Source of the DNA: Reyranella massiliensis 521
GTDB lineage: Bacteria; Pseudomonadota; Alphaproteobacteria; Reyranellales; Reyranellaceae
Length of the DNA: 64,000 nucleotides
Assembly (NCBI GenBank): GCA_945860205.1
Contig: CAMARK010000005.1
Coordinates: forward strand, 1-64,000
Reading direction: 5' to 3'
Shown here: positions 1-64,000 of the stretch, one piece after another
How the letters are laid out: the number at the start of each line of letters is the position of its first letter
Numbering within the stretch: position 1 is the stretch's first letter
The notes under the pieces: generated by a model
Seen by the model: the letters and a program-made list of their open reading frames with translations, nothing else
What the model was told of the DNA's origin: nothing
The model's database searches: none
Translations under genes and position numbers: made by a program

Positions 1-57
1 GACCACGAACAGAGTGACGAACTCGTAGAGAACATCGTTCGGAAAAATCGCTCCCAA
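1..57 (-). CDS. Possible 5' end of an unrecognised hydrophobic protein (cut by window edge)
   Basis: The minus strand is open from the window edge to a possible TTG start at 57. It begins L/M-GAIFPNDVLYEFVTLFVV, which becomes hydrophobic, as in a membrane protein. A G-rich stretch lies just upstream. Only 19 codons are visible, so no family can be named and even the start is uncertain. It would be transcribed divergently from the MFS gene at 190. Confidence 0.3.
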   Translation of the reverse strand, partial: MGAIFPNDVLYEFVTLFVV

Positions 58-189
58 AGAAACACCCCCTGCTGTCGATCGGTCGCTCGCGCCCTGTACA
101 ATCCGTAGCAGCTACAAACGCCGACGACCATGGGGCCACCCGTTGGTGATGTGATATCCTGCCTGCGGGAGCGCGTCTGGGGGAGCATC

Positions 190-1446
190 ATGAAGTCGGA
201 CAGTACGGCGCGGACCATTGCGGTCGGCGCCATAGGCAATGTGTTGGAGTGGTACGACTTCGCGGTTTACGGCTACTTCGCCGCGGCCATCGGCCGGACC
301 TTCTTTCCCAGCCAAGATCCCGTGGCCCAGGTGCTGGCGGCCTTCGGTATCTTCGCCGTGGGCTTCCTCATGCGGCCCGTGGGCGGCGCGCTGATCGGCC
401 ATATCGGCGACAAGCTCGGCCGCCGTGCCGCGCTCACCTTCTCGGTTGCGGCAATGGCGATCCCGACGTTCCTGGTCGGCGTCCTGCCGGGCTACGAGGT
501 GCTGGGCATGGCCGCGCCCATCATCCTCACGCTCCTGCGTATGATCCAGGGCCTGTCGGTGGGGGGTGAATATACGACCTCGATCGTCTTCATGGTCGAG
601 CGCGCGCCGCCGGGCCGGCGCGGCCTGATCGGCGCCATGGCTGGCTGCGGCGCGGTCGGCGGCATCCTGCTCGGCTCCGCGACCGGCGCGCTGCTGGCCT
701 CGACCATGTCGGCCGAAGCCGTGGAGACCTGGGGCTGGCGCATCCCGTTCCTGCTCGGTCTTCTGGTCGGTCTGGCAGGCTTCCTTCTCCGGCGCCACGT
801 CCAGGAAACGCCCAAGGTCCACAACGCGGCACGCTCGCCGCTGCTCGAGACGATGCGCAACCACGGCCCGCTGCTGGCGCGCCTGGCCGCACTGTCCGTC
901 TTCAACTCGGTCGGCTTCTACCTGATGTTCGTCTACATCGTGAGCTGGCTCGAACTGGTCGATGGCATGGCACCGGCGCGCGCGCTCGGTATCAACACCA
1001 TCAGCATGGCGGCGCTGTTGCCCCTCATGATCCTGATGGGGTGGGCGACGGACCACTTTGGGCGCAAGCCGGTGATGCTGGGCGCCATCGTGTTCGGCTT
1101 CGTCGGCGCCTTGCCGTTCTTCTGGCTGATGCACTGCGCGAATCCCGCGCTCGTGCTCCTGGGGCAGATGGGGTTCGTCGTGGCGGTCGGCACCTTCGTC
1201 GGCACACAGCCCACCCTCATGGTCGAGGCAGCACCCGCGGCCGTGCGCTGCACGGCCATTGCGCTGGGCTACAACGTCACCCTGGGGATCGTGGGCGGGC
1301 TCAGTCCGCTGGCGGCGACCTGGCTGGTCGAACGCACAGGCAACGACTACAGCCCGGCCTTCATGATCATGGCCGCCGCCGCGATCACCTTCGTGGCCTT
1401 GCTGCGCTTCGAGGAGACCTACAAGGCTCCGCTCGAAGTGGGGTAG
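190..1446 (+). CDS. MFS transporter, metabolite:H+ symporter (MHS) type
   Basis: A 418-residue multi-pass inner-membrane protein. The N-terminal GNVLEWYDFAVYGYFA signature is typical of the MHS branch of the major facilitator superfamily (proline/betaine, citrate and alpha-ketoglutarate carriers). The loop 2-3 motif appears as GHIGDKLGRRAAL near residue 75 and a second half-motif as GWATDHFGRKPVML near residue 280. The ATG at 190 is chosen over 130 because a GGGGGAGC ribosome site precedes it and the MHS N-terminus begins there. It probably imports a small organic acid or zwitterion by proton symport; the substrate cannot be read from sequence. It is convergent with the catabolic operon that ends at 1450, three bases away. 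Confidence 0.88.
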   Translation: MKSDSTARTIAVGAIGNVLEWYDFAVYGYFAAAIGRTFFPSQDPVAQVLAAFGIFAVGFLMRPVGGALIGHIGDKLGRRAALTFSVAAMAIPTFLVGVLPGYEVLGMAAPIILTLLRMIQGLSVGGEYTTSIVFMVERAPPGRRGLIGAMAGCGAVGGILLGSATGALLASTMSAEAVETWGWRIPFLLGLLVGLAGFLLRRHVQETPKVHNAARSPLLETMRNHGPLLARLAALSVFNSVGFYLMFVYIVSWLELVDGMAPARALGINTISMAALLPLMILMGWATDHFGRKPVMLGAIVFGFVGALPFFWLMHCANPALVLLGQMGFVVAVGTFVGTQPTLMVEAAPAAVRCTAIALGYNVTLGIVGGLSPLAATWLVERTGNDYSPAFMIMAAAAITFVALLRFEETYKAPLEVG

Positions 1447-1449
1447 GGC

Positions 1450-2427
1450 CTACTGCAACTTGATGTCCGCTTCCTTTATCAGCTTGCCGAGCAGCACGCG
1501 CTGTCCCTTGATCCAGGTGGCGAATTCGGCCGGCGTGTTGGCGACCAGTTCGGCGCCTGACGGGGCGAGCCGCTCCTTCACCTTGGCATCCGTGCAGGCC
1601 TCGGCGACAGCGGCCTGCATGCGCCCGATCAGCGGCGCTGGCGTACCGGTGGCGGCAAAAAGGCCGTTCCAGTCGTTCATGTCGAAGCCGGGAAGGCCGC
1701 TTTCAGCCAGGGTCGGAACGTCGGGCATGATGGCCGCCCGCTTTAGGCTGGTGACCGCCAGCACGCGGGCGCGTCCCGACGCCACCGGCGGGCGGATCGA
1801 CGAGGTCGTGATGATCACCGAGTCGACGGATCCGGCGCCGATGTCTCGGGCGGCGTCGGCGCCACCGCGGTAGGGCACGTGGATCAACTGAATCCCGGCC
1901 TGGCGCTGCAGCGCCTCGCCCGCGAGGTGGCCCATACCGGCGGCGGGCGGCGTGCCGTAGCTCACGGTGCCGGGCTTCGCCTTGGCAATCGCGATGTATT
2001 CCTGAATCGTCTTGGCCTCGAAGTCATGCTTCACCGCGACGACTTGGGGGAAGATAGACAACTGCGTCACCGGCAGCCAGGTCGCCTCGTAGTCGAAGGG
2101 CAGATCCTTGACCAGCGCGGGATTGGTGATCTGGTTGGCGGCATCGATCAGGAAGGTGTAGCCGTCGCGCGGGGCCTGCAAGACGAAGTTTGCAGCCACG
2201 ACGGCGTTGCCGCCGGTGCGATTCTCGATGATTACCTGCTGACCCAGGATTTCGGTCACGCGAACGGCGAGATTGCGCGCGACGGTGTCGGCGGCGCCGC
2301 CCGCGGCGAAGGCCACGACCCAGCGGATTGGCGACTTGGGCTAGTCGGTCTGGGCTGAAGCGGAGCGGACGAGGGCAGGAGCCGCGAGCGCAGCCCCTAG
2401 AAGGCCACGGCGGGTCGGTTGACGCAT
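1450..2427 (-). pseudogene. Bug-family tripartite tricarboxylate transporter receptor, interrupted by an in-frame TAG
   Basis: From an ATG at 2427 the minus strand encodes a Tat-like signal peptide (TRRGLLGAALAAPALVRSASAQ) then TD followed by TAG (2343-2341). The same frame then continues PKSPIRWVVAFAAGGAADTV and runs to a normal Bug C-terminus at 1450. Bug receptors nearly always have Tyr-Pro here, so the likely change is TAC/TAT to TAG. No indel is needed. The mature periplasmic domain (about 300 residues, with the usual VPYRGG and GVP-type blocks) is otherwise intact. A product started downstream of the stop would lack the export signal, so the receptor is probably non-functional unless the stop is read through or is a sequencing error. 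It is the last gene of the 7117-to-1450 operon. Confidence 0.85.
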
Positions 2428-2437
2428 GATCATTATC

Positions 2438-3397
2438 CTAGAGAAGTTCCGGAACCACCCAAAGCGCGGGCTCGCCGCGAGCAACTCTTTGGACATTGTC
2501 GAAGCCGTTGCGCAGGCGGGTGATGTTGCTTTCCCAGGTCGGGCCAGCCAGGTGGGCGGTCAGCACGACGTTGTCGAGTTTGAGCAGGGGATTGTCGGGC
2601 GGCGTCGGCTCCTCGTCGAAGACGTCGAGGCCGGCGCCGAACAGATTGCCCTTCGACAGTGCCTCGGTCATCGCCTTCTCGTCGATCACAGGGCCGCGCG
2701 AGGTGTTCACGATGACGGCGCTCTTCTTCATCATGGCGAGTTCCTGCGGGCCGATCATATGATGTGTGCTGTCGTTCAGCGGGACGTGCAAGGAGACGAT
2801 GTCGGAGGTCCGCAGGATTTCGGGCAGCAGGCGGAAGCGAACGCCCATCGCGTCCTCCTGCTCCTCCTTGAGGCGGGAGATGTCGTAGTAGTGCACCTTC
2901 ATGCCGAAGGCGAGGGCGAGCCGCGCCACTTTCTTGCCGATCGTGCCGAGGCCGATGATGCCCATCACGCGGTCGCGCACCTCATGAACCTGCGGCGGCG
3001 AGTTGCCGTGCCAGCGGCCGGCCGTGACGTTGGTGTGCTGGATGATAATCCGGCGCGAGACCGCGAGCGCCAGCAGCATGGCGTGCTCCGACACCGCGGT
3101 CGAATTGGCGCCGCCATTGGCGCACAGCGGCACCTTGCTCTTGCGCGCGGCCTCGAGATCGGCCTTGTCGTACCCGGCGCTCAGCATCTGGATGAGCCTG
3201 AGGTGTGGCGCGTCCTTGAAGAGTTGTGGGTTCACGTACTGCTGGATGAAGCCCACGAAATAGTGAGTGCCCGGCAAAGCTGCCTTCTGTTCAGGCGAGT
3301 TGTGCAGCGCCTTCACGATCTCGAAGCCTTTCGGCGCGAGATCGTCGACCATCGACAGCGTGTCCTTGGGGCCGACGACGAGAATCCGTTCAACCAT
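2438..3397 (-). CDS. D-2-hydroxyacid dehydrogenase family protein
   Basis: A 319-residue NAD(P)-dependent dehydrogenase of the D-isomer-specific 2-hydroxyacid family. The nucleotide-binding motif is GIIGLGTIGKKVA. The catalytic Arg lies in VNTSRGPVID, the Glu in LDVFDEEPTP and the His in VVLTAHLAGP. It probably interconverts a 2-oxoacid and a D-2-hydroxyacid in the cytoplasm. The ATG at 3397 is chosen because GGAGGAATTGTA precedes it; the open frame extends further upstream inside the previous gene. That ATG shares one base with the TAA of the MetE-like gene (TAATG), indicating translational coupling. The broken Bug gene follows about 10 bases downstream. Confidence 0.85.
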   Translation of the reverse strand: MVERILVVGPKDTLSMVDDLAPKGFEIVKALHNSPEQKAALPGTHYFVGFIQQYVNPQLFKDAPHLRLIQMLSAGYDKADLEAARKSKVPLCANGGANSTAVSEHAMLLALAVSRRIIIQHTNVTAGRWHGNSPPQVHEVRDRVMGIIGLGTIGKKVARLALAFGMKVHYYDISRLKEEQEDAMGVRFRLLPEILRTSDIVSLHVPLNDSTHHMIGPQELAMMKKSAVIVNTSRGPVIDEKAMTEALSKGNLFGAGLDVFDEEPTPPDNPLLKLDNVVLTAHLAGPTWESNITRLRNGFDNVQRVARGEPALWVVPELL

Positions 3398-4440
3398 TAC
3401 AATTCCTCCGCAGCAACACGATGTCCCTTTAGCAATCCGGGCAGACGCCCCGGGTCGGTCCGGCCCCAGCCGCATTCAGCCGACAGGCCGAAATCGCCCG
3501 CGAACCGCTGCGCCACGGCGATGCGGGCCTTGTCGCCGGCATCGTCCTCGTGGTGCAGCAGCCCGAGATAGAGTTTGGTTCCCACCGGTTTCTTCCAGTT
3601 CTTGAGCGGCGCGTAGTAGGCCTCGTCGGCGCGGTCCTTGGGAACAGGAATATGCAGAAAATCGATGCGCCGTTTCGCGGCCGCCGCAATGCCGTTCATC
3701 ATCTCGACCAGGATTGCGGAATCCTTGGGCTGCACCAGGTGTTCGTCGCGGGGAGAGCCGTAACAGAGGTGGTAGCCCATCTCGACGTCTGCGGGCACAG
3801 AGTCGCCCAGGCGGCCCAGCATCTCGAATATCTGCTTCTTGTAGTGCGCCGGCCGGTCCTTGAAATAGTTCTCGAAGGTCAGCACTTCCTGGCAGACGTC
3901 CCACTGGATCGAGAGATCGTCGGCGGGAATGCCGGCCACGATATTGGCCAGCGCTGCCTTCAGCGCGCCCTCGTAGACCGCGAAGTAGGTCTCGCGCGCC
4001 GGGCCGCTCACATAGAGATAGCCGCTGGCTTGCGGCGTCGGCAGACAGACCTGGAAACGCGTGTGCCGGGCGATGGCGCCGGCCGTCCGCAGCCGCTTGA
4101 AGACTTCCCAGGAGGCAAGAGCTGCCTTGTCGTAGCCGGTCTCGAACACGACGGTGGCCGGATCGACGCCGGGCTTGAAGCGTACCTGCTCGACTTCGCG
4201 CACGACCTTGCCGTCCCACTGGATGAATTTGTAGGGCGGCACCGTGGGGTCGATCTCCATCGCCGGATGGTCGAGCAGCATCTGGCGCTGGAAAAAGACC
4301 CAGCGCGAGCGCTCGCCGGTCTCGCCGTCGGGGATGCGGCTGAGGAAGGGCCCAAGTTCTCTGGCCAGCGTGCGGAACACCTGCTCGCTGTTGTCGAGCG
4401 GGATGCTGCCGATCAGGTGCAGGCGGCCCGCAGCTTCCAT
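3397..4440 (-). CDS. MetE-like (UROD/MetE superfamily) stand-alone protein
   Basis: A 347-residue protein resembling the C-terminal catalytic half of cobalamin-independent methionine synthase (about 750 residues), without the N-terminal half. It keeps a zinc-ligand pattern: H224-x-C226 in GYHLCYG and C323 in SAECGWG. That suggests a thiol-activating zinc site, so methyl transfer or C-S bond chemistry is possible. True methionine synthesis is unlikely given the length and context. The ATG at 4440 overlaps the upstream TGA by one base (TGATG); a GTG at 4443 is the alternative. It sits between an NHL-repeat protein and a hydroxyacid dehydrogenase in a catabolic operon. Substrate unknown. Confidence 0.75.
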   Translation of the reverse strand: MEAAGRLHLIGSIPLDNSEQVFRTLARELGPFLSRIPDGETGERSRWVFFQRQMLLDHPAMEIDPTVPPYKFIQWDGKVVREVEQVRFKPGVDPATVVFETGYDKAALASWEVFKRLRTAGAIARHTRFQVCLPTPQASGYLYVSGPARETYFAVYEGALKAALANIVAGIPADDLSIQWDVCQEVLTFENYFKDRPAHYKKQIFEMLGRLGDSVPADVEMGYHLCYGSPRDEHLVQPKDSAILVEMMNGIAAAAKRRIDFLHIPVPKDRADEAYYAPLKNWKKPVGTKLYLGLLHHEDDAGDKARIAVAQRFAGDFGLSAECGWGRTDPGRLPGLLKGHRVAAEEL

Positions 4441-5402
4441 CACGCGACCTTTTCAAGCTTCTGCAAAGAACGCAGGTACTTCGGCACCGGCACGCCGGGA
4501 TGGGTGCTCGGCCAATTGGTGTAGCTCACTTCGCCGATATAGATGTCGCCCTTCGAATCGACGGCCAGCCCATGCGGTGAAAGGAACTTGCCTGGCTCCT
4601 GCCCGGGGCCGGCCTCGCCGCCGAGGCGTGCCAGCGTCTTGCCCTGCATGTCGACGATGGCGAGACGAGGCCCCAGATTGGTGTGATGGGTATTGACCGG
4701 CATGCCCGGTCCCAGTTCGCCGATGATGAATTGCGGGTTTTTGCCGCCGCAGCAATAGAGCGCGCAAGGCCGGTGCATGTTGTTCCACTGCGCCTCGTAC
4801 TTGCCGTTGCCGTCGAATACCTGCACGCGATGGTTCTCGCGATCGGCGACATAGACCCAGCCGTCGTCGTCGGTGACGATGTTGTGCACGACGTTGAATT
4901 CGCCGGGATCGGTGCCGGTCGTGCCCCAGCACATCAGGTGCTGGCCACTGGGCGAATATTTGTGGACGCGGGAGTTGCCGTAGCCGTCCGACACGTAGAT
5001 CTCGCCCTTCGGTGAGAGGGCGGTGTGGGTGCAGCGGTTGAACGGCTTGCCGCTCAGGAACGGCGCTGGCTGGTTGGGCACGCCGATGGTCAGCAGCACC
5101 TTGCCGTCGGTCGTGATCTTGCGGACCGTATGGTCGCCGTCGTCGGTGCAGTAGAGATTGTCATCGCTGTCGATGTCGATGCCGTGGGCGCGATTGAACA
5201 GCCCTTCGCCCCAGGCGCGCAGGAAGTTACCGTCGCGGTCGAACACCATCATCGGGTGCTGGCCGCGGTTGAAGACATAGACGCGGTCCTTGCTGTCGAC
5301 GGCCACGGCCGCGACGTCGCGGAACTCCCAGCCGTCGGGCAGCTTGGCCCAGTTCTCGACCACGCGATAGCGATGCTCGCCGCTGCCCAGCACGACCGAC
5401 AT
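4440..5402 (-). CDS. NHL-repeat beta-propeller protein
   Basis: A 320-residue protein made of repeated NHL-type blades: HGIDIDSDDNLYCTDDGDHTVRKI, VSDGYGNSRVHKYSPSG and VADRENHRVQVFDGNG, each with the D..G.IYV..N.R pattern. The fold is a six-bladed propeller related to peptidyl-alpha-hydroxyglycine amidating lyases and SMP-30-like lactonases. Bacterial relatives in oxidoreductase operons are usually uncharacterised, so the reaction is unknown. No signal peptide is seen from the ATG at 5402, so it is probably cytoplasmic. The longer upstream open frame was rejected because it reads the GMC gene out of frame. It lies 11 bases after the GMC oxidoreductase stop and is coupled by TGATG to the MetE-like gene. 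Confidence 0.78.
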   Translation of the reverse strand: MSVVLGSGEHRYRVVENWAKLPDGWEFRDVAAVAVDSKDRVYVFNRGQHPMMVFDRDGNFLRAWGEGLFNRAHGIDIDSDDNLYCTDDGDHTVRKITTDGKVLLTIGVPNQPAPFLSGKPFNRCTHTALSPKGEIYVSDGYGNSRVHKYSPSGQHLMCWGTTGTDPGEFNVVHNIVTDDDGWVYVADRENHRVQVFDGNGKYEAQWNNMHRPCALYCCGGKNPQFIIGELGPGMPVNTHHTNLGPRLAIVDMQGKTLARLGGEAGPGQEPGKFLSPHGLAVDSKGDIYIGEVSYTNWPSTHPGVPVPKYLRSLQKLEKVA

Positions 5403-5413
5403 GGGTTGCTCCT

Positions 5414-7117
5414 TCAGTGCCCGGCGAGAACGGCTTCCGAGATCTTCTCGGCCGTCATCAGCGTGGGAAAGTTGGTGTTGGCGCAAGGCACGACCGGGAA
5501 GACCGAGGCATCGACCACTCGCAGACCCTGGACACCACGCACCCGCCCCGACGTGTCGACCACCGCCATCGGATCGTCGTCGCGCCCCATGCGGCAGGTA
5601 CAGGAGGCGTGCCAGACGCCGATCGCGGCCTTGCGCACGAATGCCTCCAGCGCCTCGTCGTCGGTCATCACCTGCTCGAAGGTGAAACCTTCGACGACGT
5701 AGTTGTCGATCATGTAGCGCCTGAGCGCCGCCGGGCCGTCGAGCAGGGTGGCGACGAACTTCGTCAGCCACTTGTTCTTGGCATTGACCACGCCGATCTC
5801 GCGCACCCTGTCGCTGTAGGAGGCGGGGAAGGGGACATCCGTCACCTTGCGCAGCGCATCGGTCATCTGGACCGCGGCCATCAGCTTGAAGCCGCTCATC
5901 AGCCGGTCGATGTCGCGCTTGTCGGACAGCAGGTTGAACTCGACGACCGGCTCGCGCCGCCAGTCGCGTGAGGCGAGCTTGACCTGGCCGGTCTCGGAGT
6001 AGGTCTTGTTGATGAAGGTGAGCAGCGAGGCGATCTGCTCGCCGACCGCGTGCCAGGCCGACTTGCTGGCGACCGCCACGAACATGTCGCCCTTGGGAAT
6101 GCCCGGCAGGTTCGAGGAGTAGCGCAGGCCGACCTGGATGTGCCGGCGCGTATGTTCGCGCAGGCGGGCGTCGCGCCGGATGAAGGACGAGAGCGCGATC
6201 GAGGGATGGTCCATCAGGCGCTGGCCGACACCCTCGAGGGCTGCGACCACGGGAATGCCGAGGTCGGTGAGCTGGCCCACCGGTCCGATACCGGCCCGCA
6301 TCAGATGGGCGGGCGTATGGATGGCGCCGCTGGAAAGGATGATCTCTCGGCCACGGAACTCCTGTTCCTTGCCGCCGATCATCGCCGTCACGCCGACGCA
6401 GCGTGTGCCTTCGAACAGCAGGGCTTTTACCTGGGTGTCGGTCGAGATCGTGAGGTTGGCGCGCTTGCGCGTCTCAATGTCCAGATAACCCATCGCCGCC
6501 GACACCCGTCGCTCCTCGGCGTTGGAATGGGTGACGGGGAAGTAGCCTTCGACGAACTCGCCGTTCTGGTCGGGCAGGAACTTGAAGCCCTTCTGCTCGA
6601 AGGCCTTGCCGACCGCCTCGGCGTGGCCGCTCCAGTGCTTGCGTGGAATCCGCCGCACCGGAATGCGCCCATCCTTGCCGTGCAGCGGCCCGTCGAAATC
6701 GAGGTCGCGCTCGACTTTCTTGAAGTAGGGCAGCACATCGTTCCAGCCCCAGCCGGCGGCGCCGCGCGCCTGCCATTCGTCGTAGTCGGTGGGCGCGCCG
6801 CGGTTGGCCATCTGGCCGTTGATCGACGAGCCGCCGCCCAGCACGCGCGCCTGCTCGTACTTGCGCAGCGGCGGCCGGTTCTCCTGCGGATTGTTATGGC
6901 TGACGATCTGCGTATGGACCTTGAGCTCGGTCCAATGGAAGCGCGGATCGAAATAGGCAGTGCCGGAATAGCTGTCGGCAATTTCCGGCGGCTCCTTGCC
7001 CGGCGGCGTGTCTTGGCCCGCCTCGCACAGCAGCACTTTGTTGGAACTCCTGGCCGAGAGCCTGTTGGCCATGACCGAACCGGCCGAGCCGCCGCCCACG
7101 ATAATGTAATCGTACAC
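5414..7117 (-). CDS. GMC family FAD-dependent oxidoreductase
   Basis: A 567-residue glucose-methanol-choline oxidoreductase. The N-terminal FAD-binding motif is YIIVGGGSAGSVMANRL, the GMC signature is RVLGGGSSINGQ near residue 95, and GREIILSSGAIHTPAHL is the second signature. The C-terminal active site has the catalytic His in VWHASCTCRMG and Asn in the PCANTNFP block. It oxidises an alcohol to an aldehyde or ketone; the substrate is unknown. The GTG start at 7117 follows a GGGGGAAA ribosome site. It is the first gene of the minus-strand operon that continues to 1450, so the pathway probably begins with oxidation of an alcohol or choline-like substrate. Confidence 0.88.
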   Translation of the reverse strand: MYDYIIVGGGSAGSVMANRLSARSSNKVLLCEAGQDTPPGKEPPEIADSYSGTAYFDPRFHWTELKVHTQIVSHNNPQENRPPLRKYEQARVLGGGSSINGQMANRGAPTDYDEWQARGAAGWGWNDVLPYFKKVERDLDFDGPLHGKDGRIPVRRIPRKHWSGHAEAVGKAFEQKGFKFLPDQNGEFVEGYFPVTHSNAEERRVSAAMGYLDIETRKRANLTISTDTQVKALLFEGTRCVGVTAMIGGKEQEFRGREIILSSGAIHTPAHLMRAGIGPVGQLTDLGIPVVAALEGVGQRLMDHPSIALSSFIRRDARLREHTRRHIQVGLRYSSNLPGIPKGDMFVAVASKSAWHAVGEQIASLLTFINKTYSETGQVKLASRDWRREPVVEFNLLSDKRDIDRLMSGFKLMAAVQMTDALRKVTDVPFPASYSDRVREIGVVNAKNKWLTKFVATLLDGPAALRRYMIDNYVVEGFTFEQVMTDDEALEAFVRKAAIGVWHASCTCRMGRDDDPMAVVDTSGRVRGVQGLRVVDASVFPVVPCANTNFPTLMTAEKISEAVLAGH

Positions 7118-7227
7118 CGCGCATTTCCCCCGTTTGTTGGACCCACGCTAGCACGCCTGTGGGCTGATGTGGCCAAAGCAAGAAGCCGCTGCGGAACTGG
7201 AAAGGGCGAGGCGCGTTCCGGGACTGC

Positions 7228-7287
7228 CCCCAACGGAGGAGGCCCCAACAGAGGAGGCCCCAACAGAGGAGGCCCCAACAGAGGAGG
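7228..7287. repeat. Four tandem 15-bp repeats carrying Shine-Dalgarno motifs
   Basis: Four head-to-tail copies of CCCCAACAGAGGAGG occupy 7228-7242, 7243-7257, 7258-7272 and 7273-7287. The first copy has one substitution (AACGG for AACAG). Every unit ends in GAGGAGG or GGAGGAGG, a strong anti-16S complement. The last unit lies 10 bases before the ATG at 7298, the right distance for a ribosome-binding site. The array gives the downstream gene four ribosome-docking motifs in a row. Tandem units of this kind can change number by slippage. Confidence 0.9.
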
Positions 7288-7297
7288 ACGGCAGATC

Positions 7298-7735
7298 ATG
7301 AAACGCACCTTGCTGACCCTGGCCCTCGTGGCCGCCGCCGGCACCGCCGGCGCCCAGACGACCGTCACCCCGCCGTCGGTCGGCTCCGGAACCGTGACGA
7401 CCCCGTCCGTGACCCCGGGCGGCGTGACGACTCCGGCCGCCCCCGGGGCACCCGCCGTCGGCGGTGCCACGATCATGCCGCCGGGCACCACGTCAGGTGG
7501 CGCGACAATGCCCAGCATCACCTCGCCGTCGGTCACAGCGCCGAACACTGCCAACCTGCCGGCGATCAATGCCGAAGGGTCGGCTGATGCCCGCGCCAAG
7601 ATCGAGGCCGATGGCTACAGCAACGTCCAGGGCCTCAACCGAGGCGCCGACGGCAAATGGCGCGGCAAGGCTACGCGCGGCGGCGCCAATGTCGGCATCG
7701 TCGTTGACGCCCAGGGCAAAGTCGCTACCGAGTAG
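7298..7735 (+). CDS. Small exported protein with Pro/Thr/Gly-rich linker and PepSY-like C-terminal domain
   Basis: A 145-residue protein with a clear signal peptide (MKRTLLTLALVAAAGTAGAQ). A low-complexity segment of about 65 residues rich in T, P, G, S and V follows (TVTPPSVGSG, TTPSVTPGGVTTP). The roughly 50-residue C-terminal domain (SADARAKIEADGYSNVQGL, RGADGKWRGKAT) closely matches the whole mature part of the small protein at 9977. Such domains resemble PepSY-type periplasmic modules, though I name the family only tentatively. The ATG at 7298 is fixed by the GAGGAGG site and the signal peptide. It is probably periplasmic or surface-associated; function unknown. Confidence 0.72.
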   Translation: MKRTLLTLALVAAAGTAGAQTTVTPPSVGSGTVTTPSVTPGGVTTPAAPGAPAVGGATIMPPGTTSGGATMPSITSPSVTAPNTANLPAINAEGSADARAKIEADGYSNVQGLNRGADGKWRGKATRGGANVGIVVDAQGKVATE

Positions 7736-7790
7736 ACGTTCGCTTTCGAAGCGTCGATTTTCCGCCTCGTTGCAAGACGGGGCGGGCTTT
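7735..7790 (+). terminator. Two consecutive terminator-like hairpins
   Basis: The first hairpin pairs GACGTTCG (7735-7742) with CGAA-G-CGTC (7747-7755) around a CTTT loop and is followed by GATTTT. It overlaps the stop codon of the small exported protein. The second pairs CCGCCTCGT (7762-7770) with ACGGGGCGG (7777-7785) around a six-base loop and runs into GCTTT. Both fit Rho-independent terminators separating this gene from the SnoaL-like gene at 7852. Confidence 0.5.
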
Positions 7791-7851
7791 CGCCGTTGCC
7801 GTCGCCCGCGAAGCCTGCAATCGTTTCGAAACATTGCGCGGGAGGTTTCGT

Positions 7852-8262
7852 ATGCCGGACATCACAGCCGCAAACGCAGACATCGCCACACCTGAACTCA
7901 TGAAGTCGATCTCTGCGGCCTTCAACAGCCGCGATGTCGACCGCATCGTCGCCTGCTTCACCGACGACGCGACCTTCTGGCTGGCGCGCGGGCCGGAGCC
8001 GGTCGGCCGAACGCTCCGTGGCAAGGAAGCGATCCGCAAGACGCTCGCCGACCGCTTCAAGGTGATCCCCGACATGCGCTGGGACCACAAGGAGTACATC
8101 TACGCCGGCAACCGCGCGATCTCGGTCTGGACCGTAAGAGGCAAGGGCGCCGACGGCGAGGACCTCAACTACCAAGGCTGCGACATCTATACGTTCCGCG
8201 GCGGCAAGATCTCGGCCAAGGACACCTACTGGAAGATCGTCGAACAGAAGGATCGCCTCTGA
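7852..8262 (+). CDS. SnoaL-like / NTF2-fold protein
   Basis: A 136-residue protein with the small cone-shaped NTF2/SnoaL layout. It starts with a helix (MKSISAAFNSRDVDRIVACF), then the TDDATFW strand and RGKEAIRKTLADRF, and ends with DIYTFRGGKISAKDTYWKIV, a hallmark of SnoaL-like proteins. Members act as isomerases, cyclases, dehydratases or non-catalytic binding proteins. ATG 7852 is chosen because GGAGG lies at 7841-7845; a longer TTG start at 7834 is less likely. Its stop overlaps the next start by one base (TGATG), so it is co-translated with the deacylase-like amidohydrolase and probably handles the same substrate or product. Confidence 0.8.
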   Translation: MPDITAANADIATPELMKSISAAFNSRDVDRIVACFTDDATFWLARGPEPVGRTLRGKEAIRKTLADRFKVIPDMRWDHKEYIYAGNRAISVWTVRGKGADGEDLNYQGCDIYTFRGGKISAKDTYWKIVEQKDRL

Positions 8263-9980
8263 TGGCCCTCGATCTGGTGATCCGTGGCGGCACGGTCGTC
8301 GACGGCTCGGGCAAGGCCCGATTCACAGGGGATGTCGGCATCGCCGACGGCAAAATCGTCGAAGTTGGCCGCATCAAGTCGGTGGCCGCGCGCACCATCG
8401 ACGCCGATGGCTTGATCGTCTCGCCGGGCTTCATCGACGGTCACACCCACATGGATGCCCAGGTCGCGTGGGATCCGCTGGGCAGCTGCTCGTGCTGGCA
8501 CGGCGTCACCTCGGTGATCATGAGCAACTGCGGCTTTGCCTTGGCGCCTTGCAAGCCCGAGGACCGCGACTGGTATGCGCGCTGCCTCTCGGCGGTCGAG
8601 GATATCCCGACCGCGGCAATGGCGGCCGGGATCGACTGGACCTGGGAGACCTTCCCCGAATATCTCGCGACCGTGGAGCGCCTGCCCAAGGCGATCAACT
8701 ACGGCATGTATATCGGCCATTCGGCGCTGCGCATGTATGTCATGGGCAAGCGCGCGCTTTCGGAGAAGGCTACTGAGGACGACATGGTCCGCATGGCCGC
8801 CGCGGTGAAGGAAGCGCTACGCGCCGGCGCCATGGGTTTCTCCAGCTCGCGTGCCTCGACGCATGTGACGCCCGACGACACGCCGGTCGCGAGCCGCATC
8901 GCCGAGTGGGAGGAGATCGACCGCATCGTGGCGGCGATGGCCGAGCTCGATGCCGGCATCTTTCAGGTCGGCCCCGACATTGCGAGTGGTGCTGCGCACC
9001 GCGCCTTCCTCGCGCGCCTGCGCGAAGTAGCGCTCGCCTACAAGCGCCCGATCATGTTCGGCGTGCTGGCGACCAAGCAGGGCGACGATCCGACAGGTTG
9101 GGCCTACCAGACCAAGTATATCGACGACACCGTGGCCGCCGGCGGTCGCATGTTCGGCCAAGGCACGACGCGCTCGATCAATGCGATCTTCTCGCTGAAG
9201 TCCTATCTGCCGTTCGACGTGCTGCCGGCGTGGCGCAAGGTCCGCGACCTGCCGATGGCCGAGCAGAAGCGGCGCCTGGCCGATCCCGAGGTGCGACGCG
9301 AACTGGTGGCGGCCGAGGGCCGAATGAAGCCACGCGACAACGTCTTCCAGGGAGGAGGGGCCGCGACCACGGATCCGCGCAAGCCGGACTATTCCAACCT
9401 GTACGCCATGAACGGCGTCGACTGGGACGATCCGACGGTCGAGCAGCTCGCCCGGGCGCGCGGACAGCATCCGGTCGAAGTCATGATCGACCTGTCGCTG
9501 GCCAACGAGAACCAGGTCTATGTTCAGCCGCTGGTCAATGAATCGCCGGACGACGTGCTCGGCATCCTGAAGCACGACCGCACGCTCGCCACCTTCTCGG
9601 ACTCCGGCGCCCATGTGGCGCAGGAGATGGGCTCGTCGCTGCAAACGCATCTGCTGAGCTACTGGGTGCGCAAGCGCGGCGCCTTCACGCTCGAGCAGGC
9701 GGTCAAGAAGATCACCCATGACAATGCGCGGGCCTGGGAACTCAATGACCGCGGCCTCGTGCGCGAAGGTTATCGCGCGGATGTCGTGCTGTTCGAGGAG
9801 AACGGCATCCGGCCGTGCCTGCCGACGGTGGAAACGGACCTGCCCGGCGGCGCCCGCCGTCTGGTGCAGAAGGCCGAGGGCATCCAGGCCACGCTCGTGA
9901 ATGGTGCCGTGGCTTTCGAGAACGGCGAGTCGACCGGGGCTTACTTCGGCCAGGTTTTGAAGGGCAAGCTGGCGTCATGA
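8262..9980 (+). CDS. N-acyl-D-amino-acid deacylase-type amidohydrolase
   Basis: A 572-residue metal-dependent amidohydrolase. The N-terminal strand LVIRGGTVVDGSGKARF and PGFIDGHTHMD carry the HxH metal pair. GHSALR, GAMGFSSSR (a D-aminoacylase family hallmark) and FSDSGAHVAQEMG with the catalytic Asp follow. The C-terminal GYRADVVLFEE is the usual composite beta-sandwich return. Family members hydrolyse N-acyl-D-amino acids or cyclic amides in the cytoplasm; substrate specificity cannot be fixed here. It is coupled to the SnoaL-like gene upstream (TGATG) and to the small exported protein downstream (ATGA at 9977). Confidence 0.85.
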   Translation: MALDLVIRGGTVVDGSGKARFTGDVGIADGKIVEVGRIKSVAARTIDADGLIVSPGFIDGHTHMDAQVAWDPLGSCSCWHGVTSVIMSNCGFALAPCKPEDRDWYARCLSAVEDIPTAAMAAGIDWTWETFPEYLATVERLPKAINYGMYIGHSALRMYVMGKRALSEKATEDDMVRMAAAVKEALRAGAMGFSSSRASTHVTPDDTPVASRIAEWEEIDRIVAAMAELDAGIFQVGPDIASGAAHRAFLARLREVALAYKRPIMFGVLATKQGDDPTGWAYQTKYIDDTVAAGGRMFGQGTTRSINAIFSLKSYLPFDVLPAWRKVRDLPMAEQKRRLADPEVRRELVAAEGRMKPRDNVFQGGGAATTDPRKPDYSNLYAMNGVDWDDPTVEQLARARGQHPVEVMIDLSLANENQVYVQPLVNESPDDVLGILKHDRTLATFSDSGAHVAQEMGSSLQTHLLSYWVRKRGAFTLEQAVKKITHDNARAWELNDRGLVREGYRADVVLFEENGIRPCLPTVETDLPGGARRLVQKAEGIQATLVNGAVAFENGESTGAYFGQVLKGKLAS

Positions 9981-10222
9981 AGCCGATTCTTCTCGCGCTT
10001 GCCCTGACCTTCGCGGCCGGCTCCGCCTCGGCCCAGACCAAGCCTAATCCGGCCGGCACGATCGGCAGTGCCGATGCCAAGGTCCGTCTGCAGACCCTGG
10101 GCTACAAGGACATCCACGATCTGCGGCGCGGCGCCGACGGCCAATGGACGGCCAAGGCGACGAAGGGCAATGGTGAGAAGTCCGTAACGGTCAATCCCCG
10201 CGGACCGGTGGTCGCCCGCTAG
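9977..10222 (+). CDS. Small exported PepSY-like protein
   Basis: An 81-residue protein with a signal peptide (MKPILLALALTFAAGSASAQ) and a mature domain of about 60 residues. SADAKVRLQTLGYKDIHDL and RGADGQWTAKATKG align with the C-terminal domain of the protein at 7298, so the two are paralogues; this copy lacks the Pro/Thr linker. The ATG overlaps the amidohydrolase TGA as ATGA, which fixes the start and implies co-translation. It is probably periplasmic; function unknown. Confidence 0.75.
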   Translation: MKPILLALALTFAAGSASAQTKPNPAGTIGSADAKVRLQTLGYKDIHDLRRGADGQWTAKATKGNGEKSVTVNPRGPVVAR

Positions 10223-10291
10223 GCGATTACAACTATTCGCCGTACCAGGCTTGTGCGAAGATGGCGCCCAAGCTTGGCTGATGACGCGACA

Positions 10292-11008
10292 ATGAACCCC
10301 CCCGTCTATGACTATGAAGAGCGGATTCCCGCGGGGTACTACGACGAAATCTTCCGGCGGGGGGCAGGTGTCCGTTATAGCTGGCACGAACTGAAGTTCA
10401 GGGCCGTCGCGGCACATCTTGCCCAAACAAAGAAGCTGCTCGATATCGGATGCGGGCCGGGGACGTTCGTCGGCAACTATGCCGGTGACACCGAGGCGCT
10501 GGGCATCGATTCCAGCGCCTTGCAGATCGACTACGCTTGCCGGCATTACGGGACCCGGCACCATCGCTTTTCCACGCAATCGGTCGCCAACCTCATCGAA
10601 GCCGGGGAATGCTTCGATACGATAACCATGATCGAGCTGATCGAGCATCTTGCCCCGGAGGAGGCGACGCAACTGCTTGCCCAGTCGCGGCAACTGCTGT
10701 CGTCCGATGGTATGCTGATCGTAACGACGCCCAACTATGCCTCGCTTTGGCCAGTCATCGAGATGGGCGTCAATCTGGTGTCGCGGGTGAGCTATGAGGC
10801 GCAGCACATCAACAAATACCGCCGTGGCCGGCTGGTTCGTCATCTGAAGGATGCCGGCTTTGGCCGAGTGACGGTCAGGACCGCCGTCGGTCTGGCGCCG
10901 TTTGCCGCGGTGTTCGGCGCGAAGCCGGCGCAATGGCTGCAGGCACTGGAGGCGGCAACGCGGAATCTCGGGTGCGGAAATCTGTTGCTGGCAGTGGCGA
11001 GGTCATGA
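10292..11008 (+). CDS. Class I SAM-dependent methyltransferase
   Basis: A 238-residue methyltransferase with motif I LLDIGCGPGTF at about residue 50, a motif II region LGIDSSALQIDYA, MIELIEHLAPEE (the UbiG/COQ5-like acidic-hydrophobic motif) and GMLIVTTPNYASLWP. This subtype (methyltransferase domain 11) often acts on lipid- or sugar-linked substrates. ATG 10292 is chosen because homology-like sequence (MNPPVYDYEERIP) begins there; the open frame extends upstream without resemblance to the family. Its TGA overlaps the ATG of the glycosyltransferase (ATGA), so it belongs to a three-gene coupled cassette probably involved in envelope glycan or glycolipid modification. Confidence 0.83.
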   Translation: MNPPVYDYEERIPAGYYDEIFRRGAGVRYSWHELKFRAVAAHLAQTKKLLDIGCGPGTFVGNYAGDTEALGIDSSALQIDYACRHYGTRHHRFSTQSVANLIEAGECFDTITMIELIEHLAPEEATQLLAQSRQLLSSDGMLIVTTPNYASLWPVIEMGVNLVSRVSYEAQHINKYRRGRLVRHLKDAGFGRVTVRTAVGLAPFAAVFGAKPAQWLQALEAATRNLGCGNLLLAVARS

Positions 11009-12105
11009 CCGCGGTCTCGATCATCGTGCCGACCTACAATGAGGCGAAGAACCTCGCCGCCTTGTACGCAGGCGTTGCAGGCGCGCTCCGCGACATTTCC
11101 TGGGAGATCGTCTTCGTCGACGACAATTCACCCGATGGCACCGCAGATATCGCCCGCGATCTGGCGCGTCAGCACGACAATGTCCGTTGCATCCAGCGCA
11201 TCCAGGAGCGCGGCCTGTGCTCGGCCGTGCAGTGGGGGGTTCAGGCGGCACACGGCGACGTCGTCGTGGTGATGGACGGCGATCTCCAGCACGACCCGGG
11301 CCTGATCCCGCGGATGATGGAGGAACTGGGCAAGGGCCAGGACATCGTCTCCGGCTCGAGGTTCCTGTCCGGTTCCCGCGCCGGGGGATTGCCGTCGGAG
11401 CTTCGCAACAGCCTGTCCGTCTACGGCAACAAGCTGATCAACCTCTATCTTGGTATCCGGCTGACCGACCCGCTGACGGGCTTCTTCGCCACGACTCGGG
11501 CGCTGTTCCTGCGGTCCATTCCCCGCATGCAGGCGGATGGCTTCAAGGTCTTCTTCGATTTGATCTATTACAATCGGAAGGCCGCCATCAAAGAGTTGCC
11601 GCTCGACTTTCGCGCCCGGCAGCATGGCAGCTCAAAGCTTGAGCTCTATGTGATCTGGCTGCTTCTCTGCGACATGATCTCGAAATTGTCCCGTGGCCTT
11701 GCGCCGCCCAGGCTCGTCAGCTTCGTCGGCGTCGGGTTGATCGGCTCAAGCGTCCATTTTTCCGTGCTCTACACCAGCCTGTCGGCAGGAGCGGTGTTTT
11801 GGGTTTCGCAGGCCATTGCCACGGTGATGGCGATGATCTTCAACTTCACCCTCAACAACATCCTCACCTACACCGATCACCGGCTCGTGGGCGCCACCTT
11901 CTACAAGGGCCTGCTGCTGTATAGCTTCATCGCGTCTTTCGGGATCGTCGCCAACGTCAGCACGGCGCAACTTACCTACGAGCTTTTCCAGTTCCATACG
12001 TTCCTCGCTGCCTGCATGGGCATCTTGATCGACATCGTCTGGAGATTCGTCATTTCGAATCGATTGATCTGGGGGAACTCGTCGATCTTCAAGAAGGCTG
12101 CATGA
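11005..12105 (+). CDS. GT2 glycosyltransferase fused to a GtrA-like membrane domain
   Basis: A 366-residue protein. Residues 1-230 form a GT-A glycosyltransferase of the dolichyl/polyprenyl-phosphate sugar synthase type: SIIVPTYNE, the VDDNSPDGT nucleotide-binding Asp pair (39-40), and MDGDLQHD (91-93) as the metal-binding DxD. Residues 237-355 are four membrane helices typical of GtrA-like domains (LVSFVGVGLIGSSVHFSVLY, FNFTLNNILTY). Known relatives make polyprenyl-phosphate-linked mannose or glucose at the inner membrane, with GtrA helping flip the lipid-linked sugar. It is coupled by ATGA overlaps to both neighbours, so it probably supplies the donor for the membrane protein encoded next. 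Confidence 0.87.
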   Translation: MTAVSIIVPTYNEAKNLAALYAGVAGALRDISWEIVFVDDNSPDGTADIARDLARQHDNVRCIQRIQERGLCSAVQWGVQAAHGDVVVVMDGDLQHDPGLIPRMMEELGKGQDIVSGSRFLSGSRAGGLPSELRNSLSVYGNKLINLYLGIRLTDPLTGFFATTRALFLRSIPRMQADGFKVFFDLIYYNRKAAIKELPLDFRARQHGSSKLELYVIWLLLCDMISKLSRGLAPPRLVSFVGVGLIGSSVHFSVLYTSLSAGAVFWVSQAIATVMAMIFNFTLNNILTYTDHRLVGATFYKGLLLYSFIASFGIVANVSTAQLTYELFQFHTFLAACMGILIDIVWRFVISNRLIWGNSSIFKKAA

Positions 12106-14375
12106 TGCTGGACAGGCTGAAGCGGGCCTTGCTCGAGCCTGCGAACAACCTTCAGGTCTGCGGCTTCATCTGCCTCGCCGCTGCCGTGCTGATGCTGGCC
12201 GAAGTCTTTGCCATCGATTCCAGAGGTGTTTTCCTGGCCGTGGCCGCCGTGACGGGCCTTTGCGCACTGTCACTCGTCTATGCCGCATCGAAGGGCGCGT
12301 TTTCCCGGCTCGACCTTCGCCTTGCCCGCCTGGGAACGCACGCCGTTTTTCCCGTTCGACCGGGCAATCCGTATCGTCCCAGCGCTCTTTCCATTCTGCT
12401 CTATGGCGCCGGAGTCATCGGCGCCGTCGGCGGCTACAGCTATCTCGCCCTGGCCGACGCCGGCACGATCTCCTCCGAGGCCGACCTCGTGGACTGGGGG
12501 CGCCTCGACAAGCGCCCGATGGTGCTGGGCTATCTGGTCGTGGTGGCATTCGTCGCCTTTCACTGGTTCATGGTCGGCTTCTTTTTCGAGCCGGCAGCTG
12601 TCAATCGTCGCGGAACCGATGCTTCGATAGGCTGGCCGGCCAGGCTGGCGGGTGGCGTGGCCATCGCGCTACTGGCCTATTGCTGGATAGCGCTTCCCGC
12701 CCTTCGCAGCGTAGCTCCCGAAGCTGGCGGCGGCATGGCCAGGTTCTACGATCTTCATTCCCATGTTCATCTTGGCGCCCTGGAACAGATCCGGTTGGGC
12801 GCGGTGCCGTACCTGGAGGCACAGACGCAGTATGGCCTCGGCAACCAACTGCTGATGTATTTCCTCGTCAATGTCGTGCACTTCAGCAATCACGGCTTCT
12901 ACGCCGCGAACATTCTGCTCAACGCAGTGTGCGTGGTGGGCTTCTTCGTTCTTCTGCAGCAAGCCCTGGGCTTTCGCTGGGCCCTCGCTGGATTGATCGG
13001 CTGGATAGTGCTGCCAAGCCCCTACAGCGTCGTCGATTTCACCGGATGGGCCATCTTCACGCGCTGGCTGGCGATCCCGATCCTGGCCTTGCTGCTGGCC
13101 CATCGGCTGCTCGCCGTGGGCCCCGGCAGGGGGACGTGGCTCGTGGCGTGTGGGGCGGGGATCATCTGGGGTCTCGGGGGATTTCTCAGCCAGGAGAATT
13201 TTTCCGGCGGTTTCCTGGTGCTTCTGTTCGCCCTGACACTGTTCGGACCTGCCTCCGGCATGGGATTGCGGCTCATCGCCCAATTCGCCGCTGCGTTCAT
13301 CGGATGCGGTGTGATCACCTTCGCTGTGCTGGTCTCGAGTTTCCTCGGCGTAGCACACTTGCTCGAAGCATTTGCCTTGGCCAACGCCAAGTCCGGCCTG
13401 GTGATGGCCGGCCACTCCAATTCGATCTGGTCCGACGATCTTGGCCTGTCGCTGGCCTTCAAGGTCCTGAACGGGCGGCTCTATACGACTTTCGGTTCCT
13501 ACGGCGAGCTTGTTGAACTGCTTGAAACCTACGGCCTCGCGATCCTGTTGGTGGTCGCCATGGGGCTGTTCGCGGGCGTTCTTGGCCGGCGCCGGCGTTC
13601 TCTGAGGGACGGGGAGCGGACGTTTCTCTGGAAGTTCGGCGCCGTCGCGGTCGGTGCCTACGTGCTCCATCTCTTCACACTGCTTCGCTCCGACGCTTCG
13701 CATCTCGCCGGACCGTCATTTCTGCTGCCGTTGTTCCTGCTGATGCTGCCGCTGTTTGTCTGGCGCTTTGTTCCACGCGGACCGCTGGGCGTCGGCGTAT
13801 TGGTGGTATCGATGGGCTTCATTGCCGGGTCGGCGATTGCCGAACGCCATGAGGTCGGGCGCAAGATCGGTGATCTCGGGAATGTCTGGAAGGACACGAC
13901 CGCCTCCCTCGCCATCTATCGCGAGCTTCGAAGCTTCAGGGGGCAATCGACGGATCTGACCTCGCGCTATTCTCCAATCCCGCGGTATCAAAAAGCCTTT
14001 CGCGCCGACAAGGATTTCGGCGAGGCTCAGGAACTGTTCGGCCTGCTCCATGAACGGTTGCTCGGTCGTCCGGTCGAGCTGGGTTTCTACAGGGTGGATG
14101 GCCTCGTGGAGAATCCCGATTCATTCTATTTCCTCGGCGGCTTCCGGTCGGTCTCCGGCATCACTTCGCCCAAGAACAGCATCTGGCTGAAATCGGAGGA
14201 GGAGGCCTGGATCAGGAAGCTTGCCGGCGCCCGAGGCGCGTGCGTCTTCTTCGAGCCCGAACCCAAGGGCAAACTGTTCGAGGCATGGATGAGGTCGGTC
14301 CAGCCGCCAGGCACGATTGTTCTGGAGCCGATCGTCGGGAAGCGCGCCTACGGCGTCTTGGCCTGCAAGAGCTGA
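12102..14375 (+). CDS. Large multi-pass membrane protein, possible GT-C type glycosyltransferase
   Basis: A 757-residue protein with about a dozen predicted membrane helices in the first 580 residues, then a soluble tail of about 175 residues. After an early helix it has RFYDLHSHVHLGALEQI and GAVPYLEAQTQYG. This resembles the acidic loop plus 'G-x-x-P-Y' block of GT-C enzymes (PMT/ArnT-like) that use polyprenyl-phosphate sugars. The resemblance is weak, so the role is inferred mainly from coupling to the GT2-GtrA gene upstream. The start overlaps its stop as ATGATG; ATG 12102 or 12105 are both possible. The C-terminal tail ends in a family-unassigned alpha/beta-looking region (FYFLGGFRS, FFEPEPKGKLFEAWM). 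Function unproven. Confidence 0.7.
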   Translation: MMLDRLKRALLEPANNLQVCGFICLAAAVLMLAEVFAIDSRGVFLAVAAVTGLCALSLVYAASKGAFSRLDLRLARLGTHAVFPVRPGNPYRPSALSILLYGAGVIGAVGGYSYLALADAGTISSEADLVDWGRLDKRPMVLGYLVVVAFVAFHWFMVGFFFEPAAVNRRGTDASIGWPARLAGGVAIALLAYCWIALPALRSVAPEAGGGMARFYDLHSHVHLGALEQIRLGAVPYLEAQTQYGLGNQLLMYFLVNVVHFSNHGFYAANILLNAVCVVGFFVLLQQALGFRWALAGLIGWIVLPSPYSVVDFTGWAIFTRWLAIPILALLLAHRLLAVGPGRGTWLVACGAGIIWGLGGFLSQENFSGGFLVLLFALTLFGPASGMGLRLIAQFAAAFIGCGVITFAVLVSSFLGVAHLLEAFALANAKSGLVMAGHSNSIWSDDLGLSLAFKVLNGRLYTTFGSYGELVELLETYGLAILLVVAMGLFAGVLGRRRRSLRDGERTFLWKFGAVAVGAYVLHLFTLLRSDASHLAGPSFLLPLFLLMLPLFVWRFVPRGPLGVGVLVVSMGFIAGSAIAERHEVGRKIGDLGNVWKDTTASLAIYRELRSFRGQSTDLTSRYSPIPRYQKAFRADKDFGEAQELFGLLHERLLGRPVELGFYRVDGLVENPDSFYFLGGFRSVSGITSPKNSIWLKSEEEAWIRKLAGARGACVFFEPEPKGKLFEAWMRSVQPPGTIVLEPIVGKRAYGVLACKS

Positions 14376-14382
14376 TCGCGCG

Positions 14383-15417
14383 TCAGCCGAGTTCCCTGCG
14401 CACGATCGCGGCGCCGGCTGCCAGGGACTTCAGCTTTCCGAACGCCGTTGCGCGCGGCAGGTACTTCATGCCGCAATCGGGCGCCGGCAGCAGCTTGTCG
14501 GGCGAAAGGTATTTCAGGCCGGCGCGGATGCGGCCGGCGATCTTCTCCGGCGTCTCGATCTCCGGATCGTTGAGGTCGATGACGCCAAGCATGACTTTCT
14601 TCGGTGCGAGATCCTTCAGCACGCCTAGGTCGATCTTGGGTTGGGCCGATTCGATGGAGATTTGCTGGGCGATGGTGTCGGCGAGCTGCGGCAGGAACGA
14701 ATAGCCGGTGGGCTTGCTGAGGCCGGGCACCACGGCGGCGTAGCCGAAGCAGAGATGGATGACCGTGGGCACGCTGATGCCCTGGAGTGCCCGATTGATG
14801 ACCTTCACCGCGTAGCGGCTGGCCTCCTCCGGGTTGTTGCGCAGCCATGGCTCGTCGAGCTGGATCACATCGGCGCCGGCCTTGACGAGGTCATGCGCCT
14901 CCTCGTTCACCGCCGCGGCATAGTCCATGCACATCGCCTCTGCATCCTTGTAGAACTCGTCCTTGACCTGCTGGCCCATGGTGAAGGGGCCGGGGAGTGT
15001 GATCTTGGCCGGCCGGTCGGTGTTGGCGCGCAGGAACTGCATGTCACGCACCTCGACCGGCCGCGTGCGCCGGAGCTTGCCGACGACACGCGGCACCGGC
15101 GTCTTCTGGCCCGACCGCGTCATCACGTAGCCGGGGTTGTCCTGGTCGATGCCGTCCAGCGCCGTGGCGAAATGGTTGGAATAGCTTTCGCGCCGCATCT
15201 CGCCGTCGGTGATGATGTCGATGCCGGCCCGCTCCATGTCGCGGATGGCGAGCAGGGTGGCGTCGTCCTGCGCCTGCTGCAGGTAGGCCTCGGGCACGCG
15301 CCAGATCTCCTTCAGGCGCGTGCGCGGGACGACCTTCGACAGCATCTCGCGGTTCACCAGCCAGTCCGGCTGCGGGTAGCTGCCGACGACGGTGGTTTGG
15401 AGAAGCGGTTCGTTCAT
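14383..15417 (-). CDS. MetE C-terminal-like methyltransferase family protein
   Basis: A 344-residue protein similar to the C-terminal domain of cobalamin-independent methionine synthase. It starts TTVVGSYPQPDWL and has ITDGEMRRESYSNHF, LPGPFTMGQQ and VIQLDEPWLRNNPEEA. The zinc ligands are in place: H221-x-C223 (IHLCFG), E256 (SIESAQ) and C315 (PDCGMKYL). It is therefore probably an active zinc-thiolate enzyme, but the substrate is unlikely to be only homocysteine because the N-terminal half is absent and the gene is linked to a Bug receptor. ATG 15417 overlaps the Bug stop (TGATG); GTG 15420 is the alternative. It is the last gene of the operon that begins at 18712. Confidence 0.82.
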   Translation of the reverse strand: MNEPLLQTTVVGSYPQPDWLVNREMLSKVVPRTRLKEIWRVPEAYLQQAQDDATLLAIRDMERAGIDIITDGEMRRESYSNHFATALDGIDQDNPGYVMTRSGQKTPVPRVVGKLRRTRPVEVRDMQFLRANTDRPAKITLPGPFTMGQQVKDEFYKDAEAMCMDYAAAVNEEAHDLVKAGADVIQLDEPWLRNNPEEASRYAVKVINRALQGISVPTVIHLCFGYAAVVPGLSKPTGYSFLPQLADTIAQQISIESAQPKIDLGVLKDLAPKKVMLGVIDLNDPEIETPEKIAGRIRAGLKYLSPDKLLPAPDCGMKYLPRATAFGKLKSLAAGAAIVRRELG

Positions 15418-16388
15418 CACTGGAGCTTGATGTCGGCCTTCTTGGCCAACGCTGCGTTTTCCATGACCTCGCGCGCGACGATCGCGTCGAGCTCGGCCGG
15501 TGTGGTCGGCGAGGAGTCGGTGCCGAGCGCGGCCAGCCGTTCCTTGACCTCGGGCGAGTCGAGCGCCTTCTTCACCTCGGCATTGAGCTTGGCGATGATC
15601 GCGGGCGGCGTCCCGGCCGGCGCGAACAGGCCGACCCAGAAATTGTAGCCGCTGTCCTTGAAGCCCTGCTCCTCGGTGGTCGCAAGGTCGGGCAGCACCG
15701 ACGAACGCTTGGGGCTGCCGTTGGCAAGTGCCACCACGCGGCCGTCGCGGATCAGCGGCAACGCGGCGATCACGGGGCAGAAGTAGATATCGGTGCGGCC
15801 GTTCATCGTGTCGCCGAGCGCCTCGGGCGTGCCTTTATAGGGGACGTGCACCGTGTCGATGCCGGCTGCGAGCTTGAACTTCTCGGCGTTCATGTGGGTG
15901 CCGCTGCCGGTGCCGGCGGTCGCATAGGTGAGTTTGCCCGGCTCCGCTTTCGCAGCCTTCACATAGTCGGCCGCGGTCTTCCAGCCCTTCGACGGCGAGG
16001 CGACCATGATGTTGGGCTGCACGGCCAGCAGGCTGACCCCCGGAAGATCCTTCACGGTGTCATAGGGCATGGTGGGATAGATCGCGGCATTGACCGTGTG
16101 CGCCGAGGAGTTGGCGAGCAGCGTGTAGCCGTCGGGTGCCGCCTTGGCGACCTGGTTCGCGCCGATCGTTCCGCCGGCCCCGGGCTTATTCTCGACGATG
16201 ACCGTCTGGCCCAGGTTCTTGGACATGACCGCCGCCAGGGCGCGTGCCGTGACGTCGGTGGCGCTGCCTGCCGTGAAGGGCACGACGATGTTGATCTGTT
16301 TGGTGGGATAGTTCTGCGCCGACGCGGGCAGGGCGGCGAGCGCCACTGCGAGTGCCCCTGTGAGCGCAAGTGCGATCAGACGTGTCAT
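15417..16388 (-). CDS. Bug-family tripartite tricarboxylate transporter receptor
   Basis: A 323-residue periplasmic binding protein. It has a Sec signal peptide (MTRLIALALTGALAVALAALPASAQ) followed at once by NYPTKQINIVVPFTAGSATDVTARAL, the canonical Bug N-terminus with the conserved Tyr-Pro. GQTVIVENKPGAGG, VHVPYKGTPEAL and the C-terminal PAGTPPAIIAKLN are further family blocks. It captures a small carboxylate or related solute for a TctAB-type permease, which is not encoded in this window. This intact copy is a useful in-window comparison for the broken Bug gene at 1450-2427. It is coupled to the MetE-like gene by TGATG and lies 12 bases from the amidohydrolase upstream. Confidence 0.9.
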   Translation of the reverse strand: MTRLIALALTGALAVALAALPASAQNYPTKQINIVVPFTAGSATDVTARALAAVMSKNLGQTVIVENKPGAGGTIGANQVAKAAPDGYTLLANSSAHTVNAAIYPTMPYDTVKDLPGVSLLAVQPNIMVASPSKGWKTAADYVKAAKAEPGKLTYATAGTGSGTHMNAEKFKLAAGIDTVHVPYKGTPEALGDTMNGRTDIYFCPVIAALPLIRDGRVVALANGSPKRSSVLPDLATTEEQGFKDSGYNFWVGLFAPAGTPPAIIAKLNAEVKKALDSPEVKERLAALGTDSSPTTPAELDAIVAREVMENAALAKKADIKLQ

Positions 16389-16400
16389 GGTTTCCTCCCA

Positions 16401-17780
16401 TTATAACATCGCCGCTATTTCGCGGCTGATGCTTTTTACTTCGAGTCGCGACAGAATTCGTTCGCCTGACGCCGCCAGCTTGGCGCGGACGCCGGCCACG
16501 TCCGACCATACCAGCTTGCCGTCGCGCTTGGCGAACCTTCCCGCCACCAACACGTCGCGTACCCGCGCGCCCGAACCCTGCATCACGACGGTGGCCACGG
16601 GGTCGTGCACCGGCCACATGGCGAGCGGCCCCAGCGACATCACCGCGATGTCGGCTTGCTTGCCCGGCGCCAGGCTGCCGATGCGGTCGGCCATGCCCAG
16701 CATCGCGGCACCTCGCGTGGTGATCCAGTCGAGCGCTTCGGCGGCCGGTATGGTGGAGGTGGCGGGAATGCCGCCGCTCCGAGTGCGTTCCGCGGCGTTG
16801 TCGAGGGCGCGCTGTGAGGCGAGCGCCATGCGCGCCACGGTGAACATATCGCCGCTGATCGCCGATTCGAGGTCGACGCCGACTGAGGGCGCGGAGCCCA
16901 GGGCACGCAGGCGGCCGGTGATGGGATGGCCGTGGCCCTGCGCCATCTCGTTCTCCGGCGTGCTCGAGAAACTGACGCCGACGCCGACAAAGGATTCCAG
17001 CTGCGCATCGGTGAGGTTGTTGCCGTGCACGATGTTGATATGCGGGCCGCACAGGTTTTGCAGCATCAAGGTTTCCCAACCGCCCGGTGTCTTCGCCTCG
17101 CCGCCGCCCTGGTGCATGCTGGCGATCAGGCCGAACTCGCGGGCCAGCGCAAAATCGTGGGCGCTGACTTCGAGCGTGGAGTAGTGCGGCCCCAGGATCG
17201 CCATGCCGAGGGTTACCAGCGCATCGCGATCGGCGAGTGGGCCTTTCAGCAGGCGCTCGATTTCCCTGCGCGGGTGAGGAACCTCGGAGAAATGCGGCTC
17301 GCCGGGCTTGGGATCGGGCTTGGGCGAACCGTGGAAGAAGGCGGCGCGGATGCCGCTTTCCTTCAATCCGGCAATGCCGGCGTCGGTGTGTTCGGGCGTC
17401 GGATTGTTATGGCACCAGTCGACCAGGGTGGTGACGCCATGGTCGAGCTGGTTCAGTGCGCCCGCCAACGTGGCGACATGGATGTCGTCGGGTGTGAACA
17501 CGGTGGCGAGGCCGGCATGCACGTGACGGAAATATTCCAGCAGAGTCCAGTTGGCGGCGACCGAGCGCAGCGCCGTCTGCCAGGTGTGCATATGGGCGTT
17601 GATCAGCCCCGGCATCACGAAATGGCCAGCGCAGTCGATGATCTCGGCGTCGCCGGCGGCGATCGTCGGCGCGACACCGGCGATGCGGTCGTCCTCGATC
17701 AGCACGTCGCCGCTCGGCAGCACGCCCAGCCCGGCGTCCTGGGTGACGACGATGCCGGATTTCAACAGCAGCCGGGGCAT
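16401..17780 (-). CDS. Amidohydrolase family protein (ATZ/TRZ/SAH-deaminase type)
   Basis: A 459-residue metal-dependent hydrolase. MPRLLLKSGIVVTQD and FVMPGLINAHMHTWQTALRS carry the N-terminal HxH. DHGVTTLVDWCHN, SMHQGGGE and HGNNLTDAQ supply the further His residues, and VGVDLESAISGDMF the catalytic Asp region. This subgroup deaminates or dechlorinates N-heterocycles and related compounds (chlorohydrolases, cytosine/SAH deaminases). ATG 17780 is chosen where the family N-terminus begins; the longer open frame upstream reads the dehydrogenase gene out of frame. It lies two bases after the dehydrogenase stop and 12 bases before the Bug start, consistent with a catabolic operon that imports and hydrolyses a nitrogenous compound. 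Confidence 0.83.
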   Translation of the reverse strand: MPRLLLKSGIVVTQDAGLGVLPSGDVLIEDDRIAGVAPTIAAGDAEIIDCAGHFVMPGLINAHMHTWQTALRSVAANWTLLEYFRHVHAGLATVFTPDDIHVATLAGALNQLDHGVTTLVDWCHNNPTPEHTDAGIAGLKESGIRAAFFHGSPKPDPKPGEPHFSEVPHPRREIERLLKGPLADRDALVTLGMAILGPHYSTLEVSAHDFALAREFGLIASMHQGGGEAKTPGGWETLMLQNLCGPHINIVHGNNLTDAQLESFVGVGVSFSSTPENEMAQGHGHPITGRLRALGSAPSVGVDLESAISGDMFTVARMALASQRALDNAAERTRSGGIPATSTIPAAEALDWITTRGAAMLGMADRIGSLAPGKQADIAVMSLGPLAMWPVHDPVATVVMQGSGARVRDVLVAGRFAKRDGKLVWSDVAGVRAKLAASGERILSRLEVKSISREIAAML

Positions 17781-17782
17781 GG

Positions 17783-18712
17783 CTATTTCAGCCCGTCGCT
17801 CACATCGACGTTCTCCGGCTTCAGCGTCATGCCGGCGGCACGCGCGAGCTCGAGCAGCAGCACGGAGAAGTCGACATCGCCGGGGTGCTGATTCGACAGC
17901 GCCAGCACGGAGTCGCGCGTGACCGAGGCGGTCGGCATCATCACGCCGAAGGACTTGGCCGCGCCCATGCCCAGTTCCATGTCCTTGAGCAGCAGCTTGG
18001 GCGTGAAAGTGGTGGTGAAGTCGAGGTTCACCAGCGCCGGCGTCTTGTACCTTGTGTACATCGATCCGAGCACGCTCTGGTTGATCGATTCCAGGAAGAC
18101 GTGGCGCGGGATGCCGGCTTTCTCGGCCAGCAGCGTGATCTCGCACAGTGACTGGATGATGACGCCGAACATGGTGTTGTGCGCGATCTTCCAGATGCGC
18201 GAGAGCTCACCCTCGCCGACGTACATCGCGGAGCGTCCGAGGGCCTGGAGCAGCGGCTCGACGGCGTCATATTCGGCCTTGGGGCCGGACGCCACGACCA
18301 GCAGCTTGCCGGCCTTGGCGACCTTGGCATTGCCCGACACTGGTGCGCTGAGATAGGCGACACCCGCCTCGGTCAGGCTCTTGCGGATCTCGGCCGAGCC
18401 GGTGTCGGAAATCGACGACATGTCGACCACGCGCTTGGGCCGCGCCTTGCCCGCCAGCACGCCATTTTTGCCGAACAGGATGTCCTTCAGATCATCGGTG
18501 GTCGACACCATGGTGAAGACGGTGGCACAGTGCGCCATCGCCATCTTGTCCGTCACGACCTCGGCGCCGATCTGGGCCAGCGGGTCGGCCTTGGAGGCGG
18601 TGCGGTTCCAGACCGAGACGCCGTGACCGGCGTTTACCAGCCGGGCTGCCATGGCCTCGCCCATGCGGCCGAGGCCGATCCACCCGATGGAATGCGATGC
18701 TTTGCTGGTCAT
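17783..18712 (-). CDS. NAD(P)-dependent oxidoreductase, 3-hydroxyisobutyrate dehydrogenase family
   Basis: A 309-residue beta-hydroxyacid dehydrogenase. The N-terminal nucleotide-binding motif is SIGWIGLGRMGEAMAARL. The substrate-binding region VDMSSISDTGSAEIRK and SAPVSGNAKVAKAGKL is a variant of the usual DAPVSGG. The catalytic Lys lies in SRIWKIAHNTMFG and is followed by the conserved Asn. It probably oxidises a 3-hydroxyacid or reduces a semialdehyde. It is the first gene of the 18712-to-14383 operon. The ATG at 18712 directly precedes the Rossmann motif, which fixes the start. Confidence 0.85.
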   Translation of the reverse strand: MTSKASHSIGWIGLGRMGEAMAARLVNAGHGVSVWNRTASKADPLAQIGAEVVTDKMAMAHCATVFTMVSTTDDLKDILFGKNGVLAGKARPKRVVDMSSISDTGSAEIRKSLTEAGVAYLSAPVSGNAKVAKAGKLLVVASGPKAEYDAVEPLLQALGRSAMYVGEGELSRIWKIAHNTMFGVIIQSLCEITLLAEKAGIPRHVFLESINQSVLGSMYTRYKTPALVNLDFTTTFTPKLLLKDMELGMGAAKSFGVMMPTASVTRDSVLALSNQHPGDVDFSVLLLELARAAGMTLKPENVDVSDGLK

Positions 18713-18779
18713 GGCGATGGAACCCCGGGATGACGTTTGACGTTGCGCCGCAGTTTGCGAGGGGATTCAATCGCTGTCC

Positions 18780-20591
18780 ATGAAATGGAAAATCTGGGGG
18801 CTATTGCTGGTCGTGGCACTGGCCTCGTGCAGCGGCGATCTTCCGAGCAGTTCGGTTCGCGAGGGGCAGGGTGAGCGCACCTATGGCCTGCTGAGCCCGT
18901 CGACCGCGCTCACCTCCCTGATCCGCGATCGCGGAATTGAGGCGCCCGATCCGTCCAGGCCCGAACCGTTGCTGCGGCAGCTCCAGCGCGAACTCGCCAA
19001 GAGCGATCCGGCCGGCGCCTATGCCGGCATTACCTACGATCTCACGCGCGGCAACACGCTGATGGCAGACTGGCTGGTGCAGACGCCCAACCGCTGGGGC
19101 CGTAAGGCCGACGATCTCACCTGGTTCGCCATGGGCTGCAAGGATTGCGAGCCCGACATCTCGCTGCCGTCCTGCAGCAGCGATGCCGACTGCCGTGGCG
19201 GCACCTGCGCCGCCATCTGGCCGTTCACGCCCGGCAGCCGCGACGCCAAGCGCAAGGTCTGCCTCGGCCATTCCGATGCCCTGCCGCTCCGCATCCACGA
19301 CCTGGTGGCGAGCGCGCGCCAGACCGTCGACATCGTGCAGCTTCAGCCGGCGCCCGATGGCCGTTTCGTCGCCGCCCTGCGCGCCGCCATCACCCAGCTC
19401 GCCTACAGCCGCCGTCCGGTCGAGATCCGCTTCCTGATCGGCCAGTTTCCCCCCAAGGGCGTCGATGCCGCGGCGCTCCTGAAGGAACTGGTGTCCGGCG
19501 CCCGGAACATCCCGGGCTCGCGTGTCTCGGTGAGCGTCGCCGCGATGCGCTCGTGCACCGCCCTCGAGACCTGCAACAGCTTCTCGTGGAACCATGGCAA
19601 GTACATCGTGGTCGACGATCGCGAGGCGCTGGTCGGTGGCCATAATTTCTGGACCGACGATTATCTCACCGACAATCCTGTGCACGACCTGTCGATGCAG
19701 GTGCGCGGACCGGCGGCTGGCAGCGCCTCGCGCTTCGCCGACCGGATGTGGCGCTTCGTCTGCGACAATACCGGCCAGAAGGAATCGATCTCGCTGGTGA
19801 GTTTTACGCCGGGCGAGAGCAAACCGGGGCAACGGTGCCCACCGGCCTTCGCGGCCGCTCAGGTCCGTCAGGTCCGCCCGGTCGTGGCTGCCGGCAGCCT
19901 CGAAGTCATGGCGATCGGCCGGCTGGGGTCGGGTATCACTCAGGATTTCGCCAATCAGAGCGAACTGGCGCGCGACTTGATGTTCGGCGCGGCACGCAAG
20001 AACATCTACATCGCCCAGCAGGACCTCGGCTTCCGCTTCGGCCGCTCCGACACGCTCTTTCCCGAGGGCGCGTTGAACGAGATGGTCGACCTGATGACGG
20101 AGCGCGACGGCAACGTTTACGTCGTGCTCTCCAATCCGGGCTCGATCGGCAACGGCGGCAGCCCGTATTTCAACGACGTACCGGTGGAAATGCTGGCCAA
20201 GCGCCTCAAGGAGATCGTGCAGAAGCGCCTCGAGGCGGCCGATCCCAAGTCGCGCTACGGGATCCGCCGCGGTCCCGATCCGGTGAACGCGCTGCTGTGC
20301 AGCCGCTTCCACCTTGCGCCCTTCCGCTTTGGGCCGGACGATTCATGGCCCGGCGGCAAGACGATCGCCAACCATTCCAAGTTCTGGATGGTCGACGATC
20401 GCGTCTTCTATATCGGCTCCGACAACATGTACCCGGTCAACCTGCAGGAGTTCGGCTACATCATCGACGACCGCAAGGGCGCCGATGCGATGCTTGAGTC
20501 CTACTGGAACCCGCTTTGGCAATGGTCCAAGCGCGCCGCCGTCTCCGGCGACGGCGTCGAGAAGTGCATCTTCCGCGAAATCCTGAAGTAG
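18780..20591 (+). CDS. Phospholipase D-family lipoprotein with two HKD motifs
   Basis: A 603-residue protein. Residues 1-17 are a lipoprotein signal with lipobox ALASC, so it is probably lipid-anchored in the periplasm or outer membrane. Two PLD catalytic motifs are complete: NHGKYIVVDD near residue 271 and NHSKFWMVDD near 532, each followed by the usual GG/GS-x-N block (VGGHNF, IGSDNM). Between the signal and the first motif is a Cys-rich patch (MGCKDCEPD, CSSDADCRGGTC) that may form disulfides. Family members hydrolyse or transfer phosphatidyl groups, or act as nucleases; the lipobox favours a lipid substrate. It is monocistronic, divergent from the dehydrogenase operon and convergent with the amidase. 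Substrate unknown. Confidence 0.82.
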   Translation: MKWKIWGLLLVVALASCSGDLPSSSVREGQGERTYGLLSPSTALTSLIRDRGIEAPDPSRPEPLLRQLQRELAKSDPAGAYAGITYDLTRGNTLMADWLVQTPNRWGRKADDLTWFAMGCKDCEPDISLPSCSSDADCRGGTCAAIWPFTPGSRDAKRKVCLGHSDALPLRIHDLVASARQTVDIVQLQPAPDGRFVAALRAAITQLAYSRRPVEIRFLIGQFPPKGVDAAALLKELVSGARNIPGSRVSVSVAAMRSCTALETCNSFSWNHGKYIVVDDREALVGGHNFWTDDYLTDNPVHDLSMQVRGPAAGSASRFADRMWRFVCDNTGQKESISLVSFTPGESKPGQRCPPAFAAAQVRQVRPVVAAGSLEVMAIGRLGSGITQDFANQSELARDLMFGAARKNIYIAQQDLGFRFGRSDTLFPEGALNEMVDLMTERDGNVYVVLSNPGSIGNGGSPYFNDVPVEMLAKRLKEIVQKRLEAADPKSRYGIRRGPDPVNALLCSRFHLAPFRFGPDDSWPGGKTIANHSKFWMVDDRVFYIGSDNMYPVNLQEFGYIIDDRKGADAMLESYWNPLWQWSKRAAVSGDGVEKCIFREILK

Positions 20592-20592
20592 C

Positions 20593-21996
20593 TCATTTCG
20601 CCGGATCGATCGGCGTCACGATGCCCTCGGCCGCCTCGATCACCTCGCCGGCATCGAGGCAGAGATCCTCGCGGTTGCGCATCGCCATGATCTGGACGCC
20701 GGTGCGCAGCTTGCCGTGGCTGCCGACCGGCACGGCGAGGCCGGGCAGGCCGAGCAGCGGGGCGAGCAGAGCGGGACGCATCGCTTCCAGCACCTGTGCC
20801 TGGCCGTCACGGGTGATGTCGGCCACCTGCTTGGGCGGCAGGTCGGCGAGCGTCGGCAGGATCAGCAGCGGCCATTGCTGGAAGAAGCTCATCCAGCGGA
20901 ACAGCAGGCTCTCGCGTTCGGTGAGGGCCGCGACATAGGTCGCGAGGTCGACCGGCCGATGAATGTCGAGCCAGCCCCGCATGGCGGCGATGCCGTCGGG
21001 GTCGCCCATCTTCTGCATCGTCGGCCACAGGCCGCCGATGACATCGGTGACACAGATCTCGTGCCATAGCTCGACGCCCCGCTCGATGTCGGGCGGCAGC
21101 ACCTCGTCGACGACGTAGCCCGCGGCCTGCAGGTGCTTGCCGGCCTGGCGCACCGCCGCGACCTGCGCCGGATGGCTCTTGCCGCCCGGCACCTCGGGCA
21201 CGATCGCGACCTTGATCGGCCGTGCCGGCGGCGGGCCCCGCATCGGCACGTCGTTCCAGCGCCAGTCCCGCCGGTCGCCGCGCGCCATCACCTCGAGCGC
21301 GAGGCGCGCGTCGCGCACCGTGCGCGTGTGCGGGCCCTGCACCGCCATCAGCACGGCGCCGATCGGACGTCCCGTTGCCGCCGCACTTGGATTGAGGGAC
21401 GGGATACGCGCAAAACCTGTGCGCAGGCCGACCACGCCGTTGCAGTAGGCGGGAATGCGCACCGAGCCGCCGATGTCGTTGCCGTGCGCGATCGCACCGA
21501 TGCCGACCGCGACGGCAGCTCCCGCGCCGCCGCTCGAACCGCCCGGCGTCACCGAGGGATCGCGCGGATTGAGCGTGCGGCCGTGCAGGGCATTGTCGGT
21601 GAAGATGCGCATCGAGAAAGCCGGCGCATTGGTGCGGCCGACGATGATGGCGCCGGCATGCTTCAGGTTGGCGACGACGGGACTGTCTTCCTTGGCGATG
21701 AAATCCTTCAGCGGGATGACGCCGTTGTCGGTCGGCAAGCCCGCCTGGTCGACATTGATCTTGGTGGTGACCGGCACGCCGTGCAGCGGCGGCAACGCAT
21801 GGCCGCGGGCGCGGGCGGCATCGGCGGTCTCGGCCTGGGCGCGGGCGTCGTCTTCCAGCACGCGCACCACGGCGTTGATCGCGGGATTGACCTTGTGCAG
21901 GCGGGCCAGCACCGAATCGACGGCTTCGCGGGCCGAGGCCTGCCCGTTGCGGATGAGACGCGCCAGATCGGTCGCGTCGTATTGCCAAAGTTCCAT
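20593..21996 (-). CDS. Amidase (amidase-signature family)
   Basis: A 467-residue amidase. The catalytic Lys is in HGVPVTTKIN near residue 79. The Gly/Ser-rich signature is TPGGSSGGAGAAVAVG, with the cis-Ser and nucleophile region GNDIGGSVRIPA. The remaining sequence fits bacterial aryl/aliphatic amidases rather than GatA. It hydrolyses a carboxamide in the cytoplasm; substrate unknown. Its stop lies one base from the PLD lipoprotein stop (convergent). The start ATG at 21996 precedes the family-like MELWQYDATDLARLI; a GGAGAAGC ribosome site lies upstream. Confidence 0.86.
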   Translation of the reverse strand: MELWQYDATDLARLIRNGQASAREAVDSVLARLHKVNPAINAVVRVLEDDARAQAETADAARARGHALPPLHGVPVTTKINVDQAGLPTDNGVIPLKDFIAKEDSPVVANLKHAGAIIVGRTNAPAFSMRIFTDNALHGRTLNPRDPSVTPGGSSGGAGAAVAVGIGAIAHGNDIGGSVRIPAYCNGVVGLRTGFARIPSLNPSAAATGRPIGAVLMAVQGPHTRTVRDARLALEVMARGDRRDWRWNDVPMRGPPPARPIKVAIVPEVPGGKSHPAQVAAVRQAGKHLQAAGYVVDEVLPPDIERGVELWHEICVTDVIGGLWPTMQKMGDPDGIAAMRGWLDIHRPVDLATYVAALTERESLLFRWMSFFQQWPLLILPTLADLPPKQVADITRDGQAQVLEAMRPALLAPLLGLPGLAVPVGSHGKLRTGVQIMAMRNREDLCLDAGEVIEAAEGIVTPIDPAK

Positions 21997-22066
21997 GAAA
22001 GCTTCTCCTTAGCGGCGCCGCAGCGTCCGGGAGAAGCGCGCCGTTGGCAAGTATGCCGATGTCGCG

Positions 22067-22171
22067 TCAGTTTCCGCGCATGCGCGTGCAATCCCACGGG
22101 CAGGGCTGTGGGTCGCCACAGGCGGCCAGTGGCGTCAGCAACAGCGCGATCAAGAGAAGTTTCCACGCCAT
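22067..22171 (-). CDS. 34-residue putative lipoprotein
   Basis: A very short gene on the minus strand. ATG (22171-22169) is preceded by GGAGG with a five-base gap. The product starts MAWKLLLIALLLTPLAACGD, a short basic n-region, a hydrophobic core and a lipobox LAAC with Cys at 18. The rest is only 16 residues (GDPQPCPWDCTRMRGN), including two more Cys, then TGA. The mature peptide would be a 17-residue lipid-anchored Cys-rich tail, similar in style to entericidin-like or other micro-lipoproteins, but I recognise no family. The 236 bases between it and the gene at 22408 hold no other coding sequence I can support. Confidence 0.6.
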   Translation of the reverse strand: MAWKLLLIALLLTPLAACGDPQPCPWDCTRMRGN

Positions 22172-22407
22172 GTCGATCCTCCAACGCTCGGCTTCAAGCG
22201 CTAAGCAATGAGGTCGAACGGCCGCCGTGTGAAGTCACGTTTGAGGGAAGCAGCCGTGAGGATGTTGCCGTGCCGTGCCGTGGATCATCGGACTTCTCCC
22301 GGGCGGCTGACGCTGCACAAATTATCAGAGGGCACGCCTTAGGAGAATCAGCTACTTGCGGGCAACGCTGGCGGCTAGTCTCGCGGCGAAGCGCGAGGAG
22401 AAGCGGC

Positions 22408-23481
22408 ATGAAGTGGCAGGATCGTCGTCTGCTCGACCTGTTCGGCGTGGAGCATCCCATGTTGCAGGCGCCGATGGCCGGCGTGACCTCGCCGCAGATG
22501 GCGATCGCGACCTCCGAGGCGGGCGCGCTGGGCTCCATTGCCGCCGCGATGCTGACTCCGGAAGGCACCCGGCAGGAACTTCAGATGGTGAAGCAGGGGA
22601 CCAGCCGGCCCTTCAACGTCAACTTCTTCGTGCACAAGCCGCCGGCCGTGGACGCGGTGCGCGATGCGCAGTGGCGGCAAAAGCTTGCGCCGTATTTTGG
22701 TGAGCTTGGCGTCGCGCCCGATACCAAGGGGCCGTCACGCGCCGCGTTCGACGCCTCGATGTGCGATCTCCTGCTGGAGTTCATGCCCAAGGTGGCGAGT
22801 TTCCATTTCGGCCTGCCCGACCGCACCCTGGTGAAGCGCCTGAAGGCGGCGGGGATTCTGGTGCTGAGTTCGGCGACCACGGCCGAGGAGGCGCGTTGGC
22901 TGGAGGGCGAGGGCGCCGATGCGGTGATCGCGCAGGGCGCCGAGGCCGGCGGCCATCGCGGCATGTTTCTGGTCGACGACATCCTGCGCCAGGCAGGCAC
23001 GATGGCGCTGGTGCCGCAGGTCGTAGATGCCGTGAAGGTACCGGTCATCGCCGCCGGCGGTATCGGCGATGGCCGCGGCATTGCAGCGGCATTGGCGCTG
23101 GGGGCTGCCGGCGTCCAGATCGGCACCGCCTTCATGCTGACGCCCGAGGCCAAGACGGGTCCGCTTCATCGCGCGGCGCTGAAGCAAGCCAATGACAACA
23201 GCACCGTGCTCACCAATGTGTTCACCGGTCGGCCGGCGCGGGGCATCGTCAATCGCATCGTGCGCGAGGTCGGGCCCATGAGCGCCGACGCCCCGGCCTT
23301 TCCGCGCGCCGCCGAAGCGACGCAGCCTCTGCGTGGCCCGGCCGAGGCCAAGGGTTCGACCGACTTCACACCGCTGTGGAGCGGTCAGGCGCCGACGCTG
23401 GCGCGGGAGATGCCGGCGGGCAGCGTGATCGCGAAACTGGTGGCCGAAACCGACGCCGCCCTCAAGCGGACGCGGGGATGA
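22408..23481 (+). CDS. Nitronate monooxygenase-like FMN oxidoreductase
   Basis: A 357-residue TIM-barrel flavoprotein of the nitronate monooxygenase / enoyl-reductase-II-like family. The N-terminus is HPMLQAPMAGVTSPQMA. GADAVIAQGAEAGGHRG is the FMN/substrate loop with the His, and VIAAGGIGDGRGIAAALALGAAGVQIGTAF is the phosphate-binding region. It oxidises alkyl nitronates or reduces related substrates with FMN. ATG 22408 follows GAGGAG, with a small CTCGCG/CGCGAG hairpin (22380-22397) ending at that site. The end overlaps the convergent tetR gene by 20 bases. Confidence 0.87.
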   Translation: MKWQDRRLLDLFGVEHPMLQAPMAGVTSPQMAIATSEAGALGSIAAAMLTPEGTRQELQMVKQGTSRPFNVNFFVHKPPAVDAVRDAQWRQKLAPYFGELGVAPDTKGPSRAAFDASMCDLLLEFMPKVASFHFGLPDRTLVKRLKAAGILVLSSATTAEEARWLEGEGADAVIAQGAEAGGHRGMFLVDDILRQAGTMALVPQVVDAVKVPVIAAGGIGDGRGIAAALALGAAGVQIGTAFMLTPEAKTGPLHRAALKQANDNSTVLTNVFTGRPARGIVNRIVREVGPMSADAPAFPRAAEATQPLRGPAEAKGSTDFTPLWSGQAPTLAREMPAGSVIAKLVAETDAALKRTRG

Positions 23482-24052
23482 CTGTGTCGAGCAGCCGGTC
23501 GACGAAGCCGCGCGTGATCGGCGCGTGGCCCATCAGCAGGCGGTAGAACAGCGGACCGAAGACGAGGTCGAGGACGAGTTCCATGTCGGCGGGAGGGGCG
23601 GTCAACCTTTCCTCGATGCAGCGTTCCAGCAGCAGGCGCGTGGCGTCGCGGTTGCGGGCGATGAATTCGTTGCGGAAGGCCTTGGCGAGTTCGGTCTCCG
23701 ACTGGGCCGCCGCCACCATGGCCGCCACGCTGCGGCCGGTCGGGGCGGCGAAGGCATCGGCCACCGCGTGGAGCTGGGCGCGCAGGGCGGCATAGGGTGA
23801 GCGGGTGTTGCGGGCCGCCTCCGGTGCGCCGGTCACGTCGAGGAATGCAGCCATCGCCACGGCGGGCGCGTTGGGCCAGTAGCGGTAGATCGTGGGGCGG
23901 CTGACACCGGCCTTCTGGGCGATCGCCTCTATGGTGACGGCGGTCAGGCCGCCGCGCTCGAGCAGCGCCCGGGCGGCGGCCAGGATCGCGGCGCGGGTGC
24001 GCGGATCGCGTGGCCGGCCGCGCGTGGTTGTGGATGAGGGTTGACGAGTCAT
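23462..24052 (-). CDS. TetR/AcrR family transcriptional regulator
   Basis: A 196-residue regulator. The N-terminal helix-turn-helix is RAAILAAARALLERGGLTAVTIEAIAQKAGVSRPTIYRYWPNA, the classic TetR pattern with the recognition helix ending in YRYW. A C-terminal domain of about 120 residues (TetR_C-like, LDLVFGPLFYRLLMGHAP) would bind the inducer. It is divergent from the VOC and cupin genes, with a perfect 6-3-6 palindrome in the gap, so it probably represses them and itself. The ATG at 24052 is the only start that keeps the HTH. Confidence 0.88.
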   Translation of the reverse strand: MTRQPSSTTTRGRPRDPRTRAAILAAARALLERGGLTAVTIEAIAQKAGVSRPTIYRYWPNAPAVAMAAFLDVTGAPEAARNTRSPYAALRAQLHAVADAFAAPTGRSVAAMVAAAQSETELAKAFRNEFIARNRDATRLLLERCIEERLTAPPADMELVLDLVFGPLFYRLLMGHAPITRGFVDRLLDTVIPASA

Positions 24053-24060
24053 CTATTAAT

Positions 24061-24075
24061 GTTACGGTACGTAAC
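24061..24075. promoter_or_regulatory. Palindromic operator, probably for the adjacent TetR regulator
   Basis: GTTACGGTACGTAAC is a perfect inverted repeat with a three-base centre (GTTACG-GTA-CGTAAC). It lies 9 bases upstream of the tetR ATG and 22 bases upstream of the VOC gene ATG, immediately before TATAAC at 24080-24085, a possible -10 element. The position and symmetry are typical of an operator controlling both divergent transcripts. Confidence 0.72.
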
Positions 24076-24097
24076 GTAATATAACACAGGTGATGCC

Positions 24098-24580
24098 ATG
24101 ACAGCAAAGCAGAATGCCGCGACGCAGACTTCCGCATCCCAGACCTTGCGGGCCCATGCCACCGTGCACGACGCCAAGGCGGCGATCGCGTTCTACATAA
24201 AAGCGTTCGGCGCGGTGGAACTGTTCCGCCTGGTCGAACCGGCGGGTCGGGTCGGCCATGCCGAGATCCAGATCGGCGACAGCGTGCTAATGCTGAACGA
24301 TGAATACCCCGACTTCGGTGCAAAAAGCCCGGCCTCCGTCGGCGGCTCGCCCGTTGCCTTCCATATCCAGGTGCCGGATGCCGACGCCGCCGTGGACCGC
24401 GCCGTCAAGGCCGGCGCCACCGTGGTGCGACCGGCCCAGGACGAGTTTTACGGCGATCGCATGGGCATGGTGGCCTGCCCCTTCGGCTATCGCTGGTCGC
24501 TCGCCATGTCCAAGGAGCAGGTGAGCCCGGCCGAAATGCAGAAGCGCTGGACCAAGATGCTGGAGGGAGGAAAGGCATGA
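24098..24580 (+). CDS. VOC (glyoxalase/bleomycin resistance) family protein, PhnB-like
   Basis: A 160-residue protein with paired beta-alpha-beta-beta-beta units: LRAHATVHDAKAAIAFYIKAFGAVELFRL, GHAEIQIGDSVLMLNDEYPDFG and AFHIQVPDADAAVDRAVKAGATVVRP. The ending DRMGMVACPFGYRWSLAM is typical of the PhnB/YdcJ-like VOC branch. The role may be metal-dependent isomerisation, dioxygenation or drug binding; it cannot be fixed. It is the first gene behind the TetR operator, and its TGA overlaps the cupin ATG (ATGA). Confidence 0.82.
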   Translation: MTAKQNAATQTSASQTLRAHATVHDAKAAIAFYIKAFGAVELFRLVEPAGRVGHAEIQIGDSVLMLNDEYPDFGAKSPASVGGSPVAFHIQVPDADAAVDRAVKAGATVVRPAQDEFYGDRMGMVACPFGYRWSLAMSKEQVSPAEMQKRWTKMLEGGKA

Positions 24581-24975
24581 GTGCAATCGACATGGCCTCT
24601 TGCCCGATCCATCTCGGCCTCGGGGGGACCGTGAAGGTCGAGCCGCGGTTCACCGGCGATTTCGCCTGGTATGAGGCCTACGGGGAACGCCATCGCAGTG
24701 ATGGTCGGGAGGGCCGGCTGGTTGCCATGCACACCTTCGATGCCTCCTGGAGTGCCTGGGAGATGCACCCCGCCGGCGCTGAAGTCGTGCTCTGCACGGC
24801 GGGAACGATCACCTTGCTCCAGGAACAGGCCGACGGGACGGTAACGAACGTCCGGCTTGGCGCGGGTCAGTATGCGATCAATCCGCCGGGCGTCTGGCAT
24901 ACCGCCCATGTCGACGAGCCCTGTACCGCGGTGTTCATCACCGCGGGCGAGAGAACGCAGCATCGTCCTCGCTGA
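24577..24975 (+). CDS. Cupin domain protein
   Basis: A 132-residue single-domain cupin. Motif 1 is the SWSAWEMHPAGAEVVLCTAGTITLL region and motif 2 is LGAGQYAINPPGVWHTAHV, with the conserved His and Pro. The E-x-H plus later His would hold a metal. It is translationally coupled to the VOC protein upstream, so the two probably act on one substrate, perhaps as a detoxifying pair induced through TetR. It ends just before the convergent LysE remnant. Confidence 0.8.
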   Translation: MSAIDMASCPIHLGLGGTVKVEPRFTGDFAWYEAYGERHRSDGREGRLVAMHTFDASWSAWEMHPAGAEVVLCTAGTITLLQEQADGTVTNVRLGAGQYAINPPGVWHTAHVDEPCTAVFITAGERTQHRPR

Positions 24976-24978
24976 AGG

Positions 24979-25588
24979 TCAACGCTCGGTGAAGGCCAGT
25001 TTGGCGCCCAGCGCCGCGAACGCTCCGGCAAAGGTTCGGCGCATCCACGTCATCACGCGCGGCCGAGATCACATGGTCGCGCACGGAGGCCGCGAACAGG
25101 CCGTAGGCCACGAAGACCACGAAGGTCATCAGCATGAAGACGGCGCTCAGCATCAGCATGTGCGGCACCGGATGCGCCTCATCCGTGCTCACGAACTGCG
25201 GCAGGAACGCCAGGAAGAAGATCGACAGCTTGGGATTGAGGATGTTGATCAGGACGGCTTCGACCGTCACCTGCAGGTCCGTCCTGGCGTTGGTTTCTTT
25301 GTTGATGCTGAGCGCGCCACGCTCGCGCAGCGTGTTCCAGGCCATGTAGAGAAGGTAGGCGACGCCCAAGTACTTGAAGGTCTCGAAGGCGAGCGCGCTG
25401 GTGTGCAGCAGGGCCGCCAGTCCCAGGATCGCCGCCGCCATGTGCGGCACGCAGCCGAGCGTGCAGCCGAACGCCGCCACGACGCTGGCCCTGGAACCGC
25501 GCGAGAGGCCGGCCGCCAGCGTGTAGAGCGCGCCGGTGCCGGGCGAGGCGACGACGATGAAAGACGTGATCAGGAATTCGAGACTCAA
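24979..25588 (-). pseudogene. LysE/RhtB family amino-acid exporter, frameshifted near the C-terminus
   Basis: From a TTG at 25588 the gene reads MSLEFLITSFIVVASPGTGALYTLAAGLSRG and FGCTLGCVPHMAAAILGLAALL, then LINILNPKLSIFFLAFLPQF, a clear LysE/RhtB exporter. After about residue 176 (AASVRDHVIS) the frame gives unrelated AARDDVDAPNLC and runs to 24938 inside the cupin gene. The +1 frame from there reads RVMTWMRRTFAGAFAALGAKLAFTER and stops at 24979, which is the expected last helix and ending for this family. A net one- or two-base change at about 25055-25066 explains this. The last membrane helix is lost in the actual product, so the exporter is probably inactive unless this is a sequencing error. 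Confidence 0.8.
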
Positions 25589-25601
25589 GGGACGGCAATC
25601 C

Positions 25602-27032
25602 TCAGAAAAGCGAGAAATACTCGCGCTGCTCCCAGTCGCTGACCTCCGAGGCGAAACGGTCGATCTCGGCCTGCTTCAGCTTGAGATAGTAGTCGACGAA
25701 GAAACCGCCGAAGGCGTCGCGCAACACCTGGTCGCCGCGAAGCGCTTCCAGCGCCTCGCCGAGGCTGCGCGGCAGCAAGGGCGCCTTGGTGTCGTAGGGC
25801 GTGTCGGCCGAGGGGCCGGGATCGAGCTGGCGCCTGATCCCGTCGAGGCCGCTCGCCACCTGGCTCGCCATATAAAGGTAAGGATTGGCAGCAGGCTCGC
25901 CGACACGGTTTTCCAGATGCGTTGCCGGGTCGCCCGGCCCGCCCAGCACGCGAACCATGACGCCGCGATTGTCGCTGCCCCAGACCGCGCGGTCCGGGGC
26001 GAGCGAGAAGGGGCGGTAGCGTTTGTAGCCGTTGAGGGTGGGCGTGCTGAAGGAAGCGGCGGCCCGCGCATGCTCGAGAAGCCCCGCCATATAATGCCGA
26101 CCCACGGCCGACAGCGTTTCGGTCGGGTCCATGAAGGCGTTGGCGTGGCTCTTCCGGTCTCTCAGCGACTGATGCAGGTGCCAGCCGCTCGACATCACGT
26201 TCGGCAGCTTGGGCCGACACATGAAGGTGGCGTGATAGCCATGGCGTTGGGCCACCTGCTTCACGGCGCTGCGGAACAGCATCATCGTATCGGCAGATTC
26301 CAGGCCCGTCGCGGTCCGGAAGGTGAACTCGACCTGGCTCGGGCCGAACTCGACCTCGATCGAGCGCAGCGGCAGCACGAGATCGGCGATGTTGCTGCGC
26401 ATGATCTCCAGGATCGGATCCATCTCGTCGTGGCGCAACTCCGTCAGGTATTGATAACCCTGGTTGAGCAGCGAGACCTCGGGCGGCTCGCCTGACGGGC
26501 CGGCATTGCCGGTCGCGAGATGGGTCTTCTCGAGCTTGAAGAGATGGAACTCGACTTCCAGTCCTGTCACCAGCTCGTAGCCCTGCTCGGCCAGCGCCGC
26601 CAGGCTCTGGCGCAGGACATGGCGCGTGCTGAGCGGCATCGGCCGGCCATCGGCATAAAGAATGTCGCACAGCATCCAGCCGGTGTGCGGCGCCCAGGGC
26701 AGCACGCGGAAGGTTGCCGGATCGGGCAGCATCATCACGTCGGCCGCGCCTTCGAGTTCCTTCATCCCGAAGCCGCCGCCCGGCGTCCATACCGGAAACA
26801 CCGTGCGGTGCGAGGTGTCCTTCAGCAGCATGGTGGTGGTGAAGCCGACGCCGTTCTTCATCGCGGCGGCAATCTCGCCGGCCACCAAAGTCTTGCCGCG
26901 CAAAATGCCATGCTGGTCGGCGAAGGAGAGGCGCACCACGGTGAGTTCGCCTGCCTGGATGCGGCGCTCGGCCTCGCGCGCGGCAGCCTGACGCTCGGCC
27001 GTCCACAGACCGGCTTTTTCAGCGAGATGCAT
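25602..27032 (-). CDS. Glutamine synthetase-like ligase (possible gamma-glutamyl-amine synthetase)
   Basis: A 476-residue protein of the glutamine synthetase superfamily. It has the N-terminal beta-grasp (GELTVVRLSFADQHGILRGKT), the metal-binding EVEFHLFKLE and SIEVEFGPSQVEFTF, the ATP-binding region SGWHLHQSL and NRVGEPAANPYLYMA. Length and motifs fit the type used in amine and aniline catabolism or polyamine use (PuuA-, TdnQ- or GlnT-like) rather than housekeeping GlnA. ATG 27032 is chosen where family sequence begins, 8 bases after the Rieske stop. It probably glutamylates an amine that the Rieske enzyme then oxidises. Confidence 0.82.
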   Translation of the reverse strand: MHLAEKAGLWTAERQAAAREAERRIQAGELTVVRLSFADQHGILRGKTLVAGEIAAAMKNGVGFTTTMLLKDTSHRTVFPVWTPGGGFGMKELEGAADVMMLPDPATFRVLPWAPHTGWMLCDILYADGRPMPLSTRHVLRQSLAALAEQGYELVTGLEVEFHLFKLEKTHLATGNAGPSGEPPEVSLLNQGYQYLTELRHDEMDPILEIMRSNIADLVLPLRSIEVEFGPSQVEFTFRTATGLESADTMMLFRSAVKQVAQRHGYHATFMCRPKLPNVMSSGWHLHQSLRDRKSHANAFMDPTETLSAVGRHYMAGLLEHARAAASFSTPTLNGYKRYRPFSLAPDRAVWGSDNRGVMVRVLGGPGDPATHLENRVGEPAANPYLYMASQVASGLDGIRRQLDPGPSADTPYDTKAPLLPRSLGEALEALRGDQVLRDAFGGFFVDYYLKLKQAEIDRFASEVSDWEQREYFSLF

Positions 27033-27040
27033 GCAGCACG

Positions 27041-28372
27041 TCAGGCCACAAGAGGTGGGGCGGTGTTGGCGGCCCAACTGGAGCCGCTGCGGCGCCTTGC
27101 ATCGACATCCTTCCAGTAGGACTGCCAGCCCTCGGTCGGGCCCATGCCGTCGATGGCGATCGGGCCGCGGATCGCGGCGGCACGCGCCGGGTCGAGCCAC
27201 ATCGGCGGCTTCTCGCCGTTGGCGACCTGGCCGATGGCCGACAGAAGCATGCGGCGGTAGGCCACGATCGCCTTGTCGGTCGTGCCGAGATGCTCGCGCG
27301 TGCGATCTTGTATCCGGCCCTGGCTCTCGATCGCCCATTGATCGTGGACGTTGATGTCGAAGCCCATGCCGGTAAAGGTCTGGTTCTTCTGTTCCTGGAC
27401 GTTGTGGCCCCAGCCGTTGTGGCGGCCGACGCGCGGGCGGTAGTCGGGCAGTTCGTAGAGCTTTAGCCGCTGCTCGCGCATGGCGGCGTGATCGACCGGC
27501 GCGCCGAAGCTGGTGAAGATCGCGTACCAGTAGCAGCTCGTATCGTCGATCGGCACGTGCCACTGGGTGATCGTCATCTCGGCGCTCATCGGAATCACAA
27601 ACGCATACGGGAACACGAGATTGGTGACGCGTACATGGGTGTGCTGGTCGTTGAGCTTGCGCAGCGCAAAGAGGCGCATGCCGTAGTCCGTCGCCTCGAC
27701 ATCGAGCCTTGGCCGCGTGAACTCGCGCAGCAGCCGGGTCATCGGGATGTCGGAGTCCGAGGAGGCGCCGCGGAACTGCTTACCGTAGGCGCCGCCGGTG
27801 TCCTCGTCCTCATAGAAGCGGTGGAGGTACGAGGCGTGCGCGGGATCGATGCCGACCTCCAGCGCCTGCAGCCAGTTGCAGTCGATCAGGCCCTTGAAGG
27901 CAAAGGCATGCGTGCCGGGCGCGAGGAAACAGTCGAAGTCGGGGAAGGCCGGCGCCTCGCCTTCACCGAGGTAGGCAAAGATGATTCCGTTCTTGACCAT
28001 CACCGGATAGCTGCGCTGGCGGACGCGTTGGCAGAGCACGCTCCCCTCCGGCTCGGCCGGCGTCTCCAGGCACTTGCCGTCGACGTCGAACAGCCAGCCA
28101 TGGAACAGGCAGCGCAGGCCGCCATCTTCGAGACGGCCAAAAGCCAGATCGGCGCCGCGGTGCGGGCAGTCCCGGTCGAGCAGTCCATGCCGGCCGCGCT
28201 CGTCACGAAACAGCACGAAATCCTGGCCAAGCACGCGCACCGGCTTGGCCGGCCGCTCCTGGGGCAGTTCGTCGGCCAGGGCCACCGGGTGCCAGTAATG
28301 CCGCATCAGGGCGCCACATTTGGTGCCCGGCCCGACACGGGTGATCAGCTCGTTCTGCTCGGGGCTCATCAT
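27041..28372 (-). CDS. Rieske aromatic ring-hydroxylating oxygenase, alpha subunit
   Basis: A 443-residue Rieske non-heme iron oxygenase. The [2Fe-2S] ligands are CPHRGADLAFG and CLFHGWLF, spaced as usual. The mononuclear iron site is DPAHASYLHRFYED in the catalytic domain. Overall it resembles phthalate 4,5-dioxygenase / phenoxybenzoate-type single-component alpha subunits, which need a separate reductase not present here. It hydroxylates or dealkylates an aromatic substrate. The start is ATG 28372 or 28369. It is the first gene of a three-gene operon with the glutamine synthetase-like ligase and the LysE exporter. Confidence 0.88.
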   Translation of the reverse strand: MMSPEQNELITRVGPGTKCGALMRHYWHPVALADELPQERPAKPVRVLGQDFVLFRDERGRHGLLDRDCPHRGADLAFGRLEDGGLRCLFHGWLFDVDGKCLETPAEPEGSVLCQRVRQRSYPVMVKNGIIFAYLGEGEAPAFPDFDCFLAPGTHAFAFKGLIDCNWLQALEVGIDPAHASYLHRFYEDEDTGGAYGKQFRGASSDSDIPMTRLLREFTRPRLDVEATDYGMRLFALRKLNDQHTHVRVTNLVFPYAFVIPMSAEMTITQWHVPIDDTSCYWYAIFTSFGAPVDHAAMREQRLKLYELPDYRPRVGRHNGWGHNVQEQKNQTFTGMGFDINVHDQWAIESQGRIQDRTREHLGTTDKAIVAYRRMLLSAIGQVANGEKPPMWLDPARAAAIRGPIAIDGMGPTEGWQSYWKDVDARRRSGSSWAANTAPPLVA

Positions 28373-28419
28373 GTTCCAAAGAGTGACGCATCTAGGCGGG
28401 ATTCGCTATAGAAGACCGC

Positions 28420-29304
28420 ATGAATGTCCCTCTGAACGGTATGCCGGGCCCTACTTCCCGCGTCTTCTTTTCGCAGCGTTTGCGTCTTCACTATGTCGAC
28501 TGGGGCAACCCCGAGGCGCCGCCGCTGTTGCTGGTCCATGGCGGGCGCGACCATTGTCGCAACTGGGACTGGGTGGCGCAGGCGCTGCGCAAGGACTGGC
28601 ACATCATCTGCCCGGACCTGCGCGGGCATGGCGACAGCCAGTGGTCACCCGACGGCAACTATTCCATGGCGGCCTACATCTACGACCTGGCCCAGCTCGT
28701 GCACCAGCAGGCGCTGGCGCCGGTGACCATCGTGGCCCATTCGCTAGGCGGCAACATCTGTCTGCGCTACGCTGGCGTCTATCCCGACAAGGTGCGCAAG
28801 CTGGTGGCGATCGAGGGCCTCGGCCCATCGCCCAAAGTGATCGCCGAGCGCACCAAGCCGATGGCCGAGCGCATGCGCGACTGGGTCGAGGAGCAGCGCA
28901 AGCTCTCGGCCCGCGCGCCGCGCAAGTACCCGACCATCGAGGATGCCTTCAAGCGCATGCAGGACGAGAACAAGCATCTCTCCGCCGAGCAGGCGCGCCA
29001 TCTCACGCAGCAGGGCGTCAACCAGAACGAGGACGGCACCTATAGCTGGAAGTTCGACAACTACGTCCGCGCCTGGCCGCCCTACGACATGAGCTACCGA
29101 GCCATCGAATCGCTGTGGGCCGAGATAACCTGTCCGACCCTGCTGGTCTACGGCAAGGAGAGCTGGGCTTCGAATCCGGAGAAGGACGGCCGCCTCGTGC
29201 ATTTCAAGAGCGCCGAGGTCGTCGAGTTCGACAATGCCGGCCACTGGGTACACCACGACCGTCTCGACGATTTCGTCGGAACAGTGCGGGCTTTCGTTGC
29301 CTAA
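28420..29304 (+). CDS. Alpha/beta hydrolase
   Basis: A 294-residue alpha/beta-hydrolase. LLLVHGGRDHCRNWDWV holds the oxyanion region, ICPDLRGHGDSQW follows, and VAHSLGGN carries the nucleophilic Ser. The acid lies in the later LLVYGKES region and the catalytic His in FDNAGHWVHHD. Substrate unknown; esters or C-C bond hydrolysis in aromatic pathways are plausible given the divergent Rieske operon 47 bases away. The downstream uracil-DNA-glycosylase-like gene overlaps its last 8 bases. Confidence 0.87.
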   Translation: MNVPLNGMPGPTSRVFFSQRLRLHYVDWGNPEAPPLLLVHGGRDHCRNWDWVAQALRKDWHIICPDLRGHGDSQWSPDGNYSMAAYIYDLAQLVHQQALAPVTIVAHSLGGNICLRYAGVYPDKVRKLVAIEGLGPSPKVIAERTKPMAERMRDWVEEQRKLSARAPRKYPTIEDAFKRMQDENKHLSAEQARHLTQQGVNQNEDGTYSWKFDNYVRAWPPYDMSYRAIESLWAEITCPTLLVYGKESWASNPEKDGRLVHFKSAEVVEFDNAGHWVHHDRLDDFVGTVRAFVA

Positions 29305-29917
29305 AGCGCCGGCATCCGCTGCGAAAATCGACTCGTTGCTGAAGGAAATCCGCGCGTGCGCGGTCTGCGCAGCAGCGTTGAAGGCGGGCCCGCGCCCCGT
29401 CGTCCAGTTCAGCAGCACCTCCCGCCTGCTCGTCATCGGCCAGGCTCCTGGCGCGCGTGTCCATGCCAGTGGTGTGCCGTGGCAGGACGATAGCGGCAAC
29501 CGCCTGCGGGAATGGATGGGAATCGACGAGCGCGACTTCTACGATCCGGCAAAGGTCGCCCTGATGCCCATGGGTTTTTGCTACCCGGGAACGGGCGCGA
29601 GCGGGGATCTGCCGCCGCGTCCCGAATGCGCGCCGCTGTGGCACGAGCGCGTCCTGGGCGCGCTCAAGGATGTACGTCTCACCTTGCTTGTCGGCAGCCA
29701 TGCCCAGGCGAAGTACCTGGAGAAGCGGGGGAAGAAGGCGACACTTACCGAGGCGGTCAGGGATTTCAAGGCCTATGGCCCGTCGTTTTTCCCGTTGCCG
29801 CATCCTTCGTGGCGCAGTGGAATCTGGATGCGGCGCAATCCATGGTTCGAGGCGGATGTTCTTCCTGTACTGCGCCCGATCGTGCGCAAGGCGTTGCTGG
29901 ACAGGAGATTGAAATGA
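29297..29917 (+). CDS. Uracil-DNA glycosylase superfamily protein
   Basis: A 206-residue protein if the TTG at 29297 is used. That start is inferred because family-like sequence begins at LPKAPASAAKIDSLLKEIRAC just there, overlapping the hydrolase stop; the further upstream open frame is out of frame with the hydrolase. Motifs include IRACAVCAAAL, LLVIGQAPGARVHASG (a UDG motif I variant), PMGFCYPGTG, LLVGSHAQAKYL and FFPLPHPSWRS (motif 3, HPS). Family members excise uracil or are related hydrolases. The alcohol dehydrogenase follows with an ATGA overlap, an unrelated partner. Confidence 0.75.
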   Translation: MPKAPASAAKIDSLLKEIRACAVCAAALKAGPRPVVQFSSTSRLLVIGQAPGARVHASGVPWQDDSGNRLREWMGIDERDFYDPAKVALMPMGFCYPGTGASGDLPPRPECAPLWHERVLGALKDVRLTLLVGSHAQAKYLEKRGKKATLTEAVRDFKAYGPSFFPLPHPSWRSGIWMRRNPWFEADVLPVLRPIVRKALLDRRLK

Positions 29918-30933
29918 GGGCGGCGATCTTCCGCGGCGGCGACATCGTCGTCGACACGCTACCGGCGCCGGTGCCAGGCGTCGGACAGGTCCTGGTGAAG
30001 ACGCTGGCTTGCGGTATCTGCGGCTCCGACCTGCATGCCGCCAAGCATGCCCATCGCATGGTCGCCGTGGCCAAGCGCACGCCGGGGCGGGTGCCGATGG
30101 ACCTCTCGCGCGACATCGTGTTCGGCCACGAATTCTGCTGCGAGGTGCTCGACTACGGCCTGCAGACGGAGCGCCGGCTTAAGCCGGGCACGCGGGTCTG
30201 CGCCATGCCGCTGATGATCGAGGCCGACGGGCCCAAGGGCATGGGCTATTCCAACAACTATGTCGGCGGCTATGCCGAGCAGATGCTGCTGTCGGCGCCA
30301 CTGATGCTGGAAGTGCCGAACGGCCTGCCGACCGAGCATGCCGCGCTCACCGAACCGCTGGCCGTCGGCGTCCACGCGGTCGAGAAGGGCGCCCTCACCG
30401 GCGAGGAAGCGCCGCTGGTTATTGGCTGCGGCCCGGTCGGCCTCGCCGTCATCGCGGCGCTGCGTCTAAAAGGCATCAGGCCGATCGTGGCGGCGGATTT
30501 CTCGCCCAAGCGGCTCGAACTCGCGATCCGCATGGGCGCCGACATCGTGGTCGATCCGGCGCGGGAATCGCCCTACGAAAAATTGGCGGCCGACAAGCGG
30601 GCCGCGATCTTCGAGTGTGTCGGCGTCCCGGGCCTGCTTCAGCAGGTGTTCGAGAAGGCGCCGCGCGACGCAAGGATCATCGTCGCCGGCGTCTGCATGG
30701 AGCCCGACACGATCGAGCTGATGTTCGCCATCTTCAAGGAATTGAATCTCCAGTTCGTCCTGGGCTACACGCCGGAGGAGTTCGCCCGCTCGCTCCATCT
30801 GCTGGCCGACGGCAAGGTCGATGCGGGGGCGTTGATTACCTCCAAAGTCGGGCTGGATGGTGTAAAGGGAGCGTTCGAGGCGCTGGCCAATCCGGAACGG
30901 CACACGAAGATTCTGGTAGAGCCCTGGCGTTGA
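29914..30933 (+). CDS. Zinc-binding alcohol dehydrogenase
   Basis: A 339-residue medium-chain dehydrogenase. CGICGSDLHAAKHAHRM has the catalytic-zinc Cys and FGHEFCCEVLDYG the GHE zinc ligands. LPTEHAALTEPLAVGVHAV follows, with VIGCGPVGLAVIAALRLKG as the NAD-binding motif. It oxidises an alcohol; substrate unknown. The ATG overlaps the preceding TGA as ATGA. The structural zinc Cys cluster is absent, as in many bacterial zinc-type relatives. The GST gene follows. Confidence 0.85.
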   Translation: MRAAIFRGGDIVVDTLPAPVPGVGQVLVKTLACGICGSDLHAAKHAHRMVAVAKRTPGRVPMDLSRDIVFGHEFCCEVLDYGLQTERRLKPGTRVCAMPLMIEADGPKGMGYSNNYVGGYAEQMLLSAPLMLEVPNGLPTEHAALTEPLAVGVHAVEKGALTGEEAPLVIGCGPVGLAVIAALRLKGIRPIVAADFSPKRLELAIRMGADIVVDPARESPYEKLAADKRAAIFECVGVPGLLQQVFEKAPRDARIIVAGVCMEPDTIELMFAIFKELNLQFVLGYTPEEFARSLHLLADGKVDAGALITSKVGLDGVKGAFEALANPERHTKILVEPWR

Positions 30934-30961
30934 GACCGGGCTACTAAGGGAGGAAATGAAA

Positions 30962-31576
30962 ATGAAGTTTTACAATTCGGTCGGCCCCAACCCCCGCATG
31001 GTCCGCATGTTCATGGCGGAGAAGGGCTTTGACGTGCCCAAGGTCGAGGTCGACCTGCGCGGCGGCGAGAACCGCCTAGAGCCTTACCTCAAGGTCAATC
31101 CTTCGGGCCAGTGCCCGGCGCTGGAACTCGATGACGGCACGGTGCTGGCCGAGATCACGGCGATCTGCGAATACGTCGACGAGATCAAGAAGGACACGCC
31201 CTCGCTGATTGGCGACACGCCGGAGGAACGCGCCAAGACGCGCATGTGGGTCCGCCGCATCGACCTCAACATCGCCGAGCCGGCGGCCAACGGTTTCCGC
31301 TTCGCCGAGGGGCTGAAAATGTTCCAGAGTCGCATCCGCTGCATTCCCGAGGCCGCCGATGGGCTGAAGGCCGCAGCGCGCGACAAGCTCGTCTGGCTGG
31401 ATGGGTTGCTGGGCAGCAAGCCTTTCATCGCGGGCAACAAGCTCACTCTGGCCGACATCCATCTCTTCGCCTTCGTCGATTTCATGGGCAATGTCGGCCA
31501 GCCGCTCAGCCCCGATTGTAAGAATCTCACGGCCTGGTACGGCCGCATGAAGGCGCGGCCCAGCGCCGCCGCCTGA
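30962..31576 (+). CDS. Glutathione S-transferase family protein
   Basis: A 204-residue protein with a thioredoxin-like N-terminal domain ([55 protein letters not shown]) and an all-helical C-terminal domain ([20 protein letters not shown], the usual GST C-domain N-cap). It conjugates or isomerises using glutathione. ATG 30962 is chosen because it lies 8 bases from GGGAGG; the ATG at 30956 is too close to that site. It stands alone between the alcohol dehydrogenase and an ABC transporter set. Confidence 0.85.
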
Positions 31577-31593
31577 GCCCCGAGGGAACAACG

Positions 31594-32766
31594 ATGCGCC
31601 GTCTCATCACTCTGCTCGCTCTTCTTGTCGTCCCTGTTCTCGGACCGCAGGCTTTCGCCCAGGCGCCGATGGCGCCGGTGATGCAGGGCCTGTTCCTGCT
31701 CACCGACTATCCGTCGCAGACCGTGCGGGCGGGCGAGATCACGACCATCCGCGTGAAGATGCAGAATTCCGGCCTGGCGCCCGAGGCGATGGCGCTTTCG
31801 CTGTCGGGTGTGCCGGCGGGCTGGAAGATCGACATCCTGGGCGGCGGCCAGGCGGTGGCCTCGGCGATGCCGGGCCAGAACGAGAGCGTCACCCTTCAGC
31901 TTCGCGTCGAAGTGCCGAAGGATGCCCAACCGGGCTCGCAGCAGGTCGTGCTGAGCGCCAAGGGCAACCGGCTGCAGTCGGCCGAACTGCCGCTCACGCT
32001 CACCGTCGGCACCGAGGCGCCGGCCAAGCTCAGCCTGAAGTCGCGTCTGCCGTCGCTGCGCGGCACGCCGCGCTCGTCGTTCGAATATACGGTGACGGTC
32101 GGCAACGACAGCGGCAAGGACCTCACCGTAGCTCTTTCCGCACAAGGTCCGGCCAACTTCCAGACCACCTTCACCGAGGGTTTCGGTTCCAACGAGATCA
32201 GCTCGATCCCGGTCGAGGCGGGGCAGACCAAGGACATCAAGGTCAAGGTGACGCCGCCGCGCGACGTCAAGGCCGGCGACTATCCGGTGCTGGTCAAGGT
32301 CGCGGCCGAGGGCGCCACGGCCGAGCTTCGCGTCACGTTGCAGATCAGCGGCCAGGGCCGCCTCGCTCTCTCGACCAAGGACGGCCGCCTCTCGGGCGAG
32401 GCCGAGATCGGCAAGGCTTCCACCTACACGCTGGTGCTGAACAACGACGGCACCGCCGCGGTCGACGAGATCGAGATGGCGGGCACGGTGCCGACCGGCT
32501 GGAAGGTCGAGTTCAACCCCAAGACCGTGGCCACGCTGGCGCCCAACGAGAAGAAAGAAGTCCAGGTCCTGGTGACGCCGTCCGACAAGGCGATCGCCGG
32601 CGACTACGTGGCGTCTTTCCGTGCCACCGCGCGGGGCGAATCGAGCGCCGCCGACTTCCGCATCACCGTCACGACCTCGACCCTGTGGGGACTGGCCGGC
32701 CTCGGCATCATCGCCGCGGCGCTGCTGGTGCTGCTGGGCGCGGTCGCGCGCTTCGGCCGGCGATGA
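31594..32766 (+). CDS. NEW3-type exported protein with C-terminal membrane anchor
   Basis: A 390-residue protein with a signal peptide (ending GPQAFAQ), several Ig-like/NEW3 repeats of about 100 residues ([55 protein letters not shown]), and a C-terminal hydrophobic helix ([21 protein letters not shown]). It is probably periplasmic and membrane-tethered. Its stop overlaps the ABC ATPase start (ATGA), so it is co-translated and probably an accessory component of that exporter. Relatives occur next to ABC-2 exporters in other alphaproteobacteria; the substrate is unknown. Confidence 0.75.
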
Positions 32767-33701
32767 CTGACAACGTCATAGAGGTTCGCGGACTGCTCAA
32801 GCTCTATGGCGCGACCCGCGCGGTCGACGCCATCGATCTGGATATCCGTCGCGGCGAGATCTTCGGCCTGCTGGGGCCGAACGGCGCGGGCAAGACCACG
32901 ACCATCCTGATGCTGCTCGGCCTCACCGAGATCAGTGGCGGCACGGTCGACGTGTTGGGCTTCGATCCGGTGCGCCAGCCGCTCCAGGTCAAGCGCCGGG
33001 TCGGCTACCTGCCCGATGCCGTGGGCTTCTACGACCATCTCACGGCGCGCGAGAATCTGCGCTACACCGCGCGCCTGCTCGCCATCCCGCGCCGCGACGC
33101 GGAGAAGCGCATCAGCGACGCCATGGAAAGCGTCCAGCTTGCTGACGTGCTCGACCATCGCGTCTCGACCTTTTCGCGCGGTATGCGCCAGCGCCTCGGC
33201 ATCGCTGAGATCGTGATGAAGAAGGCCGAGATTGCCATCCTCGACGAGCCGACATCGGGCCTCGACCCGCACGCCACTTTCGAGCTGCTGGAGATGATCC
33301 GCGGCCTCAAGAAGGCGGGCGTTGCTGTGCTGATCTCCTCGCACCTGCTCGATCGCGTCCAGAGCGTCTGCGACCGCGTGGCGCTGTTCAATCACGGCAA
33401 GATCGCGCTGATGGGCTCGGTCGTCGAACTCGCCAACCAGGTGCTGGGCGCCGGGCACCCGATCCTGGTCGAGGCCTCGGGCATCGACATTGCAGCGGCA
33501 CTGCGCGGCATCGAAGGTGTGCAGACCGTCGTCGCTCAAGGCGAGGGTGGCTGGCGCGTGGTCGCCGACCGCGACGTGCGTGCCGCCGTGGCGCAGCGCA
33601 TCGTCTCCTCGGGCGGATCGCTCACGCGCCTCGCCGATCTTCAGCCCAGCCTGGAAGAAGTTTATACGCGCTACTTCGAGGAGGCGCGGCATGCCGCCTA
33701 A
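32763..33701 (+). CDS. ABC transporter ATP-binding protein (ABC-2 type)
   Basis: A 312-residue ATPase. Walker A is [17 protein letters not shown] near residue 40, the signature is [15 protein letters not shown], Walker B is [12 protein letters not shown] and the H-loop is [10 protein letters not shown]-terminal extension of about 80 residues ([33 protein letters not shown]) is typical of ABC-2 exporters. It energises the permease that follows, with which it overlaps by 11 bases. The NEW3 gene precedes it (ATGA). Confidence 0.92.
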
Positions 33702-34662
33702 AGCCAGGCAGCGCGAAGGCTCGCCTTTCACCGGCCTCGGCCCGGTGTTCATGAAGGAATTCGCCGATCACCTGTCGAGCGCCCGCATGATGGTGCTGAT
33801 GCTGTTCGTGATCGCCTTCGGCGCCTTTCCGGTCGCCTCGTCGCTGCAGCAACTCAGGACCATCACCGAGCAAGACTCCTACCTGTTCCTGCGCATCTTC
33901 ACTTCGGCGCCGGAAAGCCTGCCGATCTCCTTCGTGTTTGCGCTCAACTTCATCATCCCGGTCATGGCGATCGGCCTGGGCTTCGATGCCGTGAACAGCG
34001 AGTTCAACCGCCGCACGCTCAGCCGCCTGCTGTCGCAGCCGATCTATCGTGACGCGCTTCTGCTGGGCAAATTCCTGGGCGGCCTCGCCACGCTGGCCGT
34101 CGTGCTGACGGCGCTGTGGCTGATCGTGTTCGGCGCCGGTCTGCTGCTGCTCGGCCTGCCGCCGCGGGGCGTCGAGGTCGCACGTGGTGCCTGCTTCCTG
34201 CTGGCGGCGATCGCCTATGGCGGCGTGTGGCTGGCGGCCTCGCTGCTGTTCTCGGTGATCTTCCGATCGACGGCGACCTCGGCGCTGTGTGCGCTGGGCC
34301 TGTGGCTGTTCTTCTTCCTGCTGTGGCCGATGATCGCCTCGGCCATCACCATGGGCTTCGCGCCCTCGCAGATTCGCAGCGCCGAGGAATATCTCGCGGT
34401 CGAGCAGCTCGGGCTCGTTCTGTCGCGCTTCTCGCCCGGCACCTTGTTCAGCGAGGCCGTCGTCGGCCTGCTCAATCCTGAGACGAGGACCTTCGGGAGC
34501 ATGCTGCCGGCGCAGATGCGCGGCGTCATTCCGGGTGCGCCGCTGCCGCTCGACCAGAGCCTGCTGCTGATCTGGCCGCAGATGACGGGGCTGATTTCCG
34601 GCATGATCGTGGTGTTTGCCGCCGCCTACGTGATCTTCCAGCGAGAGGAAGTGCGGGCCTGA
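33691..34662 (+). CDS. ABC-2 type transporter permease
   Basis: A 323-residue permease with about six membrane helices ([77 protein letters not shown] and further segments). [17 protein letters not shown] is the ABC-2/NosY-like cytoplasmic coupling loop. It forms an exporter with the ATPase upstream. The downstream GNAT gene overlaps its stop by four bases. Confidence 0.87.
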
Positions 34663-35333
34663 AGGACTTTACCCTCCCGGCCGCGCTCAACAACGCGCGC
34701 TGGTGCGACGCGGTCTGCCGCGCGCATGGCACTCCCGGCCGCTTCCTGCTGCACAGCTGGGTCAATGCCCAGCCGGCGCCGCGCTTCTATCCCAATGTCG
34801 TCACCCTGCAGCCCGGCAAGGCGGTCGTGGCCGAACAGCGCGAGGCGGTCGACCTCCTCGTGAAGTCCAACCTGCCCGGCCGCTGGTCGGTGAAGGACAG
34901 CTTCCGCACGCTCGACCTCTCGCGCCTGGGCTTCGAGCTGCTGTTTGAGGCGCGCTGGATCCGCAACGCGATGCCCTTGCCCGGCCATCCGTCGGACATC
35001 GTCTGGCAGCGCGAAACCAAGGGAACAGGCAAGGGCGCGGCGGGCCTGCCGTTCGGCGATCCCGATTTCGCGATGTTCACCGGACGCCGCTGCTTTCAGG
35101 CCGTGGCGGGCGGCATGCTCTATCGCGCCGAGGGTGTCGTCGGCTTGTCCAACGTGGTCGCCGATGCCGCCGATGCCCGTGCGGTGTGGCGTTCGCTGGC
35201 GCTTCTTGCCGCTCAAACTTTTCCGCGATTGCCGCTGGTCGGCTATGAATCCGGCGAGGAGTTGAAGGCGGCGAGCGATGCCGGCTTCGAGATCGGCGAC
35301 AAGCTCCGGATCTGGGTCAGGTCGAAGGACTGA
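34659..35333 (+). CDS. GNAT family N-acetyltransferase, apparent CTG start
   Basis: A 224-residue protein if translation begins at CTG 34659 (overlapping the permease TGA as CTGA). No ATG, GTG or TTG occurs in frame until 34827, which would remove 56 residues. The upstream 56 codons read as real protein ([39 protein letters not shown]), and GAGAGGA lies 9 bases before the CTG. The remainder looks like a GNAT fold (SFRTLDLSRLGFELLFEARWI, FPRLPLVGYESGEELKAASD). Acetyl acceptor unknown. The end overlaps the convergent RluA-type gene by 17 bases. Confidence 0.7.
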   Translation: MKDFTLPAALNNARWCDAVCRAHGTPGRFLLHSWVNAQPAPRFYPNVVTLQPGKAVVAEQREAVDLLVKSNLPGRWSVKDSFRTLDLSRLGFELLFEARWIRNAMPLPGHPSDIVWQRETKGTGKGAAGLPFGDPDFAMFTGRRCFQAVAGGMLYRAEGVVGLSNVVADAADARAVWRSLALLAAQTFPRLPLVGYESGEELKAASDAGFEIGDKLRIWVRSKD

Positions 35334-36015
35334 AACCGCAAGCCAGCAACGCCGCCATCATGTGCGGCGGCGGCGGCGCGGTCACCACGACTGGCGGCTT
35401 GTTCTTCGACAGCGCCAGCACGATCGCGCGTGAATGCAGGTGCAACTGCTGTCCCGCCTCGGGCCGGCCGTAGAAGCGGTCGCCGATCACCGGGCAGCCG
35501 GCGTCTGCGCAATGGACGCGAATCTGGTGCGTGCGTCCGGTTTCCGGCTTCAGCTCCAGCCAGGTCATGCCCGGGGCGCGGCCCAGCGTGCGATAGCGCG
35601 TCACGGCGGTCTGGCCCTTGCTGGAAACTTTTACCGTCCAGCCGGTCTTGCTGTTGAGCTTGAGCAGGTTCTTGTCGAACACGCCGTCCTCGGCGGGCGG
35701 CGCGCCTTGCACCACGGCCCAATAAGTCTTCTCGGTCGTGTGACCGGAGAAAAGGCGGCCGAGCTTGGCCAGCGCCTTGGGGTGCCGTCCCAGCACCAGC
35801 ACACCAGATGTGTCGGCGTCGAGACGATGAGCGAGGGCGGGAGGTCGCGGCAGGCCGAAACGCAGCGCGTCGAAACACTCTTCCAGGTTCGGCGCGCGAC
35901 TGGGGCCGGCATGGACGGCGAGACCGGCCGGCTTGTCGATCACCAGGATCAGCCCGTCGCGATGCAGCACGCGGGCCTGGATCTCCTCGGCCGAGAGAGG
36001 CGCTGGCCGGCTCAT
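35317..36015 (-). CDS. RluA-family pseudouridine synthase
   Basis: A 232-residue pseudouridine synthase. The catalytic motif HRLDADTSGVLVLG carries the Asp nucleophile. LKPETGRTHQIRVHCADAGCPVIGD is the family motif near the RNA-binding cleft. The N-terminal S4 domain is absent, as in RluA/TruC-type enzymes. It probably modifies uridines of rRNA or tRNA. ATG 36015 overlaps the amidase TGA (ATGA), so it is co-translated with a metabolic operon, an unusual partner. Confidence 0.85.
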   Translation of the reverse strand: MSRPAPLSAEEIQARVLHRDGLILVIDKPAGLAVHAGPSRAPNLEECFDALRFGLPRPPALAHRLDADTSGVLVLGRHPKALAKLGRLFSGHTTEKTYWAVVQGAPPAEDGVFDKNLLKLNSKTGWTVKVSSKGQTAVTRYRTLGRAPGMTWLELKPETGRTHQIRVHCADAGCPVIGDRFYGRPEAGQQLHLHSRAIVLALSKNKPPVVVTAPPPPHMMAALLACGFSPST

Positions 36016-37433
36016 AGATCCGGCCGGCGCGACAGCCAGTCCTCGGAATGCTCATAGAGCGCCGCTGCGCGCAGCACCGAGGCATCGTCGCGAAAGCGGC
36101 CGACGATTTGCAAGCCAATCGGCAATCCCTCGGTATCGTAGCCGCAGCAAAGCGTCAGCGCCGGGTGGCCGGTGATGTTGAACGGCATGGTGTAAGGAAA
36201 CCAGTTACGCCTGAGCTCGCCCACCTCGACGCCGTCGACTTGGATCGGTTCGAACAGATCTTGGTCGATGGGCAGGGCCGTGCGCGAGAGCGTCGGCGTC
36301 ACCAGATAGTCGGCGGTCTCGAACCAGCGCTGTACCATGCGGAAGATCTCGGTGCGCTGGAACTGGGCGCGCTGGTAATCGGCGCCGCTCCATTCGGCCG
36401 CCATCGCGACCTGGCGCACCAGCGAGGGCGTCATGCGATTGCCGTCGCGGCGGATTAGCTCGTCGAAGCGCGCCTTCCAGGTCGTGTGGTTGATGGTCGT
36501 CCACACCGGCGCCATGTCGGGCAGTTCTTCGTCGAGCTCGACCAGCTCGGCGCCCAGCTCGCGCAGTCTGCCGAGCGAGCGCTCGAACGCTGCACGCACG
36601 TCCCTGGCAACCGTTGTCTCGCCGAAAGTGGCGCTGAACAGGATGCGCTTGCCTTTCAGCGTGCCTTCGGACCGGGCGGCGGCGATGTAATCCTGCGACG
36701 CGAGGCCGATCGACCACGGATCGGAAGGATGAGGCCCGGTCATGGCCTGCAGCATCAGGGCGGTGTCCATCACCGTGCGCGTCATCGGCGTCACGTAGGT
36801 GTAGTTTCCGAAGGCGTCGGCCACCTGGCTGTGCGGGATGACACCGTTGCTTTGCTTGAGGCCAACCATGCCGTTGGCCGCGGCCGGAATGCGCGTCGAG
36901 CCGCCGCCGTCGGTGGCGATGCCGATTGGCCCGATGCCGGCCGCGACCGCGACGGCCGCGCCGCCGCTGGAACCGCCGGCTGTGTGACCCGCACTCCAGG
37001 CATTGCGCGTGCGGCCAAACAGCGGGGCGTCGGTCAGCGCCTTGTGACCGAACTCCGGCGTCGTGGTCTTGCCGAACAGGATCGCACCGGCGGATTTCAT
37101 CCGGGCCGCGGCGACAGCGTCTTCCTTGGGCACATTGTCCTCGTGCAGCAGCGAGCCGAAAGTCGTGCGAACGCCTGCCGTGTTGACGAGGTCCTTGGCG
37201 GCGAAGGGGATGCCGTGCAGCAGGCCGAGCGGCTTGCCGTCCATCACCGCCTGCTCCGCCGCCTGCGCCGCCGCCAGGGCCTGTTCGCCGGCGATGGTGA
37301 TGAAGCAGTTCAGCACCGGCTGCAGTCTCTCCGCCCGCGCCAGCACTGCCTTGGTCAGTTCGACCGGCGAGACCCTCTTTGCTGCAATCTGGTCACGCAG
37401 GTCGGAAGCGGAGAGGAGGGTGAGGTCGGTCAA
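36012..37433 (-). CDS. Amidase (amidase-signature family)
   Basis: A 473-residue amidase. The catalytic Lys is in HGIPFAAKDLV. TAGGSSGGAAVAVAAG is the signature, with GIATDGGGSTRIPAA at the cis-Ser/nucleophile. It differs from the amidase at 20593 and is closer to GatA-like and aryl amidases. The TTG at 37433 is chosen because it overlaps the FAA-hydrolase TGA (TTGA) and family sequence (LTDLTLLSASDL) starts there; a longer open frame upstream is not family-like. It is the middle gene of an FAA hydrolase-amidase-RluA operon. Confidence 0.82.
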   Translation of the reverse strand: MTDLTLLSASDLRDQIAAKRVSPVELTKAVLARAERLQPVLNCFITIAGEQALAAAQAAEQAVMDGKPLGLLHGIPFAAKDLVNTAGVRTTFGSLLHEDNVPKEDAVAAARMKSAGAILFGKTTTPEFGHKALTDAPLFGRTRNAWSAGHTAGGSSGGAAVAVAAGIGPIGIATDGGGSTRIPAAANGMVGLKQSNGVIPHSQVADAFGNYTYVTPMTRTVMDTALMLQAMTGPHPSDPWSIGLASQDYIAAARSEGTLKGKRILFSATFGETTVARDVRAAFERSLGRLRELGAELVELDEELPDMAPVWTTINHTTWKARFDELIRRDGNRMTPSLVRQVAMAAEWSGADYQRAQFQRTEIFRMVQRWFETADYLVTPTLSRTALPIDQDLFEPIQVDGVEVGELRRNWFPYTMPFNITGHPALTLCCGYDTEGLPIGLQIVGRFRDDASVLRAAALYEHSEDWLSRRPDL

Positions 37434-38566
37434 CGCAGCAGGCCGCGCGCCGCCAGGTTGCGCATCAGGGCCGACGCCCCGAACGTCCAGGGCGGGATCT
37501 TGTCGCAATGGTTCACCTTGTTGGTGAGCGTGCCGAGCTTGGGCGAGCGGATCGAGACGAGATCGCCCACCACATGGGTGAAGCCGGTGCCGCCTGGCGT
37601 GCGCGGCTGCGTCGGTGCGAACAGCGTGCCGGTCATCAGCACCATGCCGTCGGGATACTGGTGCGTGCCGCCCATCGCCTGGCGCACGAGGTCGGTCGGA
37701 TCGCGGCTGATCTTGGAGAGATCGCTGGCGCCGCGCAGCCGGAACTGGTCCGGTCCGGTCACTTCCAGTTCGACCTTGGCCTTGCGCACATCGTCGAGCG
37801 AGAAGGTCGAGTCGAACAGCCGGATAAAGGGGCCGATGGCGCAGGAGCCGTTGTTGTCCTTGGCGATACCGAGCAGGAGCGCACTACGACCCTCCATGTC
37901 GCGCAGATTGACGTCGTTGCCGAGCGTCGCGCCCATGATCGCACCCTTGGCGTTCACCACCAGCGTGACCTCGGGCTCGGGGTTGTTCCAGTCGGAGTCC
38001 GACCGGATGCCGATCTCCGCGCCAAAGCCGACGGCCGCCATGGCCGGCGCCTTGGTAAAGATCTCGGCATAGGGGCCGATGCCGACCTCGAGATAGGGCG
38101 ACCAGGCGCCGCGCGCCATCAGCGACTTCTTCAGCGCCTCGGCCTCGGCCGAGCCCGGCTTGATGGTGCTGACATCGGCGCCGATGATGGAGTTCAACTC
38201 GCCGCGCACCGCCTCGGCCCGCGTCGGATCGCCCTTGGCATGCTCCTCGATCAGCCGTTCGAGCAGGCTGACGGCGAAGGTGACGCCGGCCGCCTTGATG
38301 GCCTGCAGGTCGATCGGCGCCAGCAGGCTGGGCACGACCTCTTCCAGCGAGCCGACGCGCTCGCCCCGGGTGCGCGCGAGCGCCAGCGGATCGGCGGAAT
38401 TGCAAAGATCGGCCACGGTGGCGGCCGCTGCGGTGATGTCGAACACCCCGTCGGATCGCACGGCCACGACACTGGGGCCGCCCGGCGTGCCCTTTCGCCA
38501 GATACGACCGATCAGGGTGCCGGCGGTGCCGTCCTCGGGAAGAATCTCGCTGCTCAAACCTGCCAC
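37430..38566 (-). CDS. Fumarylacetoacetate hydrolase family protein
   Basis: A 378-residue protein with an FAH-type C-terminal domain. Blocks include EVGIGPYAEIFTKAP, GFGAEIGIRSDSDWNNPEPEVTLVV, GATLGNDVNLRDMEG and SCAIGPFIRLFDSTF. The conserved acidic metal ligands are present. Such enzymes hydrolyse or decarboxylate acylpyruvate-type or related intermediates, or act as dehydratases on sugar acids. The GTG start (38566) is inferred; a TTG nearby is possible. It is divergent from the DapA-like gene with a 71-base gap. Confidence 0.82.
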   Translation of the reverse strand: MAGLSSEILPEDGTAGTLIGRIWRKGTPGGPSVVAVRSDGVFDITAAAATVADLCNSADPLALARTRGERVGSLEEVVPSLLAPIDLQAIKAAGVTFAVSLLERLIEEHAKGDPTRAEAVRGELNSIIGADVSTIKPGSAEAEALKKSLMARGAWSPYLEVGIGPYAEIFTKAPAMAAVGFGAEIGIRSDSDWNNPEPEVTLVVNAKGAIMGATLGNDVNLRDMEGRSALLLGIAKDNNGSCAIGPFIRLFDSTFSLDDVRKAKVELEVTGPDQFRLRGASDLSKISRDPTDLVRQAMGGTHQYPDGMVLMTGTLFAPTQPRTPGGTGFTHVVGDLVSIRSPKLGTLTNKVNHCDKIPPWTFGASALMRNLAARGLLR

Positions 38567-38637
38567 TGGACGTCTCCGGCGCTTCGTTGCAGAAAAGGCG
38601 CGCCACTCCCACGCCTCTTCCCAAGGGAAATCAAATC

Positions 38638-39579
38638 ATGGCCACCGCGCGGATCAAAGGCGTTCTTTCGCCCGTCGTCACACCCTTCAAGCGCGATCTG
38701 TCGCCGGATGTCGGCCGATTCATCGCCCACTGCAAGTGGCTGATCAGCCAGGATTGTGGTCTCGCCGTGTTCGGCACCAACTCCGAGGCCAATTCTATGT
38801 CGGCCGACGAGCGCATGGGCCTTCTGGAAGCTGCCGTTTCGGCCGGCGTTCCGACGGCGCGCATGATGCCCGGAACCGGCGCCTCCTCGATCACCGAAGC
38901 CGCCAAGGTGAGCGCGCACGCCACCAAGCTCGGCGTCGGCGGCGTGCTGATGCTGCCGCCTTTCTACTACAAGGGCGTGCCGGAAGAGGGGCTTTTCCGT
39001 TTCTTTTCCGAGGTGGTGCAGCGCGTCGGCGACGACCGCTTGCGCGTCTATCTCTATCATATCCCGCCCGTGTCGGCGGTGCCGATCACGCACAAGCTGG
39101 TCGAGCGCCTCATGAAAGCTTACCCGAAGCAGATCGCCGGCATGAAGGATTCGTCGGACGACTGGCCGCATACCAAGAGCATGATCGACGCCTTCGCCAA
39201 GGACGGCTTCGACGTCTTCTCCGGCAACGAGAAGCCGCTGCTCGAGAATATCAAGGCGGGCGGCGTGGGCTGTATCAGCGCCACGGCCAACATCAACCCG
39301 GGCAAGATCGCCGAGACGTTCCGCAAGTATGGAACGCCCGAGGCCGACACACTCCAGGCCTGGATCAACGAGGTCCGCGGCGTCATGCAGGGCTACGTCA
39401 TGATCCCGGCGCTGAAGTACGTGATCGCCCACTATGCCGGCGACGCGCCGTGGATGCCGGTTCGTCCGCCGCTGGTCGAGACCGACGAGAAGACCGGCAA
39501 GGACATGATCGCCAAGCTCGACAAGCTCGGCTTCACCATGCCCGGCCTCAAGCAGGCGATGGCGGTCGCTGCTGAATGA
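38638..39579 (+). CDS. Dihydrodipicolinate synthase family protein (DapA/NanA superfamily)
   Basis: A 313-residue TIM-barrel Schiff-base lyase. The lysine is in AGMKDSS and the partner Tyr in LYLYHIPP. The N-terminal GVLSPVVTPFKRD and FGTNSEANSMSADER replace the usual GTTGE motif, so it is not canonical DapA. Such relatives act as aldolases or dehydratases in sugar-acid or hydroxyacid degradation. The ATG at 38638 follows AAGGGAAA. Paired with the divergent FAA hydrolase, it suggests a sugar-acid-like pathway. A long hairpin follows the stop. Confidence 0.83.
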   Translation: MATARIKGVLSPVVTPFKRDLSPDVGRFIAHCKWLISQDCGLAVFGTNSEANSMSADERMGLLEAAVSAGVPTARMMPGTGASSITEAAKVSAHATKLGVGGVLMLPPFYYKGVPEEGLFRFFSEVVQRVGDDRLRVYLYHIPPVSAVPITHKLVERLMKAYPKQIAGMKDSSDDWPHTKSMIDAFAKDGFDVFSGNEKPLLENIKAGGVGCISATANINPGKIAETFRKYGTPEADTLQAWINEVRGVMQGYVMIPALKYVIAHYAGDAPWMPVRPPLVETDEKTGKDMIAKLDKLGFTMPGLKQAMAVAAE

Positions 39580-39588
39580 GACCGCTGA

Positions 39589-39649
39589 GAGCGCGCCACT
39601 CCAGTGGCGCTCATCCTCATGAGAAGAGCGCCACTGGAGTCGCGCGCTC
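39589..39649. repeat. Long imperfect inverted repeat (hairpin) after the DapA-like gene
   Basis: Two 24-base arms (39589-39612 and 39626-39649) are reverse complements at 23 of 24 positions, around a 13-base loop. Each arm contains its own near-palindrome (GCCACTCCAGTGGC in the left arm), so the structure can also fold as a cruciform of two hairpins. It could be a strong terminator or a dispersed palindromic repeat. The next gene on this strand is 200 bases away. A 12-base piece of the same sequence (GCGCGCCACTCC) also occurs at 38598-38609 upstream of the DapA-like gene. Confidence 0.8.
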
Positions 39650-39659
39650 CCAGCAATGA

Positions 39660-39689
39660 TTGACAGGTACAGGCCAGAAGCCTTACAAA
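39660..39689 (+). promoter_or_regulatory. Candidate sigma-70 promoter
   Basis: TTGACA at 39660-39665 matches the -35 consensus exactly. A -10-like TTACAA (39683-39688) or TACAAA (39684-39689) follows at 17-18 bases. Transcription would start near 39695, about 155 bases before the GNAT gene ATG at 39851. Confidence 0.5.
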
Positions 39690-39771
39690 ATACCCATGCG
39701 CACGACCCTGTCCCAGAACGCTTGGTATTTTACGCCCCTTACATAGGCGGCGCGAAGGGTCATGACTCAAC

Positions 39772-39796
39772 GAAGCCGCCGCATCCCGGCGGCTTC
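39772..39796 (+). terminator. Stable 9-bp hairpin in the leader upstream of the GNAT gene
   Basis: GAAGCCGCC (39772-39780) pairs perfectly with GGCGGCTTC (39788-39796) around GCATCCC and is followed by TGTGTTTCT. It resembles an intrinsic terminator with an imperfect T-run. With the promoter at 39660 it would end a transcript of about 105 bases, as a small RNA or an attenuated leader of the GNAT genes at 39851 and 40321. Confidence 0.45.
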
Positions 39797-39850
39797 TGTG
39801 TTTCTGGAATAGGCCTCCGGGCCGCGGCGGGACCGCAACCGGAGGACGAC

Positions 39851-40321
39851 ATGTCGATCATCGAAGCAGAACTTGAAGAGATGGAACCGCCGCTGCAGCC
39901 GCCATCAATTCGCGTGCGGCTGGCGGGGCCACGCGACTGTACGGCGTTGTGCGACCTGCTGGACAATCCGGCCGGCGCCCGCGAGCAGGTGCTGACCTGG
40001 CTGGAAAGCCCGGGCACGACGCTTCTGGTGGCTCAGAGCGAGCTCGGCATCCTGGGCGTCGCCGTTCTGATCACGCGCATCGTGCCGATGCCCGGCGCAG
40101 GCGCACACAAGGTCGTCGAGGTCGACAATCTCGTGGTGCGCGCCGACCTGCGTGGCCGCCGTATCGGCCGCCGCCTGCTCGCCGCCGCCGTCGAATGGTC
40201 GCGCCAGCGCCGCGCCGTCCAGGTGGAGGCCGTCGTCGGCGATCTCCACCGGGACGCTCGGCGCTTCTACGAGAGTTTCGGCTTCGCGGCGGCCAACGAT
40301 CGGCTCGTGCTGGCGGCGTGA
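39851..40321 (+). CDS. GNAT family N-acetyltransferase
   Basis: A 156-residue acetyltransferase. VRLAGPRDCTALCDLL is the start of the GNAT domain, VVEVDNLVVRADLRGRRIGRRLLAAA the acetyl-CoA binding A-motif (R/Q-x-x-G-x-G/A), and ARRFYESFGFAAAND the B-motif with the conserved FYESFGF. ATG 39851 lies 5 bases from GGAGG (39841-39845); the longer open frame upstream is not family-like. It is coupled to the next, truncated GNAT gene by TGATG, and the two are related copies. Confidence 0.85.
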   Translation: MSIIEAELEEMEPPLQPPSIRVRLAGPRDCTALCDLLDNPAGAREQVLTWLESPGTTLLVAQSELGILGVAVLITRIVPMPGAGAHKVVEVDNLVVRADLRGRRIGRRLLAAAVEWSRQRRAVQVEAVVGDLHRDARRFYESFGFAAANDRLVLAA

Positions 40322-40632
40322 TGTCTATCTTCGTGCGCCCGGCGACGCTCGGCGACTACCAGGCGCTCTGCGCCCTGTTCGAAGAGCTGGACGAATTCCA
40401 CCGCAAGGCGCGGCCGGACTTCTTCCGCTCCTTCGATGGGCCGGCGCGGAGCTGGGAGCAGGTCGGGCGTTGGCTCGCCGGCCCTGCTTCGACCGTGCTC
40501 GTGGCTGAGGAAGGGGACGAGCTCATCGGCCTCTCGCTGCTGTTGCCGCGACCGCAGCCGCCGTTCGCCGGCGCCGTGCCGCGCAAAGTGGTGGTGATCG
40601 ACAATCTCGTGGTCCGTGCGGATAGCCGGGAT
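40321..40632 (+). pseudogene. GNAT acetyltransferase truncated at a deletion junction
   Basis: The gene starts ATG 40321 and reads MSIFVRPATLGDYQALCALF up to KVVVIDNLVVRADSR (residue 103), just like the intact GNAT copy at 39851 up to the acetyl-CoA motif. At that point the frame changes. The expected GRGIGRxLL motif and the C-terminal roughly 50 residues (including the FYExxGF part) are missing, and the following bases encode the middle of a histidine phosphatase in another frame. The open frame continues out of register to 40767. The acetyl-CoA site is incomplete, so it is almost certainly inactive. Confidence 0.78.
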
Positions 40633-41158
40633 CGGTCGCGCGCTGAAAGCGGAGCTGGCCGGCGCCTGCGGGCCGACGGTCTTCCTGCGCAGTCCGCTGG
40701 GTCGGACCCGGGAAACTTCTTTGATCGTGGGTCGCGAGTTGGGGCTCGATCCCGCTGCATGGCGTGACGATCCGAGGTTGGCCGAGGTGGGTTTCGGTCG
40801 TTGGGAAGGCTCGACCTGGCAGGAGATCGAAGCCGTTCGCCCCGATGCGCACACCCAATGGCGCGCCGACCCGGCGGGATTCACGACGCCGGGGGGCGAG
40901 ACGTACTTCAGCCTGCGGCAGAGGTCCGCGGCCGTGCTGGCCGAGATCGCAGCCCTGGGGACGCGAACCGTCGCGGTCGGCCATGGCGTGAGCGGCGCCG
41001 TCTTGCGAGGGCTGCACCTCGGCCTCGACGCCCGCTCCACGATCGCGCTGGAAAAGCCACAGAAAGCCTTCTTTAGGCTGCTTTCGGGTCGTGAAGAGCG
41101 GATTGAGGCACACGGCGACGACCGTGCGAGCAATCGAGGCGGGCAGCGGGCAATGTGA
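40625..41158 (+). pseudogene. Histidine phosphatase family protein lacking its N-terminal RHG motif
   Basis: The frame from about 40625 reads GIGRALKAELAGACGPTVFL and RSPLGRTRETSLIVGRELGL, then LAEVGFGRWEGSTWQEIEA and VAVGHGVSGAVLRGLHLGL with the second catalytic His. The family should begin 35-40 residues earlier with an L(V)RHGET-type motif carrying the phosphate-accepting His. That part is absent because the truncated GNAT gene is fused here. A GTG at 40616 could start a shortened protein of 180 residues, but it would lack the nucleophilic His. Confidence 0.75.
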
Positions 41159-41209
41159 TATACTCACTCCTCTTGCACACCCGTGCTGGACCAATGTGCA
41201 GGAGTTATC

Positions 41210-41698
41210 GTGGCAAAAAACAACGCGAAGCAGACGGCCGTGGCCAAGCCACCGTCGGTCCTGAAGCAGACGATGGCCAAGCCGATTTCCGGCTACACGG
41301 ATCCGGCGGCCCTGCGGACGTTGATGACGAACGCCAAGCGGCTGGGGCGCGACGATATTTGGCGCGAGGCCTTCCGGAAGCTGTGCTCGCTCGAGGGTGC
41401 GGAGCAGACCGAGCCGCTGCATCGCGATTTCTACGAGACGCTGGCAGCCTACGAGTATCTGTTGAGCCAGAAGAACGGCCGCGCCACCCGCGCCAGCCGG
41501 ACGCGCCTGAAACTCAAGAGCAAGGGAGTTATCCAGTGCCTGGAAGATTGGGTGACGAGCAAGACGCCGACCGAAGGCTATGAGCTGCTGATGGCCAACG
41601 GACTCGCTGAGATGACGGGCGAGAGTCTGGTGCTGAAATATCCGGAGCAATTCTCGGAAGCGGCGGTCGCCGCCGCCAAGGCGCGGATGGCGGCCTGA
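41210..41698 (+). CDS. Conserved-looking hypothetical protein
   Basis: A 162-residue protein starting at GTG 41210, with AGGAG at 41200-41204. The sequence is soluble and mainly helical: a basic N-terminus (AKNNAKQTAVAKPP), PISGYTDPAALRTLMTNAKRLGRDDIWREAFRKLCSL and YEYLLSQKNGRATRASRTRLKLKSKGVIQCLEDW, ending ESLVLKYPEQFSEAAVAAAKARM. I do not recognise a domain. The gene stands alone between the phosphatase remnant and the molybdenum hydroxylase pair. Confidence 0.68.
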   Translation: MAKNNAKQTAVAKPPSVLKQTMAKPISGYTDPAALRTLMTNAKRLGRDDIWREAFRKLCSLEGAEQTEPLHRDFYETLAAYEYLLSQKNGRATRASRTRLKLKSKGVIQCLEDWVTSKTPTEGYELLMANGLAEMTGESLVLKYPEQFSEAAVAAAKARMAA

Positions 41699-41754
41699 CG
41701 CCCGGCTTGCCGAATTGATGCCAAGGGTGATCTGATCGCCTAGGGGAGGCGGTC

Positions 41755-42231
41755 ATGAACATCACCCTCACGGTCAACGACGAGGCCCGATCGGTCGGCG
41801 CCGCGGAGAGCACGTCGCTTCTGGAAGTGCTGCGCAATCATCTCGGCCTGATGGGCACGCGCTACGGCTGCGGCTTGGAGCAGTGCGGTTGCTGCATGGT
41901 GCTGGTCGACGACCAGCCGGCCTATGCCTGCACCCGCGAGCTGGGCACGGTGGCGGGCCGCAAGGTCACCACCATCGAAGGGCTCGGCAGCGAGGCCAGG
42001 CCGCATCCGTTGCAGCAGGCGTTCCTCGACGAGCAGGCCGGCCAATGCGGCTACTGCCTGTCGGGAATCCTCATTTCCGCCAAGGCGCTACTCGATCGCA
42101 ATCCCGATCCCAGCCGCGCCGAGATCGTGGCGGCGCTGGACAAGCACCTCTGCCGGTGCGGCGCGCACCAGCGCATCCTGCGCGCCGTCGAGCGCGCGGC
42201 GGTAACGCTGCGGAGTGGAGCGGCGGCATGA
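41755..42231 (+). CDS. (2Fe-2S)-binding subunit of a molybdenum hydroxylase
   Basis: A 158-residue iron-sulfur subunit of the xanthine dehydrogenase family. The N-terminal plant-type cluster is GCGLEQCGCCMVLVDD plus CTRE. The C-terminal four-helix cluster has QCGYCLSGILISAKALL and HLCRCGAHQRILRAV. It carries two [2Fe-2S] clusters that relay electrons from the molybdopterin subunit encoded next. No FAD subunit gene is adjacent, as in IorAB/NicAB-type enzymes that pass electrons to a cytochrome. Its TGA overlaps the next ATG (ATGA). Confidence 0.88.
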   Translation: MNITLTVNDEARSVGAAESTSLLEVLRNHLGLMGTRYGCGLEQCGCCMVLVDDQPAYACTRELGTVAGRKVTTIEGLGSEARPHPLQQAFLDEQAGQCGYCLSGILISAKALLDRNPDPSRAEIVAALDKHLCRCGAHQRILRAVERAAVTLRSGAAA

Positions 42232-44339
42232 CCGCGCCTGTGCTGCCTGCAAGCCTGGTCGAGAACCCGCGTCTCGATCGCTGGATAAAGTTCGAGTCGG
42301 ACCGCACGGTGCGGATTGCCACCGGCAAGGTCGAGATGGGCCAAGGCATCGTCACCGCCATCGGCCAGATCGCGGCCGAGGAACTCGACGTGCCGCTCGA
42401 TCGCGTCGCCGTGTTGTCCGGCAACACCACGTACGGCCCTGACGAGCTCTATACGACCTCGTCTCTGTCGGTCGATGTGTCGGGCGGCTCGGTGCGGCTG
42501 GTCTGTGCCGAGGTCCGCGCCAAGGCACTCGACCGCGCCGCGCTCCGCCTCAACTGCAGCCGAGACGAACTGTCGGTGGTCGATGGAAAATTCCTGCAGA
42601 ACGGCGCGGCGACGGGCCAGGATTACTGGACGGTCGCGGCCGAGATCGACCTCACGCAGGCGGTCACCGGCACGGCGCCGGCCAAGCAGGTCGCGTCCTA
42701 CAAGGTGGTGGGCCAAAGCGTGCCGCGCGTCGACCTGCCGGCAAAGATGAGCGGCGCCGCCTTCGTGCACGACGTCCTGCCGCCCGATGTCCTGCATGCG
42801 CGCACGCTGCGCCAGCCCAACCGCGGCGCCACCCTGGCGTCGCTCGACGAGGCCGCCATTCGGAAAGCTGCAAAGGGCGAGCTGCAGATCGTGCGCGAGG
42901 TCAATTTCGTGGCATTCGTCAGCCCGGTGGAGGGCGTGGCCCAGGCCGCAGCGGTCGCAGCACCGTTGCATGCCAAATGGAACAACCTGCGGCAGCTCGT
43001 GCGCGAGCAGCAGGAAGCCGCCTGGCTGAAAGGTCGGCCGAGCGACGACCGGCACATCGGCGCGCCACCTTCCGCGACGTCGCCCGGGAATCTGGTGCAG
43101 GCGACTTTCTCGCGGCCCTACATCGCGCATGCCTCGCTGGCGCCGTCCTGTGCGCTGGCCGAGTTCCGCGACGGCCATCTCACGGTGCGCTCGCACGGGC
43201 AGGGCATGCATCCGTTGCGGAAGAACCTGGCCGACGTGCTCGGTCTGCCGATCGAGTCCATCACCGCGCAGCATCTGCATGGCGCGGGCTGCTACGGCCA
43301 CAATGGCGCCGACGATGCCGCCCTCGACGCGGCGCTTGTCGCCATGCGCCTGCCCGGCAAGTGCATCCGCCTGATGTGGCGGCGCGAGGAGGAGTTCGGT
43401 TTCGAGCCGGTGGGTCCCGCCATGCTGGTGACGCTCCACGTCGATCTCGACGCGCGCGGCCGGCCGGCCGATTGGACGACCGAGATCTGGAGCCCGACGC
43501 ATGTCCAGCGCCCGGGCGCCGGCACCGGCTTTCTGCTGGCTGCCGAAGCGCTGGCAAATCCGCCGCCCGAAGTGGCGCCGTTCGATCCGACCGAGCAGCG
43601 CGGCGGCGGCGGCACGCGCAATGCGGTGCCGCTCTACGACGTGCCGGCGCATCGCATCGTGCATCACCTGGTGATGCGGCCGCCGGTCCGCACCTCGGCG
43701 CTGCGCGGTCTGGGCGCGCTGCCTAATGTCTATGCCATCGAATCGATGATCGACGATCTGGCGGCGCGCATGGGTGAAGATCCCGTGGCCTACCGTCTGT
43801 CGATCCTTTCCGAGTCGCGCGCCCGGCGCCTGGTCGAGCTGGTGGCCGAGCGGGCTGGCTGGGAGTCGCGCGGGGCGGGCGGTGCCGGCAAGGGGCTTGG
43901 CATCGGCTTCGCCCGCTACAAGAACCGTGCTGCTTACGCCGCCGTGGTCGCCGCCGTCACCGTCGAGGAGACCGTGCGCGTCGATCGCATCTGGTGCGTG
44001 GCCGATGCCGGCCTGGTGGTGAACCCCGACGGTGCGCGCAACCAGCTCGAGGGCGGCATCGTCCAGGCGGTGAGCTGGACGCTCAAGGAACAAGTCCGTC
44101 TCGACGACCAGGGCATCGCGTCGCGCGACTGGGACAGCTATCCCATCCTGCGCTTCAGTGAGATCCCTGAGATGCAGGTCGAGTTCGTCGAGGCCAACGG
44201 CAACCCTGCCCTGGGTGTCGGCGAATGCACGGTGGGCCCGACCGCGGCCGCCATCGGCAACGCCGTCCATCATGCGCTCGGCGTCCGCCTCCGCGACATG
44301 CCACTCACGCGCGAACGGATCCTGGCGGCGCTGGCCTGA
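42228..44339 (+). CDS. Molybdopterin-binding large subunit, xanthine dehydrogenase/isoquinoline oxidoreductase family
   Basis: A 703-residue molybdenum hydroxylase catalytic subunit. MGQGIVTAIGQIAAEELDVPLDRV is typical of the family. SVPRVDLPAKMSGAAFVHDV leads the middle domain, HGQGMHPLRKNLADVLGLP and GAGCYGHNGADDAALDA follow, and the C-terminal GVGECTVGPTAAAIGNAVHHALG carries the catalytic Glu. It resembles single-chain IorB/NicB-like subunits and hydroxylates an N-heterocycle or aldehyde. It is co-translated with the 2Fe-2S subunit. Confidence 0.86.
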   Translation: MTAPVLPASLVENPRLDRWIKFESDRTVRIATGKVEMGQGIVTAIGQIAAEELDVPLDRVAVLSGNTTYGPDELYTTSSLSVDVSGGSVRLVCAEVRAKALDRAALRLNCSRDELSVVDGKFLQNGAATGQDYWTVAAEIDLTQAVTGTAPAKQVASYKVVGQSVPRVDLPAKMSGAAFVHDVLPPDVLHARTLRQPNRGATLASLDEAAIRKAAKGELQIVREVNFVAFVSPVEGVAQAAAVAAPLHAKWNNLRQLVREQQEAAWLKGRPSDDRHIGAPPSATSPGNLVQATFSRPYIAHASLAPSCALAEFRDGHLTVRSHGQGMHPLRKNLADVLGLPIESITAQHLHGAGCYGHNGADDAALDAALVAMRLPGKCIRLMWRREEEFGFEPVGPAMLVTLHVDLDARGRPADWTTEIWSPTHVQRPGAGTGFLLAAEALANPPPEVAPFDPTEQRGGGGTRNAVPLYDVPAHRIVHHLVMRPPVRTSALRGLGALPNVYAIESMIDDLAARMGEDPVAYRLSILSESRARRLVELVAERAGWESRGAGGAGKGLGIGFARYKNRAAYAAVVAAVTVEETVRVDRIWCVADAGLVVNPDGARNQLEGGIVQAVSWTLKEQVRLDDQGIASRDWDSYPILRFSEIPEMQVEFVEANGNPALGVGECTVGPTAAAIGNAVHHALGVRLRDMPLTRERILAALA

Positions 44340-44370
44340 GGCCGAGCCGGTTGAGGTTCGATCACAGAGT

Positions 44371-44476
44371 CCCTCATGCTGAGGAGCCGCGCATCGCGTG
44401 GCGTCTCGAAGCATGGGCCACAGCACTGGTGGCTCCACCCTTCGAGACGGCGCTACGCGCCTCCTCAAGGTGAGGT
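44371..44476. repeat. Intergenic palindromic repeat (REP/BIME-like)
   Basis: Between the molybdenum hydroxylase and the GST gene the sequence CCTCATGCTGAGGAG...GTCTCGAAGCATGGGCCA is followed, after a short centre, by its imperfect complement TGGCTCCACCCTTCGAGAC...CTCCTCAAGGTGAGG. Dispersed palindromes with the CTCATNCTGAGGAG / GTCTCGAAG core are well known between genes in Bradyrhizobium-, Afipia- and Reyranella-type genomes. It may act as a bidirectional terminator between the convergent genes. Confidence 0.7.
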
Positions 44477-44503
44477 GAATTTGTGTCTCTTCCTGTAGTG
44501 AGG

Positions 44504-45154
44504 CTACGCTGGCTCCTTGTCGCGCGCTTCCCACATCTTCTTGAACGCCGGCCGCGCCTGGCAGGCCGCGAGCCAGGCTTTTACGCGCGGGGCCGCGTCG
44601 AACAGCTCCGGCGCTGCCTGCGCGTAGCGCATGATCTCGGCCACGTTGATGTCGGCCACGGTAAAGCGGCCGCCGACCAGGAAGCCGGTCTTGGCGAGCG
44701 CACCGTCGAGCACGGCGAAGGGTGCCTTCAGCGCCTCGATGGCGGCATCGGCCATATCCTTGGAGACCGCCGGATTGCCGGAGCGGTTGTAGAGGATGTT
44801 GAGCGCATGGGTCTCGACCTCGGTCGCCGCCCACAGCGCCCACATGCCCATCTCGCCATCCTCGGCGACGTTGGCCGGGGCAAGGGGGCCGCCGTGCTTC
44901 TTCGCCAGGTAGAGGTTGATGGCCAGCGACTCGTGCAGCACCAGCCCGTCATCGTCGATCGAGGGGACGTGGCCGTTGGGGTTCACCTTCATGAACGCGG
45001 CCGAGCGGGTGTGGAGCGGCGCATCGGCGGCCTTGGCGTCGGGCAGGCGGTAGTGCTGGATCACCGGCACGTGCTTGAACGGCAGGCCGAGTTCGTTGGC
45101 CAGCCAGATGTTGCGCGAGGCGCGGGAACGGTAGACGCCATAAATGGTAAGCAT
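44504..45154 (-). CDS. Glutathione S-transferase family protein
   Basis: A 216-residue GST. The N-terminal thioredoxin-like domain starts MLTIYGVYRSRASRNIWLANELGLPF, with a Ser/Arg-rich catalytic loop. MKVNPNGHVPSIDDDGLVLHESLAINLYLAKKHG is the glutathione-binding part (VP...ES). The helical C-domain contains FLVGGRFTVADINVAEIMRYA. It resembles bacterial beta/theta-like GSTs. ATG 45154 is preceded by a 10-bp direct repeat (45161-45180). Confidence 0.86.
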   Translation of the reverse strand: MLTIYGVYRSRASRNIWLANELGLPFKHVPVIQHYRLPDAKAADAPLHTRSAAFMKVNPNGHVPSIDDDGLVLHESLAINLYLAKKHGGPLAPANVAEDGEMGMWALWAATEVETHALNILYNRSGNPAVSKDMADAAIEALKAPFAVLDGALAKTGFLVGGRFTVADINVAEIMRYAQAAPELFDAAPRVKAWLAACQARPAFKKMWEARDKEPA

Positions 45155-45388
45155 TGACTTTCCTATTGTATCCTATTAATGTCCTGTCTCGAAACGTGCA
45201 GGTCGTTCATAAGGCTTTGCGTGCCGGGAGCACAGGTCGTTAGAGGGAGGTAACGGGGGAAAAGGAGTTTTGTTTTTTCGACATCCGGTGACTCCCCGAC
45301 AGCACCGCTTGAAGGGCGAAAAACACGGTGTATCAAGGCATTGAAGGCGCTAACGTGACTCCCTGACCGACGTCGCCGGAGATGACTC
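45155..45388. other. 234-bp intergenic region with AT-rich patches and a short direct repeat
   Basis: TCCTATTGTA at 45161-45170 is followed directly by TCCTATTAAT (45171-45180), sharing TCCTATT. The region also contains the AT-rich run AAAAGGAGTTTTGTTTTTTC around 45255-45275, unlike its GC-rich surroundings. It separates divergent GST and cupin genes and so must hold both promoters. I see no supported coding sequence in it. Confidence 0.5.
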
Positions 45389-45742
45389 ATGAAAGCGGAG
45401 AGAAAGCTCGAAGCCGTCAAGGACGCCAGCCATCTCTACGAGGTCGAGCGGCGGGCGCGCCACGCCGAACGGCCCGGCTTCCGGATCAGCGAGCTGCAAC
45501 TCTCGCCCACCCAGACGGTGCCGTGGCACTTCCACACCAACATCAGTGACACGGTCTACGTGCTGGAGGGGCAAATGCGGCTCTTCCTGCAGAACCCCAA
45601 GCAGGACGTGCGGCTGGGCGTTGGCGACAGCTTCGTGGCCGTGGCTGGCCGGCCGCATCTGGTGACGAATGCCGGCGCGACGTCGCTCACTTTCCTGATC
45701 CTGCAGGGTGTCGGCGAGTACGACTACGTGCCCTTGGTTTAG
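45389..45742 (+). CDS. Cupin domain protein
   Basis: A 117-residue single-domain cupin. RISELQLSPTQTVPWHFHTNISDTVYVLEGQMRLFL is motif 1 with the HxH metal pair, and GVGDSFVAVAGRPHLVTNAG is motif 2. It is probably a small metal-binding enzyme or sensor of unknown substrate. It faces the GST gene across the 234-bp gap and is convergent with the acyl-CoA synthetase. Confidence 0.83.
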   Translation: MKAERKLEAVKDASHLYEVERRARHAERPGFRISELQLSPTQTVPWHFHTNISDTVYVLEGQMRLFLQNPKQDVRLGVGDSFVAVAGRPHLVTNAGATSLTFLILQGVGEYDYVPLV

Positions 45743-45753
45743 GGGCCGCTGGT

Positions 45754-47268
<1,515 letters not shown>

Positions 47269-47378
47269 ATCGAAGCTCTTTCTGCACGGTGCGGGCGGGG
47301 GCAGGTGGGGGCAGGCGGGGAAGATGCTAGGGGCTCGCTCGGTCGCGCGGCAAGGGAGTTCGTGCTAGAGAAAGCGCC

Positions 47379-48614
47379 ATGAACGATATGACCCCGCCGG
47401 TGCAGGATCGTGCGCCGCCTGCCTTTAATCCGCTCGATCCCGCTTTCATCGCCGATCCCTATCCCTTCTATCGCGCGCTTCGCGAGACCGCGCCGGTGTT
47501 CAAGACGCCGCAGGGTTTCTGGCTGCTCACCCGCTACGAGGACGTGGCCTTCGCAACGCGCGACCGTCGCTTCGGCAAGGACTTCGCGGCCAACATGGAG
47601 CGGCGCTACGGCAGCGACGTTATGAAAGAGCCGGCCATCGCCAGCCTCTCCAACACCATGCTGGTGCAGGACCCGCCCGACCATACGCGGTTGCGCGGCC
47701 TCGTCACCAAGGCCTTCACCGCCCGTCGCGTGGCCGACATGCGCCCGCGCATCCGGGCGCTGGTCGACGAGCAGCTCGATCGCGTGGCCGACAAGGGCGA
47801 GATGGATGTGATGCGCGACCTCGCGCACCGCCTGCCGGTGATCGTGATCTGCGACATGCTGGGCATCCCCGAGGCGCACCGCGCGCCGTTCCTGGCCGGC
47901 AGCAACGTCAATGGCCGCATCCTCGAGCCGGTGCCGATGACCCGGGCCGAACTCGACCAGGCCAACATGAACACCAAGATGGCCGGGGTCTATTTCAACC
48001 AGCTCTGCGAGCTGCGCCGCCGCGAGCCACAGGACGATCTCACGACCGAACTGGTGAAGGCCGAGGAAGCCGGCGACAAGCTCACCTCCGCCGAACTTGA
48101 GGCCAACATCGGTCTGCTGTTCGGGGCCGGCCACGAAACCACCACCAACCTGATCGGCAACGGCCTGCTGGCGCTGCACCGCCAGCCCGGGCAGTGGGAG
48201 CGGCTGAAGGCCGATCCGTCGCTAATCGCCAACGCCATCGACGAGCTGTTGCGCTTCGACTCCTCGGTGCAGATCACCGGCCGGGTCACCAACACCGAGG
48301 TCGAAGTCGGCGGCGTGACGCTGCCGGCCAGTGAAAGCATCGTGATGCTGCTGGGGGCTGCCAACCGCGATCCCGCGCAATATGCCGATCCCGACAAGCT
48401 CGACGTTGGTCGCCAGAACATCCGTCCGCTGTCGTTCGGTGGCGGCATCCATCACTGCCTCGGCGCCCAGCTTGCGCGCCTGGAAGCCGAGCTGGTCTTC
48501 ACCGCGCTGGTCGAGCGCCTGCCCAACCTGAAACTCCCGGAGAAGGACGCACCGGCCTGGCGGCGAAGCTTTACGCTGCGTGGCCTCAGCAAGCTGCCGG
48601 CGGTGTGGCACTAG
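47379..48614 (+). CDS. Cytochrome P450
   Basis: A 411-residue P450. The I-helix is LLFGAGHETTTNLIGNG, with the acidic-Thr oxygen-activation pair. The K-helix ExxR is in DELLRFDSS and the heme-binding loop is FGGGIHHCLGAQLARLE, with the axial Cys. The size and N-terminus fit soluble bacterial P450s of the CYP107/CYP152-adjacent type. Substrate unknown. The PP2C gene starts two bases after its stop. Confidence 0.9.
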   Translation: MNDMTPPVQDRAPPAFNPLDPAFIADPYPFYRALRETAPVFKTPQGFWLLTRYEDVAFATRDRRFGKDFAANMERRYGSDVMKEPAIASLSNTMLVQDPPDHTRLRGLVTKAFTARRVADMRPRIRALVDEQLDRVADKGEMDVMRDLAHRLPVIVICDMLGIPEAHRAPFLAGSNVNGRILEPVPMTRAELDQANMNTKMAGVYFNQLCELRRREPQDDLTTELVKAEEAGDKLTSAELEANIGLLFGAGHETTTNLIGNGLLALHRQPGQWERLKADPSLIANAIDELLRFDSSVQITGRVTNTEVEVGGVTLPASESIVMLLGAANRDPAQYADPDKLDVGRQNIRPLSFGGGIHHCLGAQLARLEAELVFTALVERLPNLKLPEKDAPAWRRSFTLRGLSKLPAVWH

Positions 48615-48616
48615 GC

Positions 48617-49320
<704 letters not shown>

Positions 49321-49324
<4 letters not shown>

Positions 49325-50322
49325 GCAAGAGTGCAGTCGTCATCGAGGTCACACGCGGTCCCGTGGTCGAAAGCCGGCACGAGGGCATTGCCGCCGTCGT
49401 GAAGGCTGACGGCACGGTCGTGGCGTCATGGGGCGACATCGACGCACCCATCCTGCCGCGCTCGGCCAACAAGCCGATCCAGGCCATGGCCTTTGTCGAA
49501 AGTGGCGCGGTCGAGCGCTTTGGGCTCGGCGACGAGCACATCGCGCTGTCCTGCGCCTCGCACAACGGCGAGCCGCGGCACGTCGAGACGGTGCGCGCCT
49601 GGCTGAAGAAGGTTGGGCTCGTCGAGGCCGACCTCGAATGCGGCACGCACGCGCCGCGCCTGCCGGCAACGCTCGAGGCGCTGGTGCGTGAAGGCGCCGT
49701 GCCGACGGCAGCCTTCAACAACTGCTCGGGCAAGCACAGCGGCTTCCTGACGACCGCCGTTCAATACGGCGAGCCGACCAAGGGTTACATCGGCTACGAC
49801 CATCCGGTGCAGCGCCGCCTGCGCGATGTCATGAGCGACCTCTGCGGCGCCGACGCCCATGCCTTCCCGCACGGCACCGACGGTTGCGGCATCCCCACGC
49901 TCGCCACGCCGCTCAAAAGCCTGGCGCGGGCGATGGCCAGCATGGCCGATCCGTCGCGCCTCTCGAACAAGCATGCCGAGGCGGCCACCCGCATCCGGGC
50001 CGCGATGAACGCCGAGCCTTTCATGGTCGCGGGCAGCGGGCGGTTCTGCACCCGAATCAACGGCGCGATGCCGGGTGTGGCGCAGGTCAAGACCGGGGCG
50101 GAGGGCGTGTTCTGCGGCATGCTGCCGACTCTCGGGTTGGGCGTGGCGATCAAGATGTGGGACGGTGCCGGCCGCGCGTCCGAAGTCGCGATGGCGACGC
50201 TGCTCGATCATCTGGGTGTGTTGCCGGCCGACCAGCGCGAAGAGATCGTCCATCCCGCCATCAAGAACGTCGTCGGCCTGCTGGTCGGCGAGATGAGGCC
50301 AGCGAAGAGCTGGCTCGGCTGA
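49321..50322 (+). CDS. Asparaginase (L-asparaginase II/AnsA-like family)
   Basis: A 333-residue enzyme of the ReAV-type (Rhizobium etli) asparaginase family. The N-terminus is VVIEVTRGPVVESRHEG and the active-site blocks are LPRSANKPIQAMAF, ALSCASHNGEPRHVETV, FNNCSGKHSGFLT (with Ser-Lys) and AFPHGTDGCGIPTLATPL. This family hydrolyses L-asparagine and differs from the E. coli type II fold. The GTG start at 49321 overlaps the phosphatase stop. The methyltransferase gene follows 7 bases later. Confidence 0.88.
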
Positions 50323-50329
50323 GCGCGGC

Positions 50330-51590
50330 GTGACCGTCACGCTCAACATCCTCGAGATCGGCGCTCGCGGCGACGGGGTCGCGCAGGAAGACGGGCAACG
50401 CTACTTCGTGCCCTTCACCTTGCCGGGCGAGATCGTCGAGGCCGAGCCGCGCGACAGGCGGGGCGAAGGCATCGTGGCCGACCTAGCGGAAATACTCGCC
50501 CCATCGCGCCATCGCGAGCCTGCTCCCTGCAAGCACTTCGGCATCTGCGGCGGCTGCGCGCTCCAGCATTGGCGGCGGGACATTTACGCCGGCTGGAAGA
50601 ACGAGCTGATCGCACGGGCGCTGGAGCAGCGCGGCGTCGCGGCGCCTTCATTCGAACCCGCGCTCGCCGGCCTGCCGAACGAGCGCCGCCGGGCGGACTT
50701 CGTCGTGCGCCGGCAGGGCCGGAAGGCGCTTGCGGGCTTCCACGAGCGCGCCAGCCAGCAAGTGGTCGATGTCGAGGAGTGCTTCGTCGTCACGCCGAAG
50801 CTGGTCGCCATATTGCCGCCGTTGCGCGCGGTGCTGGCCGGCATCCTGCCCGAGGGTGGATCGGCCGACGCGATCGTGAACGACACCGATGCCGGCCTCG
50901 ATGTGTTGGTGCGGCCGCACAAGCGGTTCACTCTGTCGCTGGAGGCCAACCAGAAGCTCGTGGCATTCGCCGAGAGCGCCGATCTCGCCCGCCTGAGCTG
51001 GGGCGATCGCGCGACGGCGGAGCCGCTGGTCACGCGCCGCTCGCCGCGTCTCACCTTTGGCGACGTGGCGCTGGAGCCGCCCCCGGGCGCCTTCCTGCAG
51101 GCGACGCGTCGCTCCGAACAGGCGATGCGTGACGCGGTGGCGGTGTGGCTCGGCGAGGCGAAACGCGTGGCGGACCTGTTTGCAGGAATGGGAACCCTGA
51201 CGGCCGGCCGTCCGTGGCGGGCGACGCTCTATGAAAGCGACAAACCCTCGATCGCGGCGGTCGAAGCAGCAGGCCGACGTCTCGGCAGCGGGAAACTGAC
51301 GGCGGTGCATCGCGACCTGTTCCGCAATCCGCTGATGGCCGCGGAACTCAACGCCTTCGATGCCGCCGTGCTCGATCCGCCGCGCGCCGGCGCCATGGCG
51401 CAGACGGCCGAGCTTGCGAAGTCGAAGGTGGCGCGGATCGTCTACGGCTCCTGCGATCCCGGCAGCTTTGCCCGCGACGCGCGGGTTCTGCAGGACGGCG
51501 GGTACCGGCTGGAGAAACTGTTGCCGATCGATCAGTTCCTGTGGTCGCCGCATGTCGAGTTGATTGCGCTGTTTGCCCGCGCGCCGTTAA
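50330..51590 (+). CDS. TrmA/RlmD-type 23S rRNA or tRNA uracil-C5 methyltransferase, missing its expected stop
   Basis: A class I SAM-dependent RNA methyltransferase. An [4Fe-4S] cluster motif PCKHFGICGGCALQHW lies near residue 65 and the SAM motif VADLFAGMGTLT near residue 280. AAVLDPPRAGAM is motif IV, and YGSCDPGSFARDARVL carries the catalytic Cys. The enzyme domain ends normally at about codon 419 (HVELIALFARAP). No stop follows in frame there: a TAA at 51588-51590 is in the +1 frame, and the actual frame reads on to a stop at 52387 through the whole downstream SDR gene out of register. This looks like a one-base insertion at the 3' end. The end given here marks the expected end of the enzyme, not an in-frame stop. 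Confidence 0.72.
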
Positions 51591-51623
51591 GCTCGACCAA
51601 GAAGCGAATTCGGGAGAGTGCAA

Positions 51624-52391
51624 ATGATGTTCGACCTCAAGGGCAAAGTCGCCGTGGTGACTGGCGGCAGCCGCGGCATCGGCCGCTCGATCTGCGAGCA
51701 GATGGCAGCCCACGGCGCCAAGGTCGTCGTCTCCAGTCGCAAGCTGCCGGCCTGCGAGGAGGTTGTGAAGGGCATCAAGGCCCGGGGCGGCGAGGCGACA
51801 GCGTTCGCCGCCAGCATCTCCGAGAAGGCCCAGCTCGAAAACCTGGTCGCCGAGGCCCGCAAGGCCTATGGCCGGATCGACATCATGGTCTGCAATGCCG
51901 CGTCGAACCCTTACTTCGGCCCGCTCACCGGCCTGAAGGAAGAAGTGTTCCAGAAGATCATGATGAACAACGTCATGTCCAACCTCTGGCTGATGAACAT
52001 GGTCGGACCGGAGATGGCGGAGCGCAAGGACGGCGTCTTCATCGTCGTGTCGTCGATCGGCGCGCTGGTGGGCTCGGCCCATATCGCGGCCTACAACATG
52101 TCGAAGGCGGCCGACCTCTCGCTGGTGAAGTCGCTGGCCATGGAGTGGGGCAAGCACAACATCCGCGTCAACGCCATCGCGCCCGGCCTGATCCAGACCG
52201 ACTTCGCCAAGGCGCTGTGGGACAATCCGCAGATCCGTGCTGCCCAGGAGAACAAGGCGGCGCTGAAGCGCATCGGCCAGCCCGACGATATCGGCGGCGT
52301 GGCGGTGTTCCTGGCCTCCAAGGCCGGCGCCTTCGTCTGCGGTCAGTGCATCATCGCCGACGGCGGCGTGATCGGCGCGGGAGCTGAATAG
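51624..52391 (+). CDS. SDR family oxidoreductase
   Basis: A 255-residue short-chain dehydrogenase. The cofactor motif is VAVVTGGSRGIGRSICEQ near the N-terminus, CNAASNPYF replaces the usual NNAG, and the catalytic IVVSSIGALVG-x-AYNMSKAADLSL carries Ser-Tyr-Lys (S, Y, K in place). The end FVCGQCIIADGGVIG is typical. It oxidises or reduces a hydroxyl. ATG 51624 (or 51627) follows GGGAGAG. It sits entirely inside the readthrough frame of the methyltransferase. Confidence 0.86.
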   Translation: MMFDLKGKVAVVTGGSRGIGRSICEQMAAHGAKVVVSSRKLPACEEVVKGIKARGGEATAFAASISEKAQLENLVAEARKAYGRIDIMVCNAASNPYFGPLTGLKEEVFQKIMMNNVMSNLWLMNMVGPEMAERKDGVFIVVSSIGALVGSAHIAAYNMSKAADLSLVKSLAMEWGKHNIRVNAIAPGLIQTDFAKALWDNPQIRAAQENKAALKRIGQPDDIGGVAVFLASKAGAFVCGQCIIADGGVIGAGAE

Positions 52392-52395
52392 GGCC

Positions 52396-53184
52396 TCAGG
52401 CCGCGACGTCGAGCTCGCACCACACCGGAACATGGTCGGAAGGCTCGGGCTTGCCGCGCTCGGCCTTGTCGATGCCGACGGCGGTCAGTCGGTCGGCGGC
52501 CTGCGGCGAGAGCAGCAGGTGATCGATCCTGAGACCGTTGCCCTTCTGCCAGGCGCCGGCCTGGTAGTCCCAGAAGGTGTAGCACTCGCTGTCGGCATGG
52601 AAGGCGCGCACGGCGTCGGTCAGGCCGAGGTTGAGGAGCTTGCGCAGCGCCGACCGCGACTCGGGCTGGCAGAGCGCATCGCCGGCGAAGGCCTTGGGAT
52701 CGTAGACGTCGATTTCGGTCGGGCAGACGTTGTAGTCGCCGCAGAGGGCGAACATCTCTTCCTTGGCCAGAAGCTCGCGGGCGTGGCTGAGCAGGCGTTC
52801 CATCCAGGCGAGCTTGTAGGCGAACTTCTCGGTGCCGATGGGATTGCCGTTGGGCAGGTAGATGCCGCCCACGGTCAGCGGCCCGCGCGGCGTGAACACG
52901 CGCCCCTCGACGTAGCGCGCCGGCTCGTCGTCGACATGGCCGGGCAGCGCGCGCGACGTGACATCGAACGAGTGCAATGAGAGGAGGGCGACGCCGTTGA
53001 AGCCCTTCTGGCCCACGATCGCCATCTTGTAGCCGGCGGCCTCGACCTCGAGCTTGGGGAACGTCGGCTCCTGCGCCTTGATCTCCTGCAGCACGACGAC
53101 GTCGGGCTTGGCCTGTTCCAGCCACGAGACCAGGTTTCCGGTCCGCTTGCGGACGGAATTGACGTTCCAGGTCGCGATCTTCAT
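52396..53184 (-). CDS. xthA: Exodeoxyribonuclease III
   Basis: A 262-residue AP endonuclease/3'-5' exonuclease of the ExoIII (Xth) family. MKIATWNVNSVRKR is the N-terminus, VVLQEIKAQE carries the metal-binding Glu, GIYLPNGNP and CGDYNVCPTEIDVYDP the catalytic Asn-Asp region, and RIDHLLLSP and SDHVPVWCEL the C-terminal His-Asp site. It acts in base-excision repair by cutting abasic sites. It lies next to erpA, an arrangement common in alphaproteobacteria. It is convergent with the SDR gene. Confidence 0.92.
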   Translation of the reverse strand: MKIATWNVNSVRKRTGNLVSWLEQAKPDVVVLQEIKAQEPTFPKLEVEAAGYKMAIVGQKGFNGVALLSLHSFDVTSRALPGHVDDEPARYVEGRVFTPRGPLTVGGIYLPNGNPIGTEKFAYKLAWMERLLSHARELLAKEEMFALCGDYNVCPTEIDVYDPKAFAGDALCQPESRSALRKLLNLGLTDAVRAFHADSECYTFWDYQAGAWQKGNGLRIDHLLLSPQAADRLTAVGIDKAERGKPEPSDHVPVWCELDVAA

Positions 53185-53194
53185 CGCGACCGGA

Positions 53195-53527
53195 TCACAC
53201 GCTGAAGGAGTTGCCGCAGCCGCAGGACGAGGTGGCGTTCGGGTTGTTCACCTGGAACGAGGCACCGACCATTTCCTCGACATAGTCGAGCTGGCTGCCC
53301 TTGAGCAGCTCCAGCGAGGTGCTGTCGACCAGCACGGCGGCGCCGTCGCGCTCGATCACGAGGTCGTCGTCGCTGCGGGCGTCCTCGAAGGAGAAGTTGT
53401 ACTGGAAGCCCGAGCAGCCGCCGCCCAGTACGGCCACGCGCATCATCACGGGCTTGGCTTCCTTGGAGGCCAGAAAGGCGATCCGCTTGGCGGCGCTCTG
53501 GGTCACTGAGAAGGTGGTGTCGGTCAT
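53195..53527 (-). CDS. erpA: Iron-sulfur cluster insertion protein ErpA
   Basis: A 110-residue A-type Fe-S carrier. The family motif GGGCSGFQYNFSFED carries the first conserved Cys, and the C-terminal SSCGCGNSF carries the Cys-Gly-Cys pair. It inserts [4Fe-4S] or [2Fe-2S] clusters into apoproteins. The length and motifs are exact for ErpA/IscA-type proteins. It is probably co-transcribed with xthA, which starts 10 bases after its stop. Confidence 0.93.
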   Translation of the reverse strand: MTDTTFSVTQSAAKRIAFLASKEAKPVMMRVAVLGGGCSGFQYNFSFEDARSDDDLVIERDGAAVLVDSTSLELLKGSQLDYVEEMVGASFQVNNPNATSSCGCGNSFSV

Positions 53528-53599
53528 GCCTACAAGATGTGGTTGGAAGGCCGGTTCGTCAATGCGTCTAATATCCTCAAACCCCGTGCGGACAACCCC

Positions 53600-54496
53600 T
53601 CACGAAGTGGGCGCCGGAGCCCTTTCACGGGCCCGAATGCGTTCCCGGTGCAGGATATAGAGGCCCGAACCGATGACCAGCGGCAGGCCGTACCAGACCG
53701 TCCAGGAGGGCTCCTCCTGGAACCAGAGGTATCCGAACAGCACGGCGAGCACGATCGAGCTGTAGTCGAAAGGCGCCAGCACCGCCGCCGGGGCCAGCCG
53801 CCAGGCCCGGGTGATGAGGATCTGGGCCACGCCGCCCAGCAGGCCGAGCACGGTCAGCCAGAGCCAGTCCATGGGCGCCGGCCATATCCATTCCGGAATG
53901 GCGCCGACCAGCGACACCACGCTGCAGGCCAGGGCGAACCAGAACAGCGTGACGACGTCGTGGTCGTGGCGGCTCAGCAGCCGGACCAGGATGGTCGACA
54001 GGGCGTAGCAAAAGGTGGCTGCCAGCAGGATCAGCGAGATGGGATGGATCTCCATCCCCCAGGGATCGAGCATGATCAGCACGCCCGCAAAGCCGACGGC
54101 GACTGCGCTCCAACGCCGCCAGCCCACGGGCTCACGCAGCAGCGGCACCGAGAGCGCCACCATGAAGAGCGGCGCGGCAAAGGAGATCGCGTAGGCATCG
54201 ACCAGCGGCATGCGCGGGAAGACATAGAAGAAACCCAGCGTGCTGCCGAATCCGACCACAACACGGACCGCCTGTAGCCACGGCCGGTTGGCCCGCACGA
54301 TCCTGAGGCCGCCAGCCCGCCAGATCAGCACCGCCACCGGGATCAGGGCGATGGCGCTGCGGAACAGCATGAGCTGGAACGAGCCGTAGGTGTCGCCGAG
54401 CGCCTTCACCATCGCGTCCATGGTGCAGAACAGCACCAGCGAGGCCAACTTCAGGTAAATGCCGTGCAGGGCGGCGTGTTTGCTCGGGGCGGACAA
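53600..54496 (-). CDS. DMT (EamA) family transporter
   Basis: A 298-residue membrane protein with ten predicted helices in two EamA repeats (MDAMVKALGDTYGSFQLMLFRS, LQAVRVVVGFGSTLGFFYVFPRMPLVDAYAISFAAPLFMVALSVPLL, then the second half LILLAATFCYALSTILVRLLS and AAVLAPFDYSSIVLAVLFGYLWFQEEP). It exports or takes up amino acids or metabolites. The TTG at 54496 is chosen because LSAPSKHAALHGIYLKLASL begins the family sequence there; the much longer open frame upstream reads the cyclase gene antisense. It is divergent from the CHASE2 cyclase. Confidence 0.82.
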   Translation of the reverse strand: MSAPSKHAALHGIYLKLASLVLFCTMDAMVKALGDTYGSFQLMLFRSAIALIPVAVLIWRAGGLRIVRANRPWLQAVRVVVGFGSTLGFFYVFPRMPLVDAYAISFAAPLFMVALSVPLLREPVGWRRWSAVAVGFAGVLIMLDPWGMEIHPISLILLAATFCYALSTILVRLLSRHDHDVVTLFWFALACSVVSLVGAIPEWIWPAPMDWLWLTVLGLLGGVAQILITRAWRLAPAAVLAPFDYSSIVLAVLFGYLWFQEEPSWTVWYGLPLVIGSGLYILHRERIRARERAPAPTS

Positions 54497-54562
54497 GGTG
54501 CGCCATTTGGCTTGGCGTGCGTCCTTCCGTAAAGTGATGATTGCAAAAGGGACTGCACCGCG

Positions 54563-56812
54563 ATGCGCATGGGTTGGTTGTTCGGTCGCAACACTGCGCA
54601 GCGCGCGCCGCTGGCGATTGCCTTCCTGGTCCTTCTGAATGCGCTTTTCCTGCGGGCGGCGGACCCCACGGCGCTCTCCCGCCTGCGCGACTTCGCCTTC
54701 GACAATTTTCAGCGCATCGAGCCACGCCAGTATTCGCCCGAAACGCCGGTGCGCATCATCGATATCGACGAGGCATCGCTTTCTGCTTACGGCCAATGGC
54801 CGTGGCCGCGCACCGTCCTTGCCGAGTTGGTCGACAAGCTTACGGAAAAAGGCGTGGCAGCCATCGCGTTCGACGCGATATTCGCCGAGTCTGATCGCTC
54901 GTCGCTGAGTGGCATGGTTCGCGAACTTGGCGCCTTCACCGATCCGGAAACCGTCCGGAAAATCTCGGCGGCGGTCCAGGATAGCGACAAGGTCTTTGCC
55001 GGAGCGATCGCCAGTTCGAAGGTCGTGACGGGCTTCGGCTTCGATCTCAATGGCGGAACGGACCCGCCGCGGCGCTTCTTCGGCGTCGCCTTTGCCGGCG
55101 ACGATCCGAGCCAGTTCCTGCCGCTGCAGGCCCGTACGGTGGAGACGCTTCCGCTGCTGGTGGCGGCAGCCAAGGGCAACGGCAGCGTCAACACCGACCA
55201 CGAAAGCGTGGTGATCCGCCGCGTGCCGATGATGTTCCGGCTCGCGGGGCAGGAGGGGCTGTTTCCGGCGCTTTCGATCGAGGCGGTGCGCGTGGCCCAA
55301 GGCGCAGGCACCTATTTCATCAAGTCATCCGGCGCGAGCAGTGAACTGTCGTTCGGCGAGAGTACCGGCATGGTCTCGATCAAGACCGGCGACTTGGCTG
55401 TGCCGACCGACGGCCGCGGACACGTGACGCTCTTCGACACCGGCCATGTCCCGGGACGTTTCATCTCGGCGCTCGCCGTCCTCAGGGACAAAGTCCCGCC
55501 AGCCGAGCTCGAGGGTCGTGTCGTCTTCATCGGCACCAGCGCGATCGGCCTCAAGGACCTGCGCAATACGCCGGTCCAGGACACGGTGCCGGGCGTCGAA
55601 GTCCACGCCCAGCTCGCCGAGCAGATGATCGAGCAGCAATTCCTGGCGCGACCGGATTACGCGACCGGCGCCGAGTTCCTCTACCTGGCGGTGATCGGGC
55701 TGCTCTTCGTATGGCTCTTGCCTCGGCTTTCGGCGGGCCGGATGGCGATCGTTGCTATGGTCTTCATCGGCATCGGCGTCCTGGTGCCGTGGATCGCCTA
55801 TTCGGAGTACCGGCTGCTGTTCGATCCGATCTATCCGCCGGCAACCCTGGCGGCGATCTATGTCAGCGGCTCGGCTCTCGCTTTCATGAGCGCGGAACGC
55901 GAGCGTCGCGAGATCCGCGGAGCCTTCGGTCTATATCTGTCGCCCGATGTCGTCGAGCAGCTCGCCCGCAATCCCGATCTGCTGAAGTTGGGTGGCGAGC
56001 TGCGCGAGATCACGGTGATGTTCACCGACGTGCGTGGCTTCACCACGATTTCCGAGCAGTTCGATCCGCAGGGGCTGACGCGGTTCATGAACCGCTTCCT
56101 GACGCCGATGACCGACCTGATCCTCGATCATCGCGGCACCATCGACAAATACATGGGTGACGCCATCATGGCGTTCTGGAATGCGCCGATCGAGGTGGAA
56201 GGCCATGCCGCCCGCGCCTGCGAGACAGCGCTTGCCATGCAGGCAAGGCTGCGCGCCCTCAATGTCGAGTGGAAAGCCGAGGCCGAAGTGGAGGGCCGCC
56301 GGCACATCCCCGTGAACATCGGCGTCGGTCTCAATACCGGCCGCGCCTCGGTCGGCAACTTCGGATCGTCGCAGCGCTTCACCTATTCCTGCCTCGGCGA
56401 CTCGGTGAATCTCGCCTCCCGCCTCGAAGGTCAATGCAAGACCTATGGCGTTGGAGTCATCGTCGGGAGCAGTACACGCGCGGAGGTTCTGGATCTGGCG
56501 ACTATCGAACTCGACCTGGTGATGGTGAAGGGCAAGACCGAGCCGGAACAGGTCTATGCGCTGCTAGGAGACGCTGCGATGGCGACGTCGTCCGCTTTTC
56601 AGGCATTGCTGGATCGACAGGCGGCGCTGCTGGCACAATATCGCGCCGGTGGCTTTGCCGAAGCCTTGGCGATGATCGATGCTTGTGAGCAGGCCGCTGA
56701 AGAGACGGGCTGGCAGCAGGGCTATTACGAAATGATGCGGGCACGGATCGACGGCCTGATCGACGATTCGCCGATGGACTGGACGGGAGTATATGTCGCC
56801 AAAGACAAGTGA
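54563..56812 (+). CDS. CHASE2-domain class III adenylate cyclase
   Basis: A 749-residue membrane cyclase. After an N-terminal helix comes a large extracytoplasmic CHASE2 sensor (IIDIDEASLSAYGQWPWPR, VAAIAFDAIFAESDRSS, NTPVQDTVPGVEVHAQLAEQMI). Three membrane helices follow at about residues 355-430, then a cytoplasmic cyclase domain (about 460-640: VMFTDVRGFTTISEQFDP, YMGDAIMAFWNAP, SCLGDSVNLASRLEGQ) with both metal Asp residues. It makes cAMP in response to an external signal. A roughly 90-residue C-terminal tail follows. The DUF4392-like gene overlaps its last 20 bases. Confidence 0.88.
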   Translation: MRMGWLFGRNTAQRAPLAIAFLVLLNALFLRAADPTALSRLRDFAFDNFQRIEPRQYSPETPVRIIDIDEASLSAYGQWPWPRTVLAELVDKLTEKGVAAIAFDAIFAESDRSSLSGMVRELGAFTDPETVRKISAAVQDSDKVFAGAIASSKVVTGFGFDLNGGTDPPRRFFGVAFAGDDPSQFLPLQARTVETLPLLVAAAKGNGSVNTDHESVVIRRVPMMFRLAGQEGLFPALSIEAVRVAQGAGTYFIKSSGASSELSFGESTGMVSIKTGDLAVPTDGRGHVTLFDTGHVPGRFISALAVLRDKVPPAELEGRVVFIGTSAIGLKDLRNTPVQDTVPGVEVHAQLAEQMIEQQFLARPDYATGAEFLYLAVIGLLFVWLLPRLSAGRMAIVAMVFIGIGVLVPWIAYSEYRLLFDPIYPPATLAAIYVSGSALAFMSAERERREIRGAFGLYLSPDVVEQLARNPDLLKLGGELREITVMFTDVRGFTTISEQFDPQGLTRFMNRFLTPMTDLILDHRGTIDKYMGDAIMAFWNAPIEVEGHAARACETALAMQARLRALNVEWKAEAEVEGRRHIPVNIGVGLNTGRASVGNFGSSQRFTYSCLGDSVNLASRLEGQCKTYGVGVIVGSSTRAEVLDLATIELDLVMVKGKTEPEQVYALLGDAAMATSSAFQALLDRQAALLAQYRAGGFAEALAMIDACEQAAEETGWQQGYYEMMRARIDGLIDDSPMDWTGVYVAKDK

Positions 56813-57713
56813 GACTTTTAGGCGGATCGCCGCCATCGAAGCGCTGGTGTGCCGCGATGTCGGCCGCAAGACCGGGGAGTTGGTGGAGGCGAACAGGGGC
56901 GGCCTGTCGGCGGCGGCGCAGTCCCTTGCCCAGACAACCCGCGTCGGCCTCATCACCGGCTTCTTCGTGCCGCGGGGCGATGTTGCGGCACCCGAGACCG
57001 ACGGTCCGGTCGGCACGGCGCTTCTCGCCGCCGCACTTGCGGCGTGCGGCGTGCCGGCAAGGATCGCGGTCGACACGCCCTGCGCCGACGCCGTGCGGGT
57101 GGCCGTCGAGGCAGCGGGGGGCGGTGTCGGCGTCGATGAAGTGGCCGTCGACGACCGAGCCGGGCTCGAGCGTTTGACCGAGACCTGGCAGAAGGCCGGC
57201 CTCAGCCATGCGCTCGCGATCGAACGCTGCGGCCGCAGCACCGGGGGCCCACCGCGCAATATGCGAGGCGTCGATGTCTCGCCCTGGACGGCGCCGCTCG
57301 ACGATCTGTTTCTCGGTGGCCCCTGGACGAAACTCGCGGTCGGCGATGGCGGCAACGAGATCGGCATGGGCAAGCTGCCGGCCGGCCTGATCGCACGGAC
57401 GGTGCCGAACGGCGCCGAAATCGCCTGCGTCACCTCCTGCGACCATCTCGTCGTCGCCGGTGTTTCGAACTGGGGCGCCTACGGGCTGATGGCAGCCCTT
57501 GCCGTGTTGCGTGCGGATTGGCGGCCGATGATCGCCAGGTTCCTGACAGCGGAACGCGACCTCGCCGTCACCCAGGCGATCGTCGACAGGGCCGGTGCGG
57601 TCGATGGCGTCACGGCGCGCGGCGAGGCGACGGTCGACGGCTTCGGTCCCGACATTCATGGTGCACTGATCGACGAACTCGGTCGCATTGCGTGGGGGCA
57701 GGTGGCGGACTAG
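56793..57713 (+). CDS. D-glutamate cyclase-like protein (DUF4392 family)
   Basis: A 306-residue protein of the DUF4392/D-glutamate cyclase family. ITGFFVPRGDVAAPETDGPVGTA is a strong family motif. AIERCGRSTGGPPRNMRGVDVSPWTAPLDDLFLG follows, with VGDGGNEIGMGKLP as the conserved core. Related enzymes convert D-glutamate to 5-oxo-D-proline. The ATG lies within the 3' end of the CHASE2 cyclase, so the two are coupled; whether glutamate metabolism feeds cAMP signalling is not known. The acyl-CoA dehydrogenase begins 12 bases after its stop. Confidence 0.78.
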   Translation: MSPKTSETFRRIAAIEALVCRDVGRKTGELVEANRGGLSAAAQSLAQTTRVGLITGFFVPRGDVAAPETDGPVGTALLAAALAACGVPARIAVDTPCADAVRVAVEAAGGGVGVDEVAVDDRAGLERLTETWQKAGLSHALAIERCGRSTGGPPRNMRGVDVSPWTAPLDDLFLGGPWTKLAVGDGGNEIGMGKLPAGLIARTVPNGAEIACVTSCDHLVVAGVSNWGAYGLMAALAVLRADWRPMIARFLTAERDLAVTQAIVDRAGAVDGVTARGEATVDGFGPDIHGALIDELGRIAWGQVAD

Positions 57714-57724
57714 TTTGCGCCGCC

Positions 57725-58891
57725 ATGGAAAACCCTTACGCACCGACCCATCCCGAAATCCGCGATGCGGTTCGCCAACTCTGCCTGAAATTCGACGGCG
57801 CCTACTGGCGTGACCTCGATCGCGAGCGCGGCTACCCGACGGCGTTCGTGAAGGCGCTGACCGAGGCGGGCTGGCTCGGGATCCTCATTCCCGAGGAATA
57901 TGGCGGCTCGGGCCTCGGCCTCTCGGCGGCAAGCGCGGTGCTCGAGGAGATCCACCACGCCGGCTGCAACGCCGCAGCGTGTCATGCCCAGATGTACATC
58001 ATGGGCACCATGCTCCGGCACGGCAGCAAGGAGCAGAAGGAACGCTACCTGCCCAAGATCGCCACCGGGGAATTGCGGCTACAAGCTTTCGGCGTCACTG
58101 AGCCGTCCAGCGGCACCGATACGCTCAGCCTTCGCACCACGGCGGTGAAGAAGAACAACAGTACCTACGTCGTGAACGGCCAGAAGGTATGGACCAGCCG
58201 CGCCGAGCATTCCGACCTGATGCTGCTGCTGGCGCGCACCACGCCGCGCGAGCAATCCGCCAAGCGCACGGAGGGGCTCTCGGTGTTCCTGGTCGACATG
58301 GGCACGGCGTTGAACAAGGGGCTAACCATCCGGCCGATCCGCACGATGATGAACCACAACAGCACCGAGGTGTTCTTCGACAACATGGAAGTGCCGGCCG
58401 AGAACCTGATCGGCGAGGAAGGGCAGGGCTTCCGCTACATCCTGAGCGGCATGAACGCCGAGCGCGTGCTGATCGCTTCGGAATGTATCGGCGACGGGCG
58501 CTGGTTCATCGAGAAGGCCGTGAACTATGCCAAGGAGCGCAAGCTCTTTGGTCGGCCGATCGGACAGAATCAAGGCGTGCAGTATCCCATTGCGCGTGCC
58601 TACACGCAGATCGAGGCGGCCGATCTGATGGTGCGCAAGGCGGCCAGCCTGTACGAGGCCGGCATCAATGCTGGCGCAGAAGCCAACATGGCCAAGATGC
58701 TGGCGTCGGAGGCGTCGTGGGCATGCGCCGAGATGTGCGTGCAGACGCATGGCGGCTTCGGCTTCGCCGAAGAATACGACATCGAGCGCAAATTCCGCGA
58801 AGCGCGGCTCTACACGGTGGCGCCGATCTCGACCAACATGATCCTGAACTACGTCGCCGAACACATCCTCGGGCTGCCGCGCTCCTACTGA
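57725..58891 (+). CDS. Acyl-CoA dehydrogenase
   Basis: A 388-residue FAD enzyme of the acyl-CoA dehydrogenase family. GILIPEEYGGSGLGLSAASAVLEEIH is the N-terminal domain, LQAFGVTEPSSGTDTLSLRTTAV the middle beta-domain, and KRTEGLSVFLVDMG follows. The C-terminal NYAKERKLFGRPIGQNQGVQYPIA and MCVQTHGGFGFAEEYDIERKFREARLYTVAPISTNM contain the FAD- and substrate-binding blocks. It oxidises an acyl-CoA to the enoyl-CoA. The end overlaps the convergent Rieske gene by 7 bases. MaoC and HpcH/HpaI genes nearby suggest the same pathway. Confidence 0.88.
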   Translation: MENPYAPTHPEIRDAVRQLCLKFDGAYWRDLDRERGYPTAFVKALTEAGWLGILIPEEYGGSGLGLSAASAVLEEIHHAGCNAAACHAQMYIMGTMLRHGSKEQKERYLPKIATGELRLQAFGVTEPSSGTDTLSLRTTAVKKNNSTYVVNGQKVWTSRAEHSDLMLLLARTTPREQSAKRTEGLSVFLVDMGTALNKGLTIRPIRTMMNHNSTEVFFDNMEVPAENLIGEEGQGFRYILSGMNAERVLIASECIGDGRWFIEKAVNYAKERKLFGRPIGQNQGVQYPIARAYTQIEAADLMVRKAASLYEAGINAGAEANMAKMLASEASWACAEMCVQTHGGFGFAEEYDIERKFREARLYTVAPISTNMILNYVAEHILGLPRSY

Positions 58892-60006
58892 GCCACGGCG
58901 TTCACGATCATTTTCTGGAAATGAACCACCAGATGTTCGCTGTTGGTCAGGAACCGCCCTCGATCGGGCAGGCCGCCGAGCAGGCCGCGCTGTACTGAGT
59001 CGGTGAGATCGTCGTCTTCCTTGGCGACCTGCTTGTTGAAGGCGATCAACGACTGCGCGAAATCCGCATTGACGCCCGGGCCGAAGAACTGCTCGGAAAA
59101 GCCTTTGGTCGCATTCGGTCCGTCAGGACTCCACACGTCGACCGACAGGTTGGGAAAGCCCGGGTTGATGTTGATGGTCATGTTCGGCCACAGGAAGTGA
59201 TACTGCGACTGCGTCACGTCGCCGGCGACATCGTAAAGAGCCACCTTGCTCTTGCCTTGCAGGGCGGTGCTGCGCACCTGGCCGGTCTGGCTCGAGAACA
59301 GTCCGTGCGCCGTGAGCTTGTAGGCATCGGGCCGCACGTCGATCGCGGCGTTGAAGCCGGGATGGGCAACGGCGCAGTGATAGCACTCGAGGTAGTTCTC
59401 CAGCATGGTCTTCCAGTTGGCGTGCGACCGCCATTCCTCGCGGTTGTGGGGCACGAGCCTGTCGAGCGCCACGCCGCTGCCGGCGATGATGTCCAAGATC
59501 GGACCGTAACAGGTCTCCACCGACGGCACCTCGGGGTCGAGATGCACGAACACGAATGGACCCAGCGCTTCAGCCCGGATCGGCAGAAGCGGAAAGTCGC
59601 CGAGGTTGAAATTCGGCTCGGCGGCCGAACGCGGCACGCGCTTGAGGCCGCCGGCAAGGTCGTAGGTCCAGGCGTGATAGCCGCACTGCATCACCTTGGC
59701 GTTGCCGCGCCCCTTCATGACTTCGTGACGACGGTGGCGACAGACATTGACGAAGCCCGCCAGCCCACGGTCGTTGCGAACGACGACGACCGGCACGCCG
59801 CCGGCATAGCCGGTGATGTAGTCGCCCAGCGCCGTCAATTGCGACACGGGGCCAATGTAGTTCCAGCTCTTGCGGAAGACGTGCGTGATCTCCCGCTCGG
59901 TGATCGACGGGTCGGTGTACCAGCGCGACGGCAGCGACTCGCCGCGGTCGAGCGCCGCGAGCAGGCCGCTGGAAGAGTCGAAGCCTTGCGTCATGAGTGG
60001 CGCCAT
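58885..60006 (-). CDS. Rieske non-heme iron oxygenase, alpha subunit (CntA/YeaW-like)
   Basis: A 373-residue oxygenase. The Rieske cluster ligands are FVNVCRHRRHEVM and VMQCGYHAWTYDL. The mononuclear iron site ENYLECYHCAVAHPGF has the E..H..H pattern seen in carnitine and betaine monooxygenases (CntA/YeaW/stachydrine demethylase types) rather than aromatic dioxygenases. It needs a reductase not encoded here. ATG 60006 overlaps the ExoD-like stop (TGATG); ATG 59994 is an alternative. Substrate unknown, possibly a quaternary amine. Confidence 0.84.
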   Translation of the reverse strand: MAPLMTQGFDSSSGLLAALDRGESLPSRWYTDPSITEREITHVFRKSWNYIGPVSQLTALGDYITGYAGGVPVVVVRNDRGLAGFVNVCRHRRHEVMKGRGNAKVMQCGYHAWTYDLAGGLKRVPRSAAEPNFNLGDFPLLPIRAEALGPFVFVHLDPEVPSVETCYGPILDIIAGSGVALDRLVPHNREEWRSHANWKTMLENYLECYHCAVAHPGFNAAIDVRPDAYKLTAHGLFSSQTGQVRSTALQGKSKVALYDVAGDVTQSQYHFLWPNMTININPGFPNLSVDVWSPDGPNATKGFSEQFFGPGVNADFAQSLIAFNKQVAKEDDDLTDSVQRGLLGGLPDRGRFLTNSEHLVVHFQKMIVNAVAQ

Positions 60007-60632
60007 CAATTCAGGATAGCGGCTCGAAGAGCCGAGATTGCGGCCATGATCGCGGCGTGGCCAACCATCAGCAGGAAGACCGTCCAGATCGCGGTGACGA
60101 TCGTGAGCAGCCAGCCGAACATGGCCATCATGCCGTCGTCCTCGATGAGCGCGAGGCAGAACAACAGGATGGCGTAGGCCGGGAACAGGTTGTCGAAGGG
60201 GATCGGCAACGCCAGTACCAGGATGTTGAGCGACCAAGCGATCAGCAGCAATTGGCGCGGCAGCCCGGTCACCCACCATTCGCGGCGGGCGTGAACGGTC
60301 TTTTCCAGCCACTGGATGAAGCGGCGGGTGCGGCCGAGGCAGTTCTGCAGCTTGCCGCGGTCCAGGCCGCGCCGGCCGATGAATCCGGGCAGGGACGCCA
60401 CGGGCCGACCGGCGAAGAACTGGACCAGCAGGAACAGCATCGGCACGCCAGTGATCGTCGAGAGCCAGGGAATGCCCGTCGGTATGACATTGGGCACGTT
60501 GAGCGCCAGGATGGCGAAGGCGTAGGAGCGGCCTTCCAGGCCGGTCAGGAACTCATCGAGCGTCAGGACGGAGTCGCGCGCACCGGCGAACATCCGGTCG
60601 AGCGCATCGTAGAGCCCGAAAGTGTCCTTCAT
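60006..60632 (-). CDS. ExoD-family exopolysaccharide synthesis protein
   Basis: A 208-residue membrane protein with about five helices (AFAILALNVPNVIPTGIPWLSTITGVPMLFLLVQFFAG, LLLIAWSLNILVLALPIPFDNLFPAYAILLFCLALIEDD and others). The blocks GIPWLSTITGVPMLFLL and PFDNLFPAYAILLFCLALIEDDG are typical of ExoD. ExoD is linked to exopolysaccharide and alkaline tolerance in rhizobia; its biochemical role is unclear. It is coupled to the HpcH/HpaI gene by TAATG and to the Rieske gene by TGATG, an odd metabolic neighbourhood. Confidence 0.83.
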   Translation of the reverse strand: MKDTFGLYDALDRMFAGARDSVLTLDEFLTGLEGRSYAFAILALNVPNVIPTGIPWLSTITGVPMLFLLVQFFAGRPVASLPGFIGRRGLDRGKLQNCLGRTRRFIQWLEKTVHARREWWVTGLPRQLLLIAWSLNILVLALPIPFDNLFPAYAILLFCLALIEDDGMMAMFGWLLTIVTAIWTVFLLMVGHAAIMAAISALRAAILN

Positions 60633-61492
60633 TACCCCGTCCGGGCGAGCAGGCGCTCAGCCAGCACCAGATGCGGGCGGTCGAGCATCTTGCCGTCGAG
60701 GGTGAGAACCCCGGATTCCGGGTTGCTCTCGAAGGTCGCCACGACGCGCTTGGCCCAGTCGATCTCATCCGCGCTCGGCGTGAAGACCTCATGGATGATC
60801 GCAACCTGGTCGGGATGGATCGCGATCTTGCCGCAATATCCCATGCGCCGGGCGTCGCGCGCCTCGGCCCGGAGGCCGTCGACGTTCTTGATGTCGGGAT
60901 AGACCGTGTCATAGGCGGTGACGCCGGCGGCCACCGACGCCATCAGGTTGATCGTGCGGGCAAGCTTGAAGGTGTCGTCGTAGACGCCGGGCGACGGGCC
61001 CTTGGCGAGCGCGCCGAGGTCGGCCATCAGATCCTCGCCACCCCAGGAGTGGCCCATCAGCCGCGCATGCTTGGCCGGCGCGGCCGTCAGCGCCAGCACG
61101 GCGGCGGCACTTTCGGTGGCGATGGTCAGGATGCGAGTCGTGCCGTGACCGATGCCTTCGCGCGCTTCGAGGGCGTCGAGGTAGTTGGCCAGCAGGTCGA
61201 GGTTGGCCTGGCCGACGCATTTCGGAAAGACGATGCCGTCGGGCTTGCCCTGCATGACGACGGCCAGATCACCCAGCGTCAGGCCGGTGTCGAGCGCGTT
61301 CACGCGGACATAGAGCTTGGGGCCATTGCGATTGGCGCTGCGCAGATAGGCCAAGGCCATATCGCGCGCGATCGGCTTGCGGTTGGCGGCGACCGAGTCC
61401 TCGAGGTCGAGGATCAGCCCGTCCGGCCCGGAGGTCGGGCCCTTGGCGAGCTTGCGCTCCGAATCGGCCGGAACGAACAGGAATGAACGCAT
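60632..61492 (-). CDS. HpcH/HpaI aldolase / citrate lyase beta-like protein
   Basis: A 286-residue TIM-barrel lyase of the CitE/HpcH family. The N-terminus is SFLFVPADSERKLAKG, DGLILDLEDSVAANRKPIAR has the metal Asp/Glu, and KLYVRVNALDTGLTLGDLAVVMQGKPDGIVFPKC follows. ILTIATESAAAVLAL carries a Glu metal ligand, SWGGEDLMADLG follows, and YCGKIAIHPDQVAIIHEVF is the C-terminal signature. It cleaves or forms a C-C bond in a malyl- or citramalyl-CoA-like compound. It lies 10 bases after the MaoC stop, in one operon with it. Confidence 0.86.
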   Translation of the reverse strand: MRSFLFVPADSERKLAKGPTSGPDGLILDLEDSVAANRKPIARDMALAYLRSANRNGPKLYVRVNALDTGLTLGDLAVVMQGKPDGIVFPKCVGQANLDLLANYLDALEAREGIGHGTTRILTIATESAAAVLALTAAPAKHARLMGHSWGGEDLMADLGALAKGPSPGVYDDTFKLARTINLMASVAAGVTAYDTVYPDIKNVDGLRAEARDARRMGYCGKIAIHPDQVAIIHEVFTPSADEIDWAKRVVATFESNPESGVLTLDGKMLDRPHLVLAERLLARTG

Positions 61493-61502
61493 GCTTTAAT
61501 CC

Positions 61503-61958
61503 TCAGGCTTTCGACTTCTTGTGCATCAGCGCCTGGCGCGTGCATTCGGCCACGACGTCACCGTGCTGGTTGATCGCGGTATGGCCGAACTCCACGATGC
61601 CGGCGTTGGGCCGCGACTTGCTCTCGCGCAGGCTCAGCACCTTGGTACGCACACGAATTGTGTCGCCGTGAAAGACAGGCTTGGGGAAACGCACGTCGGT
61701 CATGCCGAGGTTGGCGACCGTCGTGCCCAGCGTCGTGTCGTTTACGGTCATCCCGATCATCAGGCCCAGGGTGAACAGGCTGTTCACGATGCGCTGGCCA
61801 AATTCGGTCTTGGAGGCGAACTCCTCGTCGATGTGCAACGGCTGCACGTTCATGGTGAGCGAGCTGTAGAGGACATTGTCCATTTCCGTGACGGTGCGCG
61901 TCCACGGATGCTCGAACATCTGGCCGACGGTGAATTCCTCGAAATAAAGCCCCGCCAT
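61503..61958 (-). CDS. MaoC-like dehydratase
   Basis: A 151-residue hot-dog fold hydratase. [42 protein letters not shown] matches the MaoC/MeaC-type N-terminus with the catalytic Asp-His-type region. [19 protein letters not shown] follows, and [41 protein letters not shown] is typical of mesaconyl-CoA hydratase-like proteins. It hydrates an enoyl-CoA, plausibly with the downstream CitE-like lyase. ATG 61958 follows GGGGGAGG. The longer open frame upstream is not family-like. Confidence 0.85.
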
Positions 61959-62078
61959 CTTCCTCCCCCGAATTCCTCCACCCGAAAGTCCGCTCTTACT
62001 AGCATGGATGGACGCTGACCGGCTCGCCATCGTATCAATGCCGCCACAGGACGAAACACCGACGACGGGAGCAGGACG

Positions 62079-63056
62079 ATGCGTGCGATGCTGAGCGAAA
62101 CGCCGGGCGGGCCGGAAAGCCTTAAACTGGTGGAACTCCCGTCCAAGCCGTTGAGCAAGGGCCAGGTGCGTGTCGCGGTCCGGGCGGCAGGCGTTAATTT
62201 TCCCGACACGCTGATCATCCAGGACAAATACCAGTTCAAGCCGCCGCGCCCGTTCGCACCGGGCCACGAGATCGCCGGGGACATCATCGAGCTGGGCGAG
62301 GGTGTGAGCGGCTACAAGATGGGTGACCGCGTGATCGGCATGATCGGCCATGGCGGCTACGCCACCGAGGCGGTCGTCGATATGGGCAGCCTGCTGCCGA
62401 TGCCGAAGAACATGAGCTACGACGACGGCGCGGCGTTCACCATGACCTACGGCACCTCCTACTACGCGCTGAAGCAGCGCAGCAGCTACAAGGCCGGCGA
62501 GACGCTGCTGGTCACCGGCGCCTCGGGCGGCGTCGGCCTTACCGCCGTCGAACTGGGCGCGCTGATGGGGCTGAAGGTGATCGCCGCCGTTGGCTCCGAC
62601 GAGAAGATGGAGATCTGCAAAAAGTACGGCGCCACGATGTTCGTGAACTACACCAAGGACAAGATGCGCGACAAGGTCAAGGAGCTGACCGGCGGCAACG
62701 GCGCGGACATCATCTACGACGCCGTCGGCGGCGATGCCTTCGACGAGTCCGTCCGCTGCATTGCCTGGTACGGGCGGCTGCTGGTGGTGGGCTTTGCGGC
62801 CGGTCGCATCCCCTCGCTGCCGGCCAACCTCGCCCTGCTGAAGAGCTGCGACGTGCGCGGCGTATTCTATGGTGCCTGGCGCGGGCGCGAGCCTGCGGAA
62901 GCGCGGAAGAATTTCGATGAGCTGCTGGCCTGGTATGCCGAGGGCAGGCTGAAGCCGCACATCTCCATGCGCTTTCCGCTGGAGGAGAGCGCCGAGGCAA
63001 TGAACGCACTCCTGTCGCGCAAGGCGACAGGCAAGGTCGTGCTGACGATCTCCTGA
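62079..63056 (+). CDS. NADPH:quinone oxidoreductase family protein
   Basis: A 325-residue zinc-free medium-chain reductase. Blocks are [36 protein letters not shown] (no Zn Cys), [31 protein letters not shown] as the NADPH-binding motif, and [20 protein letters not shown]. It reduces quinones or enoyl compounds with NADPH; the family also includes trans-2-enoyl-CoA and crotonyl-CoA reductase-like members. It is divergent from the MaoC operon and precedes an SDR gene by 10 bases. Confidence 0.86.
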
Positions 63057-63066
63057 GGAGGATGCG

Positions 63067-63822
63067 ATGGGCCGTCTGGCCGGCAGAATCGCGATCGTGA
63101 CGGGCGGCGCCTCCGGCATCGGGGCGGCCTCAGTCAAGCTCTTCGCCGAGGAAGGCGCGTCGGTTCTGGCGGTCGACCTGCCCGGTTCGGCGATCGACAC
63201 CGTCCATACCGGTAATCCGGCCATCGCGACGCTCGCGGCCGACATCACCGCCGACGAGGCCCCCAAGAACATCGTGGCGGCGGCGCTGGCCAAATTCGGT
63301 GCGATCGACATCCTGTTCAACAATGCCGGCGTCAGCGGCCGCGCCTTCGTCGAGGAGATGACCGACGAGCATTGGGACAAGGTCAATGGCGTCAATCTGC
63401 GCGCGATGTTCCGGATCTGCCGCGAAGCCATTCCGGCGCTCAAGCTGCGGGCGCGGGAGAAGGGGCGGGCGCGCATTCTCAACACGGCCTCGGTGATGGC
63501 GTTCGACACGGACTTTGGCCTCGCCGCTTACGCAGCCTCCAAGGCCGGCGTCGGTGGCCTCACGCGCACGCTGGCGCTGGAACTCGGCAAGTTCAACATC
63601 ACCGCCAACTACGTCTGCCCTGGCGCGATCTACAGCGGCATGACGCGGACCAATTTCGACAACCCCGAGATCCGCGCGGTGTGGGAAAAGAAGGCGGCAC
63701 TTCGCCGCCTGGGCCAACCGATCGACATTGCGCGCGGCGCGCTGCTGTTGGCGTCCGACGAGGCCGATTTCATCACTGGCCACGAGTTGGTAGTCGACGG
63801 CGGCCTCACTCTCCGGACCTGA
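63067..63822 (+). CDS. SDR family oxidoreductase
   Basis: A 251-residue short-chain dehydrogenase. [23 protein letters not shown] is the cofactor motif, [10 protein letters not shown] the NNAG block, and [38 protein letters not shown] holds the Ser-Tyr-Lys triad (S, Y and K in place). The end [13 protein letters not shown] is typical. Substrate unknown. GGAGG precedes the ATG. It is probably co-transcribed with the quinone oxidoreductase-like gene and the partial gene at 63834. Confidence 0.87.
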
Positions 63823-63833
63823 GGCGTACGCAG

Positions 63834-64000
63834 ATGACCAACATCCATTCCTTTGCCGCCGACTACAGCGAGGCCCGCGACAAGTTCCTGGCGGCGGCGC
63901 GGCTGGCCGGTGCGCGTACCTTTCGCTACGACAACCCCACCAAGGGGCCCAAGGGCGAGCAGCTGTCGACCGACGTTGCCCTCGTGGGCCGCGAGGATGC
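63834..64000 (+). CDS. DUF2817-like protein, 5' part (cut by window edge)
   Basis: The ATG at 63834 begins MTNIHSFAADYSEARDKFL and continues RTFRYDNPTKGPKGEQLSTDVALVGREDA to the window end, about 55 codons. The start and GPKGE(x)LSTDVA block fit DUF2817-type proteins, a family related to M14 zinc carboxypeptidases. The metal site would lie beyond the window. It lies 11 bases after the SDR stop. Confidence 0.62.
   Translation, partial: MTNIHSFAADYSEARDKFLAAARLAGARTFRYDNPTKGPKGEQLSTDVALVGRED

Follow-up and report, generated by a model that had tools for sequence, protein, structure and literature searches.

This locus raises the question of how the reading frame of a GNAT acetyltransferase came to run into that of a histidine phosphatase, and whether either product could still be active. 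The window, which is the whole stretch of DNA analysed, comprises 64,000 nucleotides of Reyranella massiliensis 521, whose genome was assembled into 210 contigs. The features of the locus are collected in Table 1. The GNAT1 stop and the GNAT2 start overlap as TGATG. The GNAT2 frame opens with ATG at 40321, contains VVIDNLVVRADSRDRSRAESG and is GNAT-like as far as VVRAD(SRDR), where it departs from the family; the gene in G031, for example, goes on with RRDRGIGERLV. From 40625, a different frame reads AGIGRALKAEL (AGIGRALKAELAG) and remains open to its stop at 41156-41158, with GTG 40616 as a possible start. The two frames meet at 40625-40635, inside the interval 40600-40660 in which the original prediction had a GNAT frame meeting a phosphatase in another frame, and either GNAT2 or the phosphatase may be the parent gene of the GCCGGGATCGG stretch at this point. 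DOWN had no Pfam match at E 1 and no NCBIfam match at E 0.01. Upstream, an inverted repeat (39584-39654) sits between a dihydrodipicolinate-synthase-like gene and GNAT1, with 26-base arms at 39584-39609 and 39629-39654, of which 24 positions pair.

Table 1. Features of the locus in window coordinates.
Feature	Coordinates	Strand	Basis or remark
GNAT1, intact GNAT-family acetyltransferase	39851..40321	+	47.9 bits to PF00583 (cut-off 20.7)
GNAT2 remnant, N-terminal part	40321..40624	+	101 codons ahead of the junction; alignment to G080
Junction of the probable deletion, GCCGGGATCGG	40625..40635	+	292 bp absent relative to G080 (L074:2040-2331)
GNAT2 reading frame, out-of-frame tail past the junction	40636..40767	+	Stop at 40765-40767
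Histidine phosphatase (branch 1) remnant	40625..41158	+	Corresponds to residues 42-218 of the G080 protein; no RHG nucleophile motif
DOWN, conserved gene, family unassigned	41213..41698	+	98% identity to G080; served as locus marker

An RHG at the N-terminus is the nucleophile motif of histidine phosphatase branch 1, and R/Q-x-x-G-x-G/A is the acetyl-CoA motif of GNAT acetyltransferases. The chimeric GNAT frame scored 18.8 bits against Acetyltransf_1 (Pfam PF00583), under the cut-off of 20.7, and covered profile positions 12-74 of 116. It keeps the N-terminal part of the family and lacks the C-terminal third, the acetyl-CoA-binding motif included, so that neither the motif nor the C-terminal part of an active GNAT was found in the GNAT2 frame. 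The phosphatase remnant scored 81.8 bits against His_Phos_1 (PF00300), with a match starting at profile position 35 of 194. It keeps the part of the family after the RHG region, and the N-terminal RHG of an active branch 1 enzyme is absent. Judged from these motifs, the GNAT2 product should be inactive through loss of the acetyl-CoA-binding motif and the C-terminus, and the phosphatase remnant should be inactive through loss of the nucleophile. The window's genome retains GNAT1 and, elsewhere (C89), an intact phosphatase of this family, RHG included. GNAT1 had been described in the original prediction as an intact copy of the truncated gene. It is intact, but it is a paralogue and not a second copy of GNAT2: the two are about 43% identical and stand side by side in many relatives.

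Both genes were whole in G080 (JAUXRT010000475.1), a Reyranella MAG that is 71% complete in 760 contigs. Its locus L074 was identical to L106 (JAUXRT010000475.1, Reyranella sp.). G080 has the order GNAT1, GNAT2 (162 aa), phosphatase (218 aa, with LLRHGETAW) and DOWN, with the neighbours known from the window; its phosphatase begins at 2209 and so overlaps the stop codon of GNAT2 (2210-2212). Against Pfam, the whole GNAT2 reached 70.4 bits over profile positions 13-116 and the whole phosphatase 139.8 bits from profile position 1. GNAT1 shared 93.6% amino acid identity with its G080 neighbour, and the GNAT2 remnant 83% with the whole G080 GNAT2 over 101 codons. In the alignment of window and G080, a block of 292 bp was absent from the window. 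It covers codons 106 to 162, the last, of GNAT2 together with phosphatase residues 1-41, the RHG among them. These are the parts that had been expected to be lost, namely the GNAT C-terminus and the phosphatase RHG. The overall length difference of 304 is made up of these 292 bp and an indel of 12 bp close to where GNAT2 begins. The aligner split the large gap in two around TA in the window, which was read as substitutions for GT in G080; alternatively, TA represents two added bases. Elsewhere in the window's genome, no match to the 292-bp block was found except 77% over 101 bases to the separate C89 phosphatase. RHG is present in both the G080 and the C89 phosphatase copies.

The comparison with relatives carrying both full genes had been proposed together with the original prediction, and G080 showed the 292-bp difference and, with it, supported a fusion made by deletion. 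Very probably, a single 292-bp deletion joined a truncated GNAT2 to a truncated phosphatase. The ancestor would have carried GNAT1, GNAT2, the phosphatase and DOWN in this order, with GNAT2 stop and phosphatase start overlapping as ATGA. The 292 bp would have dropped out between short, imperfect direct repeats with a GCCG core, one located just ahead of the GNAT acetyl-CoA motif and the other in the phosphatase after the RHG. This would have left the first two thirds of GNAT2 running out of frame into the phosphatase, of which the last four fifths remain. The presumed route is end joining or RecA-independent slippage.

The repeat was examined at both breakpoints. In GNAT2, the G080 sequence is TGCCGCAACCGG (C-R-N-R); in the phosphatase, where a different frame is used, it is TGCCGGGATCGG (A-G-I-G). 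The junction sequence of the window is AGCCGGGATCGG. The shared repeat is GCCG(GGATCGG), read as R-N/D-R directly ahead of the motif in GNAT2 and as A-G-I-G in the phosphatase. Across the two G080 breakpoints, the direct repeat is imperfect: 5 bp match exactly, or 9 of 12 when matched loosely, and one copy is left in the window. Among the 302,260 breakpoint pairs possible between both G080 genes, 1.0% had at least 5 bp and 0.14% at least 9 of 12. Because G019 and G031 carry GAT CGG or GAC CGG at the corresponding GNAT2 codons, the ancestral repeat may have reached 11 bp (GCCGGGATCGG), provided that the ancestor differed from G080. The microhomology of the original prediction needs correcting: the repeat at the junction is GCCG, at most GCCGGGATCGG, and not GIGRAL in both proteins. 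The G-I-G motif of GNAT2 follows past the repeat and was lost. TCGCGCGCTG, which had been counted as part of the microhomology, belongs to the phosphatase only; the lost GNAT motif was not matched to it in register. Motif-to-motif microhomology was rejected on the codons of GNAT2, or of the nearest GNAT, in 31 relatives; 32 loci were given, and G035 lacked coverage of the motif.

A 161-base query over the junction found matches in 57 of the 65 genus genomes, at full length only in the window's own. Other genomes matched one side, e.g. 1-76 or 71-160, and in G080 the match was split into 1-69 and 49-160, separated by about 270 bases. Relatives with an identical fusion and a functional product, named beforehand as an observation that would count against the original prediction, did not turn up, with no fusion-spanning match in the 64 other genus genomes searched. 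DOWN was matched in 36 of the 65 genomes, in 31 at an identity of at least 63% and in five only at 35-38%. The loci counted (n = 31) were the 30 returned loci and that of G010. A phosphatase was located beside DOWN in four of them, as a remnant in the window, in full in G080 and G010 and in part, at a contig start, in G082. In the other 27, the DNA retrieved around DOWN gave no match to a phosphatase. The complete two-gene layout was whole in only two of the 31, G080 and G010, with fragmented assemblies of 760 and 770 contigs, respectively. GNAT2 was full or nearly so in 17 loci and full on a neighbouring contig in one more (G082), so a full GNAT2 is not peculiar to G080. It was shortened in two loci (the window and G035), and ten had no GNAT2 match of their own. 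G078 held a single GNAT that was matched by both GNAT queries.

Like GNAT2, the phosphatase is unevenly distributed over the genus. G062 carries a full GNAT2 without a phosphatase, and a search with the G080 phosphatase DNA revealed no remains in 13 GNAT-to-DOWN gaps of relatives lacking the gene. The sole match in these gaps was to the last phosphatase stretch, which is common to the DNA just ahead of DOWN; all else was no better than chance (E 0.078 or worse). Because of G062 and the empty gaps, the history of the phosphatase is patchy and the polarity of the event is judged from the truncation of both genes. Some lineages may have gained the phosphatase at the locus, or others may have lost it cleanly; this older history leaves the deletion itself untouched. 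The last phosphatase codons (G080 L074:2837-2865, window 41130-41158) coincide with G062 DNA that directly follows the GNAT2 stop and leads into DOWN. Since they do so, the phosphatase may perhaps have been inserted ahead of the DOWN leader, taking its tail from the leader.

Such a distribution can also be read in the opposite direction, with the phosphatase-free relatives as ancestral and GNAT2 as the recipient of part of a phosphatase from another place. The 27 loci without a phosphatase match agree with this, as does the presence of a separate phosphatase in the genome whose similarity to the window starts right at the junction. An insertion was favoured while most two-sided relatives showed GNAT2 directly before DOWN, and it was dropped on the two full genes of G080. 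The locus holds a full phosphatase in G080 and G010 and most of one in G082, and the right flank of the window continues into DOWN as in G080. Identity of the window fragment was 88% with the locus copy of G080 versus 72% with the C89 copy of its own genome. In a phosphatase tree (n = 35; 30 places with loci, L157 standing for G082, and five others retrieved by position), the locus copies of window, G080 and G082 grouped together (99/97), apart from the C89 type. A single branch separated all four locus copies, weakly (90/51); the branch of the G010 copy was long, and the sequence of G082 covered under half of the columns. Because of the closer identity to G080 and the grouping in the tree, the fragment is best read as the remainder of the resident phosphatase and not as a recent import from C89. 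An insertion at the present junction is thus extremely improbable; it may apply to an earlier entry of the phosphatase into this region.

The junction could also be a misjoin in the assembly, given the 210 contigs of the window's genome and the fact that the contigs of G082 break within the locus phosphatase. In G082, the complete GNAT2 and the RHG-bearing part of the phosphatase lie on contig C340. Contig C45 starts inside the phosphatase and has a 215-bp gap relative to G080. The end of C340 (L155) and the start of C45 (L156) have exactly 55 bases in common, inside the phosphatase, a pattern suggestive of a fork in the assembly at which whole and deleted forms part. However, the window junction shares at most 11 bp, far less than this 55-base overlap, so a graph-induced misjoin is unlikely, although the assembler used for the window may differ. 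The lost block was also absent from the other contigs. An assembly artefact is accordingly given very little probability, and the deletion is retained.

Other members of the genus show losses in the same region. The GNAT2 of G035 (L038:1638-1955) has a large in-frame internal deletion in which the acetyl-CoA motif region is gone and the C-terminal RRFYERFGF is kept. A second GNAT C-terminal piece follows GNAT2 in G019 (L028), and similar GNAT scraps were seen by eye in the gaps of G031 (L079), G018 (L088) and G079 (L086). The scraps give the impression of a longer tandem of GNAT genes that underwent erosion on several occasions. The stretch from GNAT1 to DOWN is a place of repeated gene loss, and the window event is therefore ordinary in kind. 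The right breakpoint of the window lies within about a dozen bases of the left breakpoint of the separate 215-bp deletion in G082 (near GATCGG, phosphatase codons 42-46). A stronger reading, in which the stretch is deletion-prone in Reyranella, as if intact and deleted forms occurred in one population in G082, is speculative and rather unlikely.

The remnants were compared with intact genes with respect to selection and age. Between the phosphatase remnant and G080, dN/dS was 0.156 over the first 160 codons and 0.211 over all 175, and an intact C89-type pair gave 0.169 in the matching region. The 15 amino acid differences from G080 in the 160-codon stretch were split into five on the window side, eight on the G080 side and two ambiguous. 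The GNAT2 remnant showed dN/dS of 0.25-0.31 versus three relatives, and the corresponding part of whole GNAT2 copies 0.18 (G080-G062) and 0.33 (G080-G031). Four neighbouring genes had dS of 0.23-0.31 versus G080. Measured from the window, dS of GNAT1 was 0.270 for G062 versus 0.309 for G080, and dS of the GNAT2 part was 0.318 versus 0.479. In both, G062 is as close to the window as G080 or closer, which complicates the deletion scenario. On the dN/dS values, the remnants show no clear extra decay of the sort expected of old dead genes, and the deletion is therefore probably recent relative to the split of window and G080.

The dN/dS figures of the phosphatase remnant leave either a recent deletion or a remnant that is still kept. 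The latter is compatible with the deletion: a product of 180 aa, starting from GTG 40616, would still be made and retained as a non-catalytic protein. The frame is open, the ratio of 0.156 over 160 codons resembles that of the intact C89-type pair, and the window side has not gathered the larger share of the differences. A recent deletion would give these figures too, however, and the ratio is higher over all 175 codons. The RHG is gone, and the fusion was spanned in no other genus genome searched. Retention of the remnant as a protein is considered quite improbable, and a recent deletion is favoured.

Since a relative keeps both genes whole, the locus is seen as an ordinary, probably recent gene loss, a new example without a new mechanism. 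It provides a clean case of a single short-repeat deletion removing two overlapping genes, with the prior state visible in a relative. It is also a warning for annotation: going by sequence, the 180-aa frame would not be an active phosphatase, nor the 148-aa frame an active GNAT. A literature search on Reyranella and pseudogene found nothing related, and the nearest counterparts come from other organisms. In Haloquadratum walsbyi, strain-specific deletions are described between direct repeats of 4-20 bp, with a single copy at the junction and repeats that are sometimes imperfect in the undeleted strain (PMC3119063). The window locus is alike in its short, imperfect repeats and the one copy left at the junction. 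It differs in that H. walsbyi is an archaeon with many indels between two strains, whereas a single event between species is seen here. For recA mutants of Deinococcus radiodurans, PMC8149714 reports RecA-independent deletions at repeats of 4-11 bp, likened to alternative end joining. Short direct repeats at the breakpoints are shared with the window deletion; the D. radiodurans deletions are large and arose in a laboratory recA mutant, whereas the mechanism at the window locus is presumed.
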